A DNA stretch of 51,292 nt from a virus. The stretch covers positions 1-51,292 of IMG/VR virus record IMGVR_UViG_3300028589_000014; one strand, 5' to 3'. The notes beneath the pieces are model-generated. The model ran no database searches and had not been told where the DNA came from. It saw only the letters and a list, made by a program, of their open reading frames with translations. How positions within the stretch are numbered: the stretch's first letter is position 1; each line of letters starts with the position of its first letter. Shown in pieces: positions 1 through 51,292 of this stretch. A program made the translations under genes and the position numbers.

Positions 1-235
1 TGTAGTATTCAGGGTTACGTTCTCCGTTGCTCAGTTTGCTGTCAACGTGTTTGCTGAATCTGCAAGTAGGGCAATTGAGGTTAACCCAATATTCCTCACC
101 ATCGTAAGGACATGAGTAGCCATTATACTTAGCTGTCATTTCTTCGTGTGGGCATTCATCCTGTAGCTGACGGTACAAGGTGTTAGCATCGGTGATGATA
201 TCGTCAAGTGCTTGCAGTTTCTCTTTGAGGTTCAT
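1..235 (-). CDS. Small putative zinc-binding protein (3' end outside window)
   Basis: Reads leftward from an ATG at 235 after an AAGGAA ribosome site and runs off the left edge, so only the first 78 residues are visible. The N-terminal third is helical, followed by a CPHEE motif, a Cys in SCPYDG and a CPTC motif. That spacing looks like a small treble-clef or zinc-ribbon metal site. Product unknown. It follows the next gene upstream with four bases between them, so it belongs to the leftward operon starting near 806. Confidence 0.6.
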   Translation of the reverse strand, partial: MNLKEKLQALDDIITDANTLYRQLQDECPHEEMTAKYNGYSCPYDGEEYWVNLNCPTCRFSKHVDSKLSNGERNPEYY

Positions 236-239
236 CGTT

Positions 240-644
240 TTATTCCTTTGTAATATTATACAGGTTAATGAAGTCAAGGTATTTGATCCTACGTTTGCGT
301 TTAGCGATTGCTGGGTTGAACATGATTTGTCCGTCACGGAATGTGAAGGTTTCTCCCATGTCGCTCAGTTCAATTTCAGACACTTTGTATGGACTGTTGT
401 GCATCAGTTCTCGTTCTGTGTAACGTACATAGTCGCACATCGCTTGAGTGGAGTTCCAAGCAAATTTCCACTTCTTCAGAAGGTTGTCTTCAACGGTCAT
501 CATATCGTCAGTACACAGACCTTGACTGTAAGGGTCGTCATGATCGATCAACAGATGGGTGTGTGTTTCGTCATCTTGTTTTGTTGTGTCATACCAATAT
601 GGACCGAACCCGTCAAAGGTTTCGAGTCGGTAAACGAGTGTCAC
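240..644 (-). CDS. Conserved-type phage protein of unknown function
   Basis: 134 residues, starting at a GTG that overlaps the TGA of the preceding 35-residue gene (GTGA) and preceded by a GGAGG-type site inside that gene. Opens with a YRLETFDGFGPYW stretch, has an acidic, histidine-rich middle and a basic KRKRRIKYLDF tail. I do not recognise a family with certainty. Translational coupling to its neighbour and the good ribosome site support a real gene. Confidence 0.6.
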   Translation of the reverse strand: MTLVYRLETFDGFGPYWYDTTKQDDETHTHLLIDHDDPYSQGLCTDDMMTVEDNLLKKWKFAWNSTQAMCDYVRYTERELMHNSPYKVSEIELSDMGETFTFRDGQIMFNPAIAKRKRRIKYLDFINLYNITKE

Positions 645-748
645 TGTGTCTTCCTCCTTTCCACTTGGATCAAGAATTGGATGTACATACGGTCATTGTA
701 GTTAAGGATGTGTGGTAATACGGTTTCGAGTGCTTGTAGTGTAGTCAT
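641..748 (-). CDS. 35-residue small protein, first gene after an early promoter
   Basis: Short reading frame beginning MTTLQALETVLPHIL and ending VERRKTQ, preceded by an AGGGAGG-like ribosome site (GGAGGG six bases before the ATG). It is the first gene downstream of the promoter at 778-806, and its stop overlaps the GTG of the next gene, which argues that it is translated. An amphipathic helix is the only feature visible. Function unknown. Confidence 0.6.
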   Translation of the reverse strand: MTTLQALETVLPHILNYNDRMYIQFLIQVERRKTQ

Positions 749-777
749 GTGAATCCCTCCTTTTTGAATTGGAAAGG

Positions 778-806
778 ATTCTACAAGGTGACGAACGGTG
801 TGTCAA
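778..806 (-). promoter_or_regulatory. Sigma70-type promoter, leftward
   Basis: On the minus strand TTGACA (801-806) and TAGAAT (778-783) are separated by exactly 17 bases. Transcription would start about 770 and drive the genes at 748 and below. The promoter overlaps the last codons of the 803-1021 gene. Confidence 0.8.
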
Positions 807-1021
807 GCAATTGGATAGCCTAATTCGTCTACTGCATCTTGAAAGTCTACTTCGATACACCAGTATTCAGGCACAGTGGTTTCACGTAGCACTCTGTTGA
901 GGTCTTCCATTGTGTAGCATGTGGCGATGTATTGTGATCCTTTCCATCCTTCACCCTGTTCTGTGACGAGGTGCACGGACATGATAACTGGGTAACCATT
1001 AACTTTGATATCAGTTTTCAT
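803..1021 (-). CDS. Small hypothetical protein
   Basis: 72 residues; the ATG overlaps the TGA of the upstream gene (ATGA), a typical coupled start. Beta-rich N-terminus (IKVNGYPVIMSVHLV) followed by an alternating helix and strand pattern. No recognised domain. Its 3' end carries the -35 element of the next promoter. Confidence 0.6.
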   Translation of the reverse strand: MKTDIKVNGYPVIMSVHLVTEQGEGWKGSQYIATCYTMEDLNRVLRETTVPEYWCIEVDFQDAVDELGYPIA

Positions 1022-1428
1022 TTTACTTTCTCTTCTTCGATGAATTTGTGTAGTGCGTCTACATTCTTTTCAAGCCACTCATGGAATTTCACACGGTCTG
1101 TTTTCTCATATTCATAAGCAAATGTTTTACCCAAGATACCGACAAGGATTTTATTACGTATCTTCCAGATGCTTACAAGAGTGTCTGCAAAGCATGTACA
1201 TTCCGCTGATGTACGGATTCTAGACACAGCGTACATGATTTGGTCGCTGGTCAATGGTTCGTCAGAGTGGAATTCGGCTATTTCAAGCCCACACATGTAC
1301 AGGCTGTCGTGATGACTGTGATCTTCTGGTAGATTCTGCACGTATGTGATTCGTTTGTCTTTGAGGTCGTTGTTATCTTTCCCTGCGAGGTGATGACCGT
1401 ATGGTACTACATAAACTACTCGGTACAT
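1018..1428 (-). CDS. Hypothetical protein
   Basis: 136 residues from the ATG at 1428, chosen because GGAGAA sits seven bases before it; a longer reading from 1458 would overlap the previous gene more deeply and lacks a ribosome site. Contains HSHHDS and a CTCF pair of cysteines but no pattern I can assign. Coupled at both ends to neighbours. Function unknown. Confidence 0.55.
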   Translation of the reverse strand: MYRVVYVVPYGHHLAGKDNNDLKDKRITYVQNLPEDHSHHDSLYMCGLEIAEFHSDEPLTSDQIMYAVSRIRTSAECTCFADTLVSIWKIRNKILVGILGKTFAYEYEKTDRVKFHEWLEKNVDALHKFIEEEKVK

Positions 1429-1736
1429 AATCGTTTCTCCGTTCCGTTGTGGTTGCATTCGATCAATTCATATCCACACAGTTCAATGTCTGACAAGTGG
1501 ATTGTGGTAAACCACTCACCCGCTCTTCTTCTTCGTGAGAATTGATGGTGTAGGTATTGTTCTACTTCTAGTGCGGTAGCGTCTACGCAACGCCAACACC
1601 GAACAATCCTAATGGAAAGTCCGCTAGCGTGTTGGATTTGGTTACGTCTGCGTTCAGGATTGTCACTTATACCAATCTTTCTCAGTCCTACTTCTGACTC
1701 CATCAAGTACAATCGTTGTCTGTCTCTTAGTGTCAT
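1416..1736 (-). CDS. GIY-YIG-like (T5orf172/Mug113-type) small protein
   Basis: 106 residues. The core pattern is YLME...GLRKIGIS.NPERRRNQIQ, then a VDATALEVEQYLHHQF helix and a GEWF motif. This is the layout of the T5orf172/Mug113 branch of the GIY-YIG nuclease fold, where KIG, the PERR arginine and the E of ALEVE are the conserved positions. These phage proteins are thought to be nucleases or DNA-binding proteins; activity here is inferred. The start overlaps the upstream small gene by 74 bases, more than elsewhere in the operon, so either start could be misplaced. Confidence 0.7.
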   Translation of the reverse strand: MTLRDRQRLYLMESEVGLRKIGISDNPERRRNQIQHASGLSIRIVRCWRCVDATALEVEQYLHHQFSRRRRAGEWFTTIHLSDIELCGYELIECNHNGTEKRLCTE

Positions 1737-1848
1737 ATAATTCTAGTGCTTTCCTTATGTATTCCCGTCTTTCCTCATGTGTGAGTCCAGAAGGGAAGGA
1801 TATTACATCCTCCCGTTCGTCTTTGAATTTCCAATTGTTAGTCATCAT
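1663..1848 (-). CDS. Small hypothetical protein
   Basis: 61 residues, beginning at ATGATG that overlaps the upstream stop (TGATGA) behind a GGCGGA site. Predicted helical around THEERREYIRKALELYD. Its last 24 codons overlap the GIY-YIG-like gene in another frame, which lowers confidence in the 3' part. Function unknown. Confidence 0.45.
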   Translation of the reverse strand: MMTNNWKFKDEREDVISFPSGLTHEERREYIRKALELYDTKRQTTIVLDGVRSRTEKDWYK

Positions 1849-2084
1849 TCCGCCCAGTAGGTCATTTCTTCGTCAACAGCTTCTTTAGCTGTGTACATGT
1901 GTTCGCCACCTTCATCACGTGCGTGGTATTCAAGCGATTCCGCTAGATCGCGTGCATCACTGTATTCAAGAAGGTCATACACTTTCAGTTCAATGAGATA
2001 ATGAGTTGCTTGTTCAATCCATTGTTCGCGTTCACGCTTCTGTCGTTCGCTTCTGGTTTCTACTTTCACTTCGTACTGCTTCAT
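1845..2084 (-). CDS. Small charged hypothetical protein
   Basis: 79 residues from the ATG at 2084, picked because GGAGG lies five bases upstream; an in-frame GTG four codons earlier has no site. Highly charged and helical (ETRSERQKREREQW), ending in an acidic segment. Ends on the overlapping start of the next gene. No family recognised. Confidence 0.6.
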   Translation of the reverse strand: MKQYEVKVETRSERQKREREQWIEQATHYLIELKVYDLLEYSDARDLAESLEYHARDEGGEHMYTAKEAVDEEMTYWAE

Positions 2085-2085
2085 T

Positions 2086-2271
2086 TTAACCTCCACTATT
2101 AGCTGACATTACAAGTTGTGCTACTTCATTTTCTAGCTCTTCGATCTTTCGTTTTAGTTCGTTTACAACTTCGACATGATCGTCGTATTCTACAGCTTCA
2201 CCGAGTGGGTGAGGGACAAGATACCCTTCACCATACCCGCTTGCACATACACAATGTCTCTGAATTTCCAT
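2086..2271 (-). CDS. Small coiled-coil protein, tandem paralogue A
   Basis: 61 residues with GGAGATAAT directly before the ATG. A short N-terminal cap (MEIQR...AS) leads to V.YDDHVEVV and then a heptad-patterned helix (LKRKIEELENEVAQL). The gene immediately upstream has the same layout and shares IQR, AS, HVEVV and the coiled coil, so the two look like a tandem duplication. Similar short coiled-coil proteins are widespread in phages; their role is not known to me. Confidence 0.6.
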   Translation of the reverse strand: MEIQRHCVCASGYGEGYLVPHPLGEAVEYDDHVEVVNELKRKIEELENEVAQLVMSANSGG

Positions 2272-2272
2272 A

Positions 2273-2461
2273 TTATCTCCGTGTTAGAGCTTCAGTAAGC
2301 ATTCGAATTTGCTCCTGTGCTCGCTCAAGTTGTTTCTGAGTGAGGTCCAATTGGTCATAGACCAAACCAACGACTTCTACATGTGTGTTATAGTGAACGT
2401 ATAGCCCAGCGTCATGTGGGTACATGTGTGAAGCAGCATGTGATAGTCTCTGAATGGTCAA
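2273..2461 (-). CDS. Small coiled-coil protein, tandem paralogue B
   Basis: 62 residues starting at a TTG that overlaps the previous TGA (TTGA), with GAGGTG five bases ahead. The order is IQR, AS, VHYNTHVEVV, then the helix LDLTQKQLERAQEQIRML. Same architecture as its downstream neighbour at 2086-2271. Function unknown. Confidence 0.55.
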   Translation of the reverse strand: MTIQRLSHAASHMYPHDAGLYVHYNTHVEVVGLVYDQLDLTQKQLERAQEQIRMLTEALTRR

Positions 2462-2688
2462 AGTGGCACCTCAACATGGAAGTTGTCATCATATCCCTGA
2501 GAACCATACTGGTTCAGTTTGAAAAGTGCTTGACTTTCCCAGTGACAGTCTGAAATATCAACATGATGGTCGCGTGCAATCTGTGTAAGATGGTCACCAA
2601 CCCATTCCTTTGTTTCTACATACACACGATCTTTGTAAAGTTCAAACTGCTCATCATCATTCAGGATGATTCGATATTTAGTTGTCAT
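2458..2688 (-). CDS. Small hypothetical protein
   Basis: 76 residues; ATG at 2688 behind GAGGGATTAC. Beta-strand opening (TKYRIILNDDEQFELY) then a mixed segment with DHHVDISDCHW. Coupled at both ends. No recognised family. Confidence 0.6.
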   Translation of the reverse strand: MTTKYRIILNDDEQFELYKDRVYVETKEWVGDHLTQIARDHHVDISDCHWESQALFKLNQYGSQGYDDNFHVEVPL

Positions 2689-2866
2689 GTAATCCCTCTG
2701 TAATGTGTGGTCCCCAAGCCTGAGCAGCTGCGAGGAATGATGGGTAATGGATACGAACGCCTTGTGGTTTTAGCTGAGCGCGTATTTCTTCGTTCATTGG
2801 TTCTTTACGCCAGTCAAAATAGTCTTCTGCTGGGTAACATTGTTCACATCGTGATGAGTAAGGCAA
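2678..2866 (-). CDS. Small protein with CxxC motif, start uncertain
   Basis: About 62 residues. No ATG serves the 5' end: the best option is a TTG at 2866 with GGGG seven bases upstream, a second TTG lies at 2872, and an internal ATG at 2797 would drop the CEQC motif. The reading continues through YFDWRKEP to a helical C-terminus. The overlap with the 37-residue membrane protein gene is about 22 bases. Real coding is likely, the exact start is not settled. Confidence 0.45.
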   Translation of the reverse strand: MPYSSRCEQCYPAEDYFDWRKEPMNEEIRAQLKPQGVRIHYPSFLAAAQAWGPHITEGLHDN

Positions 2867-2957
2867 ATACAAACCCCGCTACAGTGCAAAGTGCCATAAT
2901 TAGAAACGCAATAAGCATCAAACCGATGATACAGTCATTAATTAGTTTCTTACACAT
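2844..2957 (-). CDS. 37-residue single-span membrane protein
   Basis: Starts at ATGTGTAA, overlapping the stop of the Toprim gene by eight bases, with a GAGAGAAAGGG purine run before it. After a short basic start (MCKK) almost the whole length is one hydrophobic helix (IIGLMLIAFLIMALCTVA). Such tiny inner-membrane proteins are common in phage early regions; function unknown. Confidence 0.55.
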   Translation of the reverse strand: MCKKLINDCIIGLMLIAFLIMALCTVAGFVFALLITM

Positions 2958-3468
2958 ACCCTTTCTCTCTTAACAATTGATCTAACTCTTCAGTTGAGTA
3001 TTCATCAAGGTCGAAATCACTCTGGAAACCTTCACCTGCAACCTTTTGCATGTGTCTACCAGCTTTATCACCGTCACCAATACCAATCAATCGGTACGGC
3101 AATGTGTGCAGCCAGCTTTTCAAGTGCTTTGGATTGTTAGACAGTACAGCCAGAGCGTTACGACCTGTCATGTGTAAGGCAGAAGCCTTGAATACACCCT
3201 CAACAATATACAAGTCTTTCTTTGTTGGGTCAAGTGCTTCGATTCCCCAGCAAGCTAGTGTGCCACGCGGTGTGATCGTAAAGTAACGACCTTCTGAGGC
3301 GTTGTCAACCTTCTTTTCACCTTGTGGGTTGTACTGTTGGAACCCTACAAACTGTCCACTAAGGTTCATCAAGTGCGTTGTCAGAATGTTATTGTAGGTG
3401 TCTAGTGTCTGGTGTTTGTAACGAGACGGGTCATACCGTCTCATCAACAGATGTTTTATTAAATCCAT
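2950..3468 (-). CDS. Toprim-domain protein (primase-like)
   Basis: 172 residues. A YIVEGVFKA segment gives the conserved Toprim glutamate, and IGIGDGDKAGRHM gives the DxD signature, about 50 residues later. The N-terminal part is not a zinc finger or helicase, so this is only the catalytic Toprim portion, as seen in some phage primase or recombination proteins. Likely acts in phage DNA replication or repair. The ATG at 3468 is preferred; a GTG one codon earlier overlaps the upstream TGA and is an alternative. Confidence 0.7.
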   Translation of the reverse strand: MDLIKHLLMRRYDPSRYKHQTLDTYNNILTTHLMNLSGQFVGFQQYNPQGEKKVDNASEGRYFTITPRGTLACWGIEALDPTKKDLYIVEGVFKASALHMTGRNALAVLSNNPKHLKSWLHTLPYRLIGIGDGDKAGRHMQKVAGEGFQSDFDLDEYSTEELDQLLREKGYV

Positions 3469-3701
3469 CACCAGCGACTCGTTTTCTTAGGTGTAATGCA
3501 CGCCAAAATACCACGGTACACACCGAAAACAATCACACCTAAGACAGCGAGCAAAATGGTCACGAAGAAAATTGCTGGTTCGAAGCACACCGAAGTGATG
3601 TAAGCAACGAGAGCAATGATTGAATACAAAGTAAACCACTTCGCTCGTCGTTCAACAGTCATTTCGTCGTGCTTCTGTTTGATTTTGCTAAAGAGTTTCA
3701 T
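3468..3701 (-). CDS. Small two-span membrane protein
   Basis: 77 residues: a basic N-terminal helix, then two adjacent hydrophobic segments (WFTLYSIIALVAYITSVCF and AIFFVTILLAVLGVIVFGVY) and a short basic tail. Likely an inner-membrane hairpin. Its ATG overlaps the upstream TGA and sits behind GGAGTGAGG. No function can be assigned. Confidence 0.6.
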   Translation of the reverse strand: MKLFSKIKQKHDEMTVERRAKWFTLYSIIALVAYITSVCFEPAIFFVTILLAVLGVIVFGVYRGILACITPKKTSRW

Positions 3702-4081
3702 TGTCCGTTCCTCACTCCAAAATGTTTTAGTAGAATATCACACATTTCAGCATAGATTATTGGGCTTTTCTCTGGCATCTTAGCCAATCCTGTTCCGATT
3801 CCAGCCGATGGGAATACCAGTGTGAAATATTCACCTTTAACGTAAAGCTCACGTAGAGCGTTCAAGACATGATTGCGTTCACACTTGGTATCGCTAAAGT
3901 AAGCATGTGCAACTGTGTCTGGATAACGCTTGGTAGGTACACCGAACGAGTTTGGTTCTCTTCTGATGCACGCTTGACCGGCTGTACCCCAGCGAGCCAG
4001 ATTGTCACCGAAGACATATAGCTTATTGGGGTTTGCTCTACATAGCTCTACGCTGAACCTGTCAGCGTATTCACTTTTCAC
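3698..4081 (-). CDS. FGDN-motif phage protein (possibly DUF7831-like)
   Basis: 127 residues. Carries YVFGDN, GTAGQACIRREPN, FGVPTK and a FPSAGIGTG loop. This set recurs in a family of small phage and bacterial proteins that I believe is catalogued as a DUF (7831 is my recollection, not checked) and has macro-domain-like glycine loops. The biochemical role is not established. Starts at a GTG overlapping the upstream TGA. Confidence 0.55.
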   Translation of the reverse strand: MKSEYADRFSVELCRANPNKLYVFGDNLARWGTAGQACIRREPNSFGVPTKRYPDTVAHAYFSDTKCERNHVLNALRELYVKGEYFTLVFPSAGIGTGLAKMPEKSPIIYAEMCDILLKHFGVRNGQ

Positions 4082-4242
4082 GTTGGCTCTACCCCGCCAC
4101 GCATACGGGCTTGATGAAACAGTTCAAAGCTAGCTTCAGCGATTTGTTCGTTCGTCAGCAGATGGGAATTCTTCATGAACCGTTTGAATGCATTGTACAC
4201 GTTACGATCTTGGCCTTCACCTTGTTTAGATTTCACAGTCAT
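4078..4242 (-). CDS. 54-residue hypothetical protein
   Basis: ATG at 4242 with GGAGAG eight bases upstream. Begins MTVKSKQGEGQDRNVYNAF and continues as helices ending RMRGGVEPT. Its TGA overlaps the GTG of the next gene and its start overlaps the end of the gene before, so it fills an otherwise empty 150-base gap in the operon. No family recognised. Confidence 0.6.
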   Translation of the reverse strand: MTVKSKQGEGQDRNVYNAFKRFMKNSHLLTNEQIAEASFELFHQARMRGGVEPT

Positions 4243-4433
4243 AGGTTACTCTCCGGGCTGATGTATTGGAGTTGACATTGACCGCTTGCATATCGTTTGA
4301 TGAACAACTCTTCAGGTTGCACAAACTTACAGAAGTCCAATGCCGCATCGAGACTGCGGAACAGACGAACACGAAGAACGTCTGTCTGCAACTCACCTAA
4401 TACTTCGCCCATTTCTTTTACATCGTTTGTCAC
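4239..4433 (-). CDS. Small hypothetical protein
   Basis: 64 residues, GTG start overlapping the phosphatase TGA (GTGA) with AGGAG upstream. Predicted alpha/beta with LFRSLDAALDFCKFV in the middle. Function unknown; probably co-translated with the phosphatase. Confidence 0.55.
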   Translation of the reverse strand: MTNDVKEMGEVLGELQTDVLRVRLFRSLDAALDFCKFVQPEELFIKRYASGQCQLQYISPESNL

Positions 4434-5158
4434 TTAATACTCCTTAGAAATTCGTCATTGATTTCGATAAGGTTAATCTTGTTTCGGAAGAAACTACCAC
4501 CGTCACAGAAGACCATATTACCATGTTGTTCAACCTCGCCTGTGTCAGTTGGTGTATGGCCTACTAGAACGAAGTCTACACCGCCGATTTGTTCTTTGTA
4601 GCCACGATCATACCAGCTTCTTGCCCACTGTGCTGTTACTTGACCATTCATAGCCAACTCTTGTTGGTCAATGTCGTTTACAAAATAACCCCAGTCATAG
4701 CCGGGAACTTCAGCATGAACAATGCCCACCTTGCGTCCACGTGGTAGCAACAGTTCAATACCAAGTGGTAGCGACTTGAACATATCGTAAATTGCCTGAA
4801 TCTCATCTTCTTCCAGACTCGCTACCCACACACCACCATTTGACAGAAGGCAGTTTGTGTTACGACCAGTCCAGTTCTCATCTACAGCACCAATAAAGAT
4901 TTCTTCGTGGTTACCACGGGTGCTGTGAATCCATGGCTCATGCAGATAGTCGAGAACGTGTTTACTGTCTGGTCCTCGGTCAGTCCAATCACCACTACTG
5001 AACAATAGATCGGTTTCCGAGTTGAACGCTACGTCACGTAGTGCCTCATGCAGAAGACCATAATATCCGTGAACGTCAGTCACGAAAAAGATACGACCTT
5101 TGAATTCTCGCAGGTCATACTGTGCAATGTGATTGCACGAACCGATGATTTTGCGCAT
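4430..5158 (-). CDS. Lambda-type serine/threonine metallophosphatase
   Basis: 242 residues, close to the lambda phosphatase (221). Metal-site motifs are in order: VTDVHG (D28, H30), GDWTDRG (56-62), RGNHE (81-85), IVHAEVPG (histidine near 148) and VGHT near 198. This is the PPP family layout with two bound metals. It would dephosphorylate phosphoproteins or small phosphate esters in the host cytoplasm. GAGGAGG-rich ribosome site just before the ATG predicts high expression. Neighbours are unknowns, so the substrate cannot be inferred. Confidence 0.88.
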   Translation of the reverse strand: MRKIIGSCNHIAQYDLREFKGRIFFVTDVHGYYGLLHEALRDVAFNSETDLLFSSGDWTDRGPDSKHVLDYLHEPWIHSTRGNHEEIFIGAVDENWTGRNTNCLLSNGGVWVASLEEDEIQAIYDMFKSLPLGIELLLPRGRKVGIVHAEVPGYDWGYFVNDIDQQELAMNGQVTAQWARSWYDRGYKEQIGGVDFVLVGHTPTDTGEVEQHGNMVFCDGGSFFRNKINLIEINDEFLRSIK

Positions 5159-5376
5159 TACTCCTCCTCATCAGGATTCTCTAGCCAGTCAAGAAACTGG
5201 TCAATCTTGTCTTGTGGGATTTGTTCAACATCAAAGTTGGCGTGTTGTCCATACTTATCGTACAGACCATCCCACATTTCAGAACGTACTTCCTCATAAC
5301 AAGTGGAACCACCAGCACATGCGATGTTCTCCATCCACTCAAGCTGGTCTTTCCAGCTGACAAATACTTCACGCAT
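5158..5376 (-). CDS. Small acidic hypothetical protein
   Basis: 72 residues, rich in tryptophan and acidic residues, ending LDWLENPDEEE. Contains a CAGGSTC pair of cysteines. The ATG lies inside the last codons of the SLOG gene in another frame; its own 3' end supplies the ribosome site of the phosphatase gene. Small acidic phage proteins are sometimes DNA mimics or inhibitors, but nothing here shows that. Confidence 0.55.
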   Translation of the reverse strand: MREVFVSWKDQLEWMENIACAGGSTCYEEVRSEMWDGLYDKYGQHANFDVEQIPQDKIDQFLDWLENPDEEE

Positions 5377-5899
5377 ATTGGTTCATAATCTCCATAATTT
5401 GTTCTCTGGTGTGGTTTCGGTCTACCCCGTCCTCAAACCTCATCTTGTAGCCGTTAGGCCAAGTTCCGGTACACGGAATGCCAATCTTAGCAGATGCTAT
5501 AAGACCCGCTAAATCAGCGCCTGTTTGACCACCACTAACCACATGTTCCAATGGCCAATGTGTATCTACTTGGTGCAATATCTGACGAATCATATCATTC
5601 ACTGTGACTTGTGTAAAGCCATATTTTGCAAATGTATAGATTCCATTACCTGCCACGTTTACCACACGACAGTCATTGTCTACCAATAGTTTATACAGTT
5701 TTCGTGCTGAAGGCAACCAACTGGTTGCAAAATTTTTCGCATCACAATGAACAATCCGACCTTCACCAGCAGCCTTAGTGGTAAGCTTTTCACCAGCAGT
5801 GGTGAAATCCACTGCCAGTGCTAGCGTAATACCTTGGGAAGCATTGTGCCATGTTCTCGGAGAGTAGCTTGCACTCTTGTGCTGTAACAACTCAATCAT
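5369..5899 (-). CDS. SLOG-fold protein (YpsA / molybdenum-carrier-like C-terminus)
   Basis: 176 residues in two parts. Residues 1-115 contain NVAGNGIYTFAKYGFTQ, a motif seen in phage proteins without known role. Residues 119-165 carry VVSGGQTGADLAGL, then GIPCTGTWPNGYKMRFEDG, the hallmark of the cpYpsA branch of the SLOG superfamily, which binds nucleotides and NAD-derived ligands. Probably a ligand sensor or nucleosidase; function inferred from fold only. Coupled to the homing endonuclease upstream (ATG inside its end, GAGG before it). Confidence 0.7.
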   Translation of the reverse strand: MIELLQHKSASYSPRTWHNASQGITLALAVDFTTAGEKLTTKAAGEGRIVHCDAKNFATSWLPSARKLYKLLVDNDCRVVNVAGNGIYTFAKYGFTQVTVNDMIRQILHQVDTHWPLEHVVSGGQTGADLAGLIASAKIGIPCTGTWPNGYKMRFEDGVDRNHTREQIMEIMNQYA

Positions 5900-6437
5900 C
5901 GCTGACCTCTAGAAAGTTTAAAAGATTCCACTCTGTCAATTTGTTTTCAAGTACATATCGGTCACGTGCCTTTGCCGCTACGACCTCATCATGAAAACTG
6001 CCTATGTATTTCTTTTTGTTCTTTCCGTTCACCAAAATACCAACAGTAACTTCATACTTCTGAACACGTTCCCGCCAGCAAAGACCGATATACTGGCTTG
6101 AACAGTTTGCTCTTTTTCTTTGATATTTATTCTGCTCAGAACGATCTGCCAGCCTTAGATTTTCAATTTTGTTATTTGTTCGGTCATGGTCACGATGATC
6201 AACCGTTTTACCTTCTGGAATCTCACCATAATGATAAATCCAAATCAATCTGTGTAACATCCATGTTTCTGACCCAATTTGGAGTCGGTAATAACCCGAC
6301 TCCTTATCAAACCACCCAACCGACTTATGACCTGTATACAAATAACCAGTCTTGTAAAGACTACCTGCCTCATAAAAATATTGATCGTAAATGAAATCCT
6401 TTGTTACACCATAATGGTACTCCTGTTTAGGCGTCAT
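5892..6437 (-). CDS. HNH homing endonuclease with AP2 DNA-binding domain
   Basis: 181 residues. LHRLIWIYHYGEIPEG and VDHRDHDRTNNKIENLRLA form the HNH core (residues about 60-95); a three-stranded AP2-like segment with SSQYIGLCW and YIGSFHDEVVAAKA follows. Such free-standing genes cut intron- or endonuclease-free relatives and spread themselves. The gene begins inside the DNA ligase stop (GAATGA) and feeds directly into the SLOG gene, so it has been accepted into the operon without breaking coupling. Probably an insertion between ligase and SLOG genes. Confidence 0.85.
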   Translation of the reverse strand: MTPKQEYHYGVTKDFIYDQYFYEAGSLYKTGYLYTGHKSVGWFDKESGYYRLQIGSETWMLHRLIWIYHYGEIPEGKTVDHRDHDRTNNKIENLRLADRSEQNKYQRKRANCSSQYIGLCWRERVQKYEVTVGILVNGKNKKKYIGSFHDEVVAAKARDRYVLENKLTEWNLLNFLEVSDD

Positions 6438-7669
6438 TCTAAAGGATTCCCGTCAATGTCGCAATCCCTGATGCAAACCCCCGTGGGAAACTGAGGTAAC
6501 AGAGTTCCTTTGTATCGGGTTTGGAACTTAACCTTTAACCATTTGCCGATATAGTCATTCTTGAAAGCCAGTCGGTGCTTACGTTCAGGGATTGTTCCCA
6601 TGACACAGCCAAACTTTTCATCGTTCACGTTGTTTTGCAGAATGAAAATACTACCATCGTTTTTGTCTTCGATAATATCGAGGATTTCAAACTCAGCATC
6701 CACGAAGGTCTTGTACTTCTGCAAGTCTGCCGAGCGTTTACCGCTTTCGTATACACCAAGCTGGTTACGCAGCATTACCCCTTCGAATCCGTCTTTCACA
6801 GCTTGTGCGTGCTGACGTTTCAACTGAGCATCATCAGCACAAACATCATACTGAGTGAACTTGATGTTTGGTACATACTTATAAAACTCGAACATATTGT
6901 CCATAGCATTCAGACGAACATTGAAACTACCGTCCATCGGAATGTCAAAGATATGGAATTCCATGTTTTTGCGGATATGCTTGATGCGTTGTGCATCAAT
7001 GTATTCCTGATCGGCTGCAACTTGTGCTGCATACCAAACTTCATCGCTTACCTTATTGTCCATTTCCATTTTTGCAGCTTTAGCTTGTTTGCGAGTAGCC
7101 TTTTCGATTTCCTTATCAGGGTCTTCACGCTTTACAGCCGAAGTAATGTCTTGCAGTTCATAACCATGTAGATACAGTTCACCATCCAGTGACTGACCAT
7201 CATACATCATCGTATTCAGACTTTCTTGAATATGTGGGACGTAATATGGTTGTCCAGTTCGTGATTCCAATCGAACTTCACCACAATGTTTGATTGCCAA
7301 ACAACGAACACCATCGTACTTCACGCTGGTGAAACAAGGAAACTGGATACGGTGGCCGACCTTGTTGTAATCAGACGCAAGCATTGGCAACAGCGGAAGG
7401 TCAGACAGTTCTTCTACAGTTTCACGATAACCTTTGTCAACTTGTTTCTTGGTACGTGCTTCAGCTTGAAGTACAGCTTGATCGTAGACAGAACGACCTT
7501 GTTTGCCTTCAGACACAAGTTCCGTTTTGAAAGTTAGTTTACCATTGAGTTTACCATGAGAAATTACAATTTCATATTCAGGATGGTCATGAAATGTGTC
7601 TGCAACACGAATGTTCCAAACTTTCACATCACCATTCTTTTCAAGTCCAAACAGTTGTTTGTTATACAT
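6434..7669 (-). CDS. ATP-dependent DNA ligase
   Basis: 411 residues. Adenylation motif VKYDGVR puts the nucleophilic lysine at 117; SLDGELYLHG, EGVMLRN and LQKYKTF are motifs III, IV and V; WLKVKFQTRYKGTLLPQFP is the OB-fold end with motif VI-like basic residues. Residues 1-80 form an extra N-terminal domain resembling a WGR-type DNA-binding module (WNIRVADTF...). It seals nicks during replication or repair. The segment 190-230 is an unusually lysine-rich helical insert. Confidence 0.9.
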   Translation of the reverse strand: MYNKQLFGLEKNGDVKVWNIRVADTFHDHPEYEIVISHGKLNGKLTFKTELVSEGKQGRSVYDQAVLQAEARTKKQVDKGYRETVEELSDLPLLPMLASDYNKVGHRIQFPCFTSVKYDGVRCLAIKHCGEVRLESRTGQPYYVPHIQESLNTMMYDGQSLDGELYLHGYELQDITSAVKREDPDKEIEKATRKQAKAAKMEMDNKVSDEVWYAAQVAADQEYIDAQRIKHIRKNMEFHIFDIPMDGSFNVRLNAMDNMFEFYKYVPNIKFTQYDVCADDAQLKRQHAQAVKDGFEGVMLRNQLGVYESGKRSADLQKYKTFVDAEFEILDIIEDKNDGSIFILQNNVNDEKFGCVMGTIPERKHRLAFKNDYIGKWLKVKFQTRYKGTLLPQFPTGVCIRDCDIDGNPLE

Positions 7670-7883
7670 TCAATTTCTTCTCCATGCTTACACGATAGAT
7701 TTCACCCGGTTCTTTACCCTCAGAGAAAACCAGTTGATAGTCACTCACTTTTTCATAAGGGTTTTGCAGTAACCATTTGGCTACATAAACCTCTTGATTG
7801 TTGATGAGCGTGAGAATTGCTTGTTCACGCATCCGTTCAATAGCTTCTTGTGTAATTTCTTGAACTTCTGGAATATCGATCAT
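7662..7883 (-). CDS. Small hypothetical protein upstream of DNA ligase
   Basis: 73 residues, helical N-terminus (ITQEAIERMREQAILTLIN) then a strand-rich part. Its stop overlaps the ligase ATG, so it is co-translated. GGAG lies eight bases before its ATG. No family recognised. Confidence 0.6.
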   Translation of the reverse strand: MIDIPEVQEITQEAIERMREQAILTLINNQEVYVAKWLLQNPYEKVSDYQLVFSEGKEPGEIYRVSMEKKLNV

Positions 7884-8077
7884 TCAACCCACTCCGTTTT
7901 AACCACGTTCTTTCCCTCAAGTTCTTTAACTGCTTCACGGGCTTGGTCAATGGTGTCTCTGGTACTATACAGAATGTGATGACGTTCTTTATCGCAACCG
8001 TAAGGCACCATCATAATTTCGAATAGTTCACTACCATTCTTGAGTTCTTTACGTCGAATGTGATAGCTGTAATTCAT
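7880..8077 (-). CDS. Small hypothetical protein
   Basis: 65 residues, pattern strand-strand-helix (YSYHIRRKEL ... FEIMMVPYG ... TIDQAREAVKELEG), like a small alpha/beta fold. Start ATG overlaps the stop before it (TATGA). Function unknown. Confidence 0.55.
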   Translation of the reverse strand: MNYSYHIRRKELKNGSELFEIMMVPYGCDKERHHILYSTRDTIDQAREAVKELEGKNVVKTEWVE

Positions 8078-8274
8078 ACGATAACCTTGTATTCAAACTC
8101 TTTATCAAAGAGTGCTTTTGAGTGATGATACTCCAACGCTGACACGGGAATGTCACGGATGAAGCTACCACCTTCCAACTTACCAAAGAAACCTTCAGTA
8201 TGGACAAGTTCACCCGAGTGGTTATAGATGTTTACAGATGCATCACCTATCAATTGAGTTACTATAATTCGCAT
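8074..8274 (-). CDS. Small hypothetical protein
   Basis: 66 residues, almost entirely beta-strand pattern with a glycine-rich turn (GFFGKLEGGSF). GGAGG eight bases before the ATG, inside the end of the deaminase gene. Function unknown. Confidence 0.55.
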   Translation of the reverse strand: MRIIVTQLIGDASVNIYNHSGELVHTEGFFGKLEGGSFIRDIPVSALEYHHSKALFDKEFEYKVIV

Positions 8275-8738
8275 GTTTCCTCCTGATATTGTTCACAGTG
8301 AATACCTTTACGGCGAAGGTATTCGATACCGTCAGTCAGACGATACTCTTCTTCATAGATCACGGATTCTACACCAGCTTGATGCAGTTGTAAAGCACAT
8401 TCTAAACAAGGACTCAAAGTCCCTACCAGATTAGCACCTTTTAGTGAGATACCTTCACGTGCAGCCTTTGCAATAATGTTACGTTCAGCATGTAGGCATT
8501 CAGGGTGTGTTACAATATCGCAACCAACTTCAACTTTGACGCCATTCATCGTATTGAAGATCGGAACAGTGATTTCACAGTTGTTATCATCACCTGATGG
8601 TCGTCCGTTCCATGAGTAAATCATGATATCTTGAGGTGTGATAGCGACGTACCCGACCTTTTTCCTTTTGGCATGAGACAGCAAGGCAAAGCCCCTTGCT
8701 GCGTTCATGTAAGGTTTAAGCATCTTGTGCTTAATCAT
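8262..8738 (-). CDS. Deoxycytidylate deaminase family protein
   Basis: 158 residues. Zinc site: HAERN (H83, proton-shuttle E85) and PCLEC (C111, C114). GRPSGDDNNCE upstream matches the substrate-binding loop of the dCMP/CMP deaminase group. Converts dCMP to dUMP to feed thymidylate synthesis, or deaminates a related nucleotide. No thymidylate synthase is in the window. Length fits phage enzymes, though the C-terminus is short. Confidence 0.85.
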   Translation of the reverse strand: MIKHKMLKPYMNAARGFALLSHAKRKKVGYVAITPQDIMIYSWNGRPSGDDNNCEITVPIFNTMNGVKVEVGCDIVTHPECLHAERNIIAKAAREGISLKGANLVGTLSPCLECALQLHQAGVESVIYEEEYRLTDGIEYLRRKGIHCEQYQEETCEL

Positions 8739-9154
8739 TCAGCAAGTACCGATGGCTCATAACGACGACGGTCAACGTCAGTAGCGAATTCAATATTGTC
8801 AGATTGCAGAATGATACCGTCTCGTTTCGAGAAAGACAGTTTCACTTTCTTCACAATCTTACAGGTGCCAGCAAAAATCATATTAATTTGCTGACGGTTT
8901 GCGTGTTTGCGAACGAAGACGCCAAAGTCTTCATATGGGGTCAGTTTGAGCATTGCAAATTGCTCTTCAGCTTCTTCGTTGTGCATCTGAATGGCTCGCA
9001 GTACAGATACACGCTGTTCACCTTTGAAGGCGAATACCGGTTGATAGAAACCTTTCAGACCAATAATGTAGTCATATACAGGTTCATAACCGAGTGCAGC
9101 CATGAATTCAACTAGCGAGATTTCTTGCAGTTCTTGTGTGTGAGCGTATTTCAT
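8735..9154 (-). CDS. Hypothetical protein
   Basis: 139 residues behind a strong AAGGAG site. N-terminal helices (LQEISLVEFMAALGYEP) followed by beta-rich segments and a basic YEPSV tail. Adjacent to the deaminase and co-translated with it. I do not recognise the family. Confidence 0.55.
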   Translation of the reverse strand: MKYAHTQELQEISLVEFMAALGYEPVYDYIIGLKGFYQPVFAFKGEQRVSVLRAIQMHNEEAEEQFAMLKLTPYEDFGVFVRKHANRQQINMIFAGTCKIVKKVKLSFSKRDGIILQSDNIEFATDVDRRRYEPSVLAE

Positions 9155-9163
9155 TATTTCTCC

Positions 9164-9448
9164 TTATCGTTTTTGACCGCGACGGGTCGAAGTTCCTGTA
9201 CAGCTAAGACCACCAGATTCAAGCTTTGACTTGGTTGGTAGAATCTTAGAAGCTACAGCGGTGTACCGACCTTTACCATAATGGTTGTCGATTTGTTTTT
9301 GGGCAATTGCTCTATCAGATGTTTTGAGGAAGACGTAAACACCTAAAGCATTGCGAACATAGAACGTGCCCGGTGGGATAAAATCAGGGTCAGTGAACTC
9401 TTCATATGACACTTCAACAGTTTTTACAGTTTTGGTCTTTTCAGTCAA
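9164..9448 (-). CDS. Small basic hypothetical protein, TTG start
   Basis: 94 residues. Starts at TTG overlapping the upstream TGA, with AAGGAG eight bases before. The centre (GTFYVRNALGVYVFL) and the helix after it resemble a small AP2-like sheet; the tail is basic and serine-rich (GTSTRRGQKR). Possibly nucleic-acid binding. Family not identified. Confidence 0.55.
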   Translation of the reverse strand: MTEKTKTVKTVEVSYEEFTDPDFIPPGTFYVRNALGVYVFLKTSDRAIAQKQIDNHYGKGRYTAVASKILPTKSKLESGGLSCTGTSTRRGQKR

Positions 9449-9651
9449 TCTGTAATCTCCTTCATATAGTCGGTGAGAATGTGAATAAGTTCCTCAATTT
9501 GATATGGTTGAAGTTCGATTGCATTCAGAAAATGGCTGTCACTTGGACCTACGGCAATTTCAAAGAACTCTTTACCTTCAATCGCATCGTAATAACCTAC
9601 TTCGATAACGTTCTGACCACCTACCTCTTTAATGTGTTTAAACTTCGACAT
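9445..9651 (-). CDS. Small hypothetical protein
   Basis: 68 residues, beta-rich first half and one helix (PYQIEELIHILTDYMKE) at the end. Start overlaps the previous stop as TAATG. Function unknown. Confidence 0.55.
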   Translation of the reverse strand: MSKFKHIKEVGGQNVIEVGYYDAIEGKEFFEIAVGPSDSHFLNAIELQPYQIEELIHILTDYMKEITD

Positions 9652-9815
9652 TACAATACCTCTTCAATAATTTCTGCTACAATATCAGAAGTCAGGTCTT
9701 CATACAAGTAAAACTCTTCACGAAGGTCGTGTTCCACAAGCATGAATTGCGTGTAAGAGTAACCCAGTGCATTCGCTCGCTCTGCTGCCAGTTTCAGTGC
9801 ATCGTTGATTGTCAT
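9651..9815 (-). CDS. 54-residue hypothetical protein
   Basis: Begins MTINDALKLAAERANALGYS and ends ...EIIEEVL: three short helices, acidic. The ATG overlaps the previous TGA (TGATG) and its TAA overlaps the next ATG, so it is a coupled link that fills a 160-base gap. Function unknown. Confidence 0.6.
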   Translation of the reverse strand: MTINDALKLAAERANALGYSYTQFMLVEHDLREEFYLYEDLTSDIVAEIIEEVL

Positions 9816-10027
9816 CAAATACCTACCTTTCGTTTGAAAATGGAAATCATACCACTACCATAATGATCTTCAATCATTTCGATAAGATGGTCATACTTCA
9901 GTGACAGTTCCGCAGCGTCATGTCGTGCGTCACGATGACCGCATTTATAAGCCATGAGCTTATGATCGTATTCATCAGCAGCAATAGGTCGTGCTGGCAG
10001 GTTCATGATCTTGTCATGAAGGCTCAT
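9815..10027 (-). CDS. Small hypothetical protein
   Basis: 70 residues, helical, with KCGHRDARHDAAEL in the centre (Cys and two His, possible metal site) and a GYGSGM-like turn (HYGSGM) near the end. Coupled to neighbours at both ends. Small phage proteins with AYKCGHRDAR-like segments recur in several phages, role unknown. Confidence 0.6.
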   Translation of the reverse strand: MSLHDKIMNLPARPIAADEYDHKLMAYKCGHRDARHDAAELSLKYDHLIEMIEDHYGSGMISIFKRKVGI

Positions 10028-10227
10028 ACATAGTTCCCCATATCATTGTAGTGTACATGATTGCTGTCTTCATGTGCAAGCGTTTCTTTGTTAACGATAC
10101 GCATACATGAGAACCGAATCAGCTTGTTGTCAATGATGTAGTCCTCACATCGATAGTAATGATTGTCAATAACAGTAATTGGTTTACGACCACTAGTCAT
10201 CTTGATATATTCGTTATGTGTAATCAT
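10024..10227 (-). CDS. Small hypothetical protein
   Basis: 67 residues with AGGAG seven bases before the ATG. Strand-rich, with DNHYYRCEDYIIDNK in the middle. It restarts translation after the homing endonuclease gene at 10237. Function unknown. Confidence 0.55.
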   Translation of the reverse strand: MITHNEYIKMTSGRKPITVIDNHYYRCEDYIIDNKLIRFSCMRIVNKETLAHEDSNHVHYNDMGNYV

Positions 10228-10236
10228 GTAAAACTC

Positions 10237-10785
10237 CTAAAGTTTGAATCTTTCTTTCACAGCTTCGATTACGCGATTGTCACTTTCGAGCTTCAAAAGC
10301 TCCCTGATCGCATCACGTTTCGTATTTGTATAACAAGTTAACGCTGAATCTAAGTCATCAAAATAACCTACGTATTTTGATTGTACTTCAACTCTGTATT
10401 TACCTCGGTCGATGTGGATACCAATCGGAAGACCATTGCTTTTCACTCTTGTGTCTGTAATTGAAGTATTCAGTTTCTGGTTGATGAAACAACAAGTGTC
10501 TGGACCGTATACTTTGTTACCTTTCACAAGTAGATCTTTGTCTAACTGTTTACCTTCCCAATCTTGCATCAACATCCATTTTCTGAATTCCATGAAGCTA
10601 CTCCACCTTACATCAATGGAGCATCCTCTATAATGAGGTCTTCGAGAAAGCGACTTTTCGTTATAACAACGCTGAACCATTGACACCCATCGCTCAAATA
10701 TCTTACATCGAACTTTTACACCATCAACTGTTGAGTTTACAGGATAATTCGCGTCGTTGATACCAAATCCATCAATCAATCTCAT
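10237..10785 (-). CDS. Homing-endonuclease-like protein with AP2 domain
   Basis: 182 residues. W..MVQRCYNEK...RRPHYRGCSIDVRW and W...QLDKDLL.KGNKVYGPDTCCF are the signature blocks of the phage-encoded AP2-linked HNH-like endonucleases; the C-terminus (GLPIGIHIDRGKYRVEVQ, YVGYFDD) is the AP2 sheet. A classical HNH triad is not obvious, so it may be a diverged nuclease or only a DNA-binding relative. Unlike neighbours it leaves a gap of nine bases before the next gene, suggesting an insertion. Confidence 0.75.
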   Translation of the reverse strand: MRLIDGFGINDANYPVNSTVDGVKVRCKIFERWVSMVQRCYNEKSLSRRPHYRGCSIDVRWSSFMEFRKWMLMQDWEGKQLDKDLLVKGNKVYGPDTCCFINQKLNTSITDTRVKSNGLPIGIHIDRGKYRVEVQSKYVGYFDDLDSALTCYTNTKRDAIRELLKLESDNRVIEAVKERFKL

Positions 10786-10949
10786 TCGTTGTTTCCTTTT
10801 AGTTCGTCAATATCTATATCTAGTGAGTCTTCAATGGTATACAGATCGGTAGTATCGCACATAGGCCAGTATCGTTCAACGTAACGTCGCAATACCTTCA
10901 AAGCCATGAGTGCATCTTGTGCTTCAACAATAGTTGGTATATTGCTCAT
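10782..10949 (-). CDS. 55-residue hypothetical protein
   Basis: Starts at the ATG at 10949 (MSNIPTIVEAQDAL), which overlaps the TAA of the HD gene and has GGAGG six bases ahead; an earlier in-frame start at 11048 lies wholly inside the HD gene and is rejected. Helical N-terminus, acidic C-terminus (DLYTIEDSLDIDIDEL). Function unknown. Confidence 0.6.
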   Translation of the reverse strand: MSNIPTIVEAQDALMALKVLRRYVERYWPMCDTTDLYTIEDSLDIDIDELKGNNE

Positions 10950-11467
10950 TAGAAACCTCCCAACAGTTGAATTTGTTTGGTGTACTTGTTGATATTCTTG
11001 GTTCGGCCTTCCATGATCGAATTCATCAGGTTGGCGGCAGTATCGCACAGTTTAACCTTTCGAGCAATACCATTCAAGGAGATATCCTCAATGTATTTGT
11101 CGTAGCTATAACCGTCTTCTTTCGTCATTAGAACAACAGCAGACACCACCGAAGGCATAACACCGGCGTCAATCAAGTCTTGCTGTGTCACTACCGTGTC
11201 TTCAATGATATCGTGTAGAAATGCCGCTGCACGCAAGCAATCCATTTCGTCACCATGTTCTTTCGAATACGGTTCAGAATAACCGAGACCTTCTGGACGA
11301 AATACACGGGTAACCAGATTATCAACTTGAGCCAGATGGTAAATGTAAGGCTTATCACCATACTTTTGATCTTTATGAGCTTCGATAGCCAGTTCAACGG
11401 CAATTTCCATTTGGGATTTTACAACTGGTCGTGGGACGGTTACGGATATTCGGGTCATGTCAGTCAT
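10949..11467 (-). CDS. RelA/SpoT-type HD-domain hydrolase (small alarmone hydrolase-like)
   Basis: 172 residues. AIEAHKDQKYGDKPYIYH (H31, H44), AAFLHDIIEDT (H85, D86, E89, D90) and VKLCDTAANLM (D142) match, in order and spacing, the hydrolase half of RelA/SpoT and its stand-alone MESH1/SAH relatives. There is no synthetase domain. Those enzymes remove the 3' pyrophosphate from (p)ppGpp with Mn2+, and some act on NADPH. In a phage it could lower host or defence-made alarmones. Substrate is inferred from motifs only. AGGAG site before the ATG; the promoter at 11504-11533 lies just upstream. Confidence 0.78.
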   Translation of the reverse strand: MTDMTRISVTVPRPVVKSQMEIAVELAIEAHKDQKYGDKPYIYHLAQVDNLVTRVFRPEGLGYSEPYSKEHGDEMDCLRAAAFLHDIIEDTVVTQQDLIDAGVMPSVVSAVVLMTKEDGYSYDKYIEDISLNGIARKVKLCDTAANLMNSIMEGRTKNINKYTKQIQLLGGF

Positions 11468-11503
11468 TCTATAAGCTCCTATAATGCGTTTTAAGAGGTG
11501 TTT

Positions 11504-11533
11504 ATTATAACCTAGTACATCAGGTCATGTAAA
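11504..11533 (-). promoter_or_regulatory. Sigma70-type promoter upstream of the HD hydrolase
   Basis: Minus strand TTTACA (11528-11533) and TATAAT (11504-11509) with an 18-base spacer. The -35 overlaps the stop of the 11525-11719 gene. Transcription would begin near 11497 with a short leader before the HD gene. Confidence 0.65.
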
Positions 11534-11719
11534 GCGTTTTCGTTTCTCTACGGGCTCAGGAGGTGTTTCCAGAGGTAGTTCTGAAGCGATATCCTGCCAC
11601 TTTACACCTTTACCGTATCCTTCCATTGCTTTTGCGTATTCGGCTTTAGCAAGTGGTCGGTTCTTATCGATTTTGATGAATGTGATATACTCCATCCACC
11701 CACCCTTGAAATATGTCAT
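11525..11719 (-). CDS. Small hypothetical protein
   Basis: 64 residues; ATG overlaps the membrane-protein stop (ATGA). N-terminal strands (MEYITFIKIDKNRPL) then helix and a proline/lysine-rich tail (PPEPVEKRKRFT). Function unknown. Confidence 0.55.
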   Translation of the reverse strand: MTYFKGGWMEYITFIKIDKNRPLAKAEYAKAMEGYGKGVKWQDIASELPLETPPEPVEKRKRFT

Positions 11720-11922
11720 AGTTTACCTTCACGTTTAAGCTTTGCCTTGTTGTCAAGGTAACATGCCAAGTACAGAAGTCCGATAGGAATAACCATGAAC
11801 AACCACGGTGTTGTATTAGCTACCACATAGATAAAGCCGCAGATCAGAGCAATAACTGCAATGACAAGCATTCCAAGAACAACGGTGTCTTTCAGGGATT
11901 TGATTACAAGCTCTTTGTTCAT
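11716..11922 (-). CDS. Small two-span membrane protein
   Basis: 68 residues from the ATG at 11922 (MNKELVIKSLKD), chosen because GGAG sits eight bases before it; a longer reading would start within the promoter and terminator region. Two hydrophobic helices (VVLGMLVIAVIALICGFIYV and WLFMVIPIGLLYLACYL) and a basic tail. First gene of a transcription unit that starts at 11948-11975, right after the antiporter terminator. Confidence 0.6.
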   Translation of the reverse strand: MNKELVIKSLKDTVVLGMLVIAVIALICGFIYVVANTTPWLFMVIPIGLLYLACYLDNKAKLKREGKL

Positions 11923-11947
11923 ATATGTATCTCCTTTTGATGTGCCC

Positions 11948-11975
11948 ATTATACAGCAATGATGATTGGAGTCAA
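11948..11975 (-). promoter_or_regulatory. Sigma70-type promoter after the antiporter terminator
   Basis: Minus strand TTGACT (11970-11975) and a perfect TATAAT (11948-11953), spacer 16. It restarts leftward transcription just past the terminator at 11989-12015. Confidence 0.75.
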
Positions 11976-11988
11976 GCTTTATTTTAGG

Positions 11989-12015
11989 CAAAAGAAAACC
12001 CCGCACTATGCGGGG
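11989..12015 (-). terminator. Rho-independent terminator closing the membrane cassette
   Basis: Perfect 6-bp stem CCCCGC/GCGGGG with loop of five bases (11999-12015), followed on the minus strand by TTTTCTTTT. The antiporter TAG stop lies in the loop. Confidence 0.85.
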
Positions 12016-13262
12016 TCATTCTTAGGAGGGAACAACAATTCAACCAGCTTACCTACGGTCAAGCCTTGAAGCAGGATACTACCAAGGACAATCACATAGG
12101 TCAGAGGGAGTAGTACGTCTTTTGCTGGTCCTGCTGGCAATGCCAACACAAGAGCAATCGAAACACCACCACGCAAACCGCCCCATGCTAGCAGCAGAGC
12201 ACTACCGTTAGGCATCTTGTTACCTGTGAACTTTGACATGATAGCCATTGGTGGCAACACAGTCAACATTCGACTCATAATCAGCACAACGAACAAGGAC
12301 AGAGCAACAACCACATGTAGCAAGTTGAACTGTACAATCAGCAGTTCCAGACCGATGATAGCGAACAGCACACCGTTCAAGAATTCGTCAATCAGATGCC
12401 AGAAGTTATTTACCACCTTGTGAGTGTAATCCGACATGTGAGCAAACGGTTTATAGCCAAGACACAGACCAGCTACAACGATTGCCAGTGGCGATGATAC
12501 GTGAATCAAAGAAGCAAGAGTAGCACCACCAAATACCATTACAATTGTTACCATGCCTGCGATGTGAGCCTCATGGATACCTTTAAGGATATACACAGTT
12601 GACAGACCTAGCAAAGCACCGTAAATCACACCACCTACAGCCTCTTGAGCAAACAGCAATCCTACTTCACCAATCGAAGGTGTACCACCAACTGTAATCA
12701 GTGTCAGCAATACCGTAAACACAACAATTGCTGTACCATCATTGAACAAGGATTCGCCAACAATCGTAACCCGTAGGTTATCTGGAGCACCTGCATTCTT
12801 GAGAATTCCCATTACTGCAATTGGGTCTGTGGGACTAATCAAAGCACCGAACAGAAGGCAGTACATCAGGTTTACATCAAGACCAATTGCATGTAGTACA
12901 AAGTAGGTACTGAAACCAATTACAGCGGTTGCTATAACTACTCCAAGGGTTGCTAAACCAGCGATTGCCCATTTGTGTTGTTTCAGGTCACTCACGTTTA
13001 CTGTAAGACAACCAGCAAATAACAGTGCTGGTAGAATCCATGTCATGAGCAATTGATGAAAGTCAATTGCACTGATAAGCTCTACTGCTGTTTGTTCTAC
13101 TACAGGGTAACCCATAAAGGTTAGAGCTTGAATCCCAAGTGACATAACCAAGGCACCTAGCATCACACCAATTGCGTGCGGTAGCTTAAACACCTTGTAG
13201 TTGATTACCGTAAACAGTGTGGTGAATGCGATAATCACTGCAACCATCTGTAACATTGTCAT
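12006..13262 (-). CDS. CPA1-family Na+(K+)/H+ antiporter
   Basis: 418 residues from the ATG at 13262 (GAGGATTAAGC before it). About a dozen hydrophobic spans from residue 5 to the end. Family signatures are intact: SPTDPIAVMGIL in the transport core, VGESLFNDGTAIVVF containing the ion-binding ND pair, and WGGLRGGVSIAL near the C-terminus. There is no long cytoplasmic regulatory tail. Such carriers exchange Na+ or K+ for H+ across the inner membrane. A complete transporter of this type is rare in phages. It directly follows the ATP-grasp ligase (two bases between) and ends in a terminator, so it belongs with that gene and the lipoprotein. Confidence 0.9.
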   Translation of the reverse strand: MTMLQMVAVIIAFTTLFTVINYKVFKLPHAIGVMLGALVMSLGIQALTFMGYPVVEQTAVELISAIDFHQLLMTWILPALLFAGCLTVNVSDLKQHKWAIAGLATLGVVIATAVIGFSTYFVLHAIGLDVNLMYCLLFGALISPTDPIAVMGILKNAGAPDNLRVTIVGESLFNDGTAIVVFTVLLTLITVGGTPSIGEVGLLFAQEAVGGVIYGALLGLSTVYILKGIHEAHIAGMVTIVMVFGGATLASLIHVSSPLAIVVAGLCLGYKPFAHMSDYTHKVVNNFWHLIDEFLNGVLFAIIGLELLIVQFNLLHVVVALSLFVVLIMSRMLTVLPPMAIMSKFTGNKMPNGSALLLAWGGLRGGVSIALVLALPAGPAKDVLLPLTYVIVLGSILLQGLTVGKLVELLFPPKNDPA

Positions 13263-13264
13263 GC

Positions 13265-14527
13265 TTAATCCTCTACAACGATGTGTGGAATCCATCGTTC
13301 ATTACTGATTGATAGAACCTTACTATCAAACTCACGGAAGCACGTTCCCGCTGAATACTTGTTCATCATCCAGTGACCAAGGATGAAGTTGTTACGACCT
13401 TCTACTTGATATGGAGCACAGTACTCTTGGAACACGGTGTTTTCCTCAGAGTAGTAACCACCAGTGTCACTTACAACCTCACCTTTCTCCCAAATTTTGA
13501 TGTTGTTTGAAAGGCGACCAACCACCGGCTTTTCTACCCAGTGATTACCCAATGCACCACTTGGACGTTTCAGATATGTACGCAGCAGTTTGACATGACC
13601 AAACTTACTAGCAAACGAACCCGACTCTTCCATGAGGTATGTACACAGAGCAGTCATACCTTTGTGGGCAAAGAACCAACGCCATGCAGGTTCAAATACA
13701 TGGGTATTATCAACCCAGCGTTCCCAGTTGTCAAGCATTTCTGGATTGTTTTCTACCATTTCTTCCCAAGGTTGCAGGATGTAAACAGCATCCAGTGGTT
13801 CATTGCTACCCATTGCAAAGAATGGCTTATCTGCATCAGTGTCAAAGTCAAGCTCTTTCATATCCAAGAATTGGACGGTTGCCAGAGGTATTGCAGCGTT
13901 AAACGCTTGAGCCAAAGTCTCACAGGTTGCCATGTCTTCGACATAGTTTGTCGCACATGCTACACCAATACGCTTGTAACCTTTGTGCTGCATCTGTTCG
14001 ATAAAGATATCCCAGTAGTTGTTGTACTGGTCAGTACCGAGCATTTGAGCATAGCGATTTTGCAGGTTTACCGATTCAAACAGCATCACCGGTGTGTCAC
14101 CGTTAAACTCATACACACCCATCAGTTGCTCAGTAATTGGGTTGAAGCAGGCGTCAAAGCGACCATACAGTGCGGGATGATGCTTGTGGAACGTTGCTTC
14201 AGCGTATGGGATAAAACGGTCACCATGTTTACGCAGGAACTCACAATCAAAGAACTGACGGAGCAGACCTTTGTTATGGAAAGCCATAGCCAGAGCATAA
14301 TCCATCATCTTGTAGTAGTCTTCAAACTGCTCGTTAAGACGCTCTGTAGTCGAATCCTTGATGGTATAGAAAGGCATGTTATCGCTATGTTTTACAGGGA
14401 ACGACAGCAGGTCTTTAATATCACCATTCAACTCTTCTCCGTCACGGTAGAAAGCACTGAGGAATGGAACCTCTTCTGCTACAACTTGTTCTAGATCAAA
14501 GTTGATCGACTTAAATACAGCTTTCAT
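13265..14527 (-). CDS. YgiC/YjfC-type glutathionylspermidine-synthase-like ATP-grasp ligase
   Basis: 420 residues, like YgiC (about 386). GRFDACFNP, GVYEFNGDTPVMLFES and the C-terminal GALGNHWVEKPVVGR with NNFILGHWMMN are the GSP-synthase ATP-grasp blocks; the amidase half of bifunctional GspSA is absent. The YgiC group is thought to ligate peptides or amines to an unknown acceptor, not to make glutathionylspermidine itself. It follows the YgiB-like lipoprotein, as ygiC follows ygiB in E. coli, and precedes the antiporter. GAGGAAATGA before the start. Confidence 0.85.
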   Translation of the reverse strand: MKAVFKSINFDLEQVVAEEVPFLSAFYRDGEELNGDIKDLLSFPVKHSDNMPFYTIKDSTTERLNEQFEDYYKMMDYALAMAFHNKGLLRQFFDCEFLRKHGDRFIPYAEATFHKHHPALYGRFDACFNPITEQLMGVYEFNGDTPVMLFESVNLQNRYAQMLGTDQYNNYWDIFIEQMQHKGYKRIGVACATNYVEDMATCETLAQAFNAAIPLATVQFLDMKELDFDTDADKPFFAMGSNEPLDAVYILQPWEEMVENNPEMLDNWERWVDNTHVFEPAWRWFFAHKGMTALCTYLMEESGSFASKFGHVKLLRTYLKRPSGALGNHWVEKPVVGRLSNNIKIWEKGEVVSDTGGYYSEENTVFQEYCAPYQVEGRNNFILGHWMMNKYSAGTCFREFDSKVLSISNERWIPHIVVED

Positions 14528-14586
14528 TTCATTTCCTCATTGGGTTATCAGTAATCCGAGAATCATACACTGGGTAATCACAAAAA

Positions 14587-15168
14587 TCAACCACCGGACG
14601 AGTACGATGCAGAACGGGAGCTAGAGCTACCACTGAAAGCTGCCGATTTACGGGTAGGCGACGAACTAAACGAACTCTTGTTGCTGTTGTACGAAGACGA
14701 ATAGGTACGCATGGTATTACTACGTACATAGCCAGCGTAACCAGCGGTTGCAGCACCACGACGTTTACGTTCGTCATCATATGAACGAGTGTAACTGTAC
14801 GATGGTCGGTAAGCAGAGTTGTAGCCACCAGACGAATTGAACATGTTGGCAATCAGAGCACCAGCAGCCATACCACCCAGCAGTGGCCAAACCGAGGAAG
14901 AAGCCATAGACTCGCCAGTTTGAGGGTCTTTCACTTCACGAACAACATTCAGTTCTTTCTCACCTTTGTCATTGACGCTGTAGTACATGTCAGTGATAGA
15001 AGGGTCTTTTGCTTTCGCATCAGCAAGTGCTTGTTTCAGTTCAGCGTCATCTTGATTCAACTGGGTACGGGTAGCGGAATCAATTTGTTGTGGTGTTACA
15101 GTAGTTGCTTGATCGCAGCCGACCATAGCGATAGCAGGGATTACAGCGGCAACAGCTAGCTTTTTCAT
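14587..15168 (-). CDS. YgiB-like (DUF1190-type) lipoprotein
   Basis: 193 residues from the ATG at 15168 (GGAGATAAT before it). Signal MKKLAVAAVIPAIAMVGC gives lipidation at C18; Asp at +2 is the inner-membrane retention signal in enterobacteria. Residues 30-95 are helical and charged, then SSVWPLLGGMAAGALIAN, a short hydrophobic glycine-rich segment, and finally a Ser/Tyr/Arg-rich tail ending in SYSSGG. This order (lipobox, charged part, S-W-PL glycine segment, serine/glycine tail) is that of YgiB. The next gene is a YgiC-like ligase, which makes the match stronger than sequence alone. Confidence 0.72.
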   Translation of the reverse strand: MKKLAVAAVIPAIAMVGCDQATTVTPQQIDSATRTQLNQDDAELKQALADAKAKDPSITDMYYSVNDKGEKELNVVREVKDPQTGESMASSSVWPLLGGMAAGALIANMFNSSGGYNSAYRPSYSYTRSYDDERKRRGAATAGYAGYVRSNTMRTYSSSYNSNKSSFSSSPTRKSAAFSGSSSSRSASYSSGG

Positions 15169-15182
15169 ATTATCTCCAATTT

Positions 15183-15205
15183 GATTAAAGCCCCCTTTCG
15201 GGGGC
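15183..15205 (-). terminator. Hairpin terminator or attenuator between NAMPT-like gene and lipoprotein gene
   Basis: GCCCCC/GGGGGC stem with a four-base loop (15190-15205), followed on the minus strand by CTTTAATC, a weak U-tract. No promoter is visible between it and the lipoprotein start only about 20 bases on, so it probably reduces rather than stops transcription into the membrane cassette. Confidence 0.65.
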
Positions 15206-15217
15206 ATTGTGTCTATC

Positions 15218-17023
15218 TTACAGTTGTGACCGAATTTCGTCAAGCGAAATCAGGTTGTAGAACTCACCATCTTTGAACCGGGTTACTAGTTGGTTCTCAG
15301 TGGAAGCTTCTACTTCCTTACTCACTTGGTCGATGAGAATATAATCACCATCTTCACCCTTGTCAACAAAAAGAAGACCTTTTGCTGATTTCTTTTTAGC
15401 ATCAGTCTTGGGGTCTTTGAAAATTTCAATACCCTCACCATTCACTTCAGTATACGTTGCTTTCACAGCGAAAGCAAATGTATCACGGGTTACACACTGA
15501 TAGGTAAAACTACCCACACCGTACACACAGTTACCAGAGGCAAATCCTTTATCGAACAGACCTTGCAGAATGTTCAGGCAACGAGCAGTAGTAATACTGT
15601 CACCATAAATCAGACCAATGTGACTGTCAAGCATTTTGTGACCAGTGGAGGTAATAGTTCCACCAAACAGATCATACAGCAGTTCAACAGAACCTTTTTC
15701 TTCAGGATCACGCTGAATCTCGTTAAAGTCGTCAACGTTCAGATGAATCTCACCATCATACTCCCTGTAACCAGTGATATCAAGACGATAGTAGGTATTG
15801 TTGTGACGAGCGATCAGTTTGTAAGCTTTGTCGTCTTCACGTTTATCTTCAGCAATCATCTTGTACGCGATTTCATACAGTTCACCGATGAAATCTTTAC
15901 TGTGAGGCTTTACACCTTCACTAATGTGAGCAACCGGCATACCGCAAACTACTTCAACTGGATCACCAGAGTCAGGACGAATTACCAGTTTACCATCCCG
16001 AGCCATGATAACATCTTTCAGGTATGGAAGACCACGCGTCAGAACACCATAGTAATCGAAGCTGTCAGTAACATAGGAAAGCAGACCTTTAGGATACTTT
16101 AGCATCAGTTCGTACAGGAACATCATTTCAGCGATGAGACGCTTATCTTCCATCGCAAAAGTCATACGATCATAGATATTGCGTTGACGCTTCGACATGA
16201 ACTCGTAAGTGCAGTTATTCAGAGCACGTTCAATTCGCAGAATGTTCGATGTTGCTACTGCGTGTTCAGTTGCTGGAACAGAGCCAGATACAAATTTACC
16301 GGCAAAGTAATACTGTTGGGCGTACTGGATAGTACCCATCGAATCACTACCAAGGAACAGAGCAGCGTGACCCAAACCAGAACGTGCAGCATCTTCAGGA
16401 CCAGACATACCACGATCAGCGAAGCTGTGGCCTTGCCAGTTGACCAAATCCAGTGGTGTACCAGTACGAATAGCGAAGTCAGTCAACATTGCCTTGTATT
16501 CAGCAGCGGTAGTAGCGTTGGTGCTGGTTTTCCAAGTAAGGTTAGACAGTACAGTTTCGATGAAGTTTGGCAGCCAGAAGGCGTGCTTCTGAGTGTTCTT
16601 CACGGTCAGTACTGGAATACCCATTTTGACCTTAGTACCTTCCTTCAGAGTTTTCACTTCCAGAGGGAGGTAACCAACATCATGCAGCTTTGCAATACGC
16701 TCAGGTGATACTACACCAACACCAAGAACATTGTCAACAAGTTCAGAATACAGTGCCACAGCGGCTTCTTTATTCATCGTGAAGAAGATGTTCCAGTTAG
16801 CAACGATTTCCATGAAGGCACCTTGAGCACCGATGAAAACCAGTTTGCCGTCATAGTAACGAGTGCACGAACGACGATAAATCTTGTCACTACGTGGTGT
16901 CAGGTTGTTGAAGATGAGTTCAGTACCATCCGAATACTGGTCAGCATGACCCAGCTTATAAGCGTCCGTATTAAACGCAGCAAAAAGATTCAAACGTTGT
17001 GGAACAAAATCAAACTTCTTCAT
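15218..17023 (-). CDS. Nicotinamide phosphoribosyltransferase-like enzyme (NadV/NAMPT family)
   Basis: 601 residues, longer than usual NAMPT (about 490). Family landmarks: NTDAYKLGH (D20, Y22), HSFADRGMSG, FVSGSVPATEHAVATS with the catalytic histidine, LVIRPDSGDP (phosphate and ribose contacts) and GLIYGDSIT, VYGVGSFTYQ near the end. Extra length lies mainly between the RPDSGDP and GDSIT blocks (a charged insert of roughly 70 residues with many K, D and Y) and at the C-terminus. NAMPT makes NMN from nicotinamide and PRPP. With the PRPP-synthetase-like gene nearby and no NMNAT, it may instead use ADPR-pyrophosphate. Confidence 0.88.
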   Translation of the reverse strand: MKKFDFVPQRLNLFAAFNTDAYKLGHADQYSDGTELIFNNLTPRSDKIYRRSCTRYYDGKLVFIGAQGAFMEIVANWNIFFTMNKEAAVALYSELVDNVLGVGVVSPERIAKLHDVGYLPLEVKTLKEGTKVKMGIPVLTVKNTQKHAFWLPNFIETVLSNLTWKTSTNATTAAEYKAMLTDFAIRTGTPLDLVNWQGHSFADRGMSGPEDAARSGLGHAALFLGSDSMGTIQYAQQYYFAGKFVSGSVPATEHAVATSNILRIERALNNCTYEFMSKRQRNIYDRMTFAMEDKRLIAEMMFLYELMLKYPKGLLSYVTDSFDYYGVLTRGLPYLKDVIMARDGKLVIRPDSGDPVEVVCGMPVAHISEGVKPHSKDFIGELYEIAYKMIAEDKREDDKAYKLIARHNNTYYRLDITGYREYDGEIHLNVDDFNEIQRDPEEKGSVELLYDLFGGTITSTGHKMLDSHIGLIYGDSITTARCLNILQGLFDKGFASGNCVYGVGSFTYQCVTRDTFAFAVKATYTEVNGEGIEIFKDPKTDAKKKSAKGLLFVDKGEDGDYILIDQVSKEVEASTENQLVTRFKDGEFYNLISLDEIRSQL

Positions 17024-17549
17024 TAACTTCTCCTAAGATTTCAAATGTACACTTTCTGTGCGATTTCAGTTTACCAGACAAACATCTTGAGATTGCTGGT
17101 TGTTGGAAGCCTTTTCCTACAAGCTCTCTCAAAGAGATAGAATCATAAACAACATTTCCACTCAAGTCAACAACTTTGTATAGTTTAATTTTTCTAAGAC
17201 CTGTCTCAAGAGCATGAATGTTATTTTCTTGCTCAGTACACCATTCGAGATTTTCAACATTGTTGTTCTTTTTATTACCATCAATGTGATTGACAAATGG
17301 TAGATTTTCTGGATTAGGAATAAATGCTTCAGCAACCATTCTATGAATGAATCGGTAATGTGAAACACCGTCAACACTCATGTTTGCATTATAGTAACCT
17401 CCAGAATGTATACGCTTTCGCAATCTTCTACCTTTCCAGAAAGCGAATCCTCTTTTCCTTTTCACGACCCGGCTGACGCTTCGGACATTTCCGAGGTTGC
17501 TAACCTCATACCAGCCGGAAAATCCTACAGCATCTAGCCAGATTTCCAT
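17010..17549 (-). CDS. NUMOD4-HNH homing endonuclease
   Basis: 179 residues. NUMOD4 opening (EIWLDAVGFSGWYEVSNLG), HNH core HRMVAEAFIPNPE...VNHIDGNKKNNNVENLEW, and a C-terminal NUMOD1-like helix-turn-helix (SLRELVGKGFQQPAISRCL). All parts intact. The last codons overlap the start of the NAMPT-like gene by 14 bases, so the NAMPT-like start depends on translation of this gene. Likely inserted between the 17560-17796 gene and the NAMPT-like gene. Confidence 0.88.
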   Translation of the reverse strand: MEIWLDAVGFSGWYEVSNLGNVRSVSRVVKRKRGFAFWKGRRLRKRIHSGGYYNANMSVDGVSHYRFIHRMVAEAFIPNPENLPFVNHIDGNKKNNNVENLEWCTEQENNIHALETGLRKIKLYKVVDLSGNVVYDSISLRELVGKGFQQPAISRCLSGKLKSHRKCTFEILGEVNEEV

Positions 17550-17559
17550 TCGCTATACC

Positions 17560-17796
17560 TTAGAACTGCAATTTGAAGTCAAGAGTTTTGTGTTCTTCAT
17601 CTTTGAAGTAGAAGTCTACCACACATTTCTGTGTGTCTACAACAATGTAATCTACTTCTCGTTCATCATTCAGAAGAATCAACACTTCATCGTGAATTTT
17701 TGGCGAATAAAACATCAATACACCAGTGTCGATTTCATCCCAGCCAGACCATGCTGAACATACGAACTTTTCAATACCCGTAAGATTAGTAACCAT
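17560..17796 (-). CDS. Small hypothetical protein
   Basis: 78 residues from the ATG at 17796 with GGAGAAGAG upstream; earlier in-frame starts lie deep inside the preceding gene. Beta-rich (VLMFYSPKIHDEVLILLND, YIVVDTQKCVVDFYF), like a small beta-barrel. Function unknown. Confidence 0.55.
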   Translation of the reverse strand: MVTNLTGIEKFVCSAWSGWDEIDTGVLMFYSPKIHDEVLILLNDEREVDYIVVDTQKCVVDFYFKDEEHKTLDFKLQF

Positions 17797-18043
17797 TCTC
17801 TTCTCCTTGCAGTTTTTCAATATCAGAATCAGACAATACAATCCAACCACTTGTTGCATTTTTCATTTGTTCGTCACTCCAACCTGCTGCAATTTTAAGG
17901 TCAGGTGAGATTGGATGTAAAACATCTTCACCATAAAGTTCGTATCGAACTTTATCAAAGATATCATCACGAATCTTTGATTGACCTACAGTGTTGCCAA
18001 ACACATGGAAGATCATTTTCAGTTCGTCTTCTGTGAATTCCAT
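17786..18043 (-). CDS. Small hypothetical protein
   Basis: 85 residues, helical and acidic at the N-terminus (FTEDELKMIFHVFG). Contains WSDEQMKNATSGWIVLSDSDI. Overlaps the next gene by 11 bases. No family recognised. Confidence 0.55.
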   Translation of the reverse strand: MEFTEDELKMIFHVFGNTVGQSKIRDDIFDKVRYELYGEDVLHPISPDLKIAAGWSDEQMKNATSGWIVLSDSDIEKLQGEENGY

Positions 18044-18053
18044 TTATTTCTCC

Positions 18054-18470
18054 TTAAATGAGTTTTGAAAGAAGGATTTCTTTTGCCATTGTTGGTGTCA
18101 GGTGTTCATTGAGAATTTCACGTACAACACTAGCCATATCACGACGAATGACCTTTCGCTCAAGTAGTACGGCATCTTCCACAGCATTCTTTACTGTTGC
18201 CTTTACCACTTCGCCAACTTGTTCTTTTACAATTGCTGAGATTGCTTCACTCAATTTTGGATCAGTAATAGTCAGTTTCTTGTTATTCCATGGACCTGAT
18301 TCTGTGGTCATGTCTTTTAGCACGCGGTCAACACGTGCTTTTACAGCTTCTTCAATATTGTCAGCACGGATATTACTGATAACCGCTTGCTGAACTTCAA
18401 GCTTAAAGGTTTCGTTCTCACGAATGAGAGCACGTACACTTTCTGTGTCCAGACGCATTGTAATACTCAA
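18054..18470 (-). CDS. Helical hypothetical protein, TTG start
   Basis: 138 residues, charged and almost fully helical (amphipathic, with many E, K, R and V). The TTG at 18470 is preferred because AAGGAG lies seven bases upstream; the ATG at 18458 would be 19 bases from it. Possibly a coiled-coil or nucleoid-like structural protein. Sits between the PRPP-synthetase-like and smaller genes. Confidence 0.5.
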   Translation of the reverse strand: MSITMRLDTESVRALIRENETFKLEVQQAVISNIRADNIEEAVKARVDRVLKDMTTESGPWNNKKLTITDPKLSEAISAIVKEQVGEVVKATVKNAVEDAVLLERKVIRRDMASVVREILNEHLTPTMAKEILLSKLI

Positions 18471-18481
18471 TTACTTTCTCC

Positions 18482-19321
18482 TTACCAAATGTCAATTACG
18501 ATTACGTTGTCAGCATTCTTATTGCTGTCATAGCTGTTGGTAGTATATACCTTGTCGAAATGCTTTGCAACAGTTTCAACACCGTAAGTGAACAGACCGT
18601 GAGTACAAGCTAAATCAATACGACCATCTACGTCTTCTTCAAGACGAAGGTGATTAGCCAGATTGTAGAAGGTACGACCGCCATCAATGATATCGTCAAG
18701 GATAAGGTAATCAGCGAGCACTGGTACATGATCCAGAATCTGAATGTCACTCAATTCCATTGTATCAGGATTTCGAGCCTTAGTGCAACGAATAACACCA
18801 GCTGCACCAACAAGTTCTGCAAAAGTCTCACACTTCTTCAGTGCTCCCATATCAGGTGCAACGATATACGTTTCAGCAAAGCTTGCTTTGATAGATTTAA
18901 ACAATTCAAACTGGTCAATACCATAGAATTGATCTATCAAAGCACTGACGTTGCTATGTGGATCAAGTGCACTCACCATTTTGAAGTGCATTTGGTTGAT
19001 GATCTTCGACAGATACTTCAGGCCAAAACCACCACCATTCTTGGTGATACGATCTTGACGGGCATACGGTAGGTAAGGCATGTACAGACGAAGGTCACAC
19101 AGTGGATAATGACCACGAATAGCGTGTACAGTTTGACCGAGTGCGATGAGTCGATCATTCAGAGACAGACCGCCTTCACCAAATTGAATGTCAATGGTGA
19201 TGCCCACTGGTTCAACAACGATATCAGCAGAGCCGGTGTTAATGTCAACTTCAACACAACCGTCTTTGTATTGTTTTACGTCAACATTTACGGTCATATT
19301 ACCAACGTGATAGCGAATCAT
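18482..19321 (-). CDS. Ribose-phosphate pyrophosphokinase-like enzyme (PrsA family; candidate ADPR-PP synthetase)
   Basis: 279 residues against about 315 for bacterial PrsA. YMPYLPYARQDR (83-91) is the ATP-binding loop, SALDPHS (118-123) the metal site, DDIIDGGRTF (209-218) the PRPP loop. The N-terminal domain is shortened and the flexible loop differs from PrsA. Standard enzymes pyrophosphorylate ribose-5-phosphate. In NAD+-rebuilding phages an enzyme annotated this way pyrophosphorylates ADP-ribose. Which substrate applies here cannot be read from sequence alone. Same operon as the NAMPT-like gene. Confidence 0.87.
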   Translation of the reverse strand: MIRYHVGNMTVNVDVKQYKDGCVEVDINTGSADIVVEPVGITIDIQFGEGGLSLNDRLIALGQTVHAIRGHYPLCDLRLYMPYLPYARQDRITKNGGGFGLKYLSKIINQMHFKMVSALDPHSNVSALIDQFYGIDQFELFKSIKASFAETYIVAPDMGALKKCETFAELVGAAGVIRCTKARNPDTMELSDIQILDHVPVLADYLILDDIIDGGRTFYNLANHLRLEEDVDGRIDLACTHGLFTYGVETVAKHFDKVYTTNSYDSNKNADNVIVIDIW

Positions 19322-19522
19322 TCATTTACCCTCTGTGTTGTCTACAAATTCTTGTAGTTGTGCGATAAGCCGAATAACATCGTCTCGTTCAAGTACAATA
19401 TTGTCATTGCTGTCATTGATTTCAAATGCAACATGTTGTTTGGGGCAGTCTTTCATGATTGCGGTATCTACGTCAATATAGTCAGCATGTACGTCGTAAT
19501 ATCTTACGATAAATGTTGTCAT
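19322..19522 (-). CDS. Small hypothetical protein
   Basis: 66 residues with TAGGAGAATAAA before the ATG. Beta strands (TFIVRYYDVHADYIDV), then a helix (RDDVIRLIAQLQEFVDN). Layout resembles the 9445-9651 protein, which also ends with a helix of this kind. Function unknown. Confidence 0.55.
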   Translation of the reverse strand: MTTFIVRYYDVHADYIDVDTAIMKDCPKQHVAFEINDSNDNIVLERDDVIRLIAQLQEFVDNTEGK

Positions 19523-19531
19523 TTTATTCTC

Positions 19532-20512
19532 CTAAAATTCGATATATGGGTTTGCTACAGCGATGACGTTTGGAATCTTGAGGTCATGCCACAGACGAAT
19601 CATCTGAGGACGGTCATCGATACAGGCAACGATGTTATACGAATTTGCGAGGTGTGTCCAGAAGATTTCTTCTTTGACAGCATTATCTTTTCGCATGTCA
19701 CCAGCTTTGCGCATCCACAGACCGTCACAAGGTACTTCGTGCTCAGCAAGCCACACCTCTGTTTCGGATCGACAGTCATCCGAACGACCACTTACAATCA
19801 GAACCTCATAACCTTGTCGCTTGTAGTTAATCACCATATCGATGATGAACCAACGTGGAAGGTCTTCACCAACACGTGCCCACTCGAAAGGACCACGACC
19901 ATCCATTTGTGCAATTGTACCATCAACGTCAACAATGATAGCTTCTTGAAGCTTTTCATTAGGAGTGTACGTTGGACGCTGAATCACTTCGTTCCACTTT
20001 TGCCACTGTGAGTACAGAACGTTATGACCTACACCATTCAGGCGATATGCGTCACGCTTCCAAGCTTCTTCCAGACTGATTTCCAGTTGATGCACTTCTA
20101 CTTCATAGCCAAGGTCTTCAAGGTTTTTGATGAGCTTGTTTCGCGTAGGAGCATGAAGGTTGGTGTTCGACACGATGATGTTATCACCACGCGAATACGC
20201 TTCCATAATCATTCGACCTTCGATTTCGGTCACTTCCTTCTCTTGTGCTTTGGTCATTTTGTAGTCACGCCAGTCAGCACCGGGTTTTACCAGATTGAAG
20301 CGAATCCAATCACGGTTAACTTCTGTCCAACCTTCAAGCACTTTCTTTGCAGCAAGCGACGATTTACCGCTAGTGCTGATTCCCACAGTTACAATTGCTT
20401 TCAAACCTTTTCTCCTTGTTGGGTCATTCTGTTCGCATATCTCTTCTTCACAGATAGGACACATTAAAGTGTCCATTCCGTCATATTCTACACCATGTTC
20501 AAAGCAAATCAC
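19532..20512 (-). CDS. pseT: Polynucleotide 5'-kinase/3'-phosphatase (PseT-like) with zinc-ribbon N-terminus
   Basis: 326 residues, close to T4 PseT (301) plus an added N-terminal zinc ribbon (CFEHG ... CPICEEEIC, residues 3-26). Kinase P-loop GISTSGKSS (44-52); phosphatase aspartates in VDVDGT (D195, D197), then SGRSDD and IDDRPQM. It heals 2',3'-cyclic phosphate and 5'-OH ends so that RNA ligase can seal them. GTG start overlaps the RNA ligase TGA, so the two are made together, as expected for tRNA repair partners. Confidence 0.92.
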   Translation of the reverse strand: MICFEHGVEYDGMDTLMCPICEEEICEQNDPTRRKGLKAIVTVGISTSGKSSLAAKKVLEGWTEVNRDWIRFNLVKPGADWRDYKMTKAQEKEVTEIEGRMIMEAYSRGDNIIVSNTNLHAPTRNKLIKNLEDLGYEVEVHQLEISLEEAWKRDAYRLNGVGHNVLYSQWQKWNEVIQRPTYTPNEKLQEAIIVDVDGTIAQMDGRGPFEWARVGEDLPRWFIIDMVINYKRQGYEVLIVSGRSDDCRSETEVWLAEHEVPCDGLWMRKAGDMRKDNAVKEEIFWTHLANSYNIVACIDDRPQMIRLWHDLKIPNVIAVANPYIEF

Positions 20513-21642
20513 AAGAACTTTTCCAATAGGGAGACTTTATGACACTGCTTTGCTTGATTGAAAGATTCAATCACACTGATACCTTTCGAGCGAGCACCGA
20601 ACAATACGCCAGAGTATACACAACCTTTGATAGCTTGAGCAAACTCTTTTTGGTCTTCGATACCTTTCACGCCTTCATAGTGGTTATCCATGGCAACCAT
20701 CAATGTGTCATACGCTTCAATGTAAGGCTCAAGCGGTTCACGATCTTGTGGGAAGTAGGTCAGGTATTCGTCCACTTCACCAGAAATAACAAGCTCACTC
20801 ATGCGCTTAGGGTTCAAGCCTTCACCTCGAATGTGGTGTACAGCAACGTATGCTGGTGACTTGATCTTGCAAATAGGTACGCCATCTTGATACACAACGT
20901 AACCTTCGTCAAGGTCTTTCAGTACAGCAGCACTACCAACGGCTTCGTCTTCACTGTTGAAAGAGAATTGCTTAGCATCAACAATACGATTACCAATCAT
21001 GTCAGCGGCGATGTTAGCCTCTTTAAACAACCATTCACGTTCCTGTTCGCTCAAATAATGTCCACGGAAATGACGAGCACCAAGGAAGTGCATGTTATAG
21101 CCGCTGTAAGCTCGTACAACGCGGTTTTCAAAGCAAGTAAGCTCAAAGACATAGGTGACACATGGGTTGAGCTTTGAGTAGCCACAAAGATTCTGAAATT
21201 CGTTGTCACTGCGAACACCGAGTGCTTTGAAAACAAGTTCGCGGAATGTCACACCATGACCCATACATTCGCTTTCAGCAAAGGCAGTACCACGGGTTCC
21301 TACTTCCCACTTACCATCCCAGTAGATTTTGATGAGGCTCCCGTCAACCTTTTCGTACACTTTAGCTTTTGCCCAATCGATCACAGGTGTAACGTTGAGT
21401 GCTTCACCGAGGTTAAAGAATCGGTCGAATGGTCGTGCGACTACTTCAAGGTCGAAGTTCAGAATCAGACCACGGCATTCCCGAACGATTGGGTCAGTCT
21501 TTGGGCTTTCGATCTGGTTGTAGTTCAGTACGAAAATGTTTCGGTCATGGTAAACCTTAGCTTTGATGCCAAGCTCTTCTTCCAAACGTTGCAGCCCGTG
21601 AAACAGACCATCCGATTGCTTGATGAATTCGATTACTTTCAT
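20509..21642 (-). CDS. rnlA: T4 RnlA-like RNA ligase 1
   Basis: 377 residues (T4 Rnl1 is 374). Nucleotidyl-lysine motif VYEKVDGSLIKIY places the lysine at 98; GTRGTAFAE, YVFELTCFENRVV, EGYVVYQ and CKIKSPAYV are motifs III to V. Start at the ATG at 21642, eight bases after AAGGAG; an earlier in-frame start lacks a site. Seals tRNAs cut in the anticodon loop (PrrC-type damage) after end healing by the kinase/phosphatase encoded next. Zinc-ribbon genes precede it. Confidence 0.92.
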   Translation of the reverse strand: MKVIEFIKQSDGLFHGLQRLEEELGIKAKVYHDRNIFVLNYNQIESPKTDPIVRECRGLILNFDLEVVARPFDRFFNLGEALNVTPVIDWAKAKVYEKVDGSLIKIYWDGKWEVGTRGTAFAESECMGHGVTFRELVFKALGVRSDNEFQNLCGYSKLNPCVTYVFELTCFENRVVRAYSGYNMHFLGARHFRGHYLSEQEREWLFKEANIAADMIGNRIVDAKQFSFNSEDEAVGSAAVLKDLDEGYVVYQDGVPICKIKSPAYVAVHHIRGEGLNPKRMSELVISGEVDEYLTYFPQDREPLEPYIEAYDTLMVAMDNHYEGVKGIEDQKEFAQAIKGCVYSGVLFGARSKGISVIESFNQAKQCHKVSLLEKFL

Positions 21643-21652
21643 TTGTTTCTCC

Positions 21653-21841
21653 TTAGAAAATGGTAGGTACAGGTGTTTGAGCACCACAGCATGGGCAATG
21701 AATCCGAGCTACGCGATCACGACAGCCAGTGTAATCGGATTCCAATGCAAACCTCATGTCGGTGAATTGGTATTCTAGTACAGTCTTGCACTGATAGCAA
21801 GTGGTTCGTTTGTTTTCTGGTTTGCTTACGATAGTCACCAT
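21653..21841 (-). CDS. Small zinc-ribbon protein
   Basis: 62 residues with two CxxC knuckles: CYQC (residues 15-18) and CPCC near residue 49-52, typical of a rubredoxin-like zinc ribbon. AGGAGAATAGAA before the ATG. No further function visible; second gene of the leftward operon. Confidence 0.65.
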   Translation of the reverse strand: MVTIVSKPENKRTTCYQCKTVLEYQFTDMRFALESDYTGCRDRVARIHCPCCGAQTPVPTIF

Positions 21842-21851
21842 TTCTATTCTC

Positions 21852-22049
21852 CTATTTCACTCTGTTGAAGTATACCACATCATCGCAACCTTTCAATAGG
21901 CAAGGTGATTTGTGATAGCTATCGTAGTAGTCAGCATAATATTCAAGGTCATCCTGAATCGCTTCATATTCACTCTTACAACGTGGGCATACACCTTTGT
22001 AAACAGGCTCTACTGGAAGAGTACCTTGCTTTGTCATTTTTACAGCCAT
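21852..22049 (-). CDS. Small zinc-ribbon protein, first gene of the leftward operon
   Basis: 65 residues. CPRC (21-24) and C-x4-C (CLLKGC, near 50-55) frame an acidic tyrosine-rich helix. CAGGAG seven bases before ATG. First gene after the promoter at 22079-22107, so expressed early. Confidence 0.65.
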   Translation of the reverse strand: MAVKMTKQGTLPVEPVYKGVCPRCKSEYEAIQDDLEYYADYYDSYHKSPCLLKGCDDVVYFNRVK

Positions 22050-22078
22050 GAAACGTTCTCCTGTGTTTGATGAGATAG

Positions 22079-22107
22079 ATTCTATAGTAAACCTGTAGGA
22101 ATGTCTA
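22079..22107 (-). promoter_or_regulatory. Early promoter for the leftward operon
   Basis: Minus strand TAGACA (22102-22107) and TAGAAT (22079-22084), spacer 17. Gives a leader of about 25 bases before the zinc-ribbon gene. Best candidate for driving the RNA-repair and NAD genes. Confidence 0.75.
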
Positions 22108-22154
22108 ATAGATTTTTCCTATAGAGTACCTATTTCCTGATAGAAAAATACGTA

Positions 22155-22183
22155 TTGACAGGATTGAAAAGCTTGTGTATAAT
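22155..22183 (+). promoter_or_regulatory. Rightward sigma70 promoter
   Basis: Consensus TTGACA (22155-22160), 17 bases, consensus TATAAT (22178-22183). It starts a leader of nearly 290 bases before the first rightward gene; that leader contains the inverted repeats of the control region. Confidence 0.85.
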
Positions 22184-22420
22184 AAAAGCTCTTGATCTTT
22201 CTTAATGATTTATCATTAGTAATTACTTAGTAAATAATTACTCTTAAAGAATAATATAGGAGAAGGAAAGAGAAAGAAAAGAAATAAATTAAAGCTTTCG
22301 CTTTATAGAAATATACTATTATGTACTATGAGTACATAGAAATTATCTATAAATATGCGATCACTGATTTGTAGAGGGAATCCTTTCCATCTTCCTTTGA
22401 AATTTATTTCAAAATAGTGC

Positions 22421-22448
22421 TTGACATGTAGATCGTATGGTATAGAAT
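22421..22448 (+). promoter_or_regulatory. Second rightward promoter
   Basis: TTGACA (22421-22426), 16 bases, TAGAAT (22443-22448). Places the transcript start near 22455, before the ATG at 22480 and after an in-frame ATG at 22447, which decides the start of the next gene. Confidence 0.75.
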
Positions 22449-22479
22449 GCCAACCATCAAACGACATGAGGTGATTGAA

Positions 22480-22725
22480 ATGCATACGATGGACGTATTT
22501 GCTGTTTATAGCTGGGTTCGTGATGAAGGTGAAAAGCTTGAGGGTTTGTATCAAAGCAAGGAACATGCTGAATACATTGAGGCTCACCTTGAAGCGATTG
22601 AGGTAAACAAATGGATTGATCGCGGTTCACGTTTCCCTCGCTTCGATAGAAAGCAACCTTTCCCAATGTACATTGACCATTCAATGGGGTGGTATGTCGA
22701 AGAGGAAGAGGTTTATCTGGCATGA
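22480..22725 (+). CDS. Small hypothetical protein, first rightward gene
   Basis: 81 residues starting MHTMDVFAVYSWV, with GAGGTG eight bases upstream. Beta-strand, then helix (SKEHAEYIEAHLEAIEVN), then GWYVEEEEVYLA. The pattern suggests the small phage protein fold with a DUF-like GLYxSxxHAxxY motif, unnamed here. Its TGA overlaps the next ATG. Confidence 0.6.
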   Translation: MHTMDVFAVYSWVRDEGEKLEGLYQSKEHAEYIEAHLEAIEVNKWIDRGSRFPRFDRKQPFPMYIDHSMGWYVEEEEVYLA

Positions 22726-22937
22726 AGGTGTATCAGGTTTACTCAGGTGCTGTAGTGCTTTACACCACTGACACATTGGATTATGCTAGCTACCTTCGTG
22801 ACTGGTGTGCAGCTGAATATGAGAACGATTACCGTAATTTTACGGGAACGAACATTATTGAATCAGTAAGAAATCAGATTCGGTACATGTGTGATAAGCA
22901 TTTCTTTGTAATGCAGGTAGGAGTTTTGCGTGGATAA
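22722..22937 (+). CDS. Small hypothetical protein, related to its upstream neighbour
   Basis: 71 residues, MKVYQVYSGAVVLYTTDTLDYASYLRDWC... It has the same beginning (VYxVYS, then T/S..A.Y) as the 22480 gene, suggesting a diverged tandem copy. ATGA overlap with upstream stop. Function unknown. Confidence 0.55.
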   Translation: MKVYQVYSGAVVLYTTDTLDYASYLRDWCAAEYENDYRNFTGTNIIESVRNQIRYMCDKHFFVMQVGVLRG

Positions 22938-23112
22938 ATTCAATCGTGATGACAGTGGTTATTTTGGTGGTGCAGTGCTAGCAGATAGGGAATGTGGCTC
23001 TGTAAGCCTCAGAGACGCGTCAGGAAGCACGTTCAGGTTTTATGTGTCCGATGACCCTGAGTATACAATGTCAGGTGTGTATGAGCCTTGTACGGTGTCT
23101 GAGCGATGGTGA
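22930..23112 (+). CDS. Small hypothetical protein, GTG start
   Basis: 60 residues, GTG with TAGGAG upstream; overlaps the previous gene by eight bases. Glycine and acidic rich, strand pattern (YFGGAVLADRECGSVSLRD). Function unknown. Confidence 0.5.
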   Translation: MDKFNRDDSGYFGGAVLADRECGSVSLRDASGSTFRFYVSDDPEYTMSGVYEPCTVSERW

Positions 23113-23115
23113 TGA

Positions 23116-23421
23116 ATGAATGAGCTTCCAATCGTTGTTAACAAACACTGGCAAGAATTTCAGGTCTACATTGGTCGAGGAAGCAAGTGGGGAAACCCTT
23201 ACTCGCATAAGGAGGGAACAAAGGCTTTATTCAAGGTTGACACTGTTGAGCAAGCGATTGCCGGTTATCGTGACCATCTGTGGGGACAGATACGTGAAGG
23301 GTCTATTAGTATCGATGACCTTAAAGCACTTGCAGGTAAATCCCTCGGTTGTACGTGTAAACCGCGACCATGCCATGGTGACGTTATCGTCAAGGCAGTT
23401 GAATGGGCACTACGGTATTGA
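23116..23421 (+). CDS. DUF4326-family protein
   Basis: 101 residues. YIGRGSKWGNPYSH near the start and LGCTCKPRPCHGDV near the end are the two signature blocks of this family, with a helix carrying AIAGYRDHL between them. The Cys/His end block may bind metal. The family is common in phages and its role is not known. The stop lies within a promoter -35 (TATTGACA), so the last codons read Arg-Tyr-stop. Confidence 0.75.
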   Translation: MNELPIVVNKHWQEFQVYIGRGSKWGNPYSHKEGTKALFKVDTVEQAIAGYRDHLWGQIREGSISIDDLKALAGKSLGCTCKPRPCHGDVIVKAVEWALRY

Positions 23422-23442
23422 CAAGCTTGAGATTGTTAGGTA

Positions 23443-23471
23443 TTGACTTTTTCTGAATAATAGTCTAGAGT
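23443..23471 (+). promoter_or_regulatory. Rightward promoter after DUF4326 gene
   Basis: TTGACT (23443-23448), 17 bases, TAGAGT (23466-23471), in the context GGTATTGACT. A second GGTATTGACA lies at 23414-23423 with a poorer -10 (TATTGA at 23441-23446). Both sit just ahead of the 23517 gene. Confidence 0.6.
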
Positions 23472-23516
23472 GTCAGGTGATGTATTAATTTAAACACTTG
23501 ACATGAGGACTATGAT

Positions 23517-23705
23517 GTGGATAATGCTAATAGCTACGACGATGTAATAAAGATTCTTGAAGAGCTGAGTGAAGATAATTGGCCCGATGGGGTTGACATT
23601 CGGAATCACTTAGACGATAATCACAAATCATTCAGGTTTGAGTATGCATTTGAAAGCCTGACAGAGAAGGGTTCAAAATTCCGTAAGAGGGTAAGTCATG
23701 CGTGA
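23517..23705 (+). CDS. Small hypothetical protein, GTG start
   Basis: 62 residues. The GTG is chosen because GAGG lies eight bases upstream and the nearby ATGs give only a dozen codons. Acidic helical start (YDDVIKILEELSEDNW) then KSFRFEYAFESLT and a basic end. Function unknown. Confidence 0.5.
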   Translation: MDNANSYDDVIKILEELSEDNWPDGVDIRNHLDDNHKSFRFEYAFESLTEKGSKFRKRVSHA

Positions 23706-23742
23706 GCTTGATTGGGATTTGTTTGAGGAAGATTGGATATGA
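23698..23742 (+). CDS. Possible 14-residue peptide
   Basis: MRELDWDLFEEDWI between two coupled genes; its end supplies the GAGGA site of the next gene and its TGA overlaps the next ATG. Could be a real leader peptide or only a coupling device; the sequence is too short to judge. Confidence 0.25.
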   Translation: MRELDWDLFEEDWI

Positions 23743-23921
23743 GCTTTATGCCTGCTCACATTGAGTACATGAAGCGAAAGGGAATGATTCGAAACAATCT
23801 CCCAATCGGTAAAGGGAAATATGTGAAAATCACTGTTGACATTGAAGCGATGAAGCTGTATGATTCTGAGCATGGACCTGTGATTGAAGAAATTCTTAAA
23901 AATATTTCAAATAGGTATTGA
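23739..23921 (+). CDS. Small basic hypothetical protein
   Basis: 60 residues from the ATG at 23739 with GAGGA nine bases upstream (an in-frame TTG two codons earlier is too close to that site). HIEYMKRKGMIRNNL then PIGKGKYVKITVDIEAM. Like the DUF4326 gene it ends Arg-Tyr-stop inside a promoter -35. Confidence 0.55.
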   Translation: MSFMPAHIEYMKRKGMIRNNLPIGKGKYVKITVDIEAMKLYDSEHGPVIEEILKNISNRY

Positions 23922-23946
23922 CAAGATTGAGAATGTTCTGTATAAT
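23918..23946 (+). promoter_or_regulatory. Promoter for the tRNA block
   Basis: Consensus TTGACA (23918-23923), 17 bases, consensus TATAAT (23941-23946), in the AGGTATTGACA context. It is the strongest looking promoter in the window and points straight into the tRNA genes. Confidence 0.85.
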
Positions 23947-23968
23947 GGGCAACATATTCAAGAGCATT

Positions 23969-24025
23969 CTCACATTGGAGTCGGGTGATAGTCCCTCTCC
24001 TACTGTCATTGGATAAAGATGTGAG
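23969..24025 (+). ncRNA. Structured leader of the tRNA transcript
   Basis: CTCACAT (23969-23975) pairs perfectly with ATGTGAG (24019-24025). Inside, GGAG..GGG pairs with CCC..CTCC (23977-24000) around a seven-base loop. The closed unit starts about 16 bases after the likely transcript start. It resembles an acceptor stem with a single arm, but is far too short for a tRNA. Role unknown; perhaps a 5' stabiliser or RNase processing site. Confidence 0.4.
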
Positions 24026-24092
24026 GTGAGGTAGGGTGATGTTGATTGGTTTCATTTCCGCCCTTCCAAGTATTCTGTAGTATTTGAATCTT

Positions 24093-24167
24093 CGGCGGTT
24101 AAGCTCAATAGGTAGAGCTATGGATTCGAAATGTCCATGGTTTCAGGTTCGAGTCCTGTTCGGTCGT
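24093..24167 (+). tRNA. Degenerate tRNA-like gene, Phe (GAA) by position
   Basis: A tRNA cloverleaf can be drawn: D-stem AGCT/AGCT, anticodon stem TGGAT/GTCCA with loop TCGAAAT, T-arm CAGG TTCGAGT CCTG. The acceptor has two mismatches (positions 5-68 and 7-66), the T-stem one, position 33 is C instead of T, and no CCA is encoded, unlike the other tRNAs here. Either a decaying gene or one with a non-translation role. Confidence 0.4.
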
Positions 24168-24184
24168 TGATTCAATGTATTTAT

Positions 24185-24260
24185 ACGTCAGTAGCTCAAT
24201 TGGCAGAGCGACGGATTCCAAATCCGTTGGTTGTAGGTTCGACTCCTACTTGGCGTCCCA
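24185..24260 (+). tRNA. tRNA-Trp (CCA)
   Basis: Acceptor ACGTCAG/TTGGCGT (with G-U pairs), D-arm GCTC/GAGC, anticodon arm ACGGA TTCCAAA TCCGT, T-arm GTAGG TTCGACT CCTAC, encoded CCA. The discriminator is C, where bacterial tRNA-Trp usually has G. Confidence 0.9.
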
Positions 24261-24261
24261 A

Positions 24262-24337
24262 CCCTGTGTAGCTCAGTAGGTAGAGCAGAGCCTTGATAAG
24301 GCTTTGGTCGGTGGTTCGATTCCATCCGCAGGGACCA
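24262..24337 (+). tRNA. tRNA-Ile (GAT)
   Basis: Acceptor CCCTGTG/CGCAGGG, D-arm GCTC/GAGC, anticodon arm GAGCC TTGATAA GGCTT, T-arm GGTGG TTCGATT CCATC, discriminator A and CCA encoded. Starts one base after the previous tRNA ends. Confidence 0.92.
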
Positions 24338-24344
24338 ATTTTAT

Positions 24345-24426
24345 AGCGAGTCGGCTAAGACTGACTGGTGTTGTCATGTGGCTCATAACCACACGCTAAC
24401 GTGTTCGATTCACGGACTCGCTACCA
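24345..24426 (+). tRNA. tRNA with CAT anticodon (Met or lysidine-Ile), enlarged D region
   Basis: Perfect acceptor AGCGAGT/ACTCGCT, anticodon arm TGTGG CTCATAA CCACA, T-arm with CGTG TTCGATT CACG, discriminator A and CCA. The D region is 25 bases instead of about 19 and only GAC/GTC pairs convincingly. CAT may read AUG, or AUA if the C34 is modified to lysidine. Confidence 0.78.
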
Positions 24427-24432
24427 ATTTAT

Positions 24433-24550
24433 GGGTTGTGTTGGACTTGTTTTGATTATGGTAACCTCACCCTCTTCGGTCGCACCGACAAGGTAAGGAT
24501 AGTTGGCCTTACTACCTAGAAACAAAGCGGTTCGTTTCCGCTACAATCCC
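24433..24550 (+). ncRNA. Oversized tRNA-like element of unknown role
   Basis: GGGTTGT (24433-24439) pairs over seven positions with ACAATCC (24543-24549, one G-U), and a perfect five-base T-arm-like hairpin AGCGG TTCGTTT CCGCT precedes the 3' half, exactly where a T-arm should be. But the body is 118 bases, some 25-30 too long even for a class II tRNA, no D-arm fits, and hairpins TCGGT/ACCGA (near 24477-24489) and GTAAGG/CCTTAC (24493-24512) fill the middle. No CCA follows. Confidence 0.45.
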
Positions 24551-24558
24551 CGATTTAC

Positions 24559-24633
24559 ACCCGTGTAGCTCAGCGGCAGAGCAACTGACTGTTAATCAGT
24601 AGGTCTTAGGTTCGATCCCTAACGTGGGTGCCA
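24559..24633 (+). tRNA. tRNA-Asn (GTT)
   Basis: Acceptor ACCCGTG/CGTGGGT, D-arm GCTC/GAGC, anticodon arm ACTGA CTGTTAA TCAGT, T-arm TTAGG TTCGATC CCTAA, discriminator G and CCA encoded. Confidence 0.92.
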
Positions 24634-24730
24634 ATACATTTCAATAGGGTTGACTCGCTATTGATCTTAGGAAGCTGATGAAGAGACAGCTACGAGAAAC
24701 TAATTTTGGAGAGAATAGGAGAAATAAAGA

Positions 24731-25348
24731 ATGTCGCAACAAATCACTGTAACCCGTGCTCTGGCTCAGGTAAAGTCGCTGAATGATCGTATTGAACGTG
24801 CTACCAACACTTCGTTCGTATCCTTTACAACTGGTGGTAAACACAATACTGGTAAGAGTGAGCAAGAGATTGCTTCGCAACTGACAGCGAACCTTCAGTC
24901 TGTAACCGACCTGATTAAGACTCGTGCAAAGGTAAAAGCTGCTATCGTCCGTAGCAACGCTAACACAAAAGTAAACGTCTCTGGTGTTGAAATGACTGTA
25001 GCTGAAGCTATCGAACGTAAAGGTTCTATTCAGTTTGAAGTAGCACTGCTGAATCAGATGCGTCAACAACTGAGCACTAACACTGCCATGGTTGAGCGTC
25101 AGAACGTACAGATGCAAGCTCGTCTGGATGAACTGATTAAGACTGCTGCCGGTAAAGACCGAAAGGTTGAGGAAGCTGAAATCAAAGCGATCACTGATCC
25201 ATTTGAACGAGCTAACCGGGCTGCACTGCTTAACCCAAATGATTTGTCGAAAGTTATTGAAGGTTTGGAGAAAGACATTGCTGACTTTGTAGAAGAAGTT
25301 GACTTTGCACTATCTGAAGTGAACGCGATTACTAAGATCGAAGTTTAA
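24731..25348 (+). CDS. Coiled-coil protein of unknown function within the tRNA block
   Basis: 205 residues. Mostly helical with heptad pattern (TRALAQVKSLNDRIERAT; residues 95-140; and 160-200), plus one FVSFTTGGKHNTGKS segment that is polar and glycine-rich. The KEVEEAE-type C-terminal helices suggest a coiled-coil oligomer. Good AGGAG site before ATG. Late-style codon use (CTG-rich, GGT, AAC) suggests high expression. May be structural; no family recognised with confidence. Confidence 0.6.
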   Translation: MSQQITVTRALAQVKSLNDRIERATNTSFVSFTTGGKHNTGKSEQEIASQLTANLQSVTDLIKTRAKVKAAIVRSNANTKVNVSGVEMTVAEAIERKGSIQFEVALLNQMRQQLSTNTAMVERQNVQMQARLDELIKTAAGKDRKVEEAEIKAITDPFERANRAALLNPNDLSKVIEGLEKDIADFVEEVDFALSEVNAITKIEV

Positions 25349-25715
25349 AAAGATTTAGTCATGTTCCGGTGAGTTGACTTCACTAGATCGGCTTCTTCGC
25401 TGTGTGCCGTAAACACAGTGAGCCTACTTTGGATAAAGTGCCTAAATTGTCTCGATATGACTATTTATATATCATGCTGCGATGACTAAGCTCAAAGTTT
25501 AAAGTTCAAAGGTAGAAAGCTGAAAGCTTAACCATTAACATTGTAAATGGATAACGCACAAAGCACAAAGATTATCGAATCTTGGATATGGTTGAGTGGT
25601 TACTTCTAGACCCTGACAACGCCCCAAGCTGCCGGTGACATGACAAAGTTTTCGTTGCAAGGAGGCTGGGTAACCTCCAGAAAACATCCCACCATTTATT
25701 AAAGGAGAAAAGAGA
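25349..25715 (+). other. Structured non-coding stretch inside the tRNA block
   Basis: 367 bases without a convincing gene or canonical tRNA. Visible hairpins: GGCT..CTGTGT/ACACAG..AGCC (25390-25424), ACTTT/AAAGT (25425-25438), CCATT/AATGG (near 25532-25550) and GGAGG/CCTCC (25661-25678). A stretch of imperfect AAAG repeats lies at 25490-25530. Located between promoter and terminator of the tRNA unit, so it should be transcribed. Confidence 0.45.
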
Positions 25716-25850
25716 ATGACCAAGCAATATGATGCAACTGCTGAACACAAACCATTTGAAGCTTCCTCGCAGAAGTCGAAGGGTCACCCTAACAAGGGTC
25801 TGAAAGGTAAGAATCCTTACAGTGGTGTTGAGTTGAAAGAAGGTAAGTAA
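25716..25850 (+). CDS. 44-residue basic protein
   Basis: Starts MTKQYDATAEHKPFEASSQ behind AAAGGAGAAAAGAGA; ends LKEGK. Rich in Lys, Gly, Ser and Asn (KGHPNKGLKGKNPYSG), no hydrophobic core, likely disordered and nucleic-acid binding. Sits between RNA genes. Unrecognised. Confidence 0.55.
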   Translation: MTKQYDATAEHKPFEASSQKSKGHPNKGLKGKNPYSGVELKEGK

Positions 25851-25858
25851 AGAATAAC

Positions 25859-25938
25859 GGTTTATGGGACTGCTCGGTGTGGTCGCCCGCCTGTCACGCG
25901 GGATATTCAGATGGGTTCGATTCCCATATAAATCGCCA
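25859..25938 (+). tRNA. tRNA-Asp (GTC)
   Basis: Acceptor GGTTTAT/ATAAATC (one G-U), D-stem GACT/GGTC, anticodon arm CCCGC CTGTCAC GCGGG, T-arm ATGGG TTCGATT CCCAT, discriminator G, CCA encoded. Positions 8-9 read GG instead of TA and the variable loop is eight bases. Confidence 0.85.
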
Positions 25939-25943
25939 ATTAT

Positions 25944-26026
25944 GCCGGGGTCGCATAGTGGCCCATTGCACCTGTCTTGTAAGCAGGTATTCCAGATCGT
26001 GAGTTCGAATCTCACTCCCGGCACCA
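25944..26026 (+). tRNA. tRNA-Thr (TGT)
   Basis: Acceptor GCCGGGG/TCCCGGC, D-stem GCA/TGC, anticodon arm CCTGT CTTGTAA GCAGG, T-arm GTGAG TTCGAAT CTCAC, discriminator A, CCA encoded. Variable region of 11 bases is longer than usual. Confidence 0.87.
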
Positions 26027-26042
26027 ATAGCTAGGCTTGGCT

Positions 26043-26078
26043 TATGAGGTAGAAGCCCGTATATTCCAAAACCTCATA
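26043..26078 (+). repeat. Inverted repeat between tRNA-Thr and tRNA-Glu
   Basis: TATGAGGT (26043-26050) pairs perfectly with ACCTCATA (26071-26078) around 20 bases. Likely a spacer hairpin that helps processing of the two tRNAs. Confidence 0.55.
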
Positions 26079-26086
26079 CATATTCT

Positions 26087-26161
26087 ACACCTATCGTCTA
26101 ACGGTTAGGACACAGGGTCTTCGCCCCTGCAATCAGAGTTCGATTCTCTGTAGGTGTACCA
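26087..26161 (+). tRNA. tRNA-Glu (TTC)
   Basis: Acceptor ACACCTA/TAGGTGT, Glu-like D-arm CGTCTAACGGTTAGGAC, anticodon arm CAGGG TCTTCGC CCCTG, T-arm CAGAG TTCGATT CTCTG, CCA encoded. TTC at 34-36 is read by position; base 33 is C, not T, and 37 is G, so decoding is slightly uncertain. Confidence 0.75.
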
Positions 26162-26166
26162 ATTAA

Positions 26167-26244
26167 CTGTGCGTAGCGAAAGTCAGGTTATCGCCTCGGT
26201 TTGGAACCGAGAACACGTTGGATCGAAGCCAACCGCACAGACCA
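26167..26244 (+). tRNA. tRNA-Pro (TGG)
   Basis: Acceptor CTGTGCG/CGCACAG, D-stem GCGA/TCGC, anticodon arm CTCGG TTTGGAA CCGAG, T-arm GTTGG ATCGAAG CCAAC, discriminator A and CCA encoded. T54 is A in this gene. Confidence 0.87.
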
Positions 26245-26299
26245 AATACAATTACCCGACAAGGAATTGTACATGTCACGCAATGTGACAACATCAACA

Positions 26300-26322
26300 C
26301 CCCGCCTTCGTGCGGGGTTTTT
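26300..26322 (+). terminator. Terminator of the tRNA block
   Basis: CCCCGC/GCGGGG stem with a six-base loop and TTTTT after it. A second hairpin (TGTCAC/GTGACA, 26274-26290) lies just upstream. Confidence 0.88.
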
Positions 26323-26348
26323 GTTATCTCAAAGAAAAGGAATAGATA

Positions 26349-26582
26349 ATGGCTATTGAAAATCGTAGTGACCTTATTGATACACTTGCTCTAATTGGTT
26401 TGATGGGTGCTGCCCGCAATGGTGACCTTGATGCTCTGTTTGGTGATGTGTCTGACAAGGCACAAATTGCGGCACTGACAAATGTAACAACCGCAGATGC
26501 TACAGATGAAGCAAGTGCAATTACTTTGGCGAATGCTTTAAAAGTGAAAGTGAATGCAATCATTGCAGCCTTGAAAGCTTAA
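26349..26582 (+). CDS. Small helical protein, possibly head-fibre-like
   Basis: 77 residues, Ala/Leu-rich: LIDTLALIGLMGAARNGDL, then TTADATDEASAITLANALKVKVNAIIAALKA. The last part resembles C-terminal trimerising segments of phage head-fibre proteins, but the rest is too short to be sure. It sits alone between two terminators, so expression must come through the first one or from a promoter I do not see. Confidence 0.45.
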   Translation: MAIENRSDLIDTLALIGLMGAARNGDLDALFGDVSDKAQIAALTNVTTADATDEASAITLANALKVKVNAIIAALKA

Positions 26583-26590
26583 TGAACAAC

Positions 26591-26615
26591 AGCCCGCCAT
26601 AGAGCGGGCTTTTTC
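26591..26615 (+). terminator. Rho-independent terminator
   Basis: Seven-base stem AGCCCGC/GCGGGCT, six-base loop, TTTTTCG tail. Separates the small helical gene from the late promoter. Confidence 0.88.
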
Positions 26616-26632
26616 GTTTGTCAAGTAGGGTA

Positions 26633-26661
26633 TTGACAAATTTAACATATAACACTATACT
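26633..26661 (+). promoter_or_regulatory. Late promoter before terminase genes
   Basis: TTGACA (26633-26638), 17 bases, TATACT (26656-26661), within GGGTATTGACA. Leader of about 30 bases with TAGGAGTATTTA before the ATG. Confidence 0.8.
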
Positions 26662-26695
26662 ATGCGTTATGTCAACTATAATTTAGGAGTATTTA

Positions 26696-27130
26696 ATGAA
26701 TACTGAACAAGAGGACATGAGCGTTAGCCCTATTCTAGATACCAGATTCCAACCCGGTGTATCGGGTAATCCGAACGGTAGACCAAAGGGTAGCGGTGCT
26801 AAGCGTCCTAAATCAAAGATGCGTGGTCAGCTTGACCAGATGTGTAAACTTCAACCAGATGCACTTGAGATTGTCCGTCAACAGATGACAGGCAAAGACT
26901 CTGATGGGAACATTGTACCACAACCAAGTAAAGAGAAAGTGGACATTGCTAAGTACATTCTGAACAAGATTGAAAGTATCAACAACAGTTGTCTTCGTGA
27001 AGAGTTAGCGATTCTCGGTGTTCAAAAGAACGACAAAGAAGGTGCTGCTATGCTGGAAGAGAACCAACAGCAAACAGAAGTGGCTACTGCTTCCGGTCTA
27101 TTCTCTATGGACCTTCCAACACAACATTAA
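26696..27130 (+). CDS. Putative small terminase subunit (DUF5681-type N-terminus)
   Basis: 144 residues. FQPGVSGNPNGRPKGS near residues 18-33 is the DUF5681 motif, which occurs on many phage small terminases and DNA-packaging proteins; a basic stretch (KRPKSKMRG) and helices follow. Position just ahead of the large terminase fits a DNA-recognition subunit. The next gene is an alternative candidate, so the assignment is by motif and place. Confidence 0.65.
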   Translation: MNTEQEDMSVSPILDTRFQPGVSGNPNGRPKGSGAKRPKSKMRGQLDQMCKLQPDALEIVRQQMTGKDSDGNIVPQPSKEKVDIAKYILNKIESINNSCLREELAILGVQKNDKEGAAMLEENQQQTEVATASGLFSMDLPTQH

Positions 27131-27142
27131 GGAAAACAAATA

Positions 27143-27571
27143 ATGAAATATCATCTGTACATTACTGGTAGTGACCCTATCGGTTTCAACTTTATCGAAA
27201 ACATCATTGCTATGGCTAACCTTGGGGCAACCCTTAAAGAAGGCACTCTGCCTACTCTGCGTTTCCCACAGGCGATTAGTATGTCGTTGGAAGCAGAAAC
27301 CCCGCCAACACCTAACGCCTTCGTTCGTGTGTTTGAGGATGAGACAGGTAAAGAGGTGTTCGCAGCCTTTGTACCGGAAGTAGCTGCATCGTTCTCTATG
27401 GACGCTGTGAAGGTCGATAAGAGCCTGAATGGTGACGTACCATGGACTAAGGAACAGCTTGATGGTATGGATTGGGAAAGCGAATTTAAAGTTGTTATGG
27501 AGTCCGCTGGTATCGACGGTAAGCGTCGTGCAAAGATGACTTCTGATTATCTTGCTAAATTTGTTAAATAA
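27143..27571 (+). CDS. Hypothetical protein between terminase genes
   Basis: 142 residues. Beta-rich (YHLYITGSDPIGFNF, FVRVFEDETGKEVFAAFVPE), then helix and a basic end (GKRRAKMTSDYLAKFVK). Own promoter follows it. Not recognised; may be a packaging cofactor. Confidence 0.55.
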   Translation: MKYHLYITGSDPIGFNFIENIIAMANLGATLKEGTLPTLRFPQAISMSLEAETPPTPNAFVRVFEDETGKEVFAAFVPEVAASFSMDAVKVDKSLNGDVPWTKEQLDGMDWESEFKVVMESAGIDGKRRAKMTSDYLAKFVK

Positions 27572-27585
27572 ATCTATCAAAGGTA

Positions 27586-27614
27586 TTGACAAAATAGATA
27601 TTTTCTATTATCAT
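27586..27614 (+). promoter_or_regulatory. Late promoter before large terminase
   Basis: TTGACA (27586-27591), 17 bases, TATCAT (27609-27614), in AGGTATTGACA. Confidence 0.75.
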
Positions 27615-27638
27615 ACACAACTATAAGAGGAAGAGACA

Positions 27639-29174
27639 ATGGCTGACATTGTACAACCTCAATCTCCTTTCCAAGAGAAATACTTAAAGTCCAATGCAAA
27701 GATTCTGGTAGTTGGTGGTGCAGCCGGTAGTTCAAAGAGCTATGTTGGTTTGATGCGTCACCTTCGCTGGGTACATGATCCTAACTATCGTGGTTTCTGT
27801 ATTCGTAAGAACTCCACGGCAATTATGAAAGCGGGTGGTTTGTATGAGCAAGCTTTCCGACTTTATTCTAAGGTATTTCCGGGTAAGATTGAGCGTAAAT
27901 TAAAAGATCAAAAGTTGGTGTTCCCAAGTGGTGCATCAATTAGTTTCTCGCATTATGAGAACGACAGTGCTGAAAACCTTTATCAAGGTCTTGAGCTTTC
28001 TTCTGTATTCTATGACGAAGGTACACATGCTGAAGAGCATCACCTGTGGTGGTTGTTCTCTCGACTTCGTACTGAAGCTGACATGGGTGTTGATCCTGTT
28101 ACAGGTAAGAAGATTGAAGCTTGTATGTGGGTTAGTTGTAACCCTGATCCTGATAGCTTCCTATTCGATTGGGTAAGCTGGTGGTTGTATCCAGAAGGTC
28201 ACCCTGAGCACGGTCTTCCTGATCCTGAGAAAAACGGTATTACTCGTTACCTGCTCCGCTATGGCGGTGAATTGGTATGGGGTGATTCGTATGACGAACT
28301 ATATCAGAAGTACAAGCGTCATGATCTACCTGATGACGATGACCTTCAACCGCGTCCTATTTCGTTCCAAGTGTTGCTTGGTACTATCTATGACAACCCA
28401 ACGCTTATGCGTACAAACCCCGGCTATAAGGCTGCTCTGGAAGCTCTTCCTGATGTAGAACGTCGTCGTTTGCTGCTTGGTGACTGGACTGCCCGTGAGG
28501 CGAACAGTACGTACTTCCAGCGTTCATGGTGTGGTGAAGAAGCCATTGTAGAACCTCCTAAGAGTGAGATTCTGAAAACGGTACGAGCGTATGACTTTGC
28601 AGGTACTTTAAAGTCCGATGCTAACCCATCCCCTGACTATACAGCATGTGTGAAAATGAGCAAGCTGAAAAAGGGCGGTTATTTCATTCACGAAGTTGTA
28701 CGGAAACGTATGCTCTTCGGTGACTGGGAAAGCTTCGTGTTAGAGAATGGTGCTAGAGACGGTATGGACGTTGACATTATTATTCCTCTTGATCCCGGTG
28801 CAGCAGCTAAGGCCTCTACATCGTTGTTTACAAGGGCGATTAGTGAACGTGGTTACCGAGTACGGACATTGAAAACAAGCAAATCAAAGTTGGATAGATT
28901 TAGACCTTTCTCTTCGTTGGCCATGAATGGTCATGTACAATTCCTCAAAGGTTGTGCGTATGACTTAGAGAATAACATTCAATCTAACAACGGATTCATG
29001 TACAAAGAACTTGAAGCATTTAACGGTTTGAGAAAGACTGGTGAAAGTGGTCACGATGATATGGTCGATGCCATTAGCGATGCTACTGCTGTTCTTGCAC
29101 AACGAATCAATATCCCGAACATGGCTTCTGCATTAGGTTCGGTTAACCTGTCAAATAACACACCCTTTGGATAA
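27639..29174 (+). CDS. Terminase large subunit
   Basis: 511 residues. Walker-A-like GGAAGSSKSY (residues 26-35), Walker B SSVFYDEG near 125-132, then a motor C-motif region (WVSCNPDPDSF). The RNase-H-like nuclease half has AYDFAGT, IIIPLDPGAAAK and HDDMVDAISDA with the metal-binding aspartates. Powers DNA translocation into the prohead and cuts concatemers. AAGAGGAAGAGACA ribosome site. Confidence 0.92.
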   Translation: MADIVQPQSPFQEKYLKSNAKILVVGGAAGSSKSYVGLMRHLRWVHDPNYRGFCIRKNSTAIMKAGGLYEQAFRLYSKVFPGKIERKLKDQKLVFPSGASISFSHYENDSAENLYQGLELSSVFYDEGTHAEEHHLWWLFSRLRTEADMGVDPVTGKKIEACMWVSCNPDPDSFLFDWVSWWLYPEGHPEHGLPDPEKNGITRYLLRYGGELVWGDSYDELYQKYKRHDLPDDDDLQPRPISFQVLLGTIYDNPTLMRTNPGYKAALEALPDVERRRLLLGDWTAREANSTYFQRSWCGEEAIVEPPKSEILKTVRAYDFAGTLKSDANPSPDYTACVKMSKLKKGGYFIHEVVRKRMLFGDWESFVLENGARDGMDVDIIIPLDPGAAAKASTSLFTRAISERGYRVRTLKTSKSKLDRFRPFSSLAMNGHVQFLKGCAYDLENNIQSNNGFMYKELEAFNGLRKTGESGHDDMVDAISDATAVLAQRINIPNMASALGSVNLSNNTPFG

Positions 29175-29188
29175 GGAGATTTTGCCAT

Positions 29189-30721
29189 ATGGCGAAGAAA
29201 GAATCTGAAAAGAAAGTCTCCTTAGAGCAAGGGGATGGTAAAGCCCCTGCCATTGTATATGGCGAAACAGGCTACACTGGTTTGGTTACACTTGGTGGTC
29301 AAGTATTCGATGAATGCAAAGCTGAATTGCGTTGGCCACGAATGTTCAAAACAGTAAACCAAATGGCTAATGATGGTACTATCGCCCCTGCACTTGAATT
29401 TGTAGAAGGTAAGGTAGCAGAAGCACAGTGGAAAGTAAAGATTCCTAAAGGTGTTCCTAAAGAGCGTGAGGCAACGCTTAAAGCTCAACAAGAGTTTCTA
29501 ACCCAGTGCATGGATGACATGCGACACAGTTGGACATATGGTATCAAGAATGCTACTACGTTCAACCGTTATGGGTTCTCCATCCTTGAAATGGTTTTGC
29601 GTTTCCGCAACTACAAGTATGGTAGTAAGTATAATGATGGTTTGGTAGGTATTGAAGCACTTTCCCCACGTTCCCAAGGTACTATCGTAAAATGGTACTG
29701 GAAAGATAAGGGTCGTGAAATTGACGGTTTTGACCAACGTGTTATTTACCCTGTTGAAGATGGTAAAGACATGATTGTTCATGATGGTTGGGAAATTCTT
29801 CGGGTAGAAGGTCAACAAAAGACTGACGTTAAATACGTACCAATGAAGAAGTGTTTGCACTTCCGCCACAATCCACAGAATGATAGCCCATCGGGTACAT
29901 CACCATTGGTTTCCGCATGGCAACCTTGGAAAATGAAACAAGCGTATCAAGAGTCTGAAGCGATTGGTGTTGCACAAGACAACAACGCATTTAAGATTCT
30001 TTTCCTACCTCCTGAGTATCTTGTAGAGAATCGTGACCCTGATCGGGAAGCATCTTTCAACATGTATACCCGCATGATGGAGAAAGCACACCAAGCTAAA
30101 CAAAGTGGTTTCATCCTCCCTATGCTGTTAGACAGTGAAGGGAACAAGATGTTTGACTTTGAGATTAAGAACATTTCTGGTACTAAGTCTTACGATGTAA
30201 ATGCAATTATTGCACGTTATACCCGTGAGATTCAAGTAGCATTGTTTGCTGATGTGTTGTCGCTTGGTAGTGGTTCTGGTGGTAGTTACTCGCTTGCTGA
30301 ATCGAAAGTAAGCATTATCGACATGGCCGTTAAGAGTCGTTTGAATGAGATTAAAGACCAGCTTAATCACAAGCTAGTCAAGACCTTGTTTGAACAGAAC
30401 AAATGGCCTACAGATATCATGCCTTACTTTGACTTTGATCTGCCGAATAGTGAGTCGCTTGAAAGTGTAGGTAAGTTCCTGCAACAAACCGCAGCAACCG
30501 GCTTGATCCCGCTTGTACCTGAAGTTGTTAACTTTGTTCTCGCCCGTGTTGGTATTGATTACCGTGTCCCTGATGACATTGAACCTGAAAAGCTTCGTGA
30601 AATGATGACTAACTTCACCTCTGAAGCTGGAGGTGGTATGAAAGAAGGTATGAGTAACACGAACGGTAAAGGTACAGGGGAGAAAGGTGATGCAAACACA
30701 GCTAACAAAGGGAGCAAATAA
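29189..30721 (+). CDS. Portal protein (DUF935-like)
   Basis: 510 residues. LRWPRMFKTVNQMANDGTI, W.YGIKNATTFNRYGFSILEM, SPRSQGTIVKWYW and the region after it are the layout of the Mu gp29/DUF935 portal group; acidic, Gly-rich C-terminus. Forms the dodecameric head vertex through which DNA passes. Directly adjacent to the protease gene. Confidence 0.85.
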   Translation: MAKKESEKKVSLEQGDGKAPAIVYGETGYTGLVTLGGQVFDECKAELRWPRMFKTVNQMANDGTIAPALEFVEGKVAEAQWKVKIPKGVPKEREATLKAQQEFLTQCMDDMRHSWTYGIKNATTFNRYGFSILEMVLRFRNYKYGSKYNDGLVGIEALSPRSQGTIVKWYWKDKGREIDGFDQRVIYPVEDGKDMIVHDGWEILRVEGQQKTDVKYVPMKKCLHFRHNPQNDSPSGTSPLVSAWQPWKMKQAYQESEAIGVAQDNNAFKILFLPPEYLVENRDPDREASFNMYTRMMEKAHQAKQSGFILPMLLDSEGNKMFDFEIKNISGTKSYDVNAIIARYTREIQVALFADVLSLGSGSGGSYSLAESKVSIIDMAVKSRLNEIKDQLNHKLVKTLFEQNKWPTDIMPYFDFDLPNSESLESVGKFLQQTAATGLIPLVPEVVNFVLARVGIDYRVPDDIEPEKLREMMTNFTSEAGGGMKEGMSNTNGKGTGEKGDANTANKGSK

Positions 30722-32050
30722 ATGGCACATTCACTTGTAAGAATTAAATCGTCGTTGGTTAACAAACCTCATCTTATTGAAGAGAATACCTTTAACGGTA
30801 TTCTTGAGTACGTTAACCAACGCATTGAGGGTAACGCCGATATTATCGGTCCTCAAGCTGAAGCAGAAACTAGCTGGGATCATCGTTACATTCCTGAAAC
30901 TAAAACAGGTGTAATGCATATCTCTGGTCCACTCACATATCGCACCACTGGTTGGGAAGCATATTGTGGTGGTACAAGCTATGAAATGCTTAAAGAACAA
31001 ATGAACTACTTCGTGGAAAAGGGAGCTAAAACAGTTTCCATGATGGTTGACTCTGGTGGTGGTCAAGCTCAGGCAATGATTGATAGTGCAAACTATATCC
31101 GCAATCTTGCCAATGAGAATGGTATTAAGATCATTGCTTATGTAGACGGTATGTCTGCTTCTGCTGCTTACGGTATCTCTTGTATTGCTGATGAAATCAT
31201 CATGTCGAGTGACAGTCTTGTCGGTTCGATTGGTGTATTGATTCAATTGTACAACGATAGCAAGTATCTTGAAAAGATTGGTTACGAACGTACCTTCATT
31301 ACTGCGGGTAAAGACAAAGTTCCGTATGACAAAGACGGTGCATTTACTGAAGCGTTCATTGATCGTTTGCAAGAACAAGTAGATACATTGTACGAGAGTT
31401 TCACCACACACGTAGCAACTCACCGTTCTCTTGATGTTCAAGCTGTTAAAGACACGGAAGCAAATGTGTTTATGGCTGAAGAAGCTATCAAGCTTGGTCT
31501 TGCCGATAAGGTTATGACTATCGAAGAGTTTTATGAATATGTGGCAGACGTTGCCCAAACAAACATTGAGGATAAAGAAATGGGCCTTTCCGCCTTCAAA
31601 CTTAACACTAAAGAGGACAAAGCTGAAATGGCTAAACTTGAAGAACTGACTGTGCAACTTGAAGCACAAACCGAACAGGTTGCAACACTGGGTGCACAAC
31701 TGCAAACCGCACTGGCTGCTAATGAAGCACTGACTGCTCAACTGGCTGACTTTGTGAAAGCACAGGAAGAAGCTGCAGCTGCTGCTGCTGTAGCTGCTCT
31801 GGCTAAGCGTGAAGCTGCTCTTGCTGAAGTTCTGCCCATTGCTGATGTTCCAACATATCTTACCAATATGAGTGCTCTGGATGACGGTGCCTTTGCTTTC
31901 ATGGTAGATCAACTGGCTGCTGTAAAGAATGCCCGTGCTGAAGAGTTTAAACCAGTAGGTCAGGAAGGTGTTCTAGATGACGCTGAACCAGATGCTGTTG
32001 AAACTCTGAAAGCTGCCGGTGTAGCTGCTGCCAAAGCTGTTCGCCGTTAA
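30722..32050 (+). CDS. S49-family capsid protease fused to scaffold
   Basis: 442 residues. Residues about 60-280 form an SppA/S49 domain: YVDGMSASAAYGIS with the catalytic serine, SLVGSIGVL and TAGKDKVPYDKDG with the lysine. From residue 287 a helical, Ala-rich, Glu/Gln-rich scaffold domain follows, ending AAKAVRR. Matches lambda C, which has scaffold Nu3 as its C-terminus. Matures the prohead. Confidence 0.9.
   Translation: MAHSLVRIKSSLVNKPHLIEENTFNGILEYVNQRIEGNADIIGPQAEAETSWDHRYIPETKTGVMHISGPLTYRTTGWEAYCGGTSYEMLKEQMNYFVEKGAKTVSMMVDSGGGQAQAMIDSANYIRNLANENGIKIIAYVDGMSASAAYGISCIADEIIMSSDSLVGSIGVLIQLYNDSKYLEKIGYERTFITAGKDKVPYDKDGAFTEAFIDRLQEQVDTLYESFTTHVATHRSLDVQAVKDTEANVFMAEEAIKLGLADKVMTIEEFYEYVADVAQTNIEDKEMGLSAFKLNTKEDKAEMAKLEELTVQLEAQTEQVATLGAQLQTALAANEALTAQLADFVKAQEEAAAAAAVAALAKREAALAEVLPIADVPTYLTNMSALDDGAFAFMVDQLAAVKNARAEEFKPVGQEGVLDDAEPDAVETLKAAGVAAAKAVRR
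31579..32050 (+). CDS. Likely nested scaffold protein (Nu3-like internal start)
   Basis: Within the protease gene, same frame, an ATG at 31579 (MGLSAFKLN) sits eight bases after GAGG. It would give a separate 156-residue protein with only the coiled-coil scaffold part. In lambda, Nu3 arises in this way from gene C. Start is inferred from site spacing and domain boundary. Confidence 0.6.
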
Positions 32051-32080
32051 TCACAAACATTTATTTAGAGGAATTAAAAC

Positions 32081-32518
32081 ATGGCTTTCACTGAACTGAA
32101 ATTCGGTACTTACGCTTCCGATCTGGTTATTGACCACCCTGCCTATAAGTTCGGCAATGAGAACGCAAACATCACTCCACTTGTTACAGCACTGCCACTG
32201 GGTACTATTGTACATCGTCCGAAAGATTCGGCACCTACAGTAGCTTGGAGTGTTATTGATGCTGATGCTGACGTAGTTGCAACTAACGAATTCGCTGTAG
32301 TTTGGGGTGACCACTACGGTTTCAAATCTGACTTCATTCCGAAGGCGATTGTTGCTGGTAAGTATAACTCGATTGTTATTCGCAAGGGTGCATTCAAAGA
32401 ATTCTACATTAAGAAGAATTATAAGACTGTACTGACCACTACTTATGATCTGCTGCTTCAACTCATGGCAAACCAAGGTCTTCTGGTCCTGACAGACGTA
32501 TCTGATCTGACTGCTTAA
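32081..32518 (+). CDS. Head decoration protein
   Basis: 145 residues, beta-rich, no charged coil. Between the protease and the capsid gene, where lambda gpD sits, and of similar size (110). FAVVWGDHYGFKSDF and IVAGKYNSIVIRKG resemble decoration-type capsid stabilisers. Position is the main evidence. Confidence 0.65.
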   Translation: MAFTELKFGTYASDLVIDHPAYKFGNENANITPLVTALPLGTIVHRPKDSAPTVAWSVIDADADVVATNEFAVVWGDHYGFKSDFIPKAIVAGKYNSIVIRKGAFKEFYIKKNYKTVLTTTYDLLLQLMANQGLLVLTDVSDLTA

Positions 32519-32533
32519 TTAAACTGATTTATA

Positions 32534-32553
32534 GGGACTGAATTAAGTCCCTT
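32534..32553 (+). terminator. Weak hairpin between decoration and capsid genes
   Basis: GGGACT/AGTCCC stem with six-base loop followed by TTCACT, a poor U-tract. Probably a partial stop or an mRNA stabiliser upstream of the capsid gene. Confidence 0.45.
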
Positions 32554-32576
32554 CACTCTACAAAAGGAAAGAATAA

Positions 32577-33671
32577 ATGACTCTGATTATCGACAAGAAT
32601 ATTGATCGCCTGAGCCAAGGTAAGTATGTTGAACTGACTGAGATTCTGGTTGAACTGCCCCGCAATATTAGCATCATCGATCAACTTGGTCTGTTTGAAG
32701 AAGTATTTGTAACTCAAAAGAAAATTGAGATTCAACGTACTCAGTATAGCAACCATCTGATTAAAGATAAGAACTGGGAAGCTAAAGCTGACACCATGGT
32801 TAGCAAACCAGAGCGTGGCTTTATTCAGCTGAAGATTCCTAACTTCGAAATGCAAGATGCGATCAAGCCACAGGATATCGACGGTGTTGCTAAAGTGAAC
32901 AACATCCACGAAGCTGCTGGTCTGGAAACCGTGATGGATGTTCGTATTGAGAAGCTGACTTACCTGAACAACGCTTTCGATCTGACCCACGATGTGGCTA
33001 AGATGCAACTGCTGACCACAGGTACAGTATATGCTCCATCGGGTGCTCTGGCAACTAACTACGGTGACACTATCGACTTCTACGAAGAAATGGGTGTTAC
33101 TCGTCAGACTCACAACATTGAACTGACTGGTGCTAAAGACCCACGTAAGACCTGTTCCGAACTGATTCGTAAGATGCGTGAAGCTCTGCGTCATGCTAAC
33201 GGTGGTAACTACAGCAAGCTGATTCTGCTGTGCGGTACTGACTTCTTCGACGCTGTTTACACCAACCCATTCGTTACCGAGGCTGTTAAGTACTTCCAAC
33301 AGGATTACAACAAGCTGCTGCTGAAGACTCCGGGTACTGCTCCGGGCTATGACGCCAACTTCCGCTTCGTTGAACTTTGGGGTCTGGTATTCATTGACGC
33401 CGGTATCGGTGGTTACGATGACGCTGAAGGTAACTTCCAAGCTTGGATTGAGCCTAACAAAGCTCTGGCTCTGCCAACTGGTGTACGTGGTATGTTCAAG
33501 ACCTACTACGCTCCAGCAAACACTTTCTCGGCTATCAACAAGAAAGCTGCTGGTCGTTACTACTTTGAGAAGCTGAACGATGAAGATGACCTGATTCAAA
33601 TGAAGGTTGGTTCTAACTTCATGAACGCTTGCATCTATCCGGGTGCTATCTTCGACATTACCTATAACTAA
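32577..33671 (+). CDS. Major capsid protein (lambda gpE family)
   Basis: 364 residues (lambda E is 341). RQTHNIEL and NPFVTEAVKYF segments plus the E-loop region (QRTQYSNHLIKDKN) match the gpE fold group. Optimal codons (CTG, AAC, GGT) and a strong AAGGAAAG site indicate very high expression. Followed by a strong terminator. Confidence 0.88.
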   Translation: MTLIIDKNIDRLSQGKYVELTEILVELPRNISIIDQLGLFEEVFVTQKKIEIQRTQYSNHLIKDKNWEAKADTMVSKPERGFIQLKIPNFEMQDAIKPQDIDGVAKVNNIHEAAGLETVMDVRIEKLTYLNNAFDLTHDVAKMQLLTTGTVYAPSGALATNYGDTIDFYEEMGVTRQTHNIELTGAKDPRKTCSELIRKMREALRHANGGNYSKLILLCGTDFFDAVYTNPFVTEAVKYFQQDYNKLLLKTPGTAPGYDANFRFVELWGLVFIDAGIGGYDDAEGNFQAWIEPNKALALPTGVRGMFKTYYAPANTFSAINKKAAGRYYFEKLNDEDDLIQMKVGSNFMNACIYPGAIFDITYN

Positions 33672-33684
33672 GAGGTACGATAAG

Positions 33685-33712
33685 GGCTGGCTTAGGCCAG
33701 CCTTTCTTGTTT
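33685..33712 (+). terminator. Terminator after capsid gene
   Basis: Seven-base stem GGCTGGC/GCCAGCC, loop TTAG, then TTTCTTGTTT. Likely partial, since the next genes have no visible promoter. Confidence 0.85.
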
Positions 33713-33724
33713 AAGGAGAATGAA

Positions 33725-34144
33725 ATGACAGATGATGAAAAGATTTCGCTCCTCGCCCTTATGATTGGTGATATCCCCGGTGGTCCTTACTATCCGCTGT
33801 TCACACCAGAACAATATGCACAGTTCCTTACTTTAGGTAAAGGGAGTGTTAACCAAGCTGCTGTGTATGCTGCTACTTCTGCTGGATTCATTGTATCAGG
33901 TGAAAGTACAAGAGAAGTTATTGGTGAACTGCAAATTGCTAGTTCTACCGCAAGTAACTATTTGAAACTACTTGATTACCTAGTTAAGACAGCAGGTCGG
34001 GTTCCGCCTGAAGGTTTGATGCCATGGTTTGCCGGTGCTGATAGTTGTGACAAAAACAAGTTGCTTGACTTCAGACTGTGTGACCGAAAGCCATTGTTCG
34101 GTATTGGCGATCCTTGTTGCTCACGTGACGGGACATTTAGCTAA
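33725..34144 (+). CDS. Head-tail connector-region protein
   Basis: 139 residues from the ATG at 33725 (MTDDEKISLLALMIG) with AAGGAG six bases upstream; an in-frame TTG before the site is rejected. Mostly helical. Place after the capsid gene, like lambda FI/gp6-type connectors. Assignment by position. Confidence 0.55.
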   Translation: MTDDEKISLLALMIGDIPGGPYYPLFTPEQYAQFLTLGKGSVNQAAVYAATSAGFIVSGESTREVIGELQIASSTASNYLKLLDYLVKTAGRVPPEGLMPWFAGADSCDKNKLLDFRLCDRKPLFGIGDPCCSRDGTFS

Positions 34145-34533
34145 TGGGAATGCATGATAGAATGCGTGCAATGGTGATTCGTCAACTTGCACCACAGCCA
34201 AAGGGTAAAGGGGTTCCGATTACATTCAAACGAAAATCTGCTGGTGGTTATAATCCATCTACAGGTGTTACTACGCCAGTTGTTACAACCACTTACACAA
34301 CAAGTGGTTTGCGTGTTAACTATAGTGAGTATGCATATCGGAATACAACTATTGAATATGGGGACTTCCAGTTATATGTATCGCCTGTACTAGAAGACGG
34401 TACTGACACACCTAAACCTGTTGTTGGTGATGAGTTTACATTCCTTGGTACAATTGTCAAGGTGATAAACGTTGCCCCATTTAACGATAACAGTATTGGT
34501 TGTGGTTGGAAATTGCAGGTGAGAAATGGCTAA
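34144..34533 (+). CDS. Putative head-tail stopper protein
   Basis: 129 residues. Beta-barrel pattern (GVPITFKRKSAGGYNP, TTSGLRVNYSEYAY, LYVSPVL, GDEFTFLGTIVKVINV) like gpFII/HK97 gp7-type head closure proteins. Starts on the previous stop codon. Confidence 0.6.
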   Translation: MGMHDRMRAMVIRQLAPQPKGKGVPITFKRKSAGGYNPSTGVTTPVVTTTYTTSGLRVNYSEYAYRNTTIEYGDFQLYVSPVLEDGTDTPKPVVGDEFTFLGTIVKVINVAPFNDNSIGCGWKLQVRNG

Positions 34534-34969
34534 CTTCTTAGATACAATCAACGAATGGGTTGAAGCAACTGAGAAGCGAATCGATGAAACCTTACAAACG
34601 ATAACAATTAAGGTTGGTGAGAGTGTTATCATGTTGTCTCCAGTTGATACTGGTAGGTTTCGTGGTAACTGGCAACTGACCATTGACGGTACTTCTGCAA
34701 ACAGTCTTGTTCGTTATGACCAAGATGGAAGTAGTACGTTAGCGATGCTTGCATCTAAAGCTAACTCTTTCACTGCTGGTCAAGTAGCTTACATTCAGAA
34801 TCATGTACTGTATGGTTATGATCTGGAATGGGGTACATACAATGGTCCAACACAGAAAGTAACTGAAGAAGGTTTTAGCAGACAAGCCCCTGCTGGTATG
34901 GTGAGGGTAACCGAAGCGGACTTTGTTCGAATTGTCAACGATGCGGTTAGGATTCATAGGGAGGTGTAA
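34526..34969 (+). CDS. HK97 gp10-like neck/tail completion protein
   Basis: 147 residues. SPVDTGRFRGNW, YIQNHVLYGYDLEWG and APAGMVRVT are the classical gp10-like motifs. Builds the tail end that joins the head. Overlaps both neighbours. Confidence 0.82.
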   Translation: MANFLDTINEWVEATEKRIDETLQTITIKVGESVIMLSPVDTGRFRGNWQLTIDGTSANSLVRYDQDGSSTLAMLASKANSFTAGQVAYIQNHVLYGYDLEWGTYNGPTQKVTEEGFSRQAPAGMVRVTEADFVRIVNDAVRIHREV

Positions 34970-35421
34970 TGAGTGAATCTAAAATCAGACGCCTTCTGAC
35001 GGATCATTTGATTGAAAGTCTCAGGCAACCAGATACAACATTAAAGTATCCTGTCATTCCTAACGGTATGATTGTGGATCAAATAATGACAACAAACTAC
35101 ATGTCACCTCACATCATTCCTGCTCCTGCTGATGATGCTGCATTAGGTGGTGACCTAACAGTTTACAAAGGTATTTACCAGATTACATTGAGAGCAACAT
35201 CTGATGTAAATGGAAGTATGATTGTGGACATGAACGAACCTTTGGATGAAATGGTTGATACTGTACGCCAAGCATTCAAAGCGAATATGAGGTTCGTGGA
35301 TACAGAAGGTTTCACTGTCCAAGTGGCTAGTGCTCTTGCTGTAACTGAAGCTCGCAAAGACCCAAAAGAACAGTGGTGGACCTTGCATACATGGTTTAAC
35401 TATTGGGCTGAATCTAACTAA
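34969..35421 (+). CDS. Tail terminator protein (lambda U-like, DUF4128-type)
   Basis: 150 residues. N-terminal helix (IRRLLTDHLIESLRQ) and beta sandwich with GIYQITLRATSD; ends WWTLHTWFNYW. Layout and place after the gp10-like gene fit the DUF4128/gpU group, which caps the tail tube. Confidence 0.72.
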   Translation: MSESKIRRLLTDHLIESLRQPDTTLKYPVIPNGMIVDQIMTTNYMSPHIIPAPADDAALGGDLTVYKGIYQITLRATSDVNGSMIVDMNEPLDEMVDTVRQAFKANMRFVDTEGFTVQVASALAVTEARKDPKEQWWTLHTWFNYWAESN

Positions 35422-35434
35422 GAGGATATAAATA

Positions 35435-36088
35435 ATGGCTGCTCGTCTTCCTAACGGTTCTACCGTTGATTTCGTTAAAACTTACGGTGATGACATTACC
35501 GTTACATCTATCTCCAACGCTAAGCCCGCTGTAGCTACTGCTGCCGCACACGGTCTGGTAAAAGGTGATATCGTTGTTCTTACTTCCGGCTGGCTGAAAC
35601 TGTCTGGTCGAGGCTTCCGTGTTGGTGAAGTAACTGTTGGTACTTTTGAACTGGAAGGTGTTGATACTACAAACACTGCTTCATACCCTGTTGGTGTTTC
35701 GGCTGGTACTGTGAAGAAAGCTGAAGAGTGGGTTGCTATTTCTCAGATTACTGAAGTAGCATCGTCTGGTGGTGAACAACAGTTCTACCAATACGGCTAT
35801 CTGGAAGAAGACGAAGACCGTCAGATTCCAACTACCAAGTCTCCATCGACTCTGACACTGACCGTAGCTGATGACCCGTCGCAGCTGTATGTTACTGTTG
35901 TTGAAGAAGCTGACGAACTGAAAGAAGAGCGTCTGCAACGTCTGAACTTGGTAAACGGTGATATCATTCTTTACAACTCGATTGCATCGATTACCAACAC
36001 ACCAACACTGAACCGTAACCAAATCATGGTGCGTACTATTACGCTTGCTCAGCAAGGTCGTGTAAGTCGGTATCGCAAACTTGTATAA
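35435..36088 (+). CDS. Major tail tube protein
   Basis: 217 residues of beta strands, high-expression codons and a good AAGAGGATATAA site. NGSTVDFVKTYGDDI then an AHGLVKGDIVVLTSGW insert typical of siphophage tube proteins with an Ig-like extra module. Followed by terminator and tail-assembly chaperone genes, as in lambda. Confidence 0.82.
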   Translation: MAARLPNGSTVDFVKTYGDDITVTSISNAKPAVATAAAHGLVKGDIVVLTSGWLKLSGRGFRVGEVTVGTFELEGVDTTNTASYPVGVSAGTVKKAEEWVAISQITEVASSGGEQQFYQYGYLEEDEDRQIPTTKSPSTLTLTVADDPSQLYVTVVEEADELKEERLQRLNLVNGDIILYNSIASITNTPTLNRNQIMVRTITLAQQGRVSRYRKLV

Positions 36089-36109
36089 CGCACGGTAAGT
36101 GCATCCCTC

Positions 36110-36143
36110 ATGCCCTTGCTTCATTATGAGGCGGGGGCATTTT
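36110..36143 (+). terminator. Long hairpin terminator after tail tube gene
   Basis: ATGCCC/GGGCAT outer stem with inner GCTTC/GAGGC hairpin, then TTTTC. Reads through to the chaperone genes at a lower level, presumably. Confidence 0.65.
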
Positions 36144-36164
36144 CATTTCTAAGGAGATAAAACA

Positions 36165-36569
36165 ATGGCTGGTAAATCTTTCAAAATTCAAATGGACCCT
36201 ACTTTCAAATCGGTGGTTAATGTACCACGTGTAGGTGCCGAGCCTATGGCTATTCAATTCACATTTAAAGCACTTGATCGTCGTGCTCTTTCTCGTATGT
36301 TTGACGGTTGGAAAGAACGTGGTGTTGCACTGGTTACTGAATCCCGTGAGGCTGCTGAAGCTGGTAATGAATGGTCTATGGAAGAATGGACTGATCGTGA
36401 AGTAGCGATGCAAGTGGAGCAGATTAAAGAGATTGTAGTTGGTTGGGGTTTCTCTGACAAGTTCACCGATGAGAACATTGAAGCTCTGGTAAGTACCTCT
36501 GTAGGCGTTGTAGATGCGATTCTAGAGCAATATAATGATGCCTATACCAAGGCTCGCCGGGGAAACTAA
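36165..36569 (+). CDS. Tail assembly chaperone, short form (lambda G-like)
   Basis: 134 residues. TFKALDRRALSRMFDGWKERG, WSMEEWTDREVAMQVEQIKEIVVGW and the ending ARRGN are the tail-chaperone type. Overlaps, through a slippery site, a second frame (see the 36165-36901 entry). Chaperones polymerise around the tape measure. Confidence 0.8.
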   Translation: MAGKSFKIQMDPTFKSVVNVPRVGAEPMAIQFTFKALDRRALSRMFDGWKERGVALVTESREAAEAGNEWSMEEWTDREVAMQVEQIKEIVVGWGFSDKFTDENIEALVSTSVGVVDAILEQYNDAYTKARRGN

Positions 36570-36901
36570 TAGCAGCGGCCCACGCTCTGTATGAGTCTGA
36601 AATGACCGAACATCAAGCTGGCTTGTTTGGTCTTAAACTCGAAGAGATTCCAGTTGAAGAAATCTTAGTTTGGGATATCAATTGGAATGCATTCAGAGTG
36701 TTCAATACGCTGAATACTCAGTGGCGAATTGGTGGTATGGGTCACGCTACTGGATTAGATTATAATGTAATTCCCTCTGTGGGAAAGATGTTAGGTTTTA
36801 AGAACAAACAAATTAATGAAATGTTCCCTGACCTACAAGTGATGGAGAACGAAGCACTCATCACTATGGGGGAGAATCGCAAAGATGCCAACAATCGCTG
36901 A
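36165..36901 (+). CDS. Tail assembly chaperone, frameshifted long form (GT-like)
   Basis: A -1 slip at GGGAAAC (36560-36566) joins the 134 codons of the short form to 111 more in the -1 frame (reading LIAAAHALYESEMTEHQ...), giving 245 residues. The second part (DUF1799-like, with GGMGHATGLDY) ends at 36901 and overlaps the tape measure start. The -1 frame is open through the junction. An ATG at 36602 could also start the second part alone, but this is not needed. Same arrangement as lambda G/GT. Confidence 0.85.
36560..36566 (+). promoter_or_regulatory. Programmed -1 frameshift site
   Basis: GGGAAAC in the X-XXY-YYZ phase relative to the short frame, immediately before the TAA (36567-36569). 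A small AGCG/CGCT hairpin follows at about 36574-36587. Confidence 0.82.
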
Positions 36902-39900
36902 ATTAGAAGTAAGAATTGACTCTCAACCAATTAAGACTGGTACTGATAGTCTTAATGAATTTGCTACTGCTGCCGAACGAGCACAGAAGGCAACAACTGG
37001 ATTTAATACATCCACAACAACTAGTGGTGGTATTGCTCCTACTACTGAAACAACAAAGGTTAAAAACCTTTCTGAGGCTATCGATCAACAGACTCGCAAG
37101 TTGAACACACTCGCTCAACAGCGTAAGCAACTTGAATCATCTGATATGAAGTCTACAATGCCTGCTGAATATGAACGGCTAAACCGGATCATTGATGCAA
37201 ACATTGTTAAGGTGGGTATGCAAGGTGATGCAGTACAGCAACTTACACGTATCCAAGATGCTCAGACAGAAAAAGCTGTACGCAAAGCAAATGCTGAAGT
37301 AAAAGCACAAGAGGTATTGACCAAGGCTACCATTGCTCAAGAGAACATTCTGACAAATGCTTCTGCTAGACAACAACGTCAAATTGACCAGACAATCAAT
37401 GGTCTTAGTAAACAGTTGAAGGCTCAGAATGACTACAATGCCGCCATCGAAAAGTTTAATAAAGCCCGTGTAATTGGTACAACAACACAGGGTATGATGG
37501 GTCCGTCTCTCGGTGGTGAAGAATATGACAGCTATGTAAAACTTGCTCAAGCTAAACGTGATGCATCGCTTGCTACTGAAGATAATAGTGCAGCAATGGT
37601 TCGAGCACAAAATAAGCTTGATACTTACACTGCAACATTGGGTAAGGTTGAACGTGCTGAAGTAGAATTCAGTCGTGCTCAACGTACACTCAAAGAGAAC
37701 TTGGACCTTGGTAACATTACCATGGATCAATACAACAAGAAACTTCAAGAGTTTACAGATCATCGCGATAAGACTATTGAGAGTACTTATTCTAATGCAG
37801 CGGCTGAGGAACAACTTGAACGTCAGCTGAATAAAGTTGTTGGTGCATATGATCCAGTACTTCGTGCACAACGCAACTATGAGAACAGTGCAGCTATCCT
37901 GAAGGATGGTCTTGATGCTGGTTTGATTTCCCAAGATCAATATAACAAAGCATTGGCTGAACAAGCTGACGCACTTGATAAGGTTAAATCGAAAGGTAGT
38001 GTTTTCAGTACTGTAGCTGACGATTATGAGAAAGCATTGAATGCTGCTCAACCTCTTCGGAATGAACTGAAGGAACTTGAAGAACAACAACGTCGTTTGG
38101 ACGCGGCCAAGAAAGCAGGTTTGGTTGTTGGTGATGATGCTATTAAACAGCACGCCCAAGCTGAACGTGCTATTGCTGCTCAAACTGAAGCGGTTAGAAA
38201 GCGTATCAAAGCTGGTAATGAGTCAACCATGTCATACAAAGCAGAAATGGCTGCTATGCGTGGTATGCCTGCTCAGTTGACTGACATTGTGGTATCGTTG
38301 CAAGGTGGTCAAGCACCACTTACTGTGTTACTGCAACAAGGTGGTCAGATCAAGGATATGTTTGGTGGTGTAGGTGCAGCACTGAAAGCTACTGGTACAT
38401 TCTTACTTGGTTTGGTAAACCCTCTTACTGTTATTGGTTCTGTACTTGGTGTTCTTGCTATTGCTGCTTATCAAGGTAGTAGTGAGTTAACTGAATTCAA
38501 CCGTGCATTGATTCAATCAAAGAATGCATCTGGTGCGAGTGCTTCTGATTTCACACAGTTCCAAACAACACTGGACGGTATTTCTGGAACATCTGGTAAA
38601 GCTGCTGAAGCATTGACTCAAATGGCAGCTAGTGGTAAGATTGCATCTGAAGTAATGGTTGAAGTAGGTGAAGCTGCGATTAAGACGGAGAAAGCTACAG
38701 GTGCCGCAATGGATACAATCATTGCAGACTTTACTTCTTTAGGTAAAGACCCTGTACAAGCAGCTATTCGTCTTGATGAGAAGTACAAGTTCCTGACCAC
38801 ATCTGTACTTGCTCAAGCTGATGCTTTGATTGAAATGGGTAAAGAACAGGAAGCTGTTCAGTTGCTTCAATCTGAAATGGCTAAAGCTGCGTCCGATACT
38901 GCTGACAAGATGATCGAAGAAGCTGGTTACATTGAGCAAGCTTGGGCAGGTGTTAAGAGTATCATCAGTGAAACATGGGATGCTTTGAAAGGCATTGGTC
39001 GTGAGGACACTACCCAATCTCGCATTGATGCACTGAAAGAACTTCAACAGAACATCGTTGATTACAAAGGTGCTGATTCAGCTGAACGTGACAAACGTTA
39101 TCAAGAGGCCGCTTCCGAGATTCGCATTCTTGAACAACGTAAAACAGCAGAAAAGTCTGTAGCTGAACAACGTAAACAAGATGAGATTGATCGTATTGCT
39201 GGTAATGCCGCAATGGATAAACTTCTGAAGCGTGAGAAGTCTAACCTTGAAGGTGTAGCAAAAGCTCAACGTGATTACGATGACCGTCTGCTTGAACATG
39301 AGAAGATTCGTAAAGCGGGTAATGTATCTGCTGAAACTGAATTGAAAATGGCTGCTGACCTTGCCGCTGCACAAAAGAAACTTGACGATGCGAAAGCAAA
39401 GGCTAACAAACCTAAACGTCCGGGTGCTTTGGATACGACAAGTATTCAGGAAGTGAAGAGTAACCTGACTCAAGTCAATGCTGAGTATGACGGCTACTAT
39501 AAACGCGTTACTGCGCTAGGTGAAGCCAACGTGGTTTCTCAGGAAGCTACATACTATTCTCAGAAAGCAATTCTTGAGGCTCAGAAGAAAGCAGTTGCTA
39601 GTTCTTATGATGACCAGATTTCTGCAATTAACAAGTTGCAGGAAAATAAGAATAACTCTGTTGCACAAAACATTTCTCTAGACAATCAGTTGACTAAAGC
39701 TGAAGCTGCTAAAGCAAAAGCAATGGAAGATATTGACACAAGATTGGATGTGTTGCAATCCAAAGAGAATGGTAGGATTCAAGAACGTACACGTAACATC
39801 GCTGCTTACAAAGCCGCACTTGATGCACAACTTGATTCACTTCGTGATGAAGGCGCTCGTAACGCTGAAGGTGTAGGTCGTGGTGACCGTCAAGCTGCAC

Positions 39901-40835
39901 TCAATCAACGTTTGGGTGATAATGACAGGGACTTTGATAAGAAGCAATTGGCTTTGGCCAATGCTCTTGCTGCTAAGGATATTGATCCTGTTGAGCATGA
40001 ACAAAAGTTAAAAGATTTGACTCAAGCTCACAACGATATGACTAAGCAGATTATCCAAAACGATAAGGATATTCAAGCCGCAGAGTTGGATTGGACAAAC
40101 GGTTTCACTGCTGCTATCGAGAATGCCCAAGATGACGCATTGAATTTTGCGGCATCTACACAAATGGCATTGGAAGGTGCTTTTGCATCTGCTGGTGACG
40201 CATTGTACCAGTTTGTTACAACAGGTAAACTTAGCTTCAGCGATTTCGCTTCTAGCGTTATCAAAGATATGGCTCGCATTGCCTCCCAACAGGCTGCTAA
40301 CGGCTTGCTGAGTGCATTGCTTGGTGCTGGTATGGCTGCATTTGGTGGCGGTGTAACGCCTACTACAACAGGTGTATCCGGTGCAGGTTCCTTTGGTCAA
40401 GTCGGTGGTAGTTACACTGGTACAGGGGTATTCGGTACATTTGCAAAAGGTGGTGCGTTTGATGTTGGCGTAAGACGTTACGCTAAAGGTGGTACATTCA
40501 CTAACTCGGTTGTATCCTCTCCTACACGATTCCAAGAAAGTGAAATGGGTGAGGCTGGACCTGAAGCGATCATGCCTCTACAGCGTACCAGTGATGGTCG
40601 ATTGGGTGTATCGTTAGTTGGTGGTCAAGGTGCTATCGGTGGTGAAAGTAACATGACGGTTGTAAACGTTAATGTTGCTGTATCCGATGGTAAAGCAACT
40701 TCTAGTACTGACGGTGGCGCAGGTTATGAAGGCTTTGGTCAGAGTTTAGGTACATTCGTTGTACAAGAGATTTACAAAGTCATCAATACTGAGACAAGAC
40801 CGGGTGGTACTATCCAACCACAAACAGCTAGTTAA
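36885..40835 (+). CDS. Tail tape measure protein
   Basis: 1316 residues, mostly coiled coil with a hydrophobic segment near 510-535 (ATGTFLLGLVNPLTVIGSVL) and C-terminal glycine-rich end. LTDIVVSLQGGQAPLTVLLQQGG precedes it, characteristic of the lambda H/TMP group. Length would set a tail of about 200 nm at 0.15 nm per residue. Longest helical gene in the window. Confidence 0.92.
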   Translation: MPTIAELEVRIDSQPIKTGTDSLNEFATAAERAQKATTGFNTSTTTSGGIAPTTETTKVKNLSEAIDQQTRKLNTLAQQRKQLESSDMKSTMPAEYERLNRIIDANIVKVGMQGDAVQQLTRIQDAQTEKAVRKANAEVKAQEVLTKATIAQENILTNASARQQRQIDQTINGLSKQLKAQNDYNAAIEKFNKARVIGTTTQGMMGPSLGGEEYDSYVKLAQAKRDASLATEDNSAAMVRAQNKLDTYTATLGKVERAEVEFSRAQRTLKENLDLGNITMDQYNKKLQEFTDHRDKTIESTYSNAAAEEQLERQLNKVVGAYDPVLRAQRNYENSAAILKDGLDAGLISQDQYNKALAEQADALDKVKSKGSVFSTVADDYEKALNAAQPLRNELKELEEQQRRLDAAKKAGLVVGDDAIKQHAQAERAIAAQTEAVRKRIKAGNESTMSYKAEMAAMRGMPAQLTDIVVSLQGGQAPLTVLLQQGGQIKDMFGGVGAALKATGTFLLGLVNPLTVIGSVLGVLAIAAYQGSSELTEFNRALIQSKNASGASASDFTQFQTTLDGISGTSGKAAEALTQMAASGKIASEVMVEVGEAAIKTEKATGAAMDTIIADFTSLGKDPVQAAIRLDEKYKFLTTSVLAQADALIEMGKEQEAVQLLQSEMAKAASDTADKMIEEAGYIEQAWAGVKSIISETWDALKGIGREDTTQSRIDALKELQQNIVDYKGADSAERDKRYQEAASEIRILEQRKTAEKSVAEQRKQDEIDRIAGNAAMDKLLKREKSNLEGVAKAQRDYDDRLLEHEKIRKAGNVSAETELKMAADLAAAQKKLDDAKAKANKPKRPGALDTTSIQEVKSNLTQVNAEYDGYYKRVTALGEANVVSQEATYYSQKAILEAQKKAVASSYDDQISAINKLQENKNNSVAQNISLDNQLTKAEAAKAKAMEDIDTRLDVLQSKENGRIQERTRNIAAYKAALDAQLDSLRDEGARNAEGVGRGDRQAALNQRLGDNDRDFDKKQLALANALAAKDIDPVEHEQKLKDLTQAHNDMTKQIIQNDKDIQAAELDWTNGFTAAIENAQDDALNFAASTQMALEGAFASAGDALYQFVTTGKLSFSDFASSVIKDMARIASQQAANGLLSALLGAGMAAFGGGVTPTTTGVSGAGSFGQVGGSYTGTGVFGTFAKGGAFDVGVRRYAKGGTFTNSVVSSPTRFQESEMGEAGPEAIMPLQRTSDGRLGVSLVGGQGAIGGESNMTVVNVNVAVSDGKATSSTDGGAGYEGFGQSLGTFVVQEIYKVINTETRPGGTIQPQTAS

Positions 40836-40848
40836 TCATAACAAGGTA

Positions 40849-40877
40849 TTGACAAAATACCATTTAAATAGTAGAAT
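40849..40877 (+). promoter_or_regulatory. Late promoter upstream of tail-tip genes
   Basis: TTGACA (40849-40854), 17 bases, TAGAAT (40872-40877), context AGGTATTGACA. A terminator follows at once. Confidence 0.8.
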
Positions 40878-40890
40878 GTGAAACAGTTAT

Positions 40891-40918
40891 GGGAGGGGTT
40901 ACCCTCCCTTTTATTTTT
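40891..40918 (+). terminator. Promoter-proximal terminator (attenuator-like)
   Basis: Perfect seven-base stem GGGAGGG/CCCTCCC, loop GTTA, then TTTTATTTTT. Lies only about seven bases after the probable start of the transcript from 40849-40877. Confidence 0.85.
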
Positions 40919-40928
40919 AGGAGAAGTT

Positions 40929-41267
40929 ATGGCTATTGAAACTTTCACTTGGCATGTTGAACGAGAAATCGATCCAACCATTGAGTACAAAACAACAACA
41001 GTACAATTTGGTGATGGGTATGTTCAAGAGGTTGCTGAGGGTATCAACAATAAGACAGAAGAGTATTCGATTCGTGTACATGCATATGGCAATGAAGCCA
41101 AATCGATTAAAGATTTCTTCGATAGACACCAAGGATACAAGAGTTTCTATTGGACCCCTCCATTGGGTGATTTAGGTTTGTACCGTTGCAAGAATGCAGT
41201 ACCTAGACCACAAGGTGGTGGTTTGTATGTGTTCACTGGTACATTTGTAAAAGCATACGCTGCATAA
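40929..41267 (+). CDS. Minor tail protein M-like
   Basis: 112 residues from the ATG at 40929 (MAIETFTWHVE) with AGGAG upstream; a longer reading would begin inside the terminator. VQFGDGYVQEV and FYWTPPLGDLGLYRC match lambda gpM. Helps build the tail tip. Confidence 0.85.
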   Translation: MAIETFTWHVEREIDPTIEYKTTTVQFGDGYVQEVAEGINNKTEEYSIRVHAYGNEAKSIKDFFDRHQGYKSFYWTPPLGDLGLYRCKNAVPRPQGGGLYVFTGTFVKAYAA

Positions 41268-41280
41268 GGAGACTAGTCAA

Positions 41281-42027
41281 GTGGCTATCACTAATATTAA
41301 AGACGTAATTCAAAAGCTTGAACCGGGTATGAAAGTACGCCTGATTGAAGTTGACTGCACAGATTTTGGTGGTGACATTCTTCGTTTCCACAATTACAAC
41401 GTTGAATATACAGCAGATGAAATGCTTGCATTCCAAACTGCTAACGTTAGTGATATTCCACCGAAATCTATAATGTGGCAAGGCAATGAGTACTTCTGTT
41501 GGCCTTACGATTTATCGGGTATCGAATGGGATGGTACTGGTAAAAGTCCTCTACCTAACCTTGAAGTGTCTAACATTGATGGTAGCATTTCAGCAATGTG
41601 TTTGCAACTGCAAAACCTATTCGGTGCTAAGGTAACAGAACATACAACATTCCAACAGTATCTACCAGATGGTGATGACCCTGATCCACTTATGGAGTTT
41701 ACTCAGAACTGGTATATCACACGCAAGAGTGGTGAGAACCCAAACACTGTAACGTTTGAACTTTCTTCACCTGCTGATTTCACAGGCCAACAACTTCCAC
41801 GTAGACAGATTTATGCAATGTGTCATTGGGCAATGAACGGTGGTTATCGTGGACCAAACTGTGGATACACTGGTACTAATTATTTTACAGACAAAGGTGT
41901 ACCAACAGACAATCCCGCAGAAGATATGTGCGGTGGTCTCTGTCTGGACTGTAAGCTTCGTTTCGGTGAAGAAAATCCATTACCATTTGGTGGTTTCATT
42001 GCTGCCAGTTTGATCGCAAGAGGTTGA
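41281..42027 (+). CDS. Minor tail protein L-like, probable iron-sulfur protein
   Basis: 248 residues, GTG start after GGAGACTAGTCAA. C-terminal cysteines (CHW, NCGY, MCGGLCLDC) match those of lambda gpL that hold an iron-sulfur cluster; RQIYAMCHW and GTNYF are family marks. Caps the tail tube at the tip. Confidence 0.85.
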   Translation: MAITNIKDVIQKLEPGMKVRLIEVDCTDFGGDILRFHNYNVEYTADEMLAFQTANVSDIPPKSIMWQGNEYFCWPYDLSGIEWDGTGKSPLPNLEVSNIDGSISAMCLQLQNLFGAKVTEHTTFQQYLPDGDDPDPLMEFTQNWYITRKSGENPNTVTFELSSPADFTGQQLPRRQIYAMCHWAMNGGYRGPNCGYTGTNYFTDKGVPTDNPAEDMCGGLCLDCKLRFGEENPLPFGGFIAASLIARG

Positions 42028-42028
42028 C

Positions 42029-42832
42029 ATGATTCCTAAGAAATTAAAATCTGCAACGATCAAAGCTATGTTGAAAGATGCAGAGTCTCGTTACCCTAGA
42101 GAATCTTGTGGGGTAGTCGTTATCACACCTTCTGGTAAAGAACAATACATTGCCATTGATAATGTGTCAACTGATCCAACCGAAGAGTTTGTTATGTGTC
42201 CAGAAGGTTTTGCTGCTGCTGATGAGCAAGGAACGATTGTAGGCATCTGCCACAGTCATCCTGATGAAACAACTCGCCCTAGCATTACGGATATCGCTGT
42301 AATGAGCCGGAATCGTGAGCTTGAGTTAATTGTAGACCCTGACAGTGTTGCTATCCCATGGCACATCGTCAGTTGGCCTGAAGGTGACCATAGACAGGTT
42401 ATTCCGGAACCAGCACAGAGCTTGTTAAATCGCCCTTTTGTGCATAACGTGTGGGATTGCTGGGCTACATGTGAAGCATATTACAGCAAGTATCATGGAC
42501 TCAAATTCCCTAAAGTAAATCGTAAAGATCGATGGTGGGAAGAACAAGATACATTCTCTTTCTATGAAGAATATTACGTAGAATGGGGTTTTGAAGTGGT
42601 TACCACACCAATTCCGGGTGACTTGATTGTAATGCAAATTGGTCGTTCATTCCATCCCAATCACGCTGCCGTATACTTAGGTGAAGTTTCTGAATTTGAA
42701 GGTGAGAAGTTTCATGGTAAAACATTAATGCTACATCACATGTACGGTAAGAATAGTGAATTGGCTGTTTATGGTGGTCAATGGTCACAACGTACACGAA
42801 TGGTGCTGCGACATAAAGAGGTGAATAAATGA
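42029..42832 (+). CDS. Tail tip protein K-like: JAMM peptidase plus NlpC/P60
   Basis: 267 residues. N-terminal JAMM motif: E (ESCGVV), HSHP followed by seven residues, S, two residues, D (all metal ligands in canonical spacing). C-terminal NlpC/P60: WDCWA cysteine, HPNHAAVYL histidine and a later HHMYG. Assembly and probable peptidoglycan processing during entry. Confidence 0.87.
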   Translation: MIPKKLKSATIKAMLKDAESRYPRESCGVVVITPSGKEQYIAIDNVSTDPTEEFVMCPEGFAAADEQGTIVGICHSHPDETTRPSITDIAVMSRNRELELIVDPDSVAIPWHIVSWPEGDHRQVIPEPAQSLLNRPFVHNVWDCWATCEAYYSKYHGLKFPKVNRKDRWWEEQDTFSFYEEYYVEWGFEVVTTPIPGDLIVMQIGRSFHPNHAAVYLGEVSEFEGEKFHGKTLMLHHMYGKNSELAVYGGQWSQRTRMVLRHKEVNK

Positions 42833-43440
42833 AAGAAACATGGATTGAAGTACAACCGGGCGGTTATCTCAAGAAGTATGGTAACCATAAGTTCCTTGTA
42901 TCTAGTCCGGCAGAAGCTATTAAAGCTATGTTGATGTTGGTTCCCGGTTTTGAAACAGCTTTCCGTGAATCTGAGAAGCGGGGAGCTAAGTTTAAAATCC
43001 TCAGTGGTAAACACAACGTAAATAACGTTGAGCAACTTTATATGGGTAAACCATCTGTTGTAAAGATTATTCCAAAATATGCTGGTGCTAAGAATGGTGC
43101 ATTTACATTCCTTGCTGCTGCGGCTGTCATTGCTGCTGTTGTATTAACAGGTGGTACTGCTGGTTTTGGTGCAGGTGCTTGGTTTGCTGCTAGTAGTACA
43201 TCGGCTGCTATTGCTACATCTGTAGCTGTATCGCTTGCACTTGGTGGTGTTTCGATGTTGCTTGCTCCAAAGACAGATGGTCTTACAAATGGTTCAGATG
43301 TAGAGAACAAAGCATCTTATGCATTTGGTGGGCCTGTAAACACAACAGCACAAGGTCAACCAGTTCCAGCATTCTACGGTGAACGTGAGGTTGGTGGTGC
43401 TGTAATCTCGGCAAGTATTGCTGCTGAGGACCAACAATAA
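42829..43440 (+). CDS. Tail assembly protein I-like
   Basis: 203 residues. MKETWIEVQPGG start, an alanine/glycine hydrophobic hairpin at about 88-145 (TFLAAAAVIAAVVL, AIATSVAVSLALGGVSMLL), and the ending VPAFYGEREVGGAVIS. Same plan as lambda gpI. ATGA overlap with gene K. Confidence 0.85.
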   Translation: MKETWIEVQPGGYLKKYGNHKFLVSSPAEAIKAMLMLVPGFETAFRESEKRGAKFKILSGKHNVNNVEQLYMGKPSVVKIIPKYAGAKNGAFTFLAAAAVIAAVVLTGGTAGFGAGAWFAASSTSAAIATSVAVSLALGGVSMLLAPKTDGLTNGSDVENKASYAFGGPVNTTAQGQPVPAFYGEREVGGAVISASIAAEDQQ

Positions 43441-43469
43441 ACAATACTTGTAACTGATAGGAGAAACAA

Positions 43470-46400
43470 ATGATTCGTTATGACGAAAACGGGGTGATGA
43501 TCCCGTATGAAATTGAAGGTGGTAAAGGTGGTGAGTCCAAACCACATACCCCTGTTGAAACACCTAACAACCTCCTGTCGGTTGCATACGCTAAAGTGTT
43601 GTTGGCTGTAGCTGAAGGTGAGCTTGCTGGTCAACCGACAGCTAAGGATATTTACCTTGATGGTACACCACTACAGAACGAAGATGGTAGTTATAACTTT
43701 GGTGGTGTTAAATGGGAATGGCGTTCCGGTTCTCAAGACCAAGAAGCAATTGAAGAATTCCCTGAAGTATCTAGTGAATATAGTGTTGGTATTGAACTGA
43801 AAGATAACGTTCAATGGACACGTGCTGTAACCAAGTCACAACTGACAGACCTTCGTGTTACATTTTCTTGGCCTGCCCTTCTTCGGCAGTCTAGCAATGG
43901 CGACACGAATGGTTATAAAATGCAATATGCTATTGATCTTTCTACAGATGGTGGTGCTTTCCAAGAATATCAAGTTTACACAATTGACGGTAAGACCAAC
44001 ACTAATTATGAAAGAACTCATAAAGTAAAACTCCCTAAACCGGGTAGTAATTGGACTGTGCGTGCTCGTCGCGTAACGCCTGAAAACAACTCAAGTACAA
44101 TTCAGGATACAATCAATGTAAAGAGTTATGCTGAGGTAGTCGCTGTCAAGCAACGTTACCCTAACACCGCTCTGTTGTACGTTGAGTTTGATTCCAGACT
44201 GTTCGGTGCCGGTAATATCCCAAAGATTTCGGTAAGAACAAAAGGCCGTGTAATCCAAGTACCAACAAACTATGATCCAGTTGCAAGGACATACTCAGGT
44301 ATTTGGGATGGTAGTTTTAAATGGGCATGGACAAACAACCCTGCTTGGGTCTTCTATGACCTTTTGACACAAGATCGTTTTGGCCTTGGTCATAAAGTAG
44401 TACCTGCAATGGTTGATAAATTTGCACTGTATGAAATTGCTCAGTACTGTGACGTAATGGTTGACGATGGTACTGGTTCGGGTACAATGGAGCCACGCCA
44501 TACCTGTAACATCTTTATTCAGGATAAGGCAGGTGCTTGGAAGGTATTACGTGATATCGCTGGTATCTTCAACGGTATGACGTATTGGGATGGTAACAAG
44601 TTTGTAGCTGTTGCTGATAAGTGGGAACCAATTACAAACGCACCATTATTCTCTCGTTCCAATGTAGTGAATGGTAACTTTGATTATCAAGCGGCAGACG
44701 ACAAGTCTATCTATACATCTGCTCTTGTATCGTATGATGATCCAGACAACCACTACAACACTGATGTTGAGCCAACATTTGAAACAAGTCAGATTCTCCG
44801 TTGGGGTGGTGACCGTCAGACAGAGATTACAGCTATTGGCTGTACGTCCCGTGGTGAAGCACAGCGAAAAGGTAAGTACACACTTATCACCAACCTCTAC
44901 AATCGAACTGTGAGCTTCCAGACGGGCTTACAAGGTCTTTCGGCTGATGTTCTACCGGGTAAACTGATTCATGTACTTGACCCAATCCTCGGTGGTCGTC
45001 CATACACTGGTCGAATCAAGGCAAGTGCTGGTAAGGTGATTACCCTTGATCGTGATGTAACTGCTGTAGCTGGTGATATCCTTTATCTCACAATGGATGA
45101 TGGTTCGTCAGAAGGTCGTACCGTAGTAAGTTCAACAGGGAATATTGTAACAGTATCTGTTGATTATGGAAAGCCTATCCCGTCAAACTCTGTATGGTAT
45201 CTGGAAGCATCTGACCTGAAGTCTCAACTGTTCCGAGTAACGAAGGTAACTAATCCATCGGCTAACGTTTATGAGATTGAAGGTGTAGAATACAACGAAT
45301 CAAAGTTTGATGCAATCGACAATGGTGCTAGACTTGAACCGCGACCAGTAAGTGTTGTACCACCGGGACAACAACAAGCTCCAACCAATTTAGTTGTTTC
45401 GTCCTCTACCTATATTGAACAAACAATGGCTGTTACATCTTTGGTTGCTACATGGGATCAAATGCCCAACGCTGTACAGTACGAAGTGCATTGGCGTTAC
45501 AACGACGGTGATTGGATTTCAGCAGGTATTACAGGTTCTCCAACTATCACAATCAAAGGTATTTACACAGGTGACTATGTTGTTAGAGTACGGGCTATTA
45601 ACGCTGTTGGCGTTAAATCTGTATGGACCAACTCTGTATCTACACGTTTGGATGGTAAAACAGGTGGCGTACCTGCTCTCGCTTATTTGACTACAACACC
45701 GATTGTTTATGGTATCCGTTTGAATTGGGGATTCCCTGATGGTGCTGGGGATACAGCACGTACAGAGATTATGCACAGTGCAAATCCAAACTTTGCAGAC
45801 GCAATAAAGTTGGGCGACTACTCGTACCCGACAGATATGCATGAAATGCACGGTTTGAAAGCTGGACAACAGTTCTGGTTTTGGGGTCGGCTGGTTGACC
45901 GTACAGGCAACATCGGTCCTTGGAAACCTCTTGAATCCGAAGCTGGTGTACCCGGTACATCCTCTGTAGACCAAAGTGAGTATGAAGAATACTTCAAGGA
46001 ACAGATCACTGAAAGTTCTCTCTATAAAGAGTTGAATGATCGCATTGACTTGATCGATGGTTTTGGTCCCGGAAGTGTAAACGAACGTGTTGAAACTGTC
46101 AATGATCGTGTTGATGAAGCTAACCTTCGTATCGACCAGACAAACACTGATCTGGATAATGCTGTAGCTGATCTGGAAAGTCAGATTGCCAACATCACAG
46201 ATGCGATGGTTTATGACCCTACGAAAACATATGTGACAGGCGATATCGTTAGAGTTGGTAACAAGCTGTATCAAGCACAACAAGATGTTCCAATCAATAC
46301 CTCGCCACCTAACCTGACCTACTGGGAAGATGTTGGTTCAATCCTTGAGGATGCTAATGCTGTTGTTACACAAGTAGACATTAACACTCAGAAGATCGCT

Positions 46401-47816
46401 GAAGTAGATGGTAAGATTACAGCAACTGGTGAGCAGATCAATAGTCTGCAAGCGATGTGGCGTGATGATGATGGTGAAGGTTCTCTTAATGATGCTATTG
46501 ATGGTTGGAGTACTGCGGCTAAGTATGCCCAAGAGGTAAAAGTAAGGGCTAACGAAGACGAAGCACTTGCACAGCGTCTGACAACCTTGAGTGCTACAGT
46601 TGACACTAACAAAGCTAGTATCTCAACTCTTGAAGTAGCTTTCGCTGATACAAAGAGTGCGTCTGCTAGTCGGATGGATTCAATCCAGTCTCAAGTTAAT
46701 AGTAACTCAGCATCTGTTTACGAACTAACTAAAACGGTTGCAAGTGAAAGTCAAGTGACTACCGAAAAGATCAATACAATGCAATCTAGTATTGACGGTA
46801 ATACTTCAAAGATTACATCTTTGGAAACCACAGTAACAACACTTGAATCAACAACCGCATCTGCACTTGATCTGGTTAATTCCAGAGTAGATGATACGCA
46901 GGCATCTGTTGGAACGGAAGCAACAACCCGTGCTTCTGCTGACGAAGCTCTAAGTTTACGCGTAGATACCACAGAGTCTTCTATTGCAGATAACACCGCT
47001 AGTATCCAGCAAGTTGAGGAAGCTCAAACGTCTTTGACAGAGAGTGTTACTAGGTTGTCAACGAATGTGTCGTCTAGTTGGAGTGGGCTTCGTGATGATG
47101 ACGATGATGGATCACTACAGGATGCTCTCGGTAACTGGCAAACAGCTGCAAACTATGGTCTAGAAGTTAGAACAAGGACTGATGCTGACACAGCCATGAC
47201 AACCAGAATTGAGACGTTGACTGCTGCTCTCGGTGTCAACACTGCTGCCATCTCAAATGAGGCCAGTGTTCGTGCTAGTGCAGATGCTGCTTTGTCTACT
47301 AGTATTTCTAATGTCCAAGCGACTACGAATAGTAACACTGCTGCAATTCAAACAGTGTCGAGTGCTCAGACTTCAACAGATGGTAAGTTGAATGCGATGT
47401 GGGCTGTAAAAGCACAGGTTACATCACAAGGGCAGTATGTTGCTGCTGGCTTTGGTTTGGGTATTGAGAACGGTCCAGCTGGTCTTCAATCTCAGTTCCT
47501 TGTTCAAGCTGACAAGTTTGCTGTAGTTAACGGAACTAATGCAACATTGACTGCTCCATTTGTTGTGACTGGTGGACAGGTGTTCATGAACGAAGCCTTG
47601 ATTACTAAGGCTATGATTACGAACGCAATCATCGGTTCTACAATTACAGCTTCGGCCCAAACAAACTGGGGAGGTTCTATAATGACTATTGACTTCACAA
47701 ACGGGTCAGTGACAACTAGGCATCCAACAATGGCAAACACATACACGGTTATGGACCGAGCAGGTGTAAGAGTATACGTGAGCAACATATTGCGTGTTCG
47801 TATGGGTACTTGGTAA
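43470..47816 (+). CDS. Host specificity protein J-like, central tail fibre
   Basis: 1448 residues. N-terminal J domains to about residue 630 (RSGSQDQ, TVRARRV, GIWDGSF, WAWTNNPAWVFYDLLTQDRFGLG). Then fibronectin-like repeats (LVATWDQMPNAVQYEVHWRY and on), coiled coil of Ser/Thr repeats, then a DUF1983-like end (MWAVKAQVTSQGQ). Two D-rich modules lie about 210 residues apart (see findings). Binds the receptor and closes the tail tip. Confidence 0.9.
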   Translation: MIRYDENGVMIPYEIEGGKGGESKPHTPVETPNNLLSVAYAKVLLAVAEGELAGQPTAKDIYLDGTPLQNEDGSYNFGGVKWEWRSGSQDQEAIEEFPEVSSEYSVGIELKDNVQWTRAVTKSQLTDLRVTFSWPALLRQSSNGDTNGYKMQYAIDLSTDGGAFQEYQVYTIDGKTNTNYERTHKVKLPKPGSNWTVRARRVTPENNSSTIQDTINVKSYAEVVAVKQRYPNTALLYVEFDSRLFGAGNIPKISVRTKGRVIQVPTNYDPVARTYSGIWDGSFKWAWTNNPAWVFYDLLTQDRFGLGHKVVPAMVDKFALYEIAQYCDVMVDDGTGSGTMEPRHTCNIFIQDKAGAWKVLRDIAGIFNGMTYWDGNKFVAVADKWEPITNAPLFSRSNVVNGNFDYQAADDKSIYTSALVSYDDPDNHYNTDVEPTFETSQILRWGGDRQTEITAIGCTSRGEAQRKGKYTLITNLYNRTVSFQTGLQGLSADVLPGKLIHVLDPILGGRPYTGRIKASAGKVITLDRDVTAVAGDILYLTMDDGSSEGRTVVSSTGNIVTVSVDYGKPIPSNSVWYLEASDLKSQLFRVTKVTNPSANVYEIEGVEYNESKFDAIDNGARLEPRPVSVVPPGQQQAPTNLVVSSSTYIEQTMAVTSLVATWDQMPNAVQYEVHWRYNDGDWISAGITGSPTITIKGIYTGDYVVRVRAINAVGVKSVWTNSVSTRLDGKTGGVPALAYLTTTPIVYGIRLNWGFPDGAGDTARTEIMHSANPNFADAIKLGDYSYPTDMHEMHGLKAGQQFWFWGRLVDRTGNIGPWKPLESEAGVPGTSSVDQSEYEEYFKEQITESSLYKELNDRIDLIDGFGPGSVNERVETVNDRVDEANLRIDQTNTDLDNAVADLESQIANITDAMVYDPTKTYVTGDIVRVGNKLYQAQQDVPINTSPPNLTYWEDVGSILEDANAVVTQVDINTQKIAEVDGKITATGEQINSLQAMWRDDDGEGSLNDAIDGWSTAAKYAQEVKVRANEDEALAQRLTTLSATVDTNKASISTLEVAFADTKSASASRMDSIQSQVNSNSASVYELTKTVASESQVTTEKINTMQSSIDGNTSKITSLETTVTTLESTTASALDLVNSRVDDTQASVGTEATTRASADEALSLRVDTTESSIADNTASIQQVEEAQTSLTESVTRLSTNVSSSWSGLRDDDDDGSLQDALGNWQTAANYGLEVRTRTDADTAMTTRIETLTAALGVNTAAISNEASVRASADAALSTSISNVQATTNSNTAAIQTVSSAQTSTDGKLNAMWAVKAQVTSQGQYVAAGFGLGIENGPAGLQSQFLVQADKFAVVNGTNATLTAPFVVTGGQVFMNEALITKAMITNAIIGSTITASAQTNWGGSIMTIDFTNGSVTTRHPTMANTYTVMDRAGVRVYVSNILRVRMGTW

Positions 47817-47824
47817 TGCAATAT

Positions 47825-47849
47825 GAGGGTCTTCGGACCCTCGCGTTTT
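47825..47849 (+). terminator. Terminator after gene J
   Basis: Perfect seven-base stem GAGGGTC/GACCCTC, UUCG loop, then GCGTTTT. The next gene starts 15 bases on. Confidence 0.85.
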
Positions 47850-47863
47850 AAGGAGGAAAACTT

Positions 47864-48187
47864 ATGCCGGCAGGCTTTCAGACATTTAGGTCAGACGGGA
47901 CAGTTAAGATTGACACATCTGTTGTTGTGCCAAGATTGCGTCATATGTTTGTAGCCCCTGATGTTGACAATGACCCGAGTGGTTATGCTGGATATCTATA
48001 TTCGGTGACAATCCCTGGACTTGGAAACATGGTAGCACAGAAAAGGGCTGGATATGAATGTAACAGTCGGTACGCAAATCCTGATGGTTCGGATAGTTTG
48101 GTTGTATCAGGTGATACTATAACGGTTAGAATGAATACAATTGGTACAAGTATAATTAGTATTTTGCGTGTTTGGTACTGGGGGTAA
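47864..48187 (+). CDS. Small tail-tip accessory protein
   Basis: 107 residues with AAGGAGGAAAAC upstream. Begins MPAGFQTFRSDGTVKIDTS and ends ISILRVWYWG. Paralogue in layout of the next gene (GFQ...G.V..D). This resembles the DUF6453-like tail accessory family (name from memory). Probably beta-rich tip decoration. Confidence 0.6.
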   Translation: MPAGFQTFRSDGTVKIDTSVVVPRLRHMFVAPDVDNDPSGYAGYLYSVTIPGLGNMVAQKRAGYECNSRYANPDGSDSLVVSGDTITVRMNTIGTSIISILRVWYWG

Positions 48188-48189
48188 AT

Positions 48190-48897
48190 ATGGCATCTGG
48201 TTTTCAATCGATTGATGAAACGGGTTTCGTAAATTTTGATTCAAATTATCCAACAATGTACCTTCATAAGGAAGGTACAACAACAACTGGCTCAACATAT
48301 CCGGGGAACACAGAAATTGTTTTCCCGGCTGTTACAGTAGCTCAGACTGAACTACCTCAATTTCTAATCAAACCTCCTTTAGGAGTAATGTTTGATGGAT
48401 TGACAGGCGGTAACATTAGTTCTGTTACAGGTCAATGGTTCCCATACCAGATGCCAGCATTTAGTGCTGAAACATTGGCTTTTGGTAGTGCACCTATTGG
48501 GTTATCTGTTCCATATTGGTGTTTTACTAAAACAATATATGATAGTGGGCTAAACTATGGAATGCAAACGTTCGACGAAAACGGTGTTCTAACGTTTGAT
48601 AGTGAGACTAGACAACTAGTTGCATATAAATGGATTGGTCCATCAGACTGGGTATTCCACAGTTCTAAAACTGCTCCTGACCCAAACTACACAATTTATT
48701 ATTATTCAGTACCAACATCTGGATATGATACGTTTACGGTTTTAAGAGTGGGTGGAGGTGATGCGTTTGATGTTGGTGAAGCATCTACAGGATTCCGGTC
48801 TGCATATGGTTATGGGACACTATTTTGTGCTGTAGCTGCTAGAAATGGAGCAATGATGGATTTTGGTCCAACGGTTCTTTTAGGAAAATCAACTTAA
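48190..48897 (+). CDS. Tail-tip accessory protein, paralogue of preceding gene
   Basis: 235 residues from ATG at 48190 (GGGGGTAAAT before it); start chosen over an in-frame TTG at 48172. MASGFQSIDETGFVNFDSN, later NYGMQTFDENGVLTFDSETR: the same G-x-Q-x-F-D/x-x-G-x-x-x-F-D unit occurs twice within the protein. Beta-rich. Role in host binding inferred from location. Confidence 0.6.
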   Translation: MASGFQSIDETGFVNFDSNYPTMYLHKEGTTTTGSTYPGNTEIVFPAVTVAQTELPQFLIKPPLGVMFDGLTGGNISSVTGQWFPYQMPAFSAETLAFGSAPIGLSVPYWCFTKTIYDSGLNYGMQTFDENGVLTFDSETRQLVAYKWIGPSDWVFHSSKTAPDPNYTIYYYSVPTSGYDTFTVLRVGGGDAFDVGEASTGFRSAYGYGTLFCAVAARNGAMMDFGPTVLLGKST

Positions 48898-48915
48898 TTA
48901 AGGAGGTATAAAAAT

Positions 48916-50058
48916 ATGGCATGGTATAGAACAGGTACTGTAGCGGTAACGTTGAACAGTGCAACAGTGACAGGTACAGGTACTTCTTTCGTCTCCAACG
49001 CACGTGTTGGTGATGGATTCCAAGGCCCTGATGGTCGTTGGTATGAAGTAACAAACATTGCAAGTGCTACTGTAATCAGTATCACTCCAAACTATCTTGG
49101 TGCAACAGCTACTGGTCAATCTTACTCGATTGCACCGTTGCAGGGATATGTGAAACAATCTGCGGATTCACTTCGCACAATTACAAACCAGTATGGTACT
49201 ACACTTGGTCTGTTAGGTACACCTACTGACACTGCTGGTCTGCGTACCAACATTGGTGCAGCTAAGTCTGGAGTTAACAGTGACATTACGTCGATTACTG
49301 GACTCACCACAGCACTCCCTGTAAACCAAGGTGGTACTGGTGCTACTACTGCTGCTGCTGCTCGAACAAACCTTGGAGCATTGACTACTGGTGATTATGG
49401 TGTTGGTTCTGTAAACTACCCAGCAACAGGTGTGAGACTTGACTCTTTTGATCGAACTACCTTATTTGCTCATACAGATAACAACCCACCTGATTGGTCT
49501 GTAAACGGTGCAGGAGGTGGTTTCCCGATGGGTATTGCTTTCGCTCGTTCTTCTTTGGTTGGTGCACAACTGGCAATGAGTTATGGTAGTAGGGCAGCCG
49601 GTGCAGGTGTGTGGTGGCGTGCTAACACTGCAAGTGGTTGGAACGCATGGGACAGATTGATTGGTCGTGCTGACTTGCTTGGTACTGTATCTCAGACCGC
49701 TGGTGTGCCAACAGGTGCAGTAATTGAACGTGGTAGCAATGCAAACGGAAACTATGTACGATTTGCTGATGGTACACAGATTTGCTGGGGCACCAATAAA
49801 TCTTATGCAGGTGGTGTAGCAACAAGTGCTTCTGGACACTTTATCAGTGGTGCAGGGGATACGGTAACATGGCCTCAACCATTTTATGACAACAACAGCG
49901 TCGTCACAAGTGCAGGTGTTGGTGGTTCAACTCCTTATCGGGTTATAGTTCTTCCTTACCGTGCAAACTCGGCCAATGGTACATTTGTATTCCAATGTTA
50001 TGTTTCTATTTCGGATACGTTTACTTATAACTGGACAGCGATTGGTCGTTGGTTCTAA
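48916..50058 (+). CDS. Tail fibre protein
   Basis: 380 residues. N-terminal beta domain (YRTGTVAVTLNSATVTGTGT), linker LPVNQGGTGATTAAAARTNLGA that marks many phage fibres, then receptor-end module (VIERGSNANGNYVRFADGTQICW ... FTYNWTAIGRWF). Side fibre for host attachment. Followed by two fibre-assembly genes. Confidence 0.85.
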   Translation: MAWYRTGTVAVTLNSATVTGTGTSFVSNARVGDGFQGPDGRWYEVTNIASATVISITPNYLGATATGQSYSIAPLQGYVKQSADSLRTITNQYGTTLGLLGTPTDTAGLRTNIGAAKSGVNSDITSITGLTTALPVNQGGTGATTAAAARTNLGALTTGDYGVGSVNYPATGVRLDSFDRTTLFAHTDNNPPDWSVNGAGGGFPMGIAFARSSLVGAQLAMSYGSRAAGAGVWWRANTASGWNAWDRLIGRADLLGTVSQTAGVPTGAVIERGSNANGNYVRFADGTQICWGTNKSYAGGVATSASGHFISGAGDTVTWPQPFYDNNSVVTSAGVGGSTPYRVIVLPYRANSANGTFVFQCYVSISDTFTYNWTAIGRWF

Positions 50059-50067
50059 GGAGATATT

Positions 50068-50400
50068 ATGATTATTAAATTTTCACCAGTTCGCATGGGT
50101 AAACAACTTAATATTACCCGATTTGGCGATATCATTACTTTTAATGGGGAAGAATTTGATTTCTCCCCACTTCCAGACGGTGCCGTGCTCCCAGCAAGTG
50201 CTATTGACTGCAAGTGGATTACTGGGGAAGTAAGCAAAACAAATGGGGAATTGGAACTTACAATTATCCTTCCACACGGAGCAAATGCCCCATACGAAAC
50301 TCGGTTCCCAACACCAATTCAAGTTTATTTGGACGGTCCTGTAACACTCCCATTGTATGATATTCCTGTAGAAGATGAAGAGGTGATTCATGAAGATTGA
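50068..50400 (+). CDS. Small protein of the fibre region
   Basis: 110 residues: beta-rich (FGDIITFNGEEFDFSPLPDGAVLP, LELTIILPHG) with acidic end. Between fibre and assembly chaperone. Possibly fibre assembly or tip-related; RBS is AAGGAGATATT. Confidence 0.55.
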   Translation: MIIKFSPVRMGKQLNITRFGDIITFNGEEFDFSPLPDGAVLPASAIDCKWITGEVSKTNGELELTIILPHGANAPYETRFPTPIQVYLDGPVTLPLYDIPVEDEEVIHED

Positions 50401-50794
50401 TTTTAGTCAAGCAATTACTGCCGAAACACGTGCTGCTGATTTGGTGAAATCTCAAAAAGCTACAGTTGCTGCAGCTAGATACAATAAAGAAACAGTTGGT
50501 ATTAAGGTTGACGGAATTTCAATTAATACAGAACGTGATAGTCAAGCAATGATTACAGGAGCAGCCCTTTCTGCTGTTCTTGATAGTTCATATATTTGCA
50601 GATGGAAAACCCCTTCTGGTTTTGTTGATCTTGACTCTACTAGTCTTATCAAAGTGTCTCAGTCGATGAGACAGTATATTCAAGCATGTTTTGATCGTGA
50701 GTCTGAGTTGGTAGAGGCTATCGTCAATGGAACTTATACAGATTCTATGCTGAATGAGGGTTGGCCAAATGTTGAAATTTCAAACAACACTTAA
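50390..50794 (+). CDS. Tail fibre assembly-type protein (DUF4376)
   Basis: 134 residues. Helical with ITAETRAADLVKSQKATVAA, GIKVDGISINTERDSQAMI and VSQSMRQYIQACFDRESELVEAI, the DUF4376 pattern, common on fibre-assembly proteins next to fibre genes. Confidence 0.75.
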   Translation: MKIDFSQAITAETRAADLVKSQKATVAAARYNKETVGIKVDGISINTERDSQAMITGAALSAVLDSSYICRWKTPSGFVDLDSTSLIKVSQSMRQYIQACFDRESELVEAIVNGTYTDSMLNEGWPNVEISNNT

Positions 50795-51125
50795 AACTGA
50801 GCAAATTGCTCGTACATGTTGGAAGCTGACTGACAATTTAGTTTATGGGAACATTGTTGTCCCCAAAGGCTTCATTACAAATTACGCCAGTATTGCGGTA
50901 TTCCACAACATCTTACTTTTCCCTATATATGCTCTATTTGCCGGGTATGGTAATTATGCATCCACTTTGCATGACTACCTTTATACAAAGCATCAAGTTA
51001 GCCGTAAACAAGCTGATAGAATCTTCTATGAAGCTCTTCGTGAAGAGGGTGTCGCTAAGTGGCGTGCATGGCTGATGTGGGTTGGTGTTAGGTTAGGCGG
51101 CAAGAAAGCGTATGAGGGTAAATAA
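50769..51125 (+). CDS. DUF1353-family protein
   Basis: 118 residues from the ATG at 50769 with GAGGG eight bases upstream. VPKGFITNYASI, ASTLHDYLYTKHQVSRKQADRIFYEALREEGV is the DUF1353 signature, often found next to lysis genes in phages. One hydrophobic segment near the middle. Function not known. Confidence 0.8.
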   Translation: MLKFQTTLKTEQIARTCWKLTDNLVYGNIVVPKGFITNYASIAVFHNILLFPIYALFAGYGNYASTLHDYLYTKHQVSRKQADRIFYEALREEGVAKWRAWLMWVGVRLGGKKAYEGK

Positions 51126-51292
51126 ATGAAAGTACCAATCACAGATAGTCTTAAAAAGAAAATCTTTGTAGCTCTTATTGCAGCGGGTGTATCTGCACCT
51201 TCTGCTTACATTGCTGTAGATCACACAGTACCATCTGAAGGGTTCTATACGAGCGTATACGTTGATCCTGTGGGTTTAAAGACTTACTGTGT
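51126..51292 (+). CDS. SAR-type endolysin (GH24 lysozyme), 3' end outside window
   Basis: First 55 residues visible. N-terminal KKKIFVALIAAGVSAPSAYIAV is a signal-anchor-release helix. Catalytic triad: E (SEG), eight residues, D (YVDP), five residues, T, the canonical T4-lysozyme E-8-D-5-T spacing. Cuts peptidoglycan at lysis. Confidence 0.85.
   Translation, partial: MKVPITDSLKKKIFVALIAAGVSAPSAYIAVDHTVPSEGFYTSVYVDPVGLKTYC

Follow-up and report, generated by a model that had tools for sequence, protein, structure and literature searches.

A Pseudomonas-phage gene pair that very probably encodes a NARP1-type NAD+ reconstitution pathway

Two genes of a Pseudomonas phage, found on a 51,292-nt stretch of DNA (hereafter, the window), encode a PRPP-synthetase (Prs)-like and a NAMPT-like protein and very probably constitute a NARP1-type NAD+ reconstitution pathway. 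Judging from residues and family, the first, Adps-like enzyme would move the pyrophosphate of ATP to the 1'' hydroxyl of ADP-ribose, yielding ADPR-pyrophosphate (ADPR-PP) and AMP, and the second, Namat-like enzyme would exchange this pyrophosphate for nicotinamide, yielding NAD+ directly, without NMN or NMNAT. ADP-ribose and nicotinamide are the leftovers of host NADase defences, so the likely role of the pair is to keep up NAD+ during infection, countering NAD+-depleting host defence. Many other phages have already been found to carry NARP1 pairs, and the present pair is a well-supported further case. A preliminary description of the DNA had proposed the NARP1 reading, and alignment with Adps/Namat versus Prs/NadV supports it on both enzymes: a Thr is lost from the R5P loop of the Adps-like protein, and the Namat-like protein carries the GSF clamp, albeit with one of the two clamp aromatics missing.

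The Adps-like gene lies 1.46 kb upstream of the Namat-like gene on the same strand, within one gene run (Table 1), which is the usual order in the surveyed loci. The two had been described as sharing an operon, with small genes and a homing endonuclease between them and with intact catalytic landmarks; the coordinates proved exact, both PHROGs assignments agreed, and so did the residue alignments. Both ORFs are intact and full-length. The small phrog_4991 gene was called at 99 residues (longest ORF to 17859), but homology to Pseudomonas phage vB_PpS_SYP (hereafter SYP) favours a start at about 17796.

Table 1. Features of the candidate NAD+ pathway locus and its upstream neighbours in the window
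Feature	Coordinates	Strand	Match or remark
Namat-like gene, 601 aa	15218..17023	-	phrog_448 NAMPT, E 1.8e-168
HNH homing endonuclease, free-standing (NUMOD4 + HNH_3)	17010..17549	-	domain matches
Small gene, function unknown, phrog_4991, SYP gp174 homologue	17560..17796	-	78 aa by homology
Small gene, function unknown, 85 aa, SYP gp173 homologue	17786..18043	-	
Small gene, function unknown, 138 aa, SYP gp172 homologue, phrog_38203	18054..18470	-	
Adps-like gene, 279 aa, PRPP-synthetase fold	18482..19321	-	phrog_619 ribose-phosphate pyrophosphokinase, E 2.5e-67
Polynucleotide kinase/3'-phosphatase (Pnkp)	19532..20512	-	upstream neighbour, same gene run; separate RNA-repair function
T4 Rnl1-type RNA ligase	20509..21687	-	upstream neighbour, same gene run

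By sequence, the solved structure closest to the Namat-like protein was the SPbetaL1 Namat (PDB 9w5x/9w5w; 353 bits; the 9w5x entry was checked and is the SPbetaL1 phage protein), ahead of HdNadV (9ke8; 303 bits) and human NAMPT (167 bits). A fold search with the AlphaFold model (pLDDT 92.5) likewise placed Namat first (E 1.2e-47, TMt 0.92), followed by HdNadV (3.5e-42) and human NAMPT (about 3e-35). The core residues of the SPbetaL1 Namat (D13, Y15, F189, R192, D215, H245, R306, and D308) all have identical equivalents in the window protein, with R306/D308 corresponding to Arg349/Asp351; the catalytic His is His254. The nicotinamide- and ribose-contacting residues listed for Namat are all kept except for S190A and A362S, two changes that are also present in Adps-linked relatives. 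The protein carries an extra domain of ~80 residues. Its length of 601 residues with a charged insert had been pointed out; the length is right, but many Namat-type proteins have a long insert. Measured from the RPDSG motif to FGG, the stretch spans 99 residues in the window protein, compared with a median of 69 (range 16-148) in Namat-type proteins and always 16 in NadV-type proteins.

We compared the clamp across 160 IMG/VR loci plus named phages. A single-sequence IMG/VR scan with the window protein yielded just one partial relative, and the relatives compared here came from a profile scan. The SCH motif of the Namat-like protein reads GSFTYQCVTRD (G504-D514), and its SCL loop reads TPRSDKIYRRSCTRYYDGK (T42-K60). 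An SCH beginning with G[SA][FY] was present in 91 of the 91 loci with Adps and without NMNAT, and in none of the 63 loci with NMNAT and without Adps. When the clamp columns were removed from the alignment, the tree still split Adps-linked from NMNAT-linked proteins (SH-aLRT 100, one label change). The window protein fell inside the Adps-linked clade together with the tested SPbetaL1 Namat, and it neither has the NadV-type GGGLLQ..RD motif nor belongs to the NMNAT-linked clade. Clade membership alone is not proof, because HdNadV-type proteins, which have no aromatic at SCH position 3, branch inside the Adps-linked clade.

The published Namat signature of the SCH, GSX-phi-X-phi-X-phi-TRD, has aromatics at positions 3 and 7 (PMC12774641, with crystal structure). 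The window protein keeps the aromatic at position 3 and has Cys at position 7, where the SPbetaL1 Namat has Y396, which contacts the adenine. Among 94 Namat-type proteins, position 7 is Tyr in 58, Phe in 12, Cys in 15, Met in 6, and His in 3. The stacking Arg40 of the SPbetaL1 SCL is replaced by Lys47, in the local run Lys47-Ile48-Tyr49-Arg50. According to the published rule, the SCL has a stacking Arg, or a Lys/Tyr followed by a stacking residue (PMC12774641). Lys47 agrees with this rule, but it is followed by Ile, and stacking may fall to Tyr49 or Arg50. The Cys and the Lys both speak against the NARP1 reading; in the SPbetaL1 Namat, single clamp mutations cost only 1.3-1.7-fold and double mutations up to 16.6-fold (PMC12774641).

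Fifteen related Pseudomonas-phage Namats, the published Pakpunavirus types among them, have both the position-7 Cys and a long SCL. Their SCL stretch comprises 25-26 residues, compared with a median of 20 in the Tyr/Phe members, and has a conserved, Arg/Tyr-rich pattern, KIYRRxCTxYYDGK. It is conceivable, although doubtful, that this lineage uses an alternative adenine clamp, in which Cys occupies the second aromatic site of the SCH, the long SCL stacks the adenine, and an extra alpha/beta domain is present. Such Namats would recognise the donor in another way than the SPbetaL1 Namat does, and their specificity might be altered. SCL length and the absence of an aromatic at position 7 co-vary in the raw data (Mann-Whitney p 1e-8), but the Cys cases are essentially one clade, and at most 1 of 6 independent pairs was informative; the co-variation has no phylogenetically independent support and we do not claim it. 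A related alternative is that the altered clamp is not strictly selective for ADPR-PP and either prefers another nucleotide diphosphate-ribose or is promiscuous. The combination of Cys and the patterned SCL in all 15 proteins speaks for such a shift, but this is again the co-occurrence within one clade, the position-3 aromatic is kept, and His at position 7 does not prevent the use of ADPR-PP in DyoEdafos; we therefore consider a changed specificity unlikely.

The Adps-like protein keeps RQDR (R88-R91), His122, Lys181/Arg183, and D209-D210. Its predicted fold is the Prs fold at high confidence, with the ATP-site RQDR, the catalytic His, and the K-R flexible loop present; because fold and catalytic residues are common to Prs and Adps, they do not discriminate between the two. 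The R5P-phosphate loop differs. It reads DDIIDGGRTF, with Gly214 at the site of Thr225 in E. coli Prs (DDMIDTGGT; archaeal Prs, STGGT), a residue that touches the R5P phosphate through both its side chain and its amide (PMC6332680). This Thr is kept in none of the 91 Namat-linked Prs-like partners, a regularity found in the present survey and not a published criterion. At locus L159, the Prs-like enzyme beside a GGGLLQ-type NadV and an NMNAT keeps the Prs-like DLHA...KRR...RSGGS pattern. The shortness of the window protein (279 residues) had also been singled out; the length is correct, but it is no oddity, as the partners have a median of 287 and one third have 279 or fewer. No structure of Adps is available (PMC12774641).

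One alternative is a NARP2-like route, with PRPP coming from the Prs-like enzyme, NMN from the NAMPT-like enzyme, and the final step to NAD+ from a host NMNAT (NadD/NadM/NadR). The PRPP-synthetase and NAMPT catalytic cores are intact in the two enzymes, Namat also uses PRPP in vitro, with NMN formation about half of that of human NAMPT (PMC12774641), and HdNadV, a close structural relative, was solved with NMN and has no adjoining Adps. Against this route stand the loss of the R5P-loop Thr in the window and in all partners, the GSF clamp that NMNAT-linked NadVs lack, an identity of only 22% between the Adps-like protein and E. coli Prs, and the HdNadV sequence GAQTYQRNTRD, without the position-3 aromatic that the window protein has. 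The phage also appears to bring no NMNAT of its own, as had been noted for the locus: PF01467 matched nothing in the window and nothing in the entire genome of SYP, a complete 107-kb relative, whereas the same profile detected two phage NMNATs as a positive control. The window covers 51 kb of a ~107-kb genome, so for the missing half SYP serves as the proxy for this absence. A NARP2 system with a hidden NMNAT was rejected on the same search. NMNAT profile matches in bacterial Namat loci were almost all to the Nudix half of the profile and are thus not NMNATs. Taken with these points, the PRPP/NMN route is highly improbable.

Among the intervening genes, only the HNH gene is absent from SYP: blastn colinearity ends at window position 17558, and in SYP the Namat gene directly follows the colinear stretch. 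The HNH gene was inserted recently between the Adps-like and Namat-like genes and probably stands outside the NAD+ pathway proper. That this insertion, which shares 14 nt with the start of the Namat gene, left a degenerate, non-functional remnant is scarcely credible given the full-length ORFs with all catalytic residues, the purifying selection relative to the SYP homologues (dN/dS about 0.17 and 0.18 for the Namat-like and Adps-like genes, respectively), the high-confidence predicted folds of both proteins, and Felixounavirus L007, where an HNH gene likewise lies between intact Adps and Namat genes. A special tie to the neighbouring RNA ligase or Pnkp was also considered and rejected, the RNA ligase occurring at 24/94 Namat-type and 16/84 NadV-type loci, with no clear difference.

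On the NARP1 reading, another lineage of Pseudomonas phages joins those with this known counter-defence. Adjoining annotations of 'ribose-phosphate pyrophosphokinase' and 'nicotinamide phosphoribosyltransferase' can be re-read with no more than the sequence, by means of SCH GS[FY] and R5P-loop Thr loss, the latter being a simple testable prediction for Adps. Since the Pseudomonas-phage clade has Cys at position 7, requiring both aromatics, as the published signature does, is too strict a test for Namat.

NARP2-type NadV + NMNAT systems (Vibrio phage VspSw_1, Stenotrophomonas phage Mendera) share the NAMPT-like core but have the GGGLLQ motif, an adjacent NMNAT-Nudix gene, no Adps, and 26-27% identity. 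HdNadV of Haemophilus ducreyi (PDB 9ke8/9keo) is nearer to Namat than human NAMPT is and has TYQ..NTRD in its SCH, but it carries Gln at position 3 and Arg at position 7, with no Adps on the plasmid stretch and no long insert. Among related phages, Pakpunavirus Adele has already been described with NARP1 (PMC12846349). PaP1, another Pakpunavirus, resembles the window in Namat identity (about 53%), position-7 Cys, long SCL, a similar insert, and an RNA ligase upstream. A macro-domain gene adjoins Namat in PaP1 and in Otagovirus PPSC2; the window and SYP have none, and a macro-domain ADPR supplier as in Adele/PaP1 was thus rejected.

The Adps and Namat of mycobacteriophage DyoEdafos made NAD+ in vitro (PMC13232231). 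There, the gene inserted between them is RyDEP, a cADPR glycosidase with a RyR domain; no RyR domain was found in the window or SYP, and the intervening small genes have no similarity to RyDEP, so such a signal-degrading role was discarded for them. DyoEdafos is otherwise alike in its Adps loop (DDICDGGGT, the same Thr change), its Namat clamp (GSFTYQHNTRD, with a position 7, His, that is neither Tyr nor Phe), the insertion between Adps and Namat, and a nearby Pnkp. SPbetaL1 NARP1 (PDB 9w5x/9w5w; PMC12774641) differs from the window pair in having Tyr396 for the position-7 Cys, Arg40 for Lys47, a shorter SCL, neither the ~80-residue domain nor the three small genes and HNH gene between Adps and Namat, and its identity to the pair is 43% (Namat) and 27% (Adps). 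The two nevertheless share Adps upstream of Namat, the Namat fold (TMt 0.92) and catalytic core, the G-S-F clamp motif, the dinucleotide-pocket residues, and the loss of the R5P-loop Thr in Adps.

The PRPP-synthetase-like and NAMPT-like proteins of the window most likely form a NARP1-type pair that rebuilds NAD+. The 279-residue protein (Adps) would convert ADPR and ATP to ADPR-PP, which the 601-residue protein (Namat) would join to nicotinamide to give NAD+, and the phage would thereby replenish NAD+ from products left by host NADase defences. This chemistry is extrapolated to the window from comparisons of residues, partner genes and relatives. Phage NAD+ reconstitution was reportedly described in Nature in 2024.

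The 51,292-base IMG/VR virus record showed ~91.5% identity over 24 kb to the complete genome of Pseudomonas phage vB_PpS_SYP (SYP; 107,173 bases). The genes from RNA ligase through Namat formed a single tight run on the minus strand, matching the preliminary description of one operon split by small genes and a homing endonuclease. Both pathway genes were complete, and comparison with SYP showed purifying selection on each (dN/dS ~0.17 and 0.18). The start of the Namat gene overlapped the end of the HNH gene by 14 nt. Gene order from Adps to Namat was identical in SYP apart from the HNH gene, which SYP lacks in this stretch; because colinearity ended precisely at the HNH edge (17558), this gene is a recent insertion. 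Homing endonucleases occupied differing sites of NARP1 operons among loci: between Adps and Namat also in a Felixounavirus (L007 3468-3959), and upstream of Adps in SYP (NUMOD-like; L001 26254-26751). PF01467, which detected two phage NMNAT-Nudix proteins as a positive control, matched nothing in the window or in complete SYP, the latter standing in for the remainder since about half of the window's own genome is available; the preliminary description likewise saw no NMNAT gene.

Positions of the pathway genes and other features in the window
Feature	Position	Strand
RNA ligase	20509-21687	-
Pnkp	19532-20512	-
66-aa ORF	between Pnkp and Adps	-
PRPP-synthetase-like gene (Adps), 279 aa	18482-19321	-
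Genes of 138, 85 and ~78 aa	between Adps and HNH gene	-
HNH homing endonuclease	17010-17549	-
NAMPT-like gene (Namat), 601 aa	15218-17023	-
preATP-grasp protein	13265-14527	
Antiporter-like ORF	12006-13295	
cpYpsA SLOG partial match	5372-5899	
DUF7831 protein	3701-4081	
Eight tRNA genes	24093-26244	+

Among solved structures, Namat matched 9w5x/9w5w (353 bits), 9ke8 (HdNadV with NMN; 303) and human NAMPT (167). The entry 9w5x is titled 'Crystal structure of Namat', and its sequence was identical to the Bacillus phage SPbetaL1 protein across 242 compared residues. In SPbetaL1, the catalytic core is common to Namat and NAMPT, and a selectivity clamp for ADPR-PP consists of a loop (SCL), which contributes Arg40, and a helix (SCH), whose consensus GSX-phi-X-phi-X-phi-TRD includes the aromatics F392 and Y396; double clamp mutants lost NAD+ synthesis by up to 16.6-fold, and R40A/F392G retained NMN synthesis (NAR 2026; PMC12774641). 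Alignment to SPbetaL1 showed the entire core to be kept in the window (D20, Y22, F201, R204, D227, H254, R349, D351), so the catalytic landmarks noted initially are indeed intact. The window SCH is GSFTYQCVTRD (G504 to D514). The pocket comparison with the tested enzyme agreed in the core and in the aromatic at SCH position 3, but not at position 7 (Cys510) or at Arg40, replaced by Lys47 in a longer SCL.

In 160 IMG/VR loci from two scans, and in named phages, we asked whether genes resembling Adps or NMNAT lay alongside. Counting full-length proteins, all 91 whose locus had Adps but no NMNAT carried G[SA][FY] at the SCH. The 63 whose locus had NMNAT but no Adps carried GG[GAQ] or GAA in every case and GS[FY] in none; these counts show separation rather than prevalence because NARP1-rich and NadV-rich profiles had seeded the scans. 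When both clamp segments (SCL and SCH) were left out of the alignment, the resulting tree split proteins linked to Adps from those linked to NMNAT at SH-aLRT 100 with one label change. The window protein grouped with those of SYP, phiPMW, Pakpunavirus and Otagovirus within the Adps-linked clade, which also held SPbetaL1. Once added, HdNadV (SCH GAQTYQRNTRD, both clamp aromatics missing) and two Pasteurellaceae relatives branched within this clade, so tree position alone is insufficient, and the argument for NARP1 is carried by residues and partner gene. SCH position 3 is Gln or Leu in HdNadV-type proteins of this clade (L262, H. ducreyi pNAD1; L225; L257), and a Prs with DDMIDTGGT lies near L257; the pattern resembles a change of donor, ADPR-PP in some members and PRPP in others. 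In another locus, L076, the clamp motif of a Namat-type protein is interrupted by a 7-residue insertion (GSFTYQGAVTPNAIVTRD).

Adps was modelled with a PRPP-synthetase fold (pLDDT 93.0; best PDB match E. coli PRPP synthetase, E 7.2e-17, 20% identity). Its RQDR, catalytic His and Lys-Arg elements were conserved, upholding the initial reading of this enzyme, and it departed from Prs at the site holding ribose-5-phosphate. E. coli Prs contacts the phosphate through Asp224, Thr225 (side chain included) and Gly226 (PMC6332680). The Thr225 equivalent was lost in the window (DDIIDGGRT vs DDMIDTGGT in E. coli), and none of the 91 partners linked to Namat retained it (80 had Gly, 8 Tyr, and one each Phe, Asn and Met); the proposed ribose-5-phosphate versus ADPR comparison thus favoured Adps. 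STGGT was retained in the archaeal Prs examined, and a Prs-like enzyme adjoining true NadV and NMNAT (L159) kept a Prs-like RSGGS loop. An opened loop would be expected in Adps because the corresponding phosphate in ADP-ribose is linked on to AMP.

Position 7 of SCH was Tyr in 58 of 94 Namat-type proteins, Phe in 12, Cys in 15, Met in 6 and His in 3. All 15 proteins with Cys came from Pseudomonas phages or near relatives of these, and their SCL stretch spanned 25-26 residues; the two traits co-vary in the raw data essentially as one clade, giving no independent support. The insert between RPDSG and FGG was modelled as a small folded domain (pLDDT ~75-90; helix 376-392, strands 399-407, 410-420 and 426-436). 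Such inserts occurred in most Namat-type and 0 of the NadV-type proteins measured; the protein is long, as first described, but its insert is no peculiarity.

Several neighbouring genes were observed. In ~50/80 bacterial chromosomal Adps-Namat loci, a 230-270 aa Nudix-domain protein was encoded within 5 kb; the six checked (L183, L184, L194, L201, L234, L260) all combined NUDIX with an NrtR winged helix and are thus NrtR-type regulators, which suggests ADPR-type control of bacterial NARP1. Macro-domain genes, possible ADPR suppliers, flank NARP1 in Thalassa (L012 3445-3918), PaP1 (L005 6897-7376) and PPSC2 (L006 6795-7292); none was found in the window or SYP. The window also encodes a partial match to the cpYpsA family of SLOG, a superfamily linked to sensing of nucleotides or NAD derivatives, and a DUF7831 protein bearing FGDNLARWGTAGQA. 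Downstream in the same gene run, a glutathionylspermidine-synthase-like preATP-grasp protein adjoins an ORF resembling, by eye, a cation/proton antiporter, an unusual phage cargo. The tRNA genes near Pnkp and RNA ligase would fit tRNA repair as an additional counter-defence.

For Adps and Namat, the chemistry has been demonstrated in SPbetaL1 (PMC12774641) and in mycobacteriophage DyoEdafos, whose pair made NAD+ from ADPR in vitro (PMC13232231). DyoEdafos Adps (DDICDGGGT) shares the loop change of the window, and its Namat (GSFTYQHNTRD) has His at SCH position 7 whereas the window has Cys, neither being Tyr or Phe; the Adps change therefore occurs in an active pair, and a residue other than Tyr or Phe at position 7 is tolerated. 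Our analysis backs the NARP1 assignment at the level of individual residues and offers a simple mark by which to recognise Adps; it also gives evidence that requiring two aromatics, as in the published signature, defines Namat too narrowly. NARP1 itself is already known, also from Pakpunavirus Adele (PMC12846349), and the window pair is a further example; its Namat is ~53% identical to that of PaP1, with the Cys and the long SCL in both.
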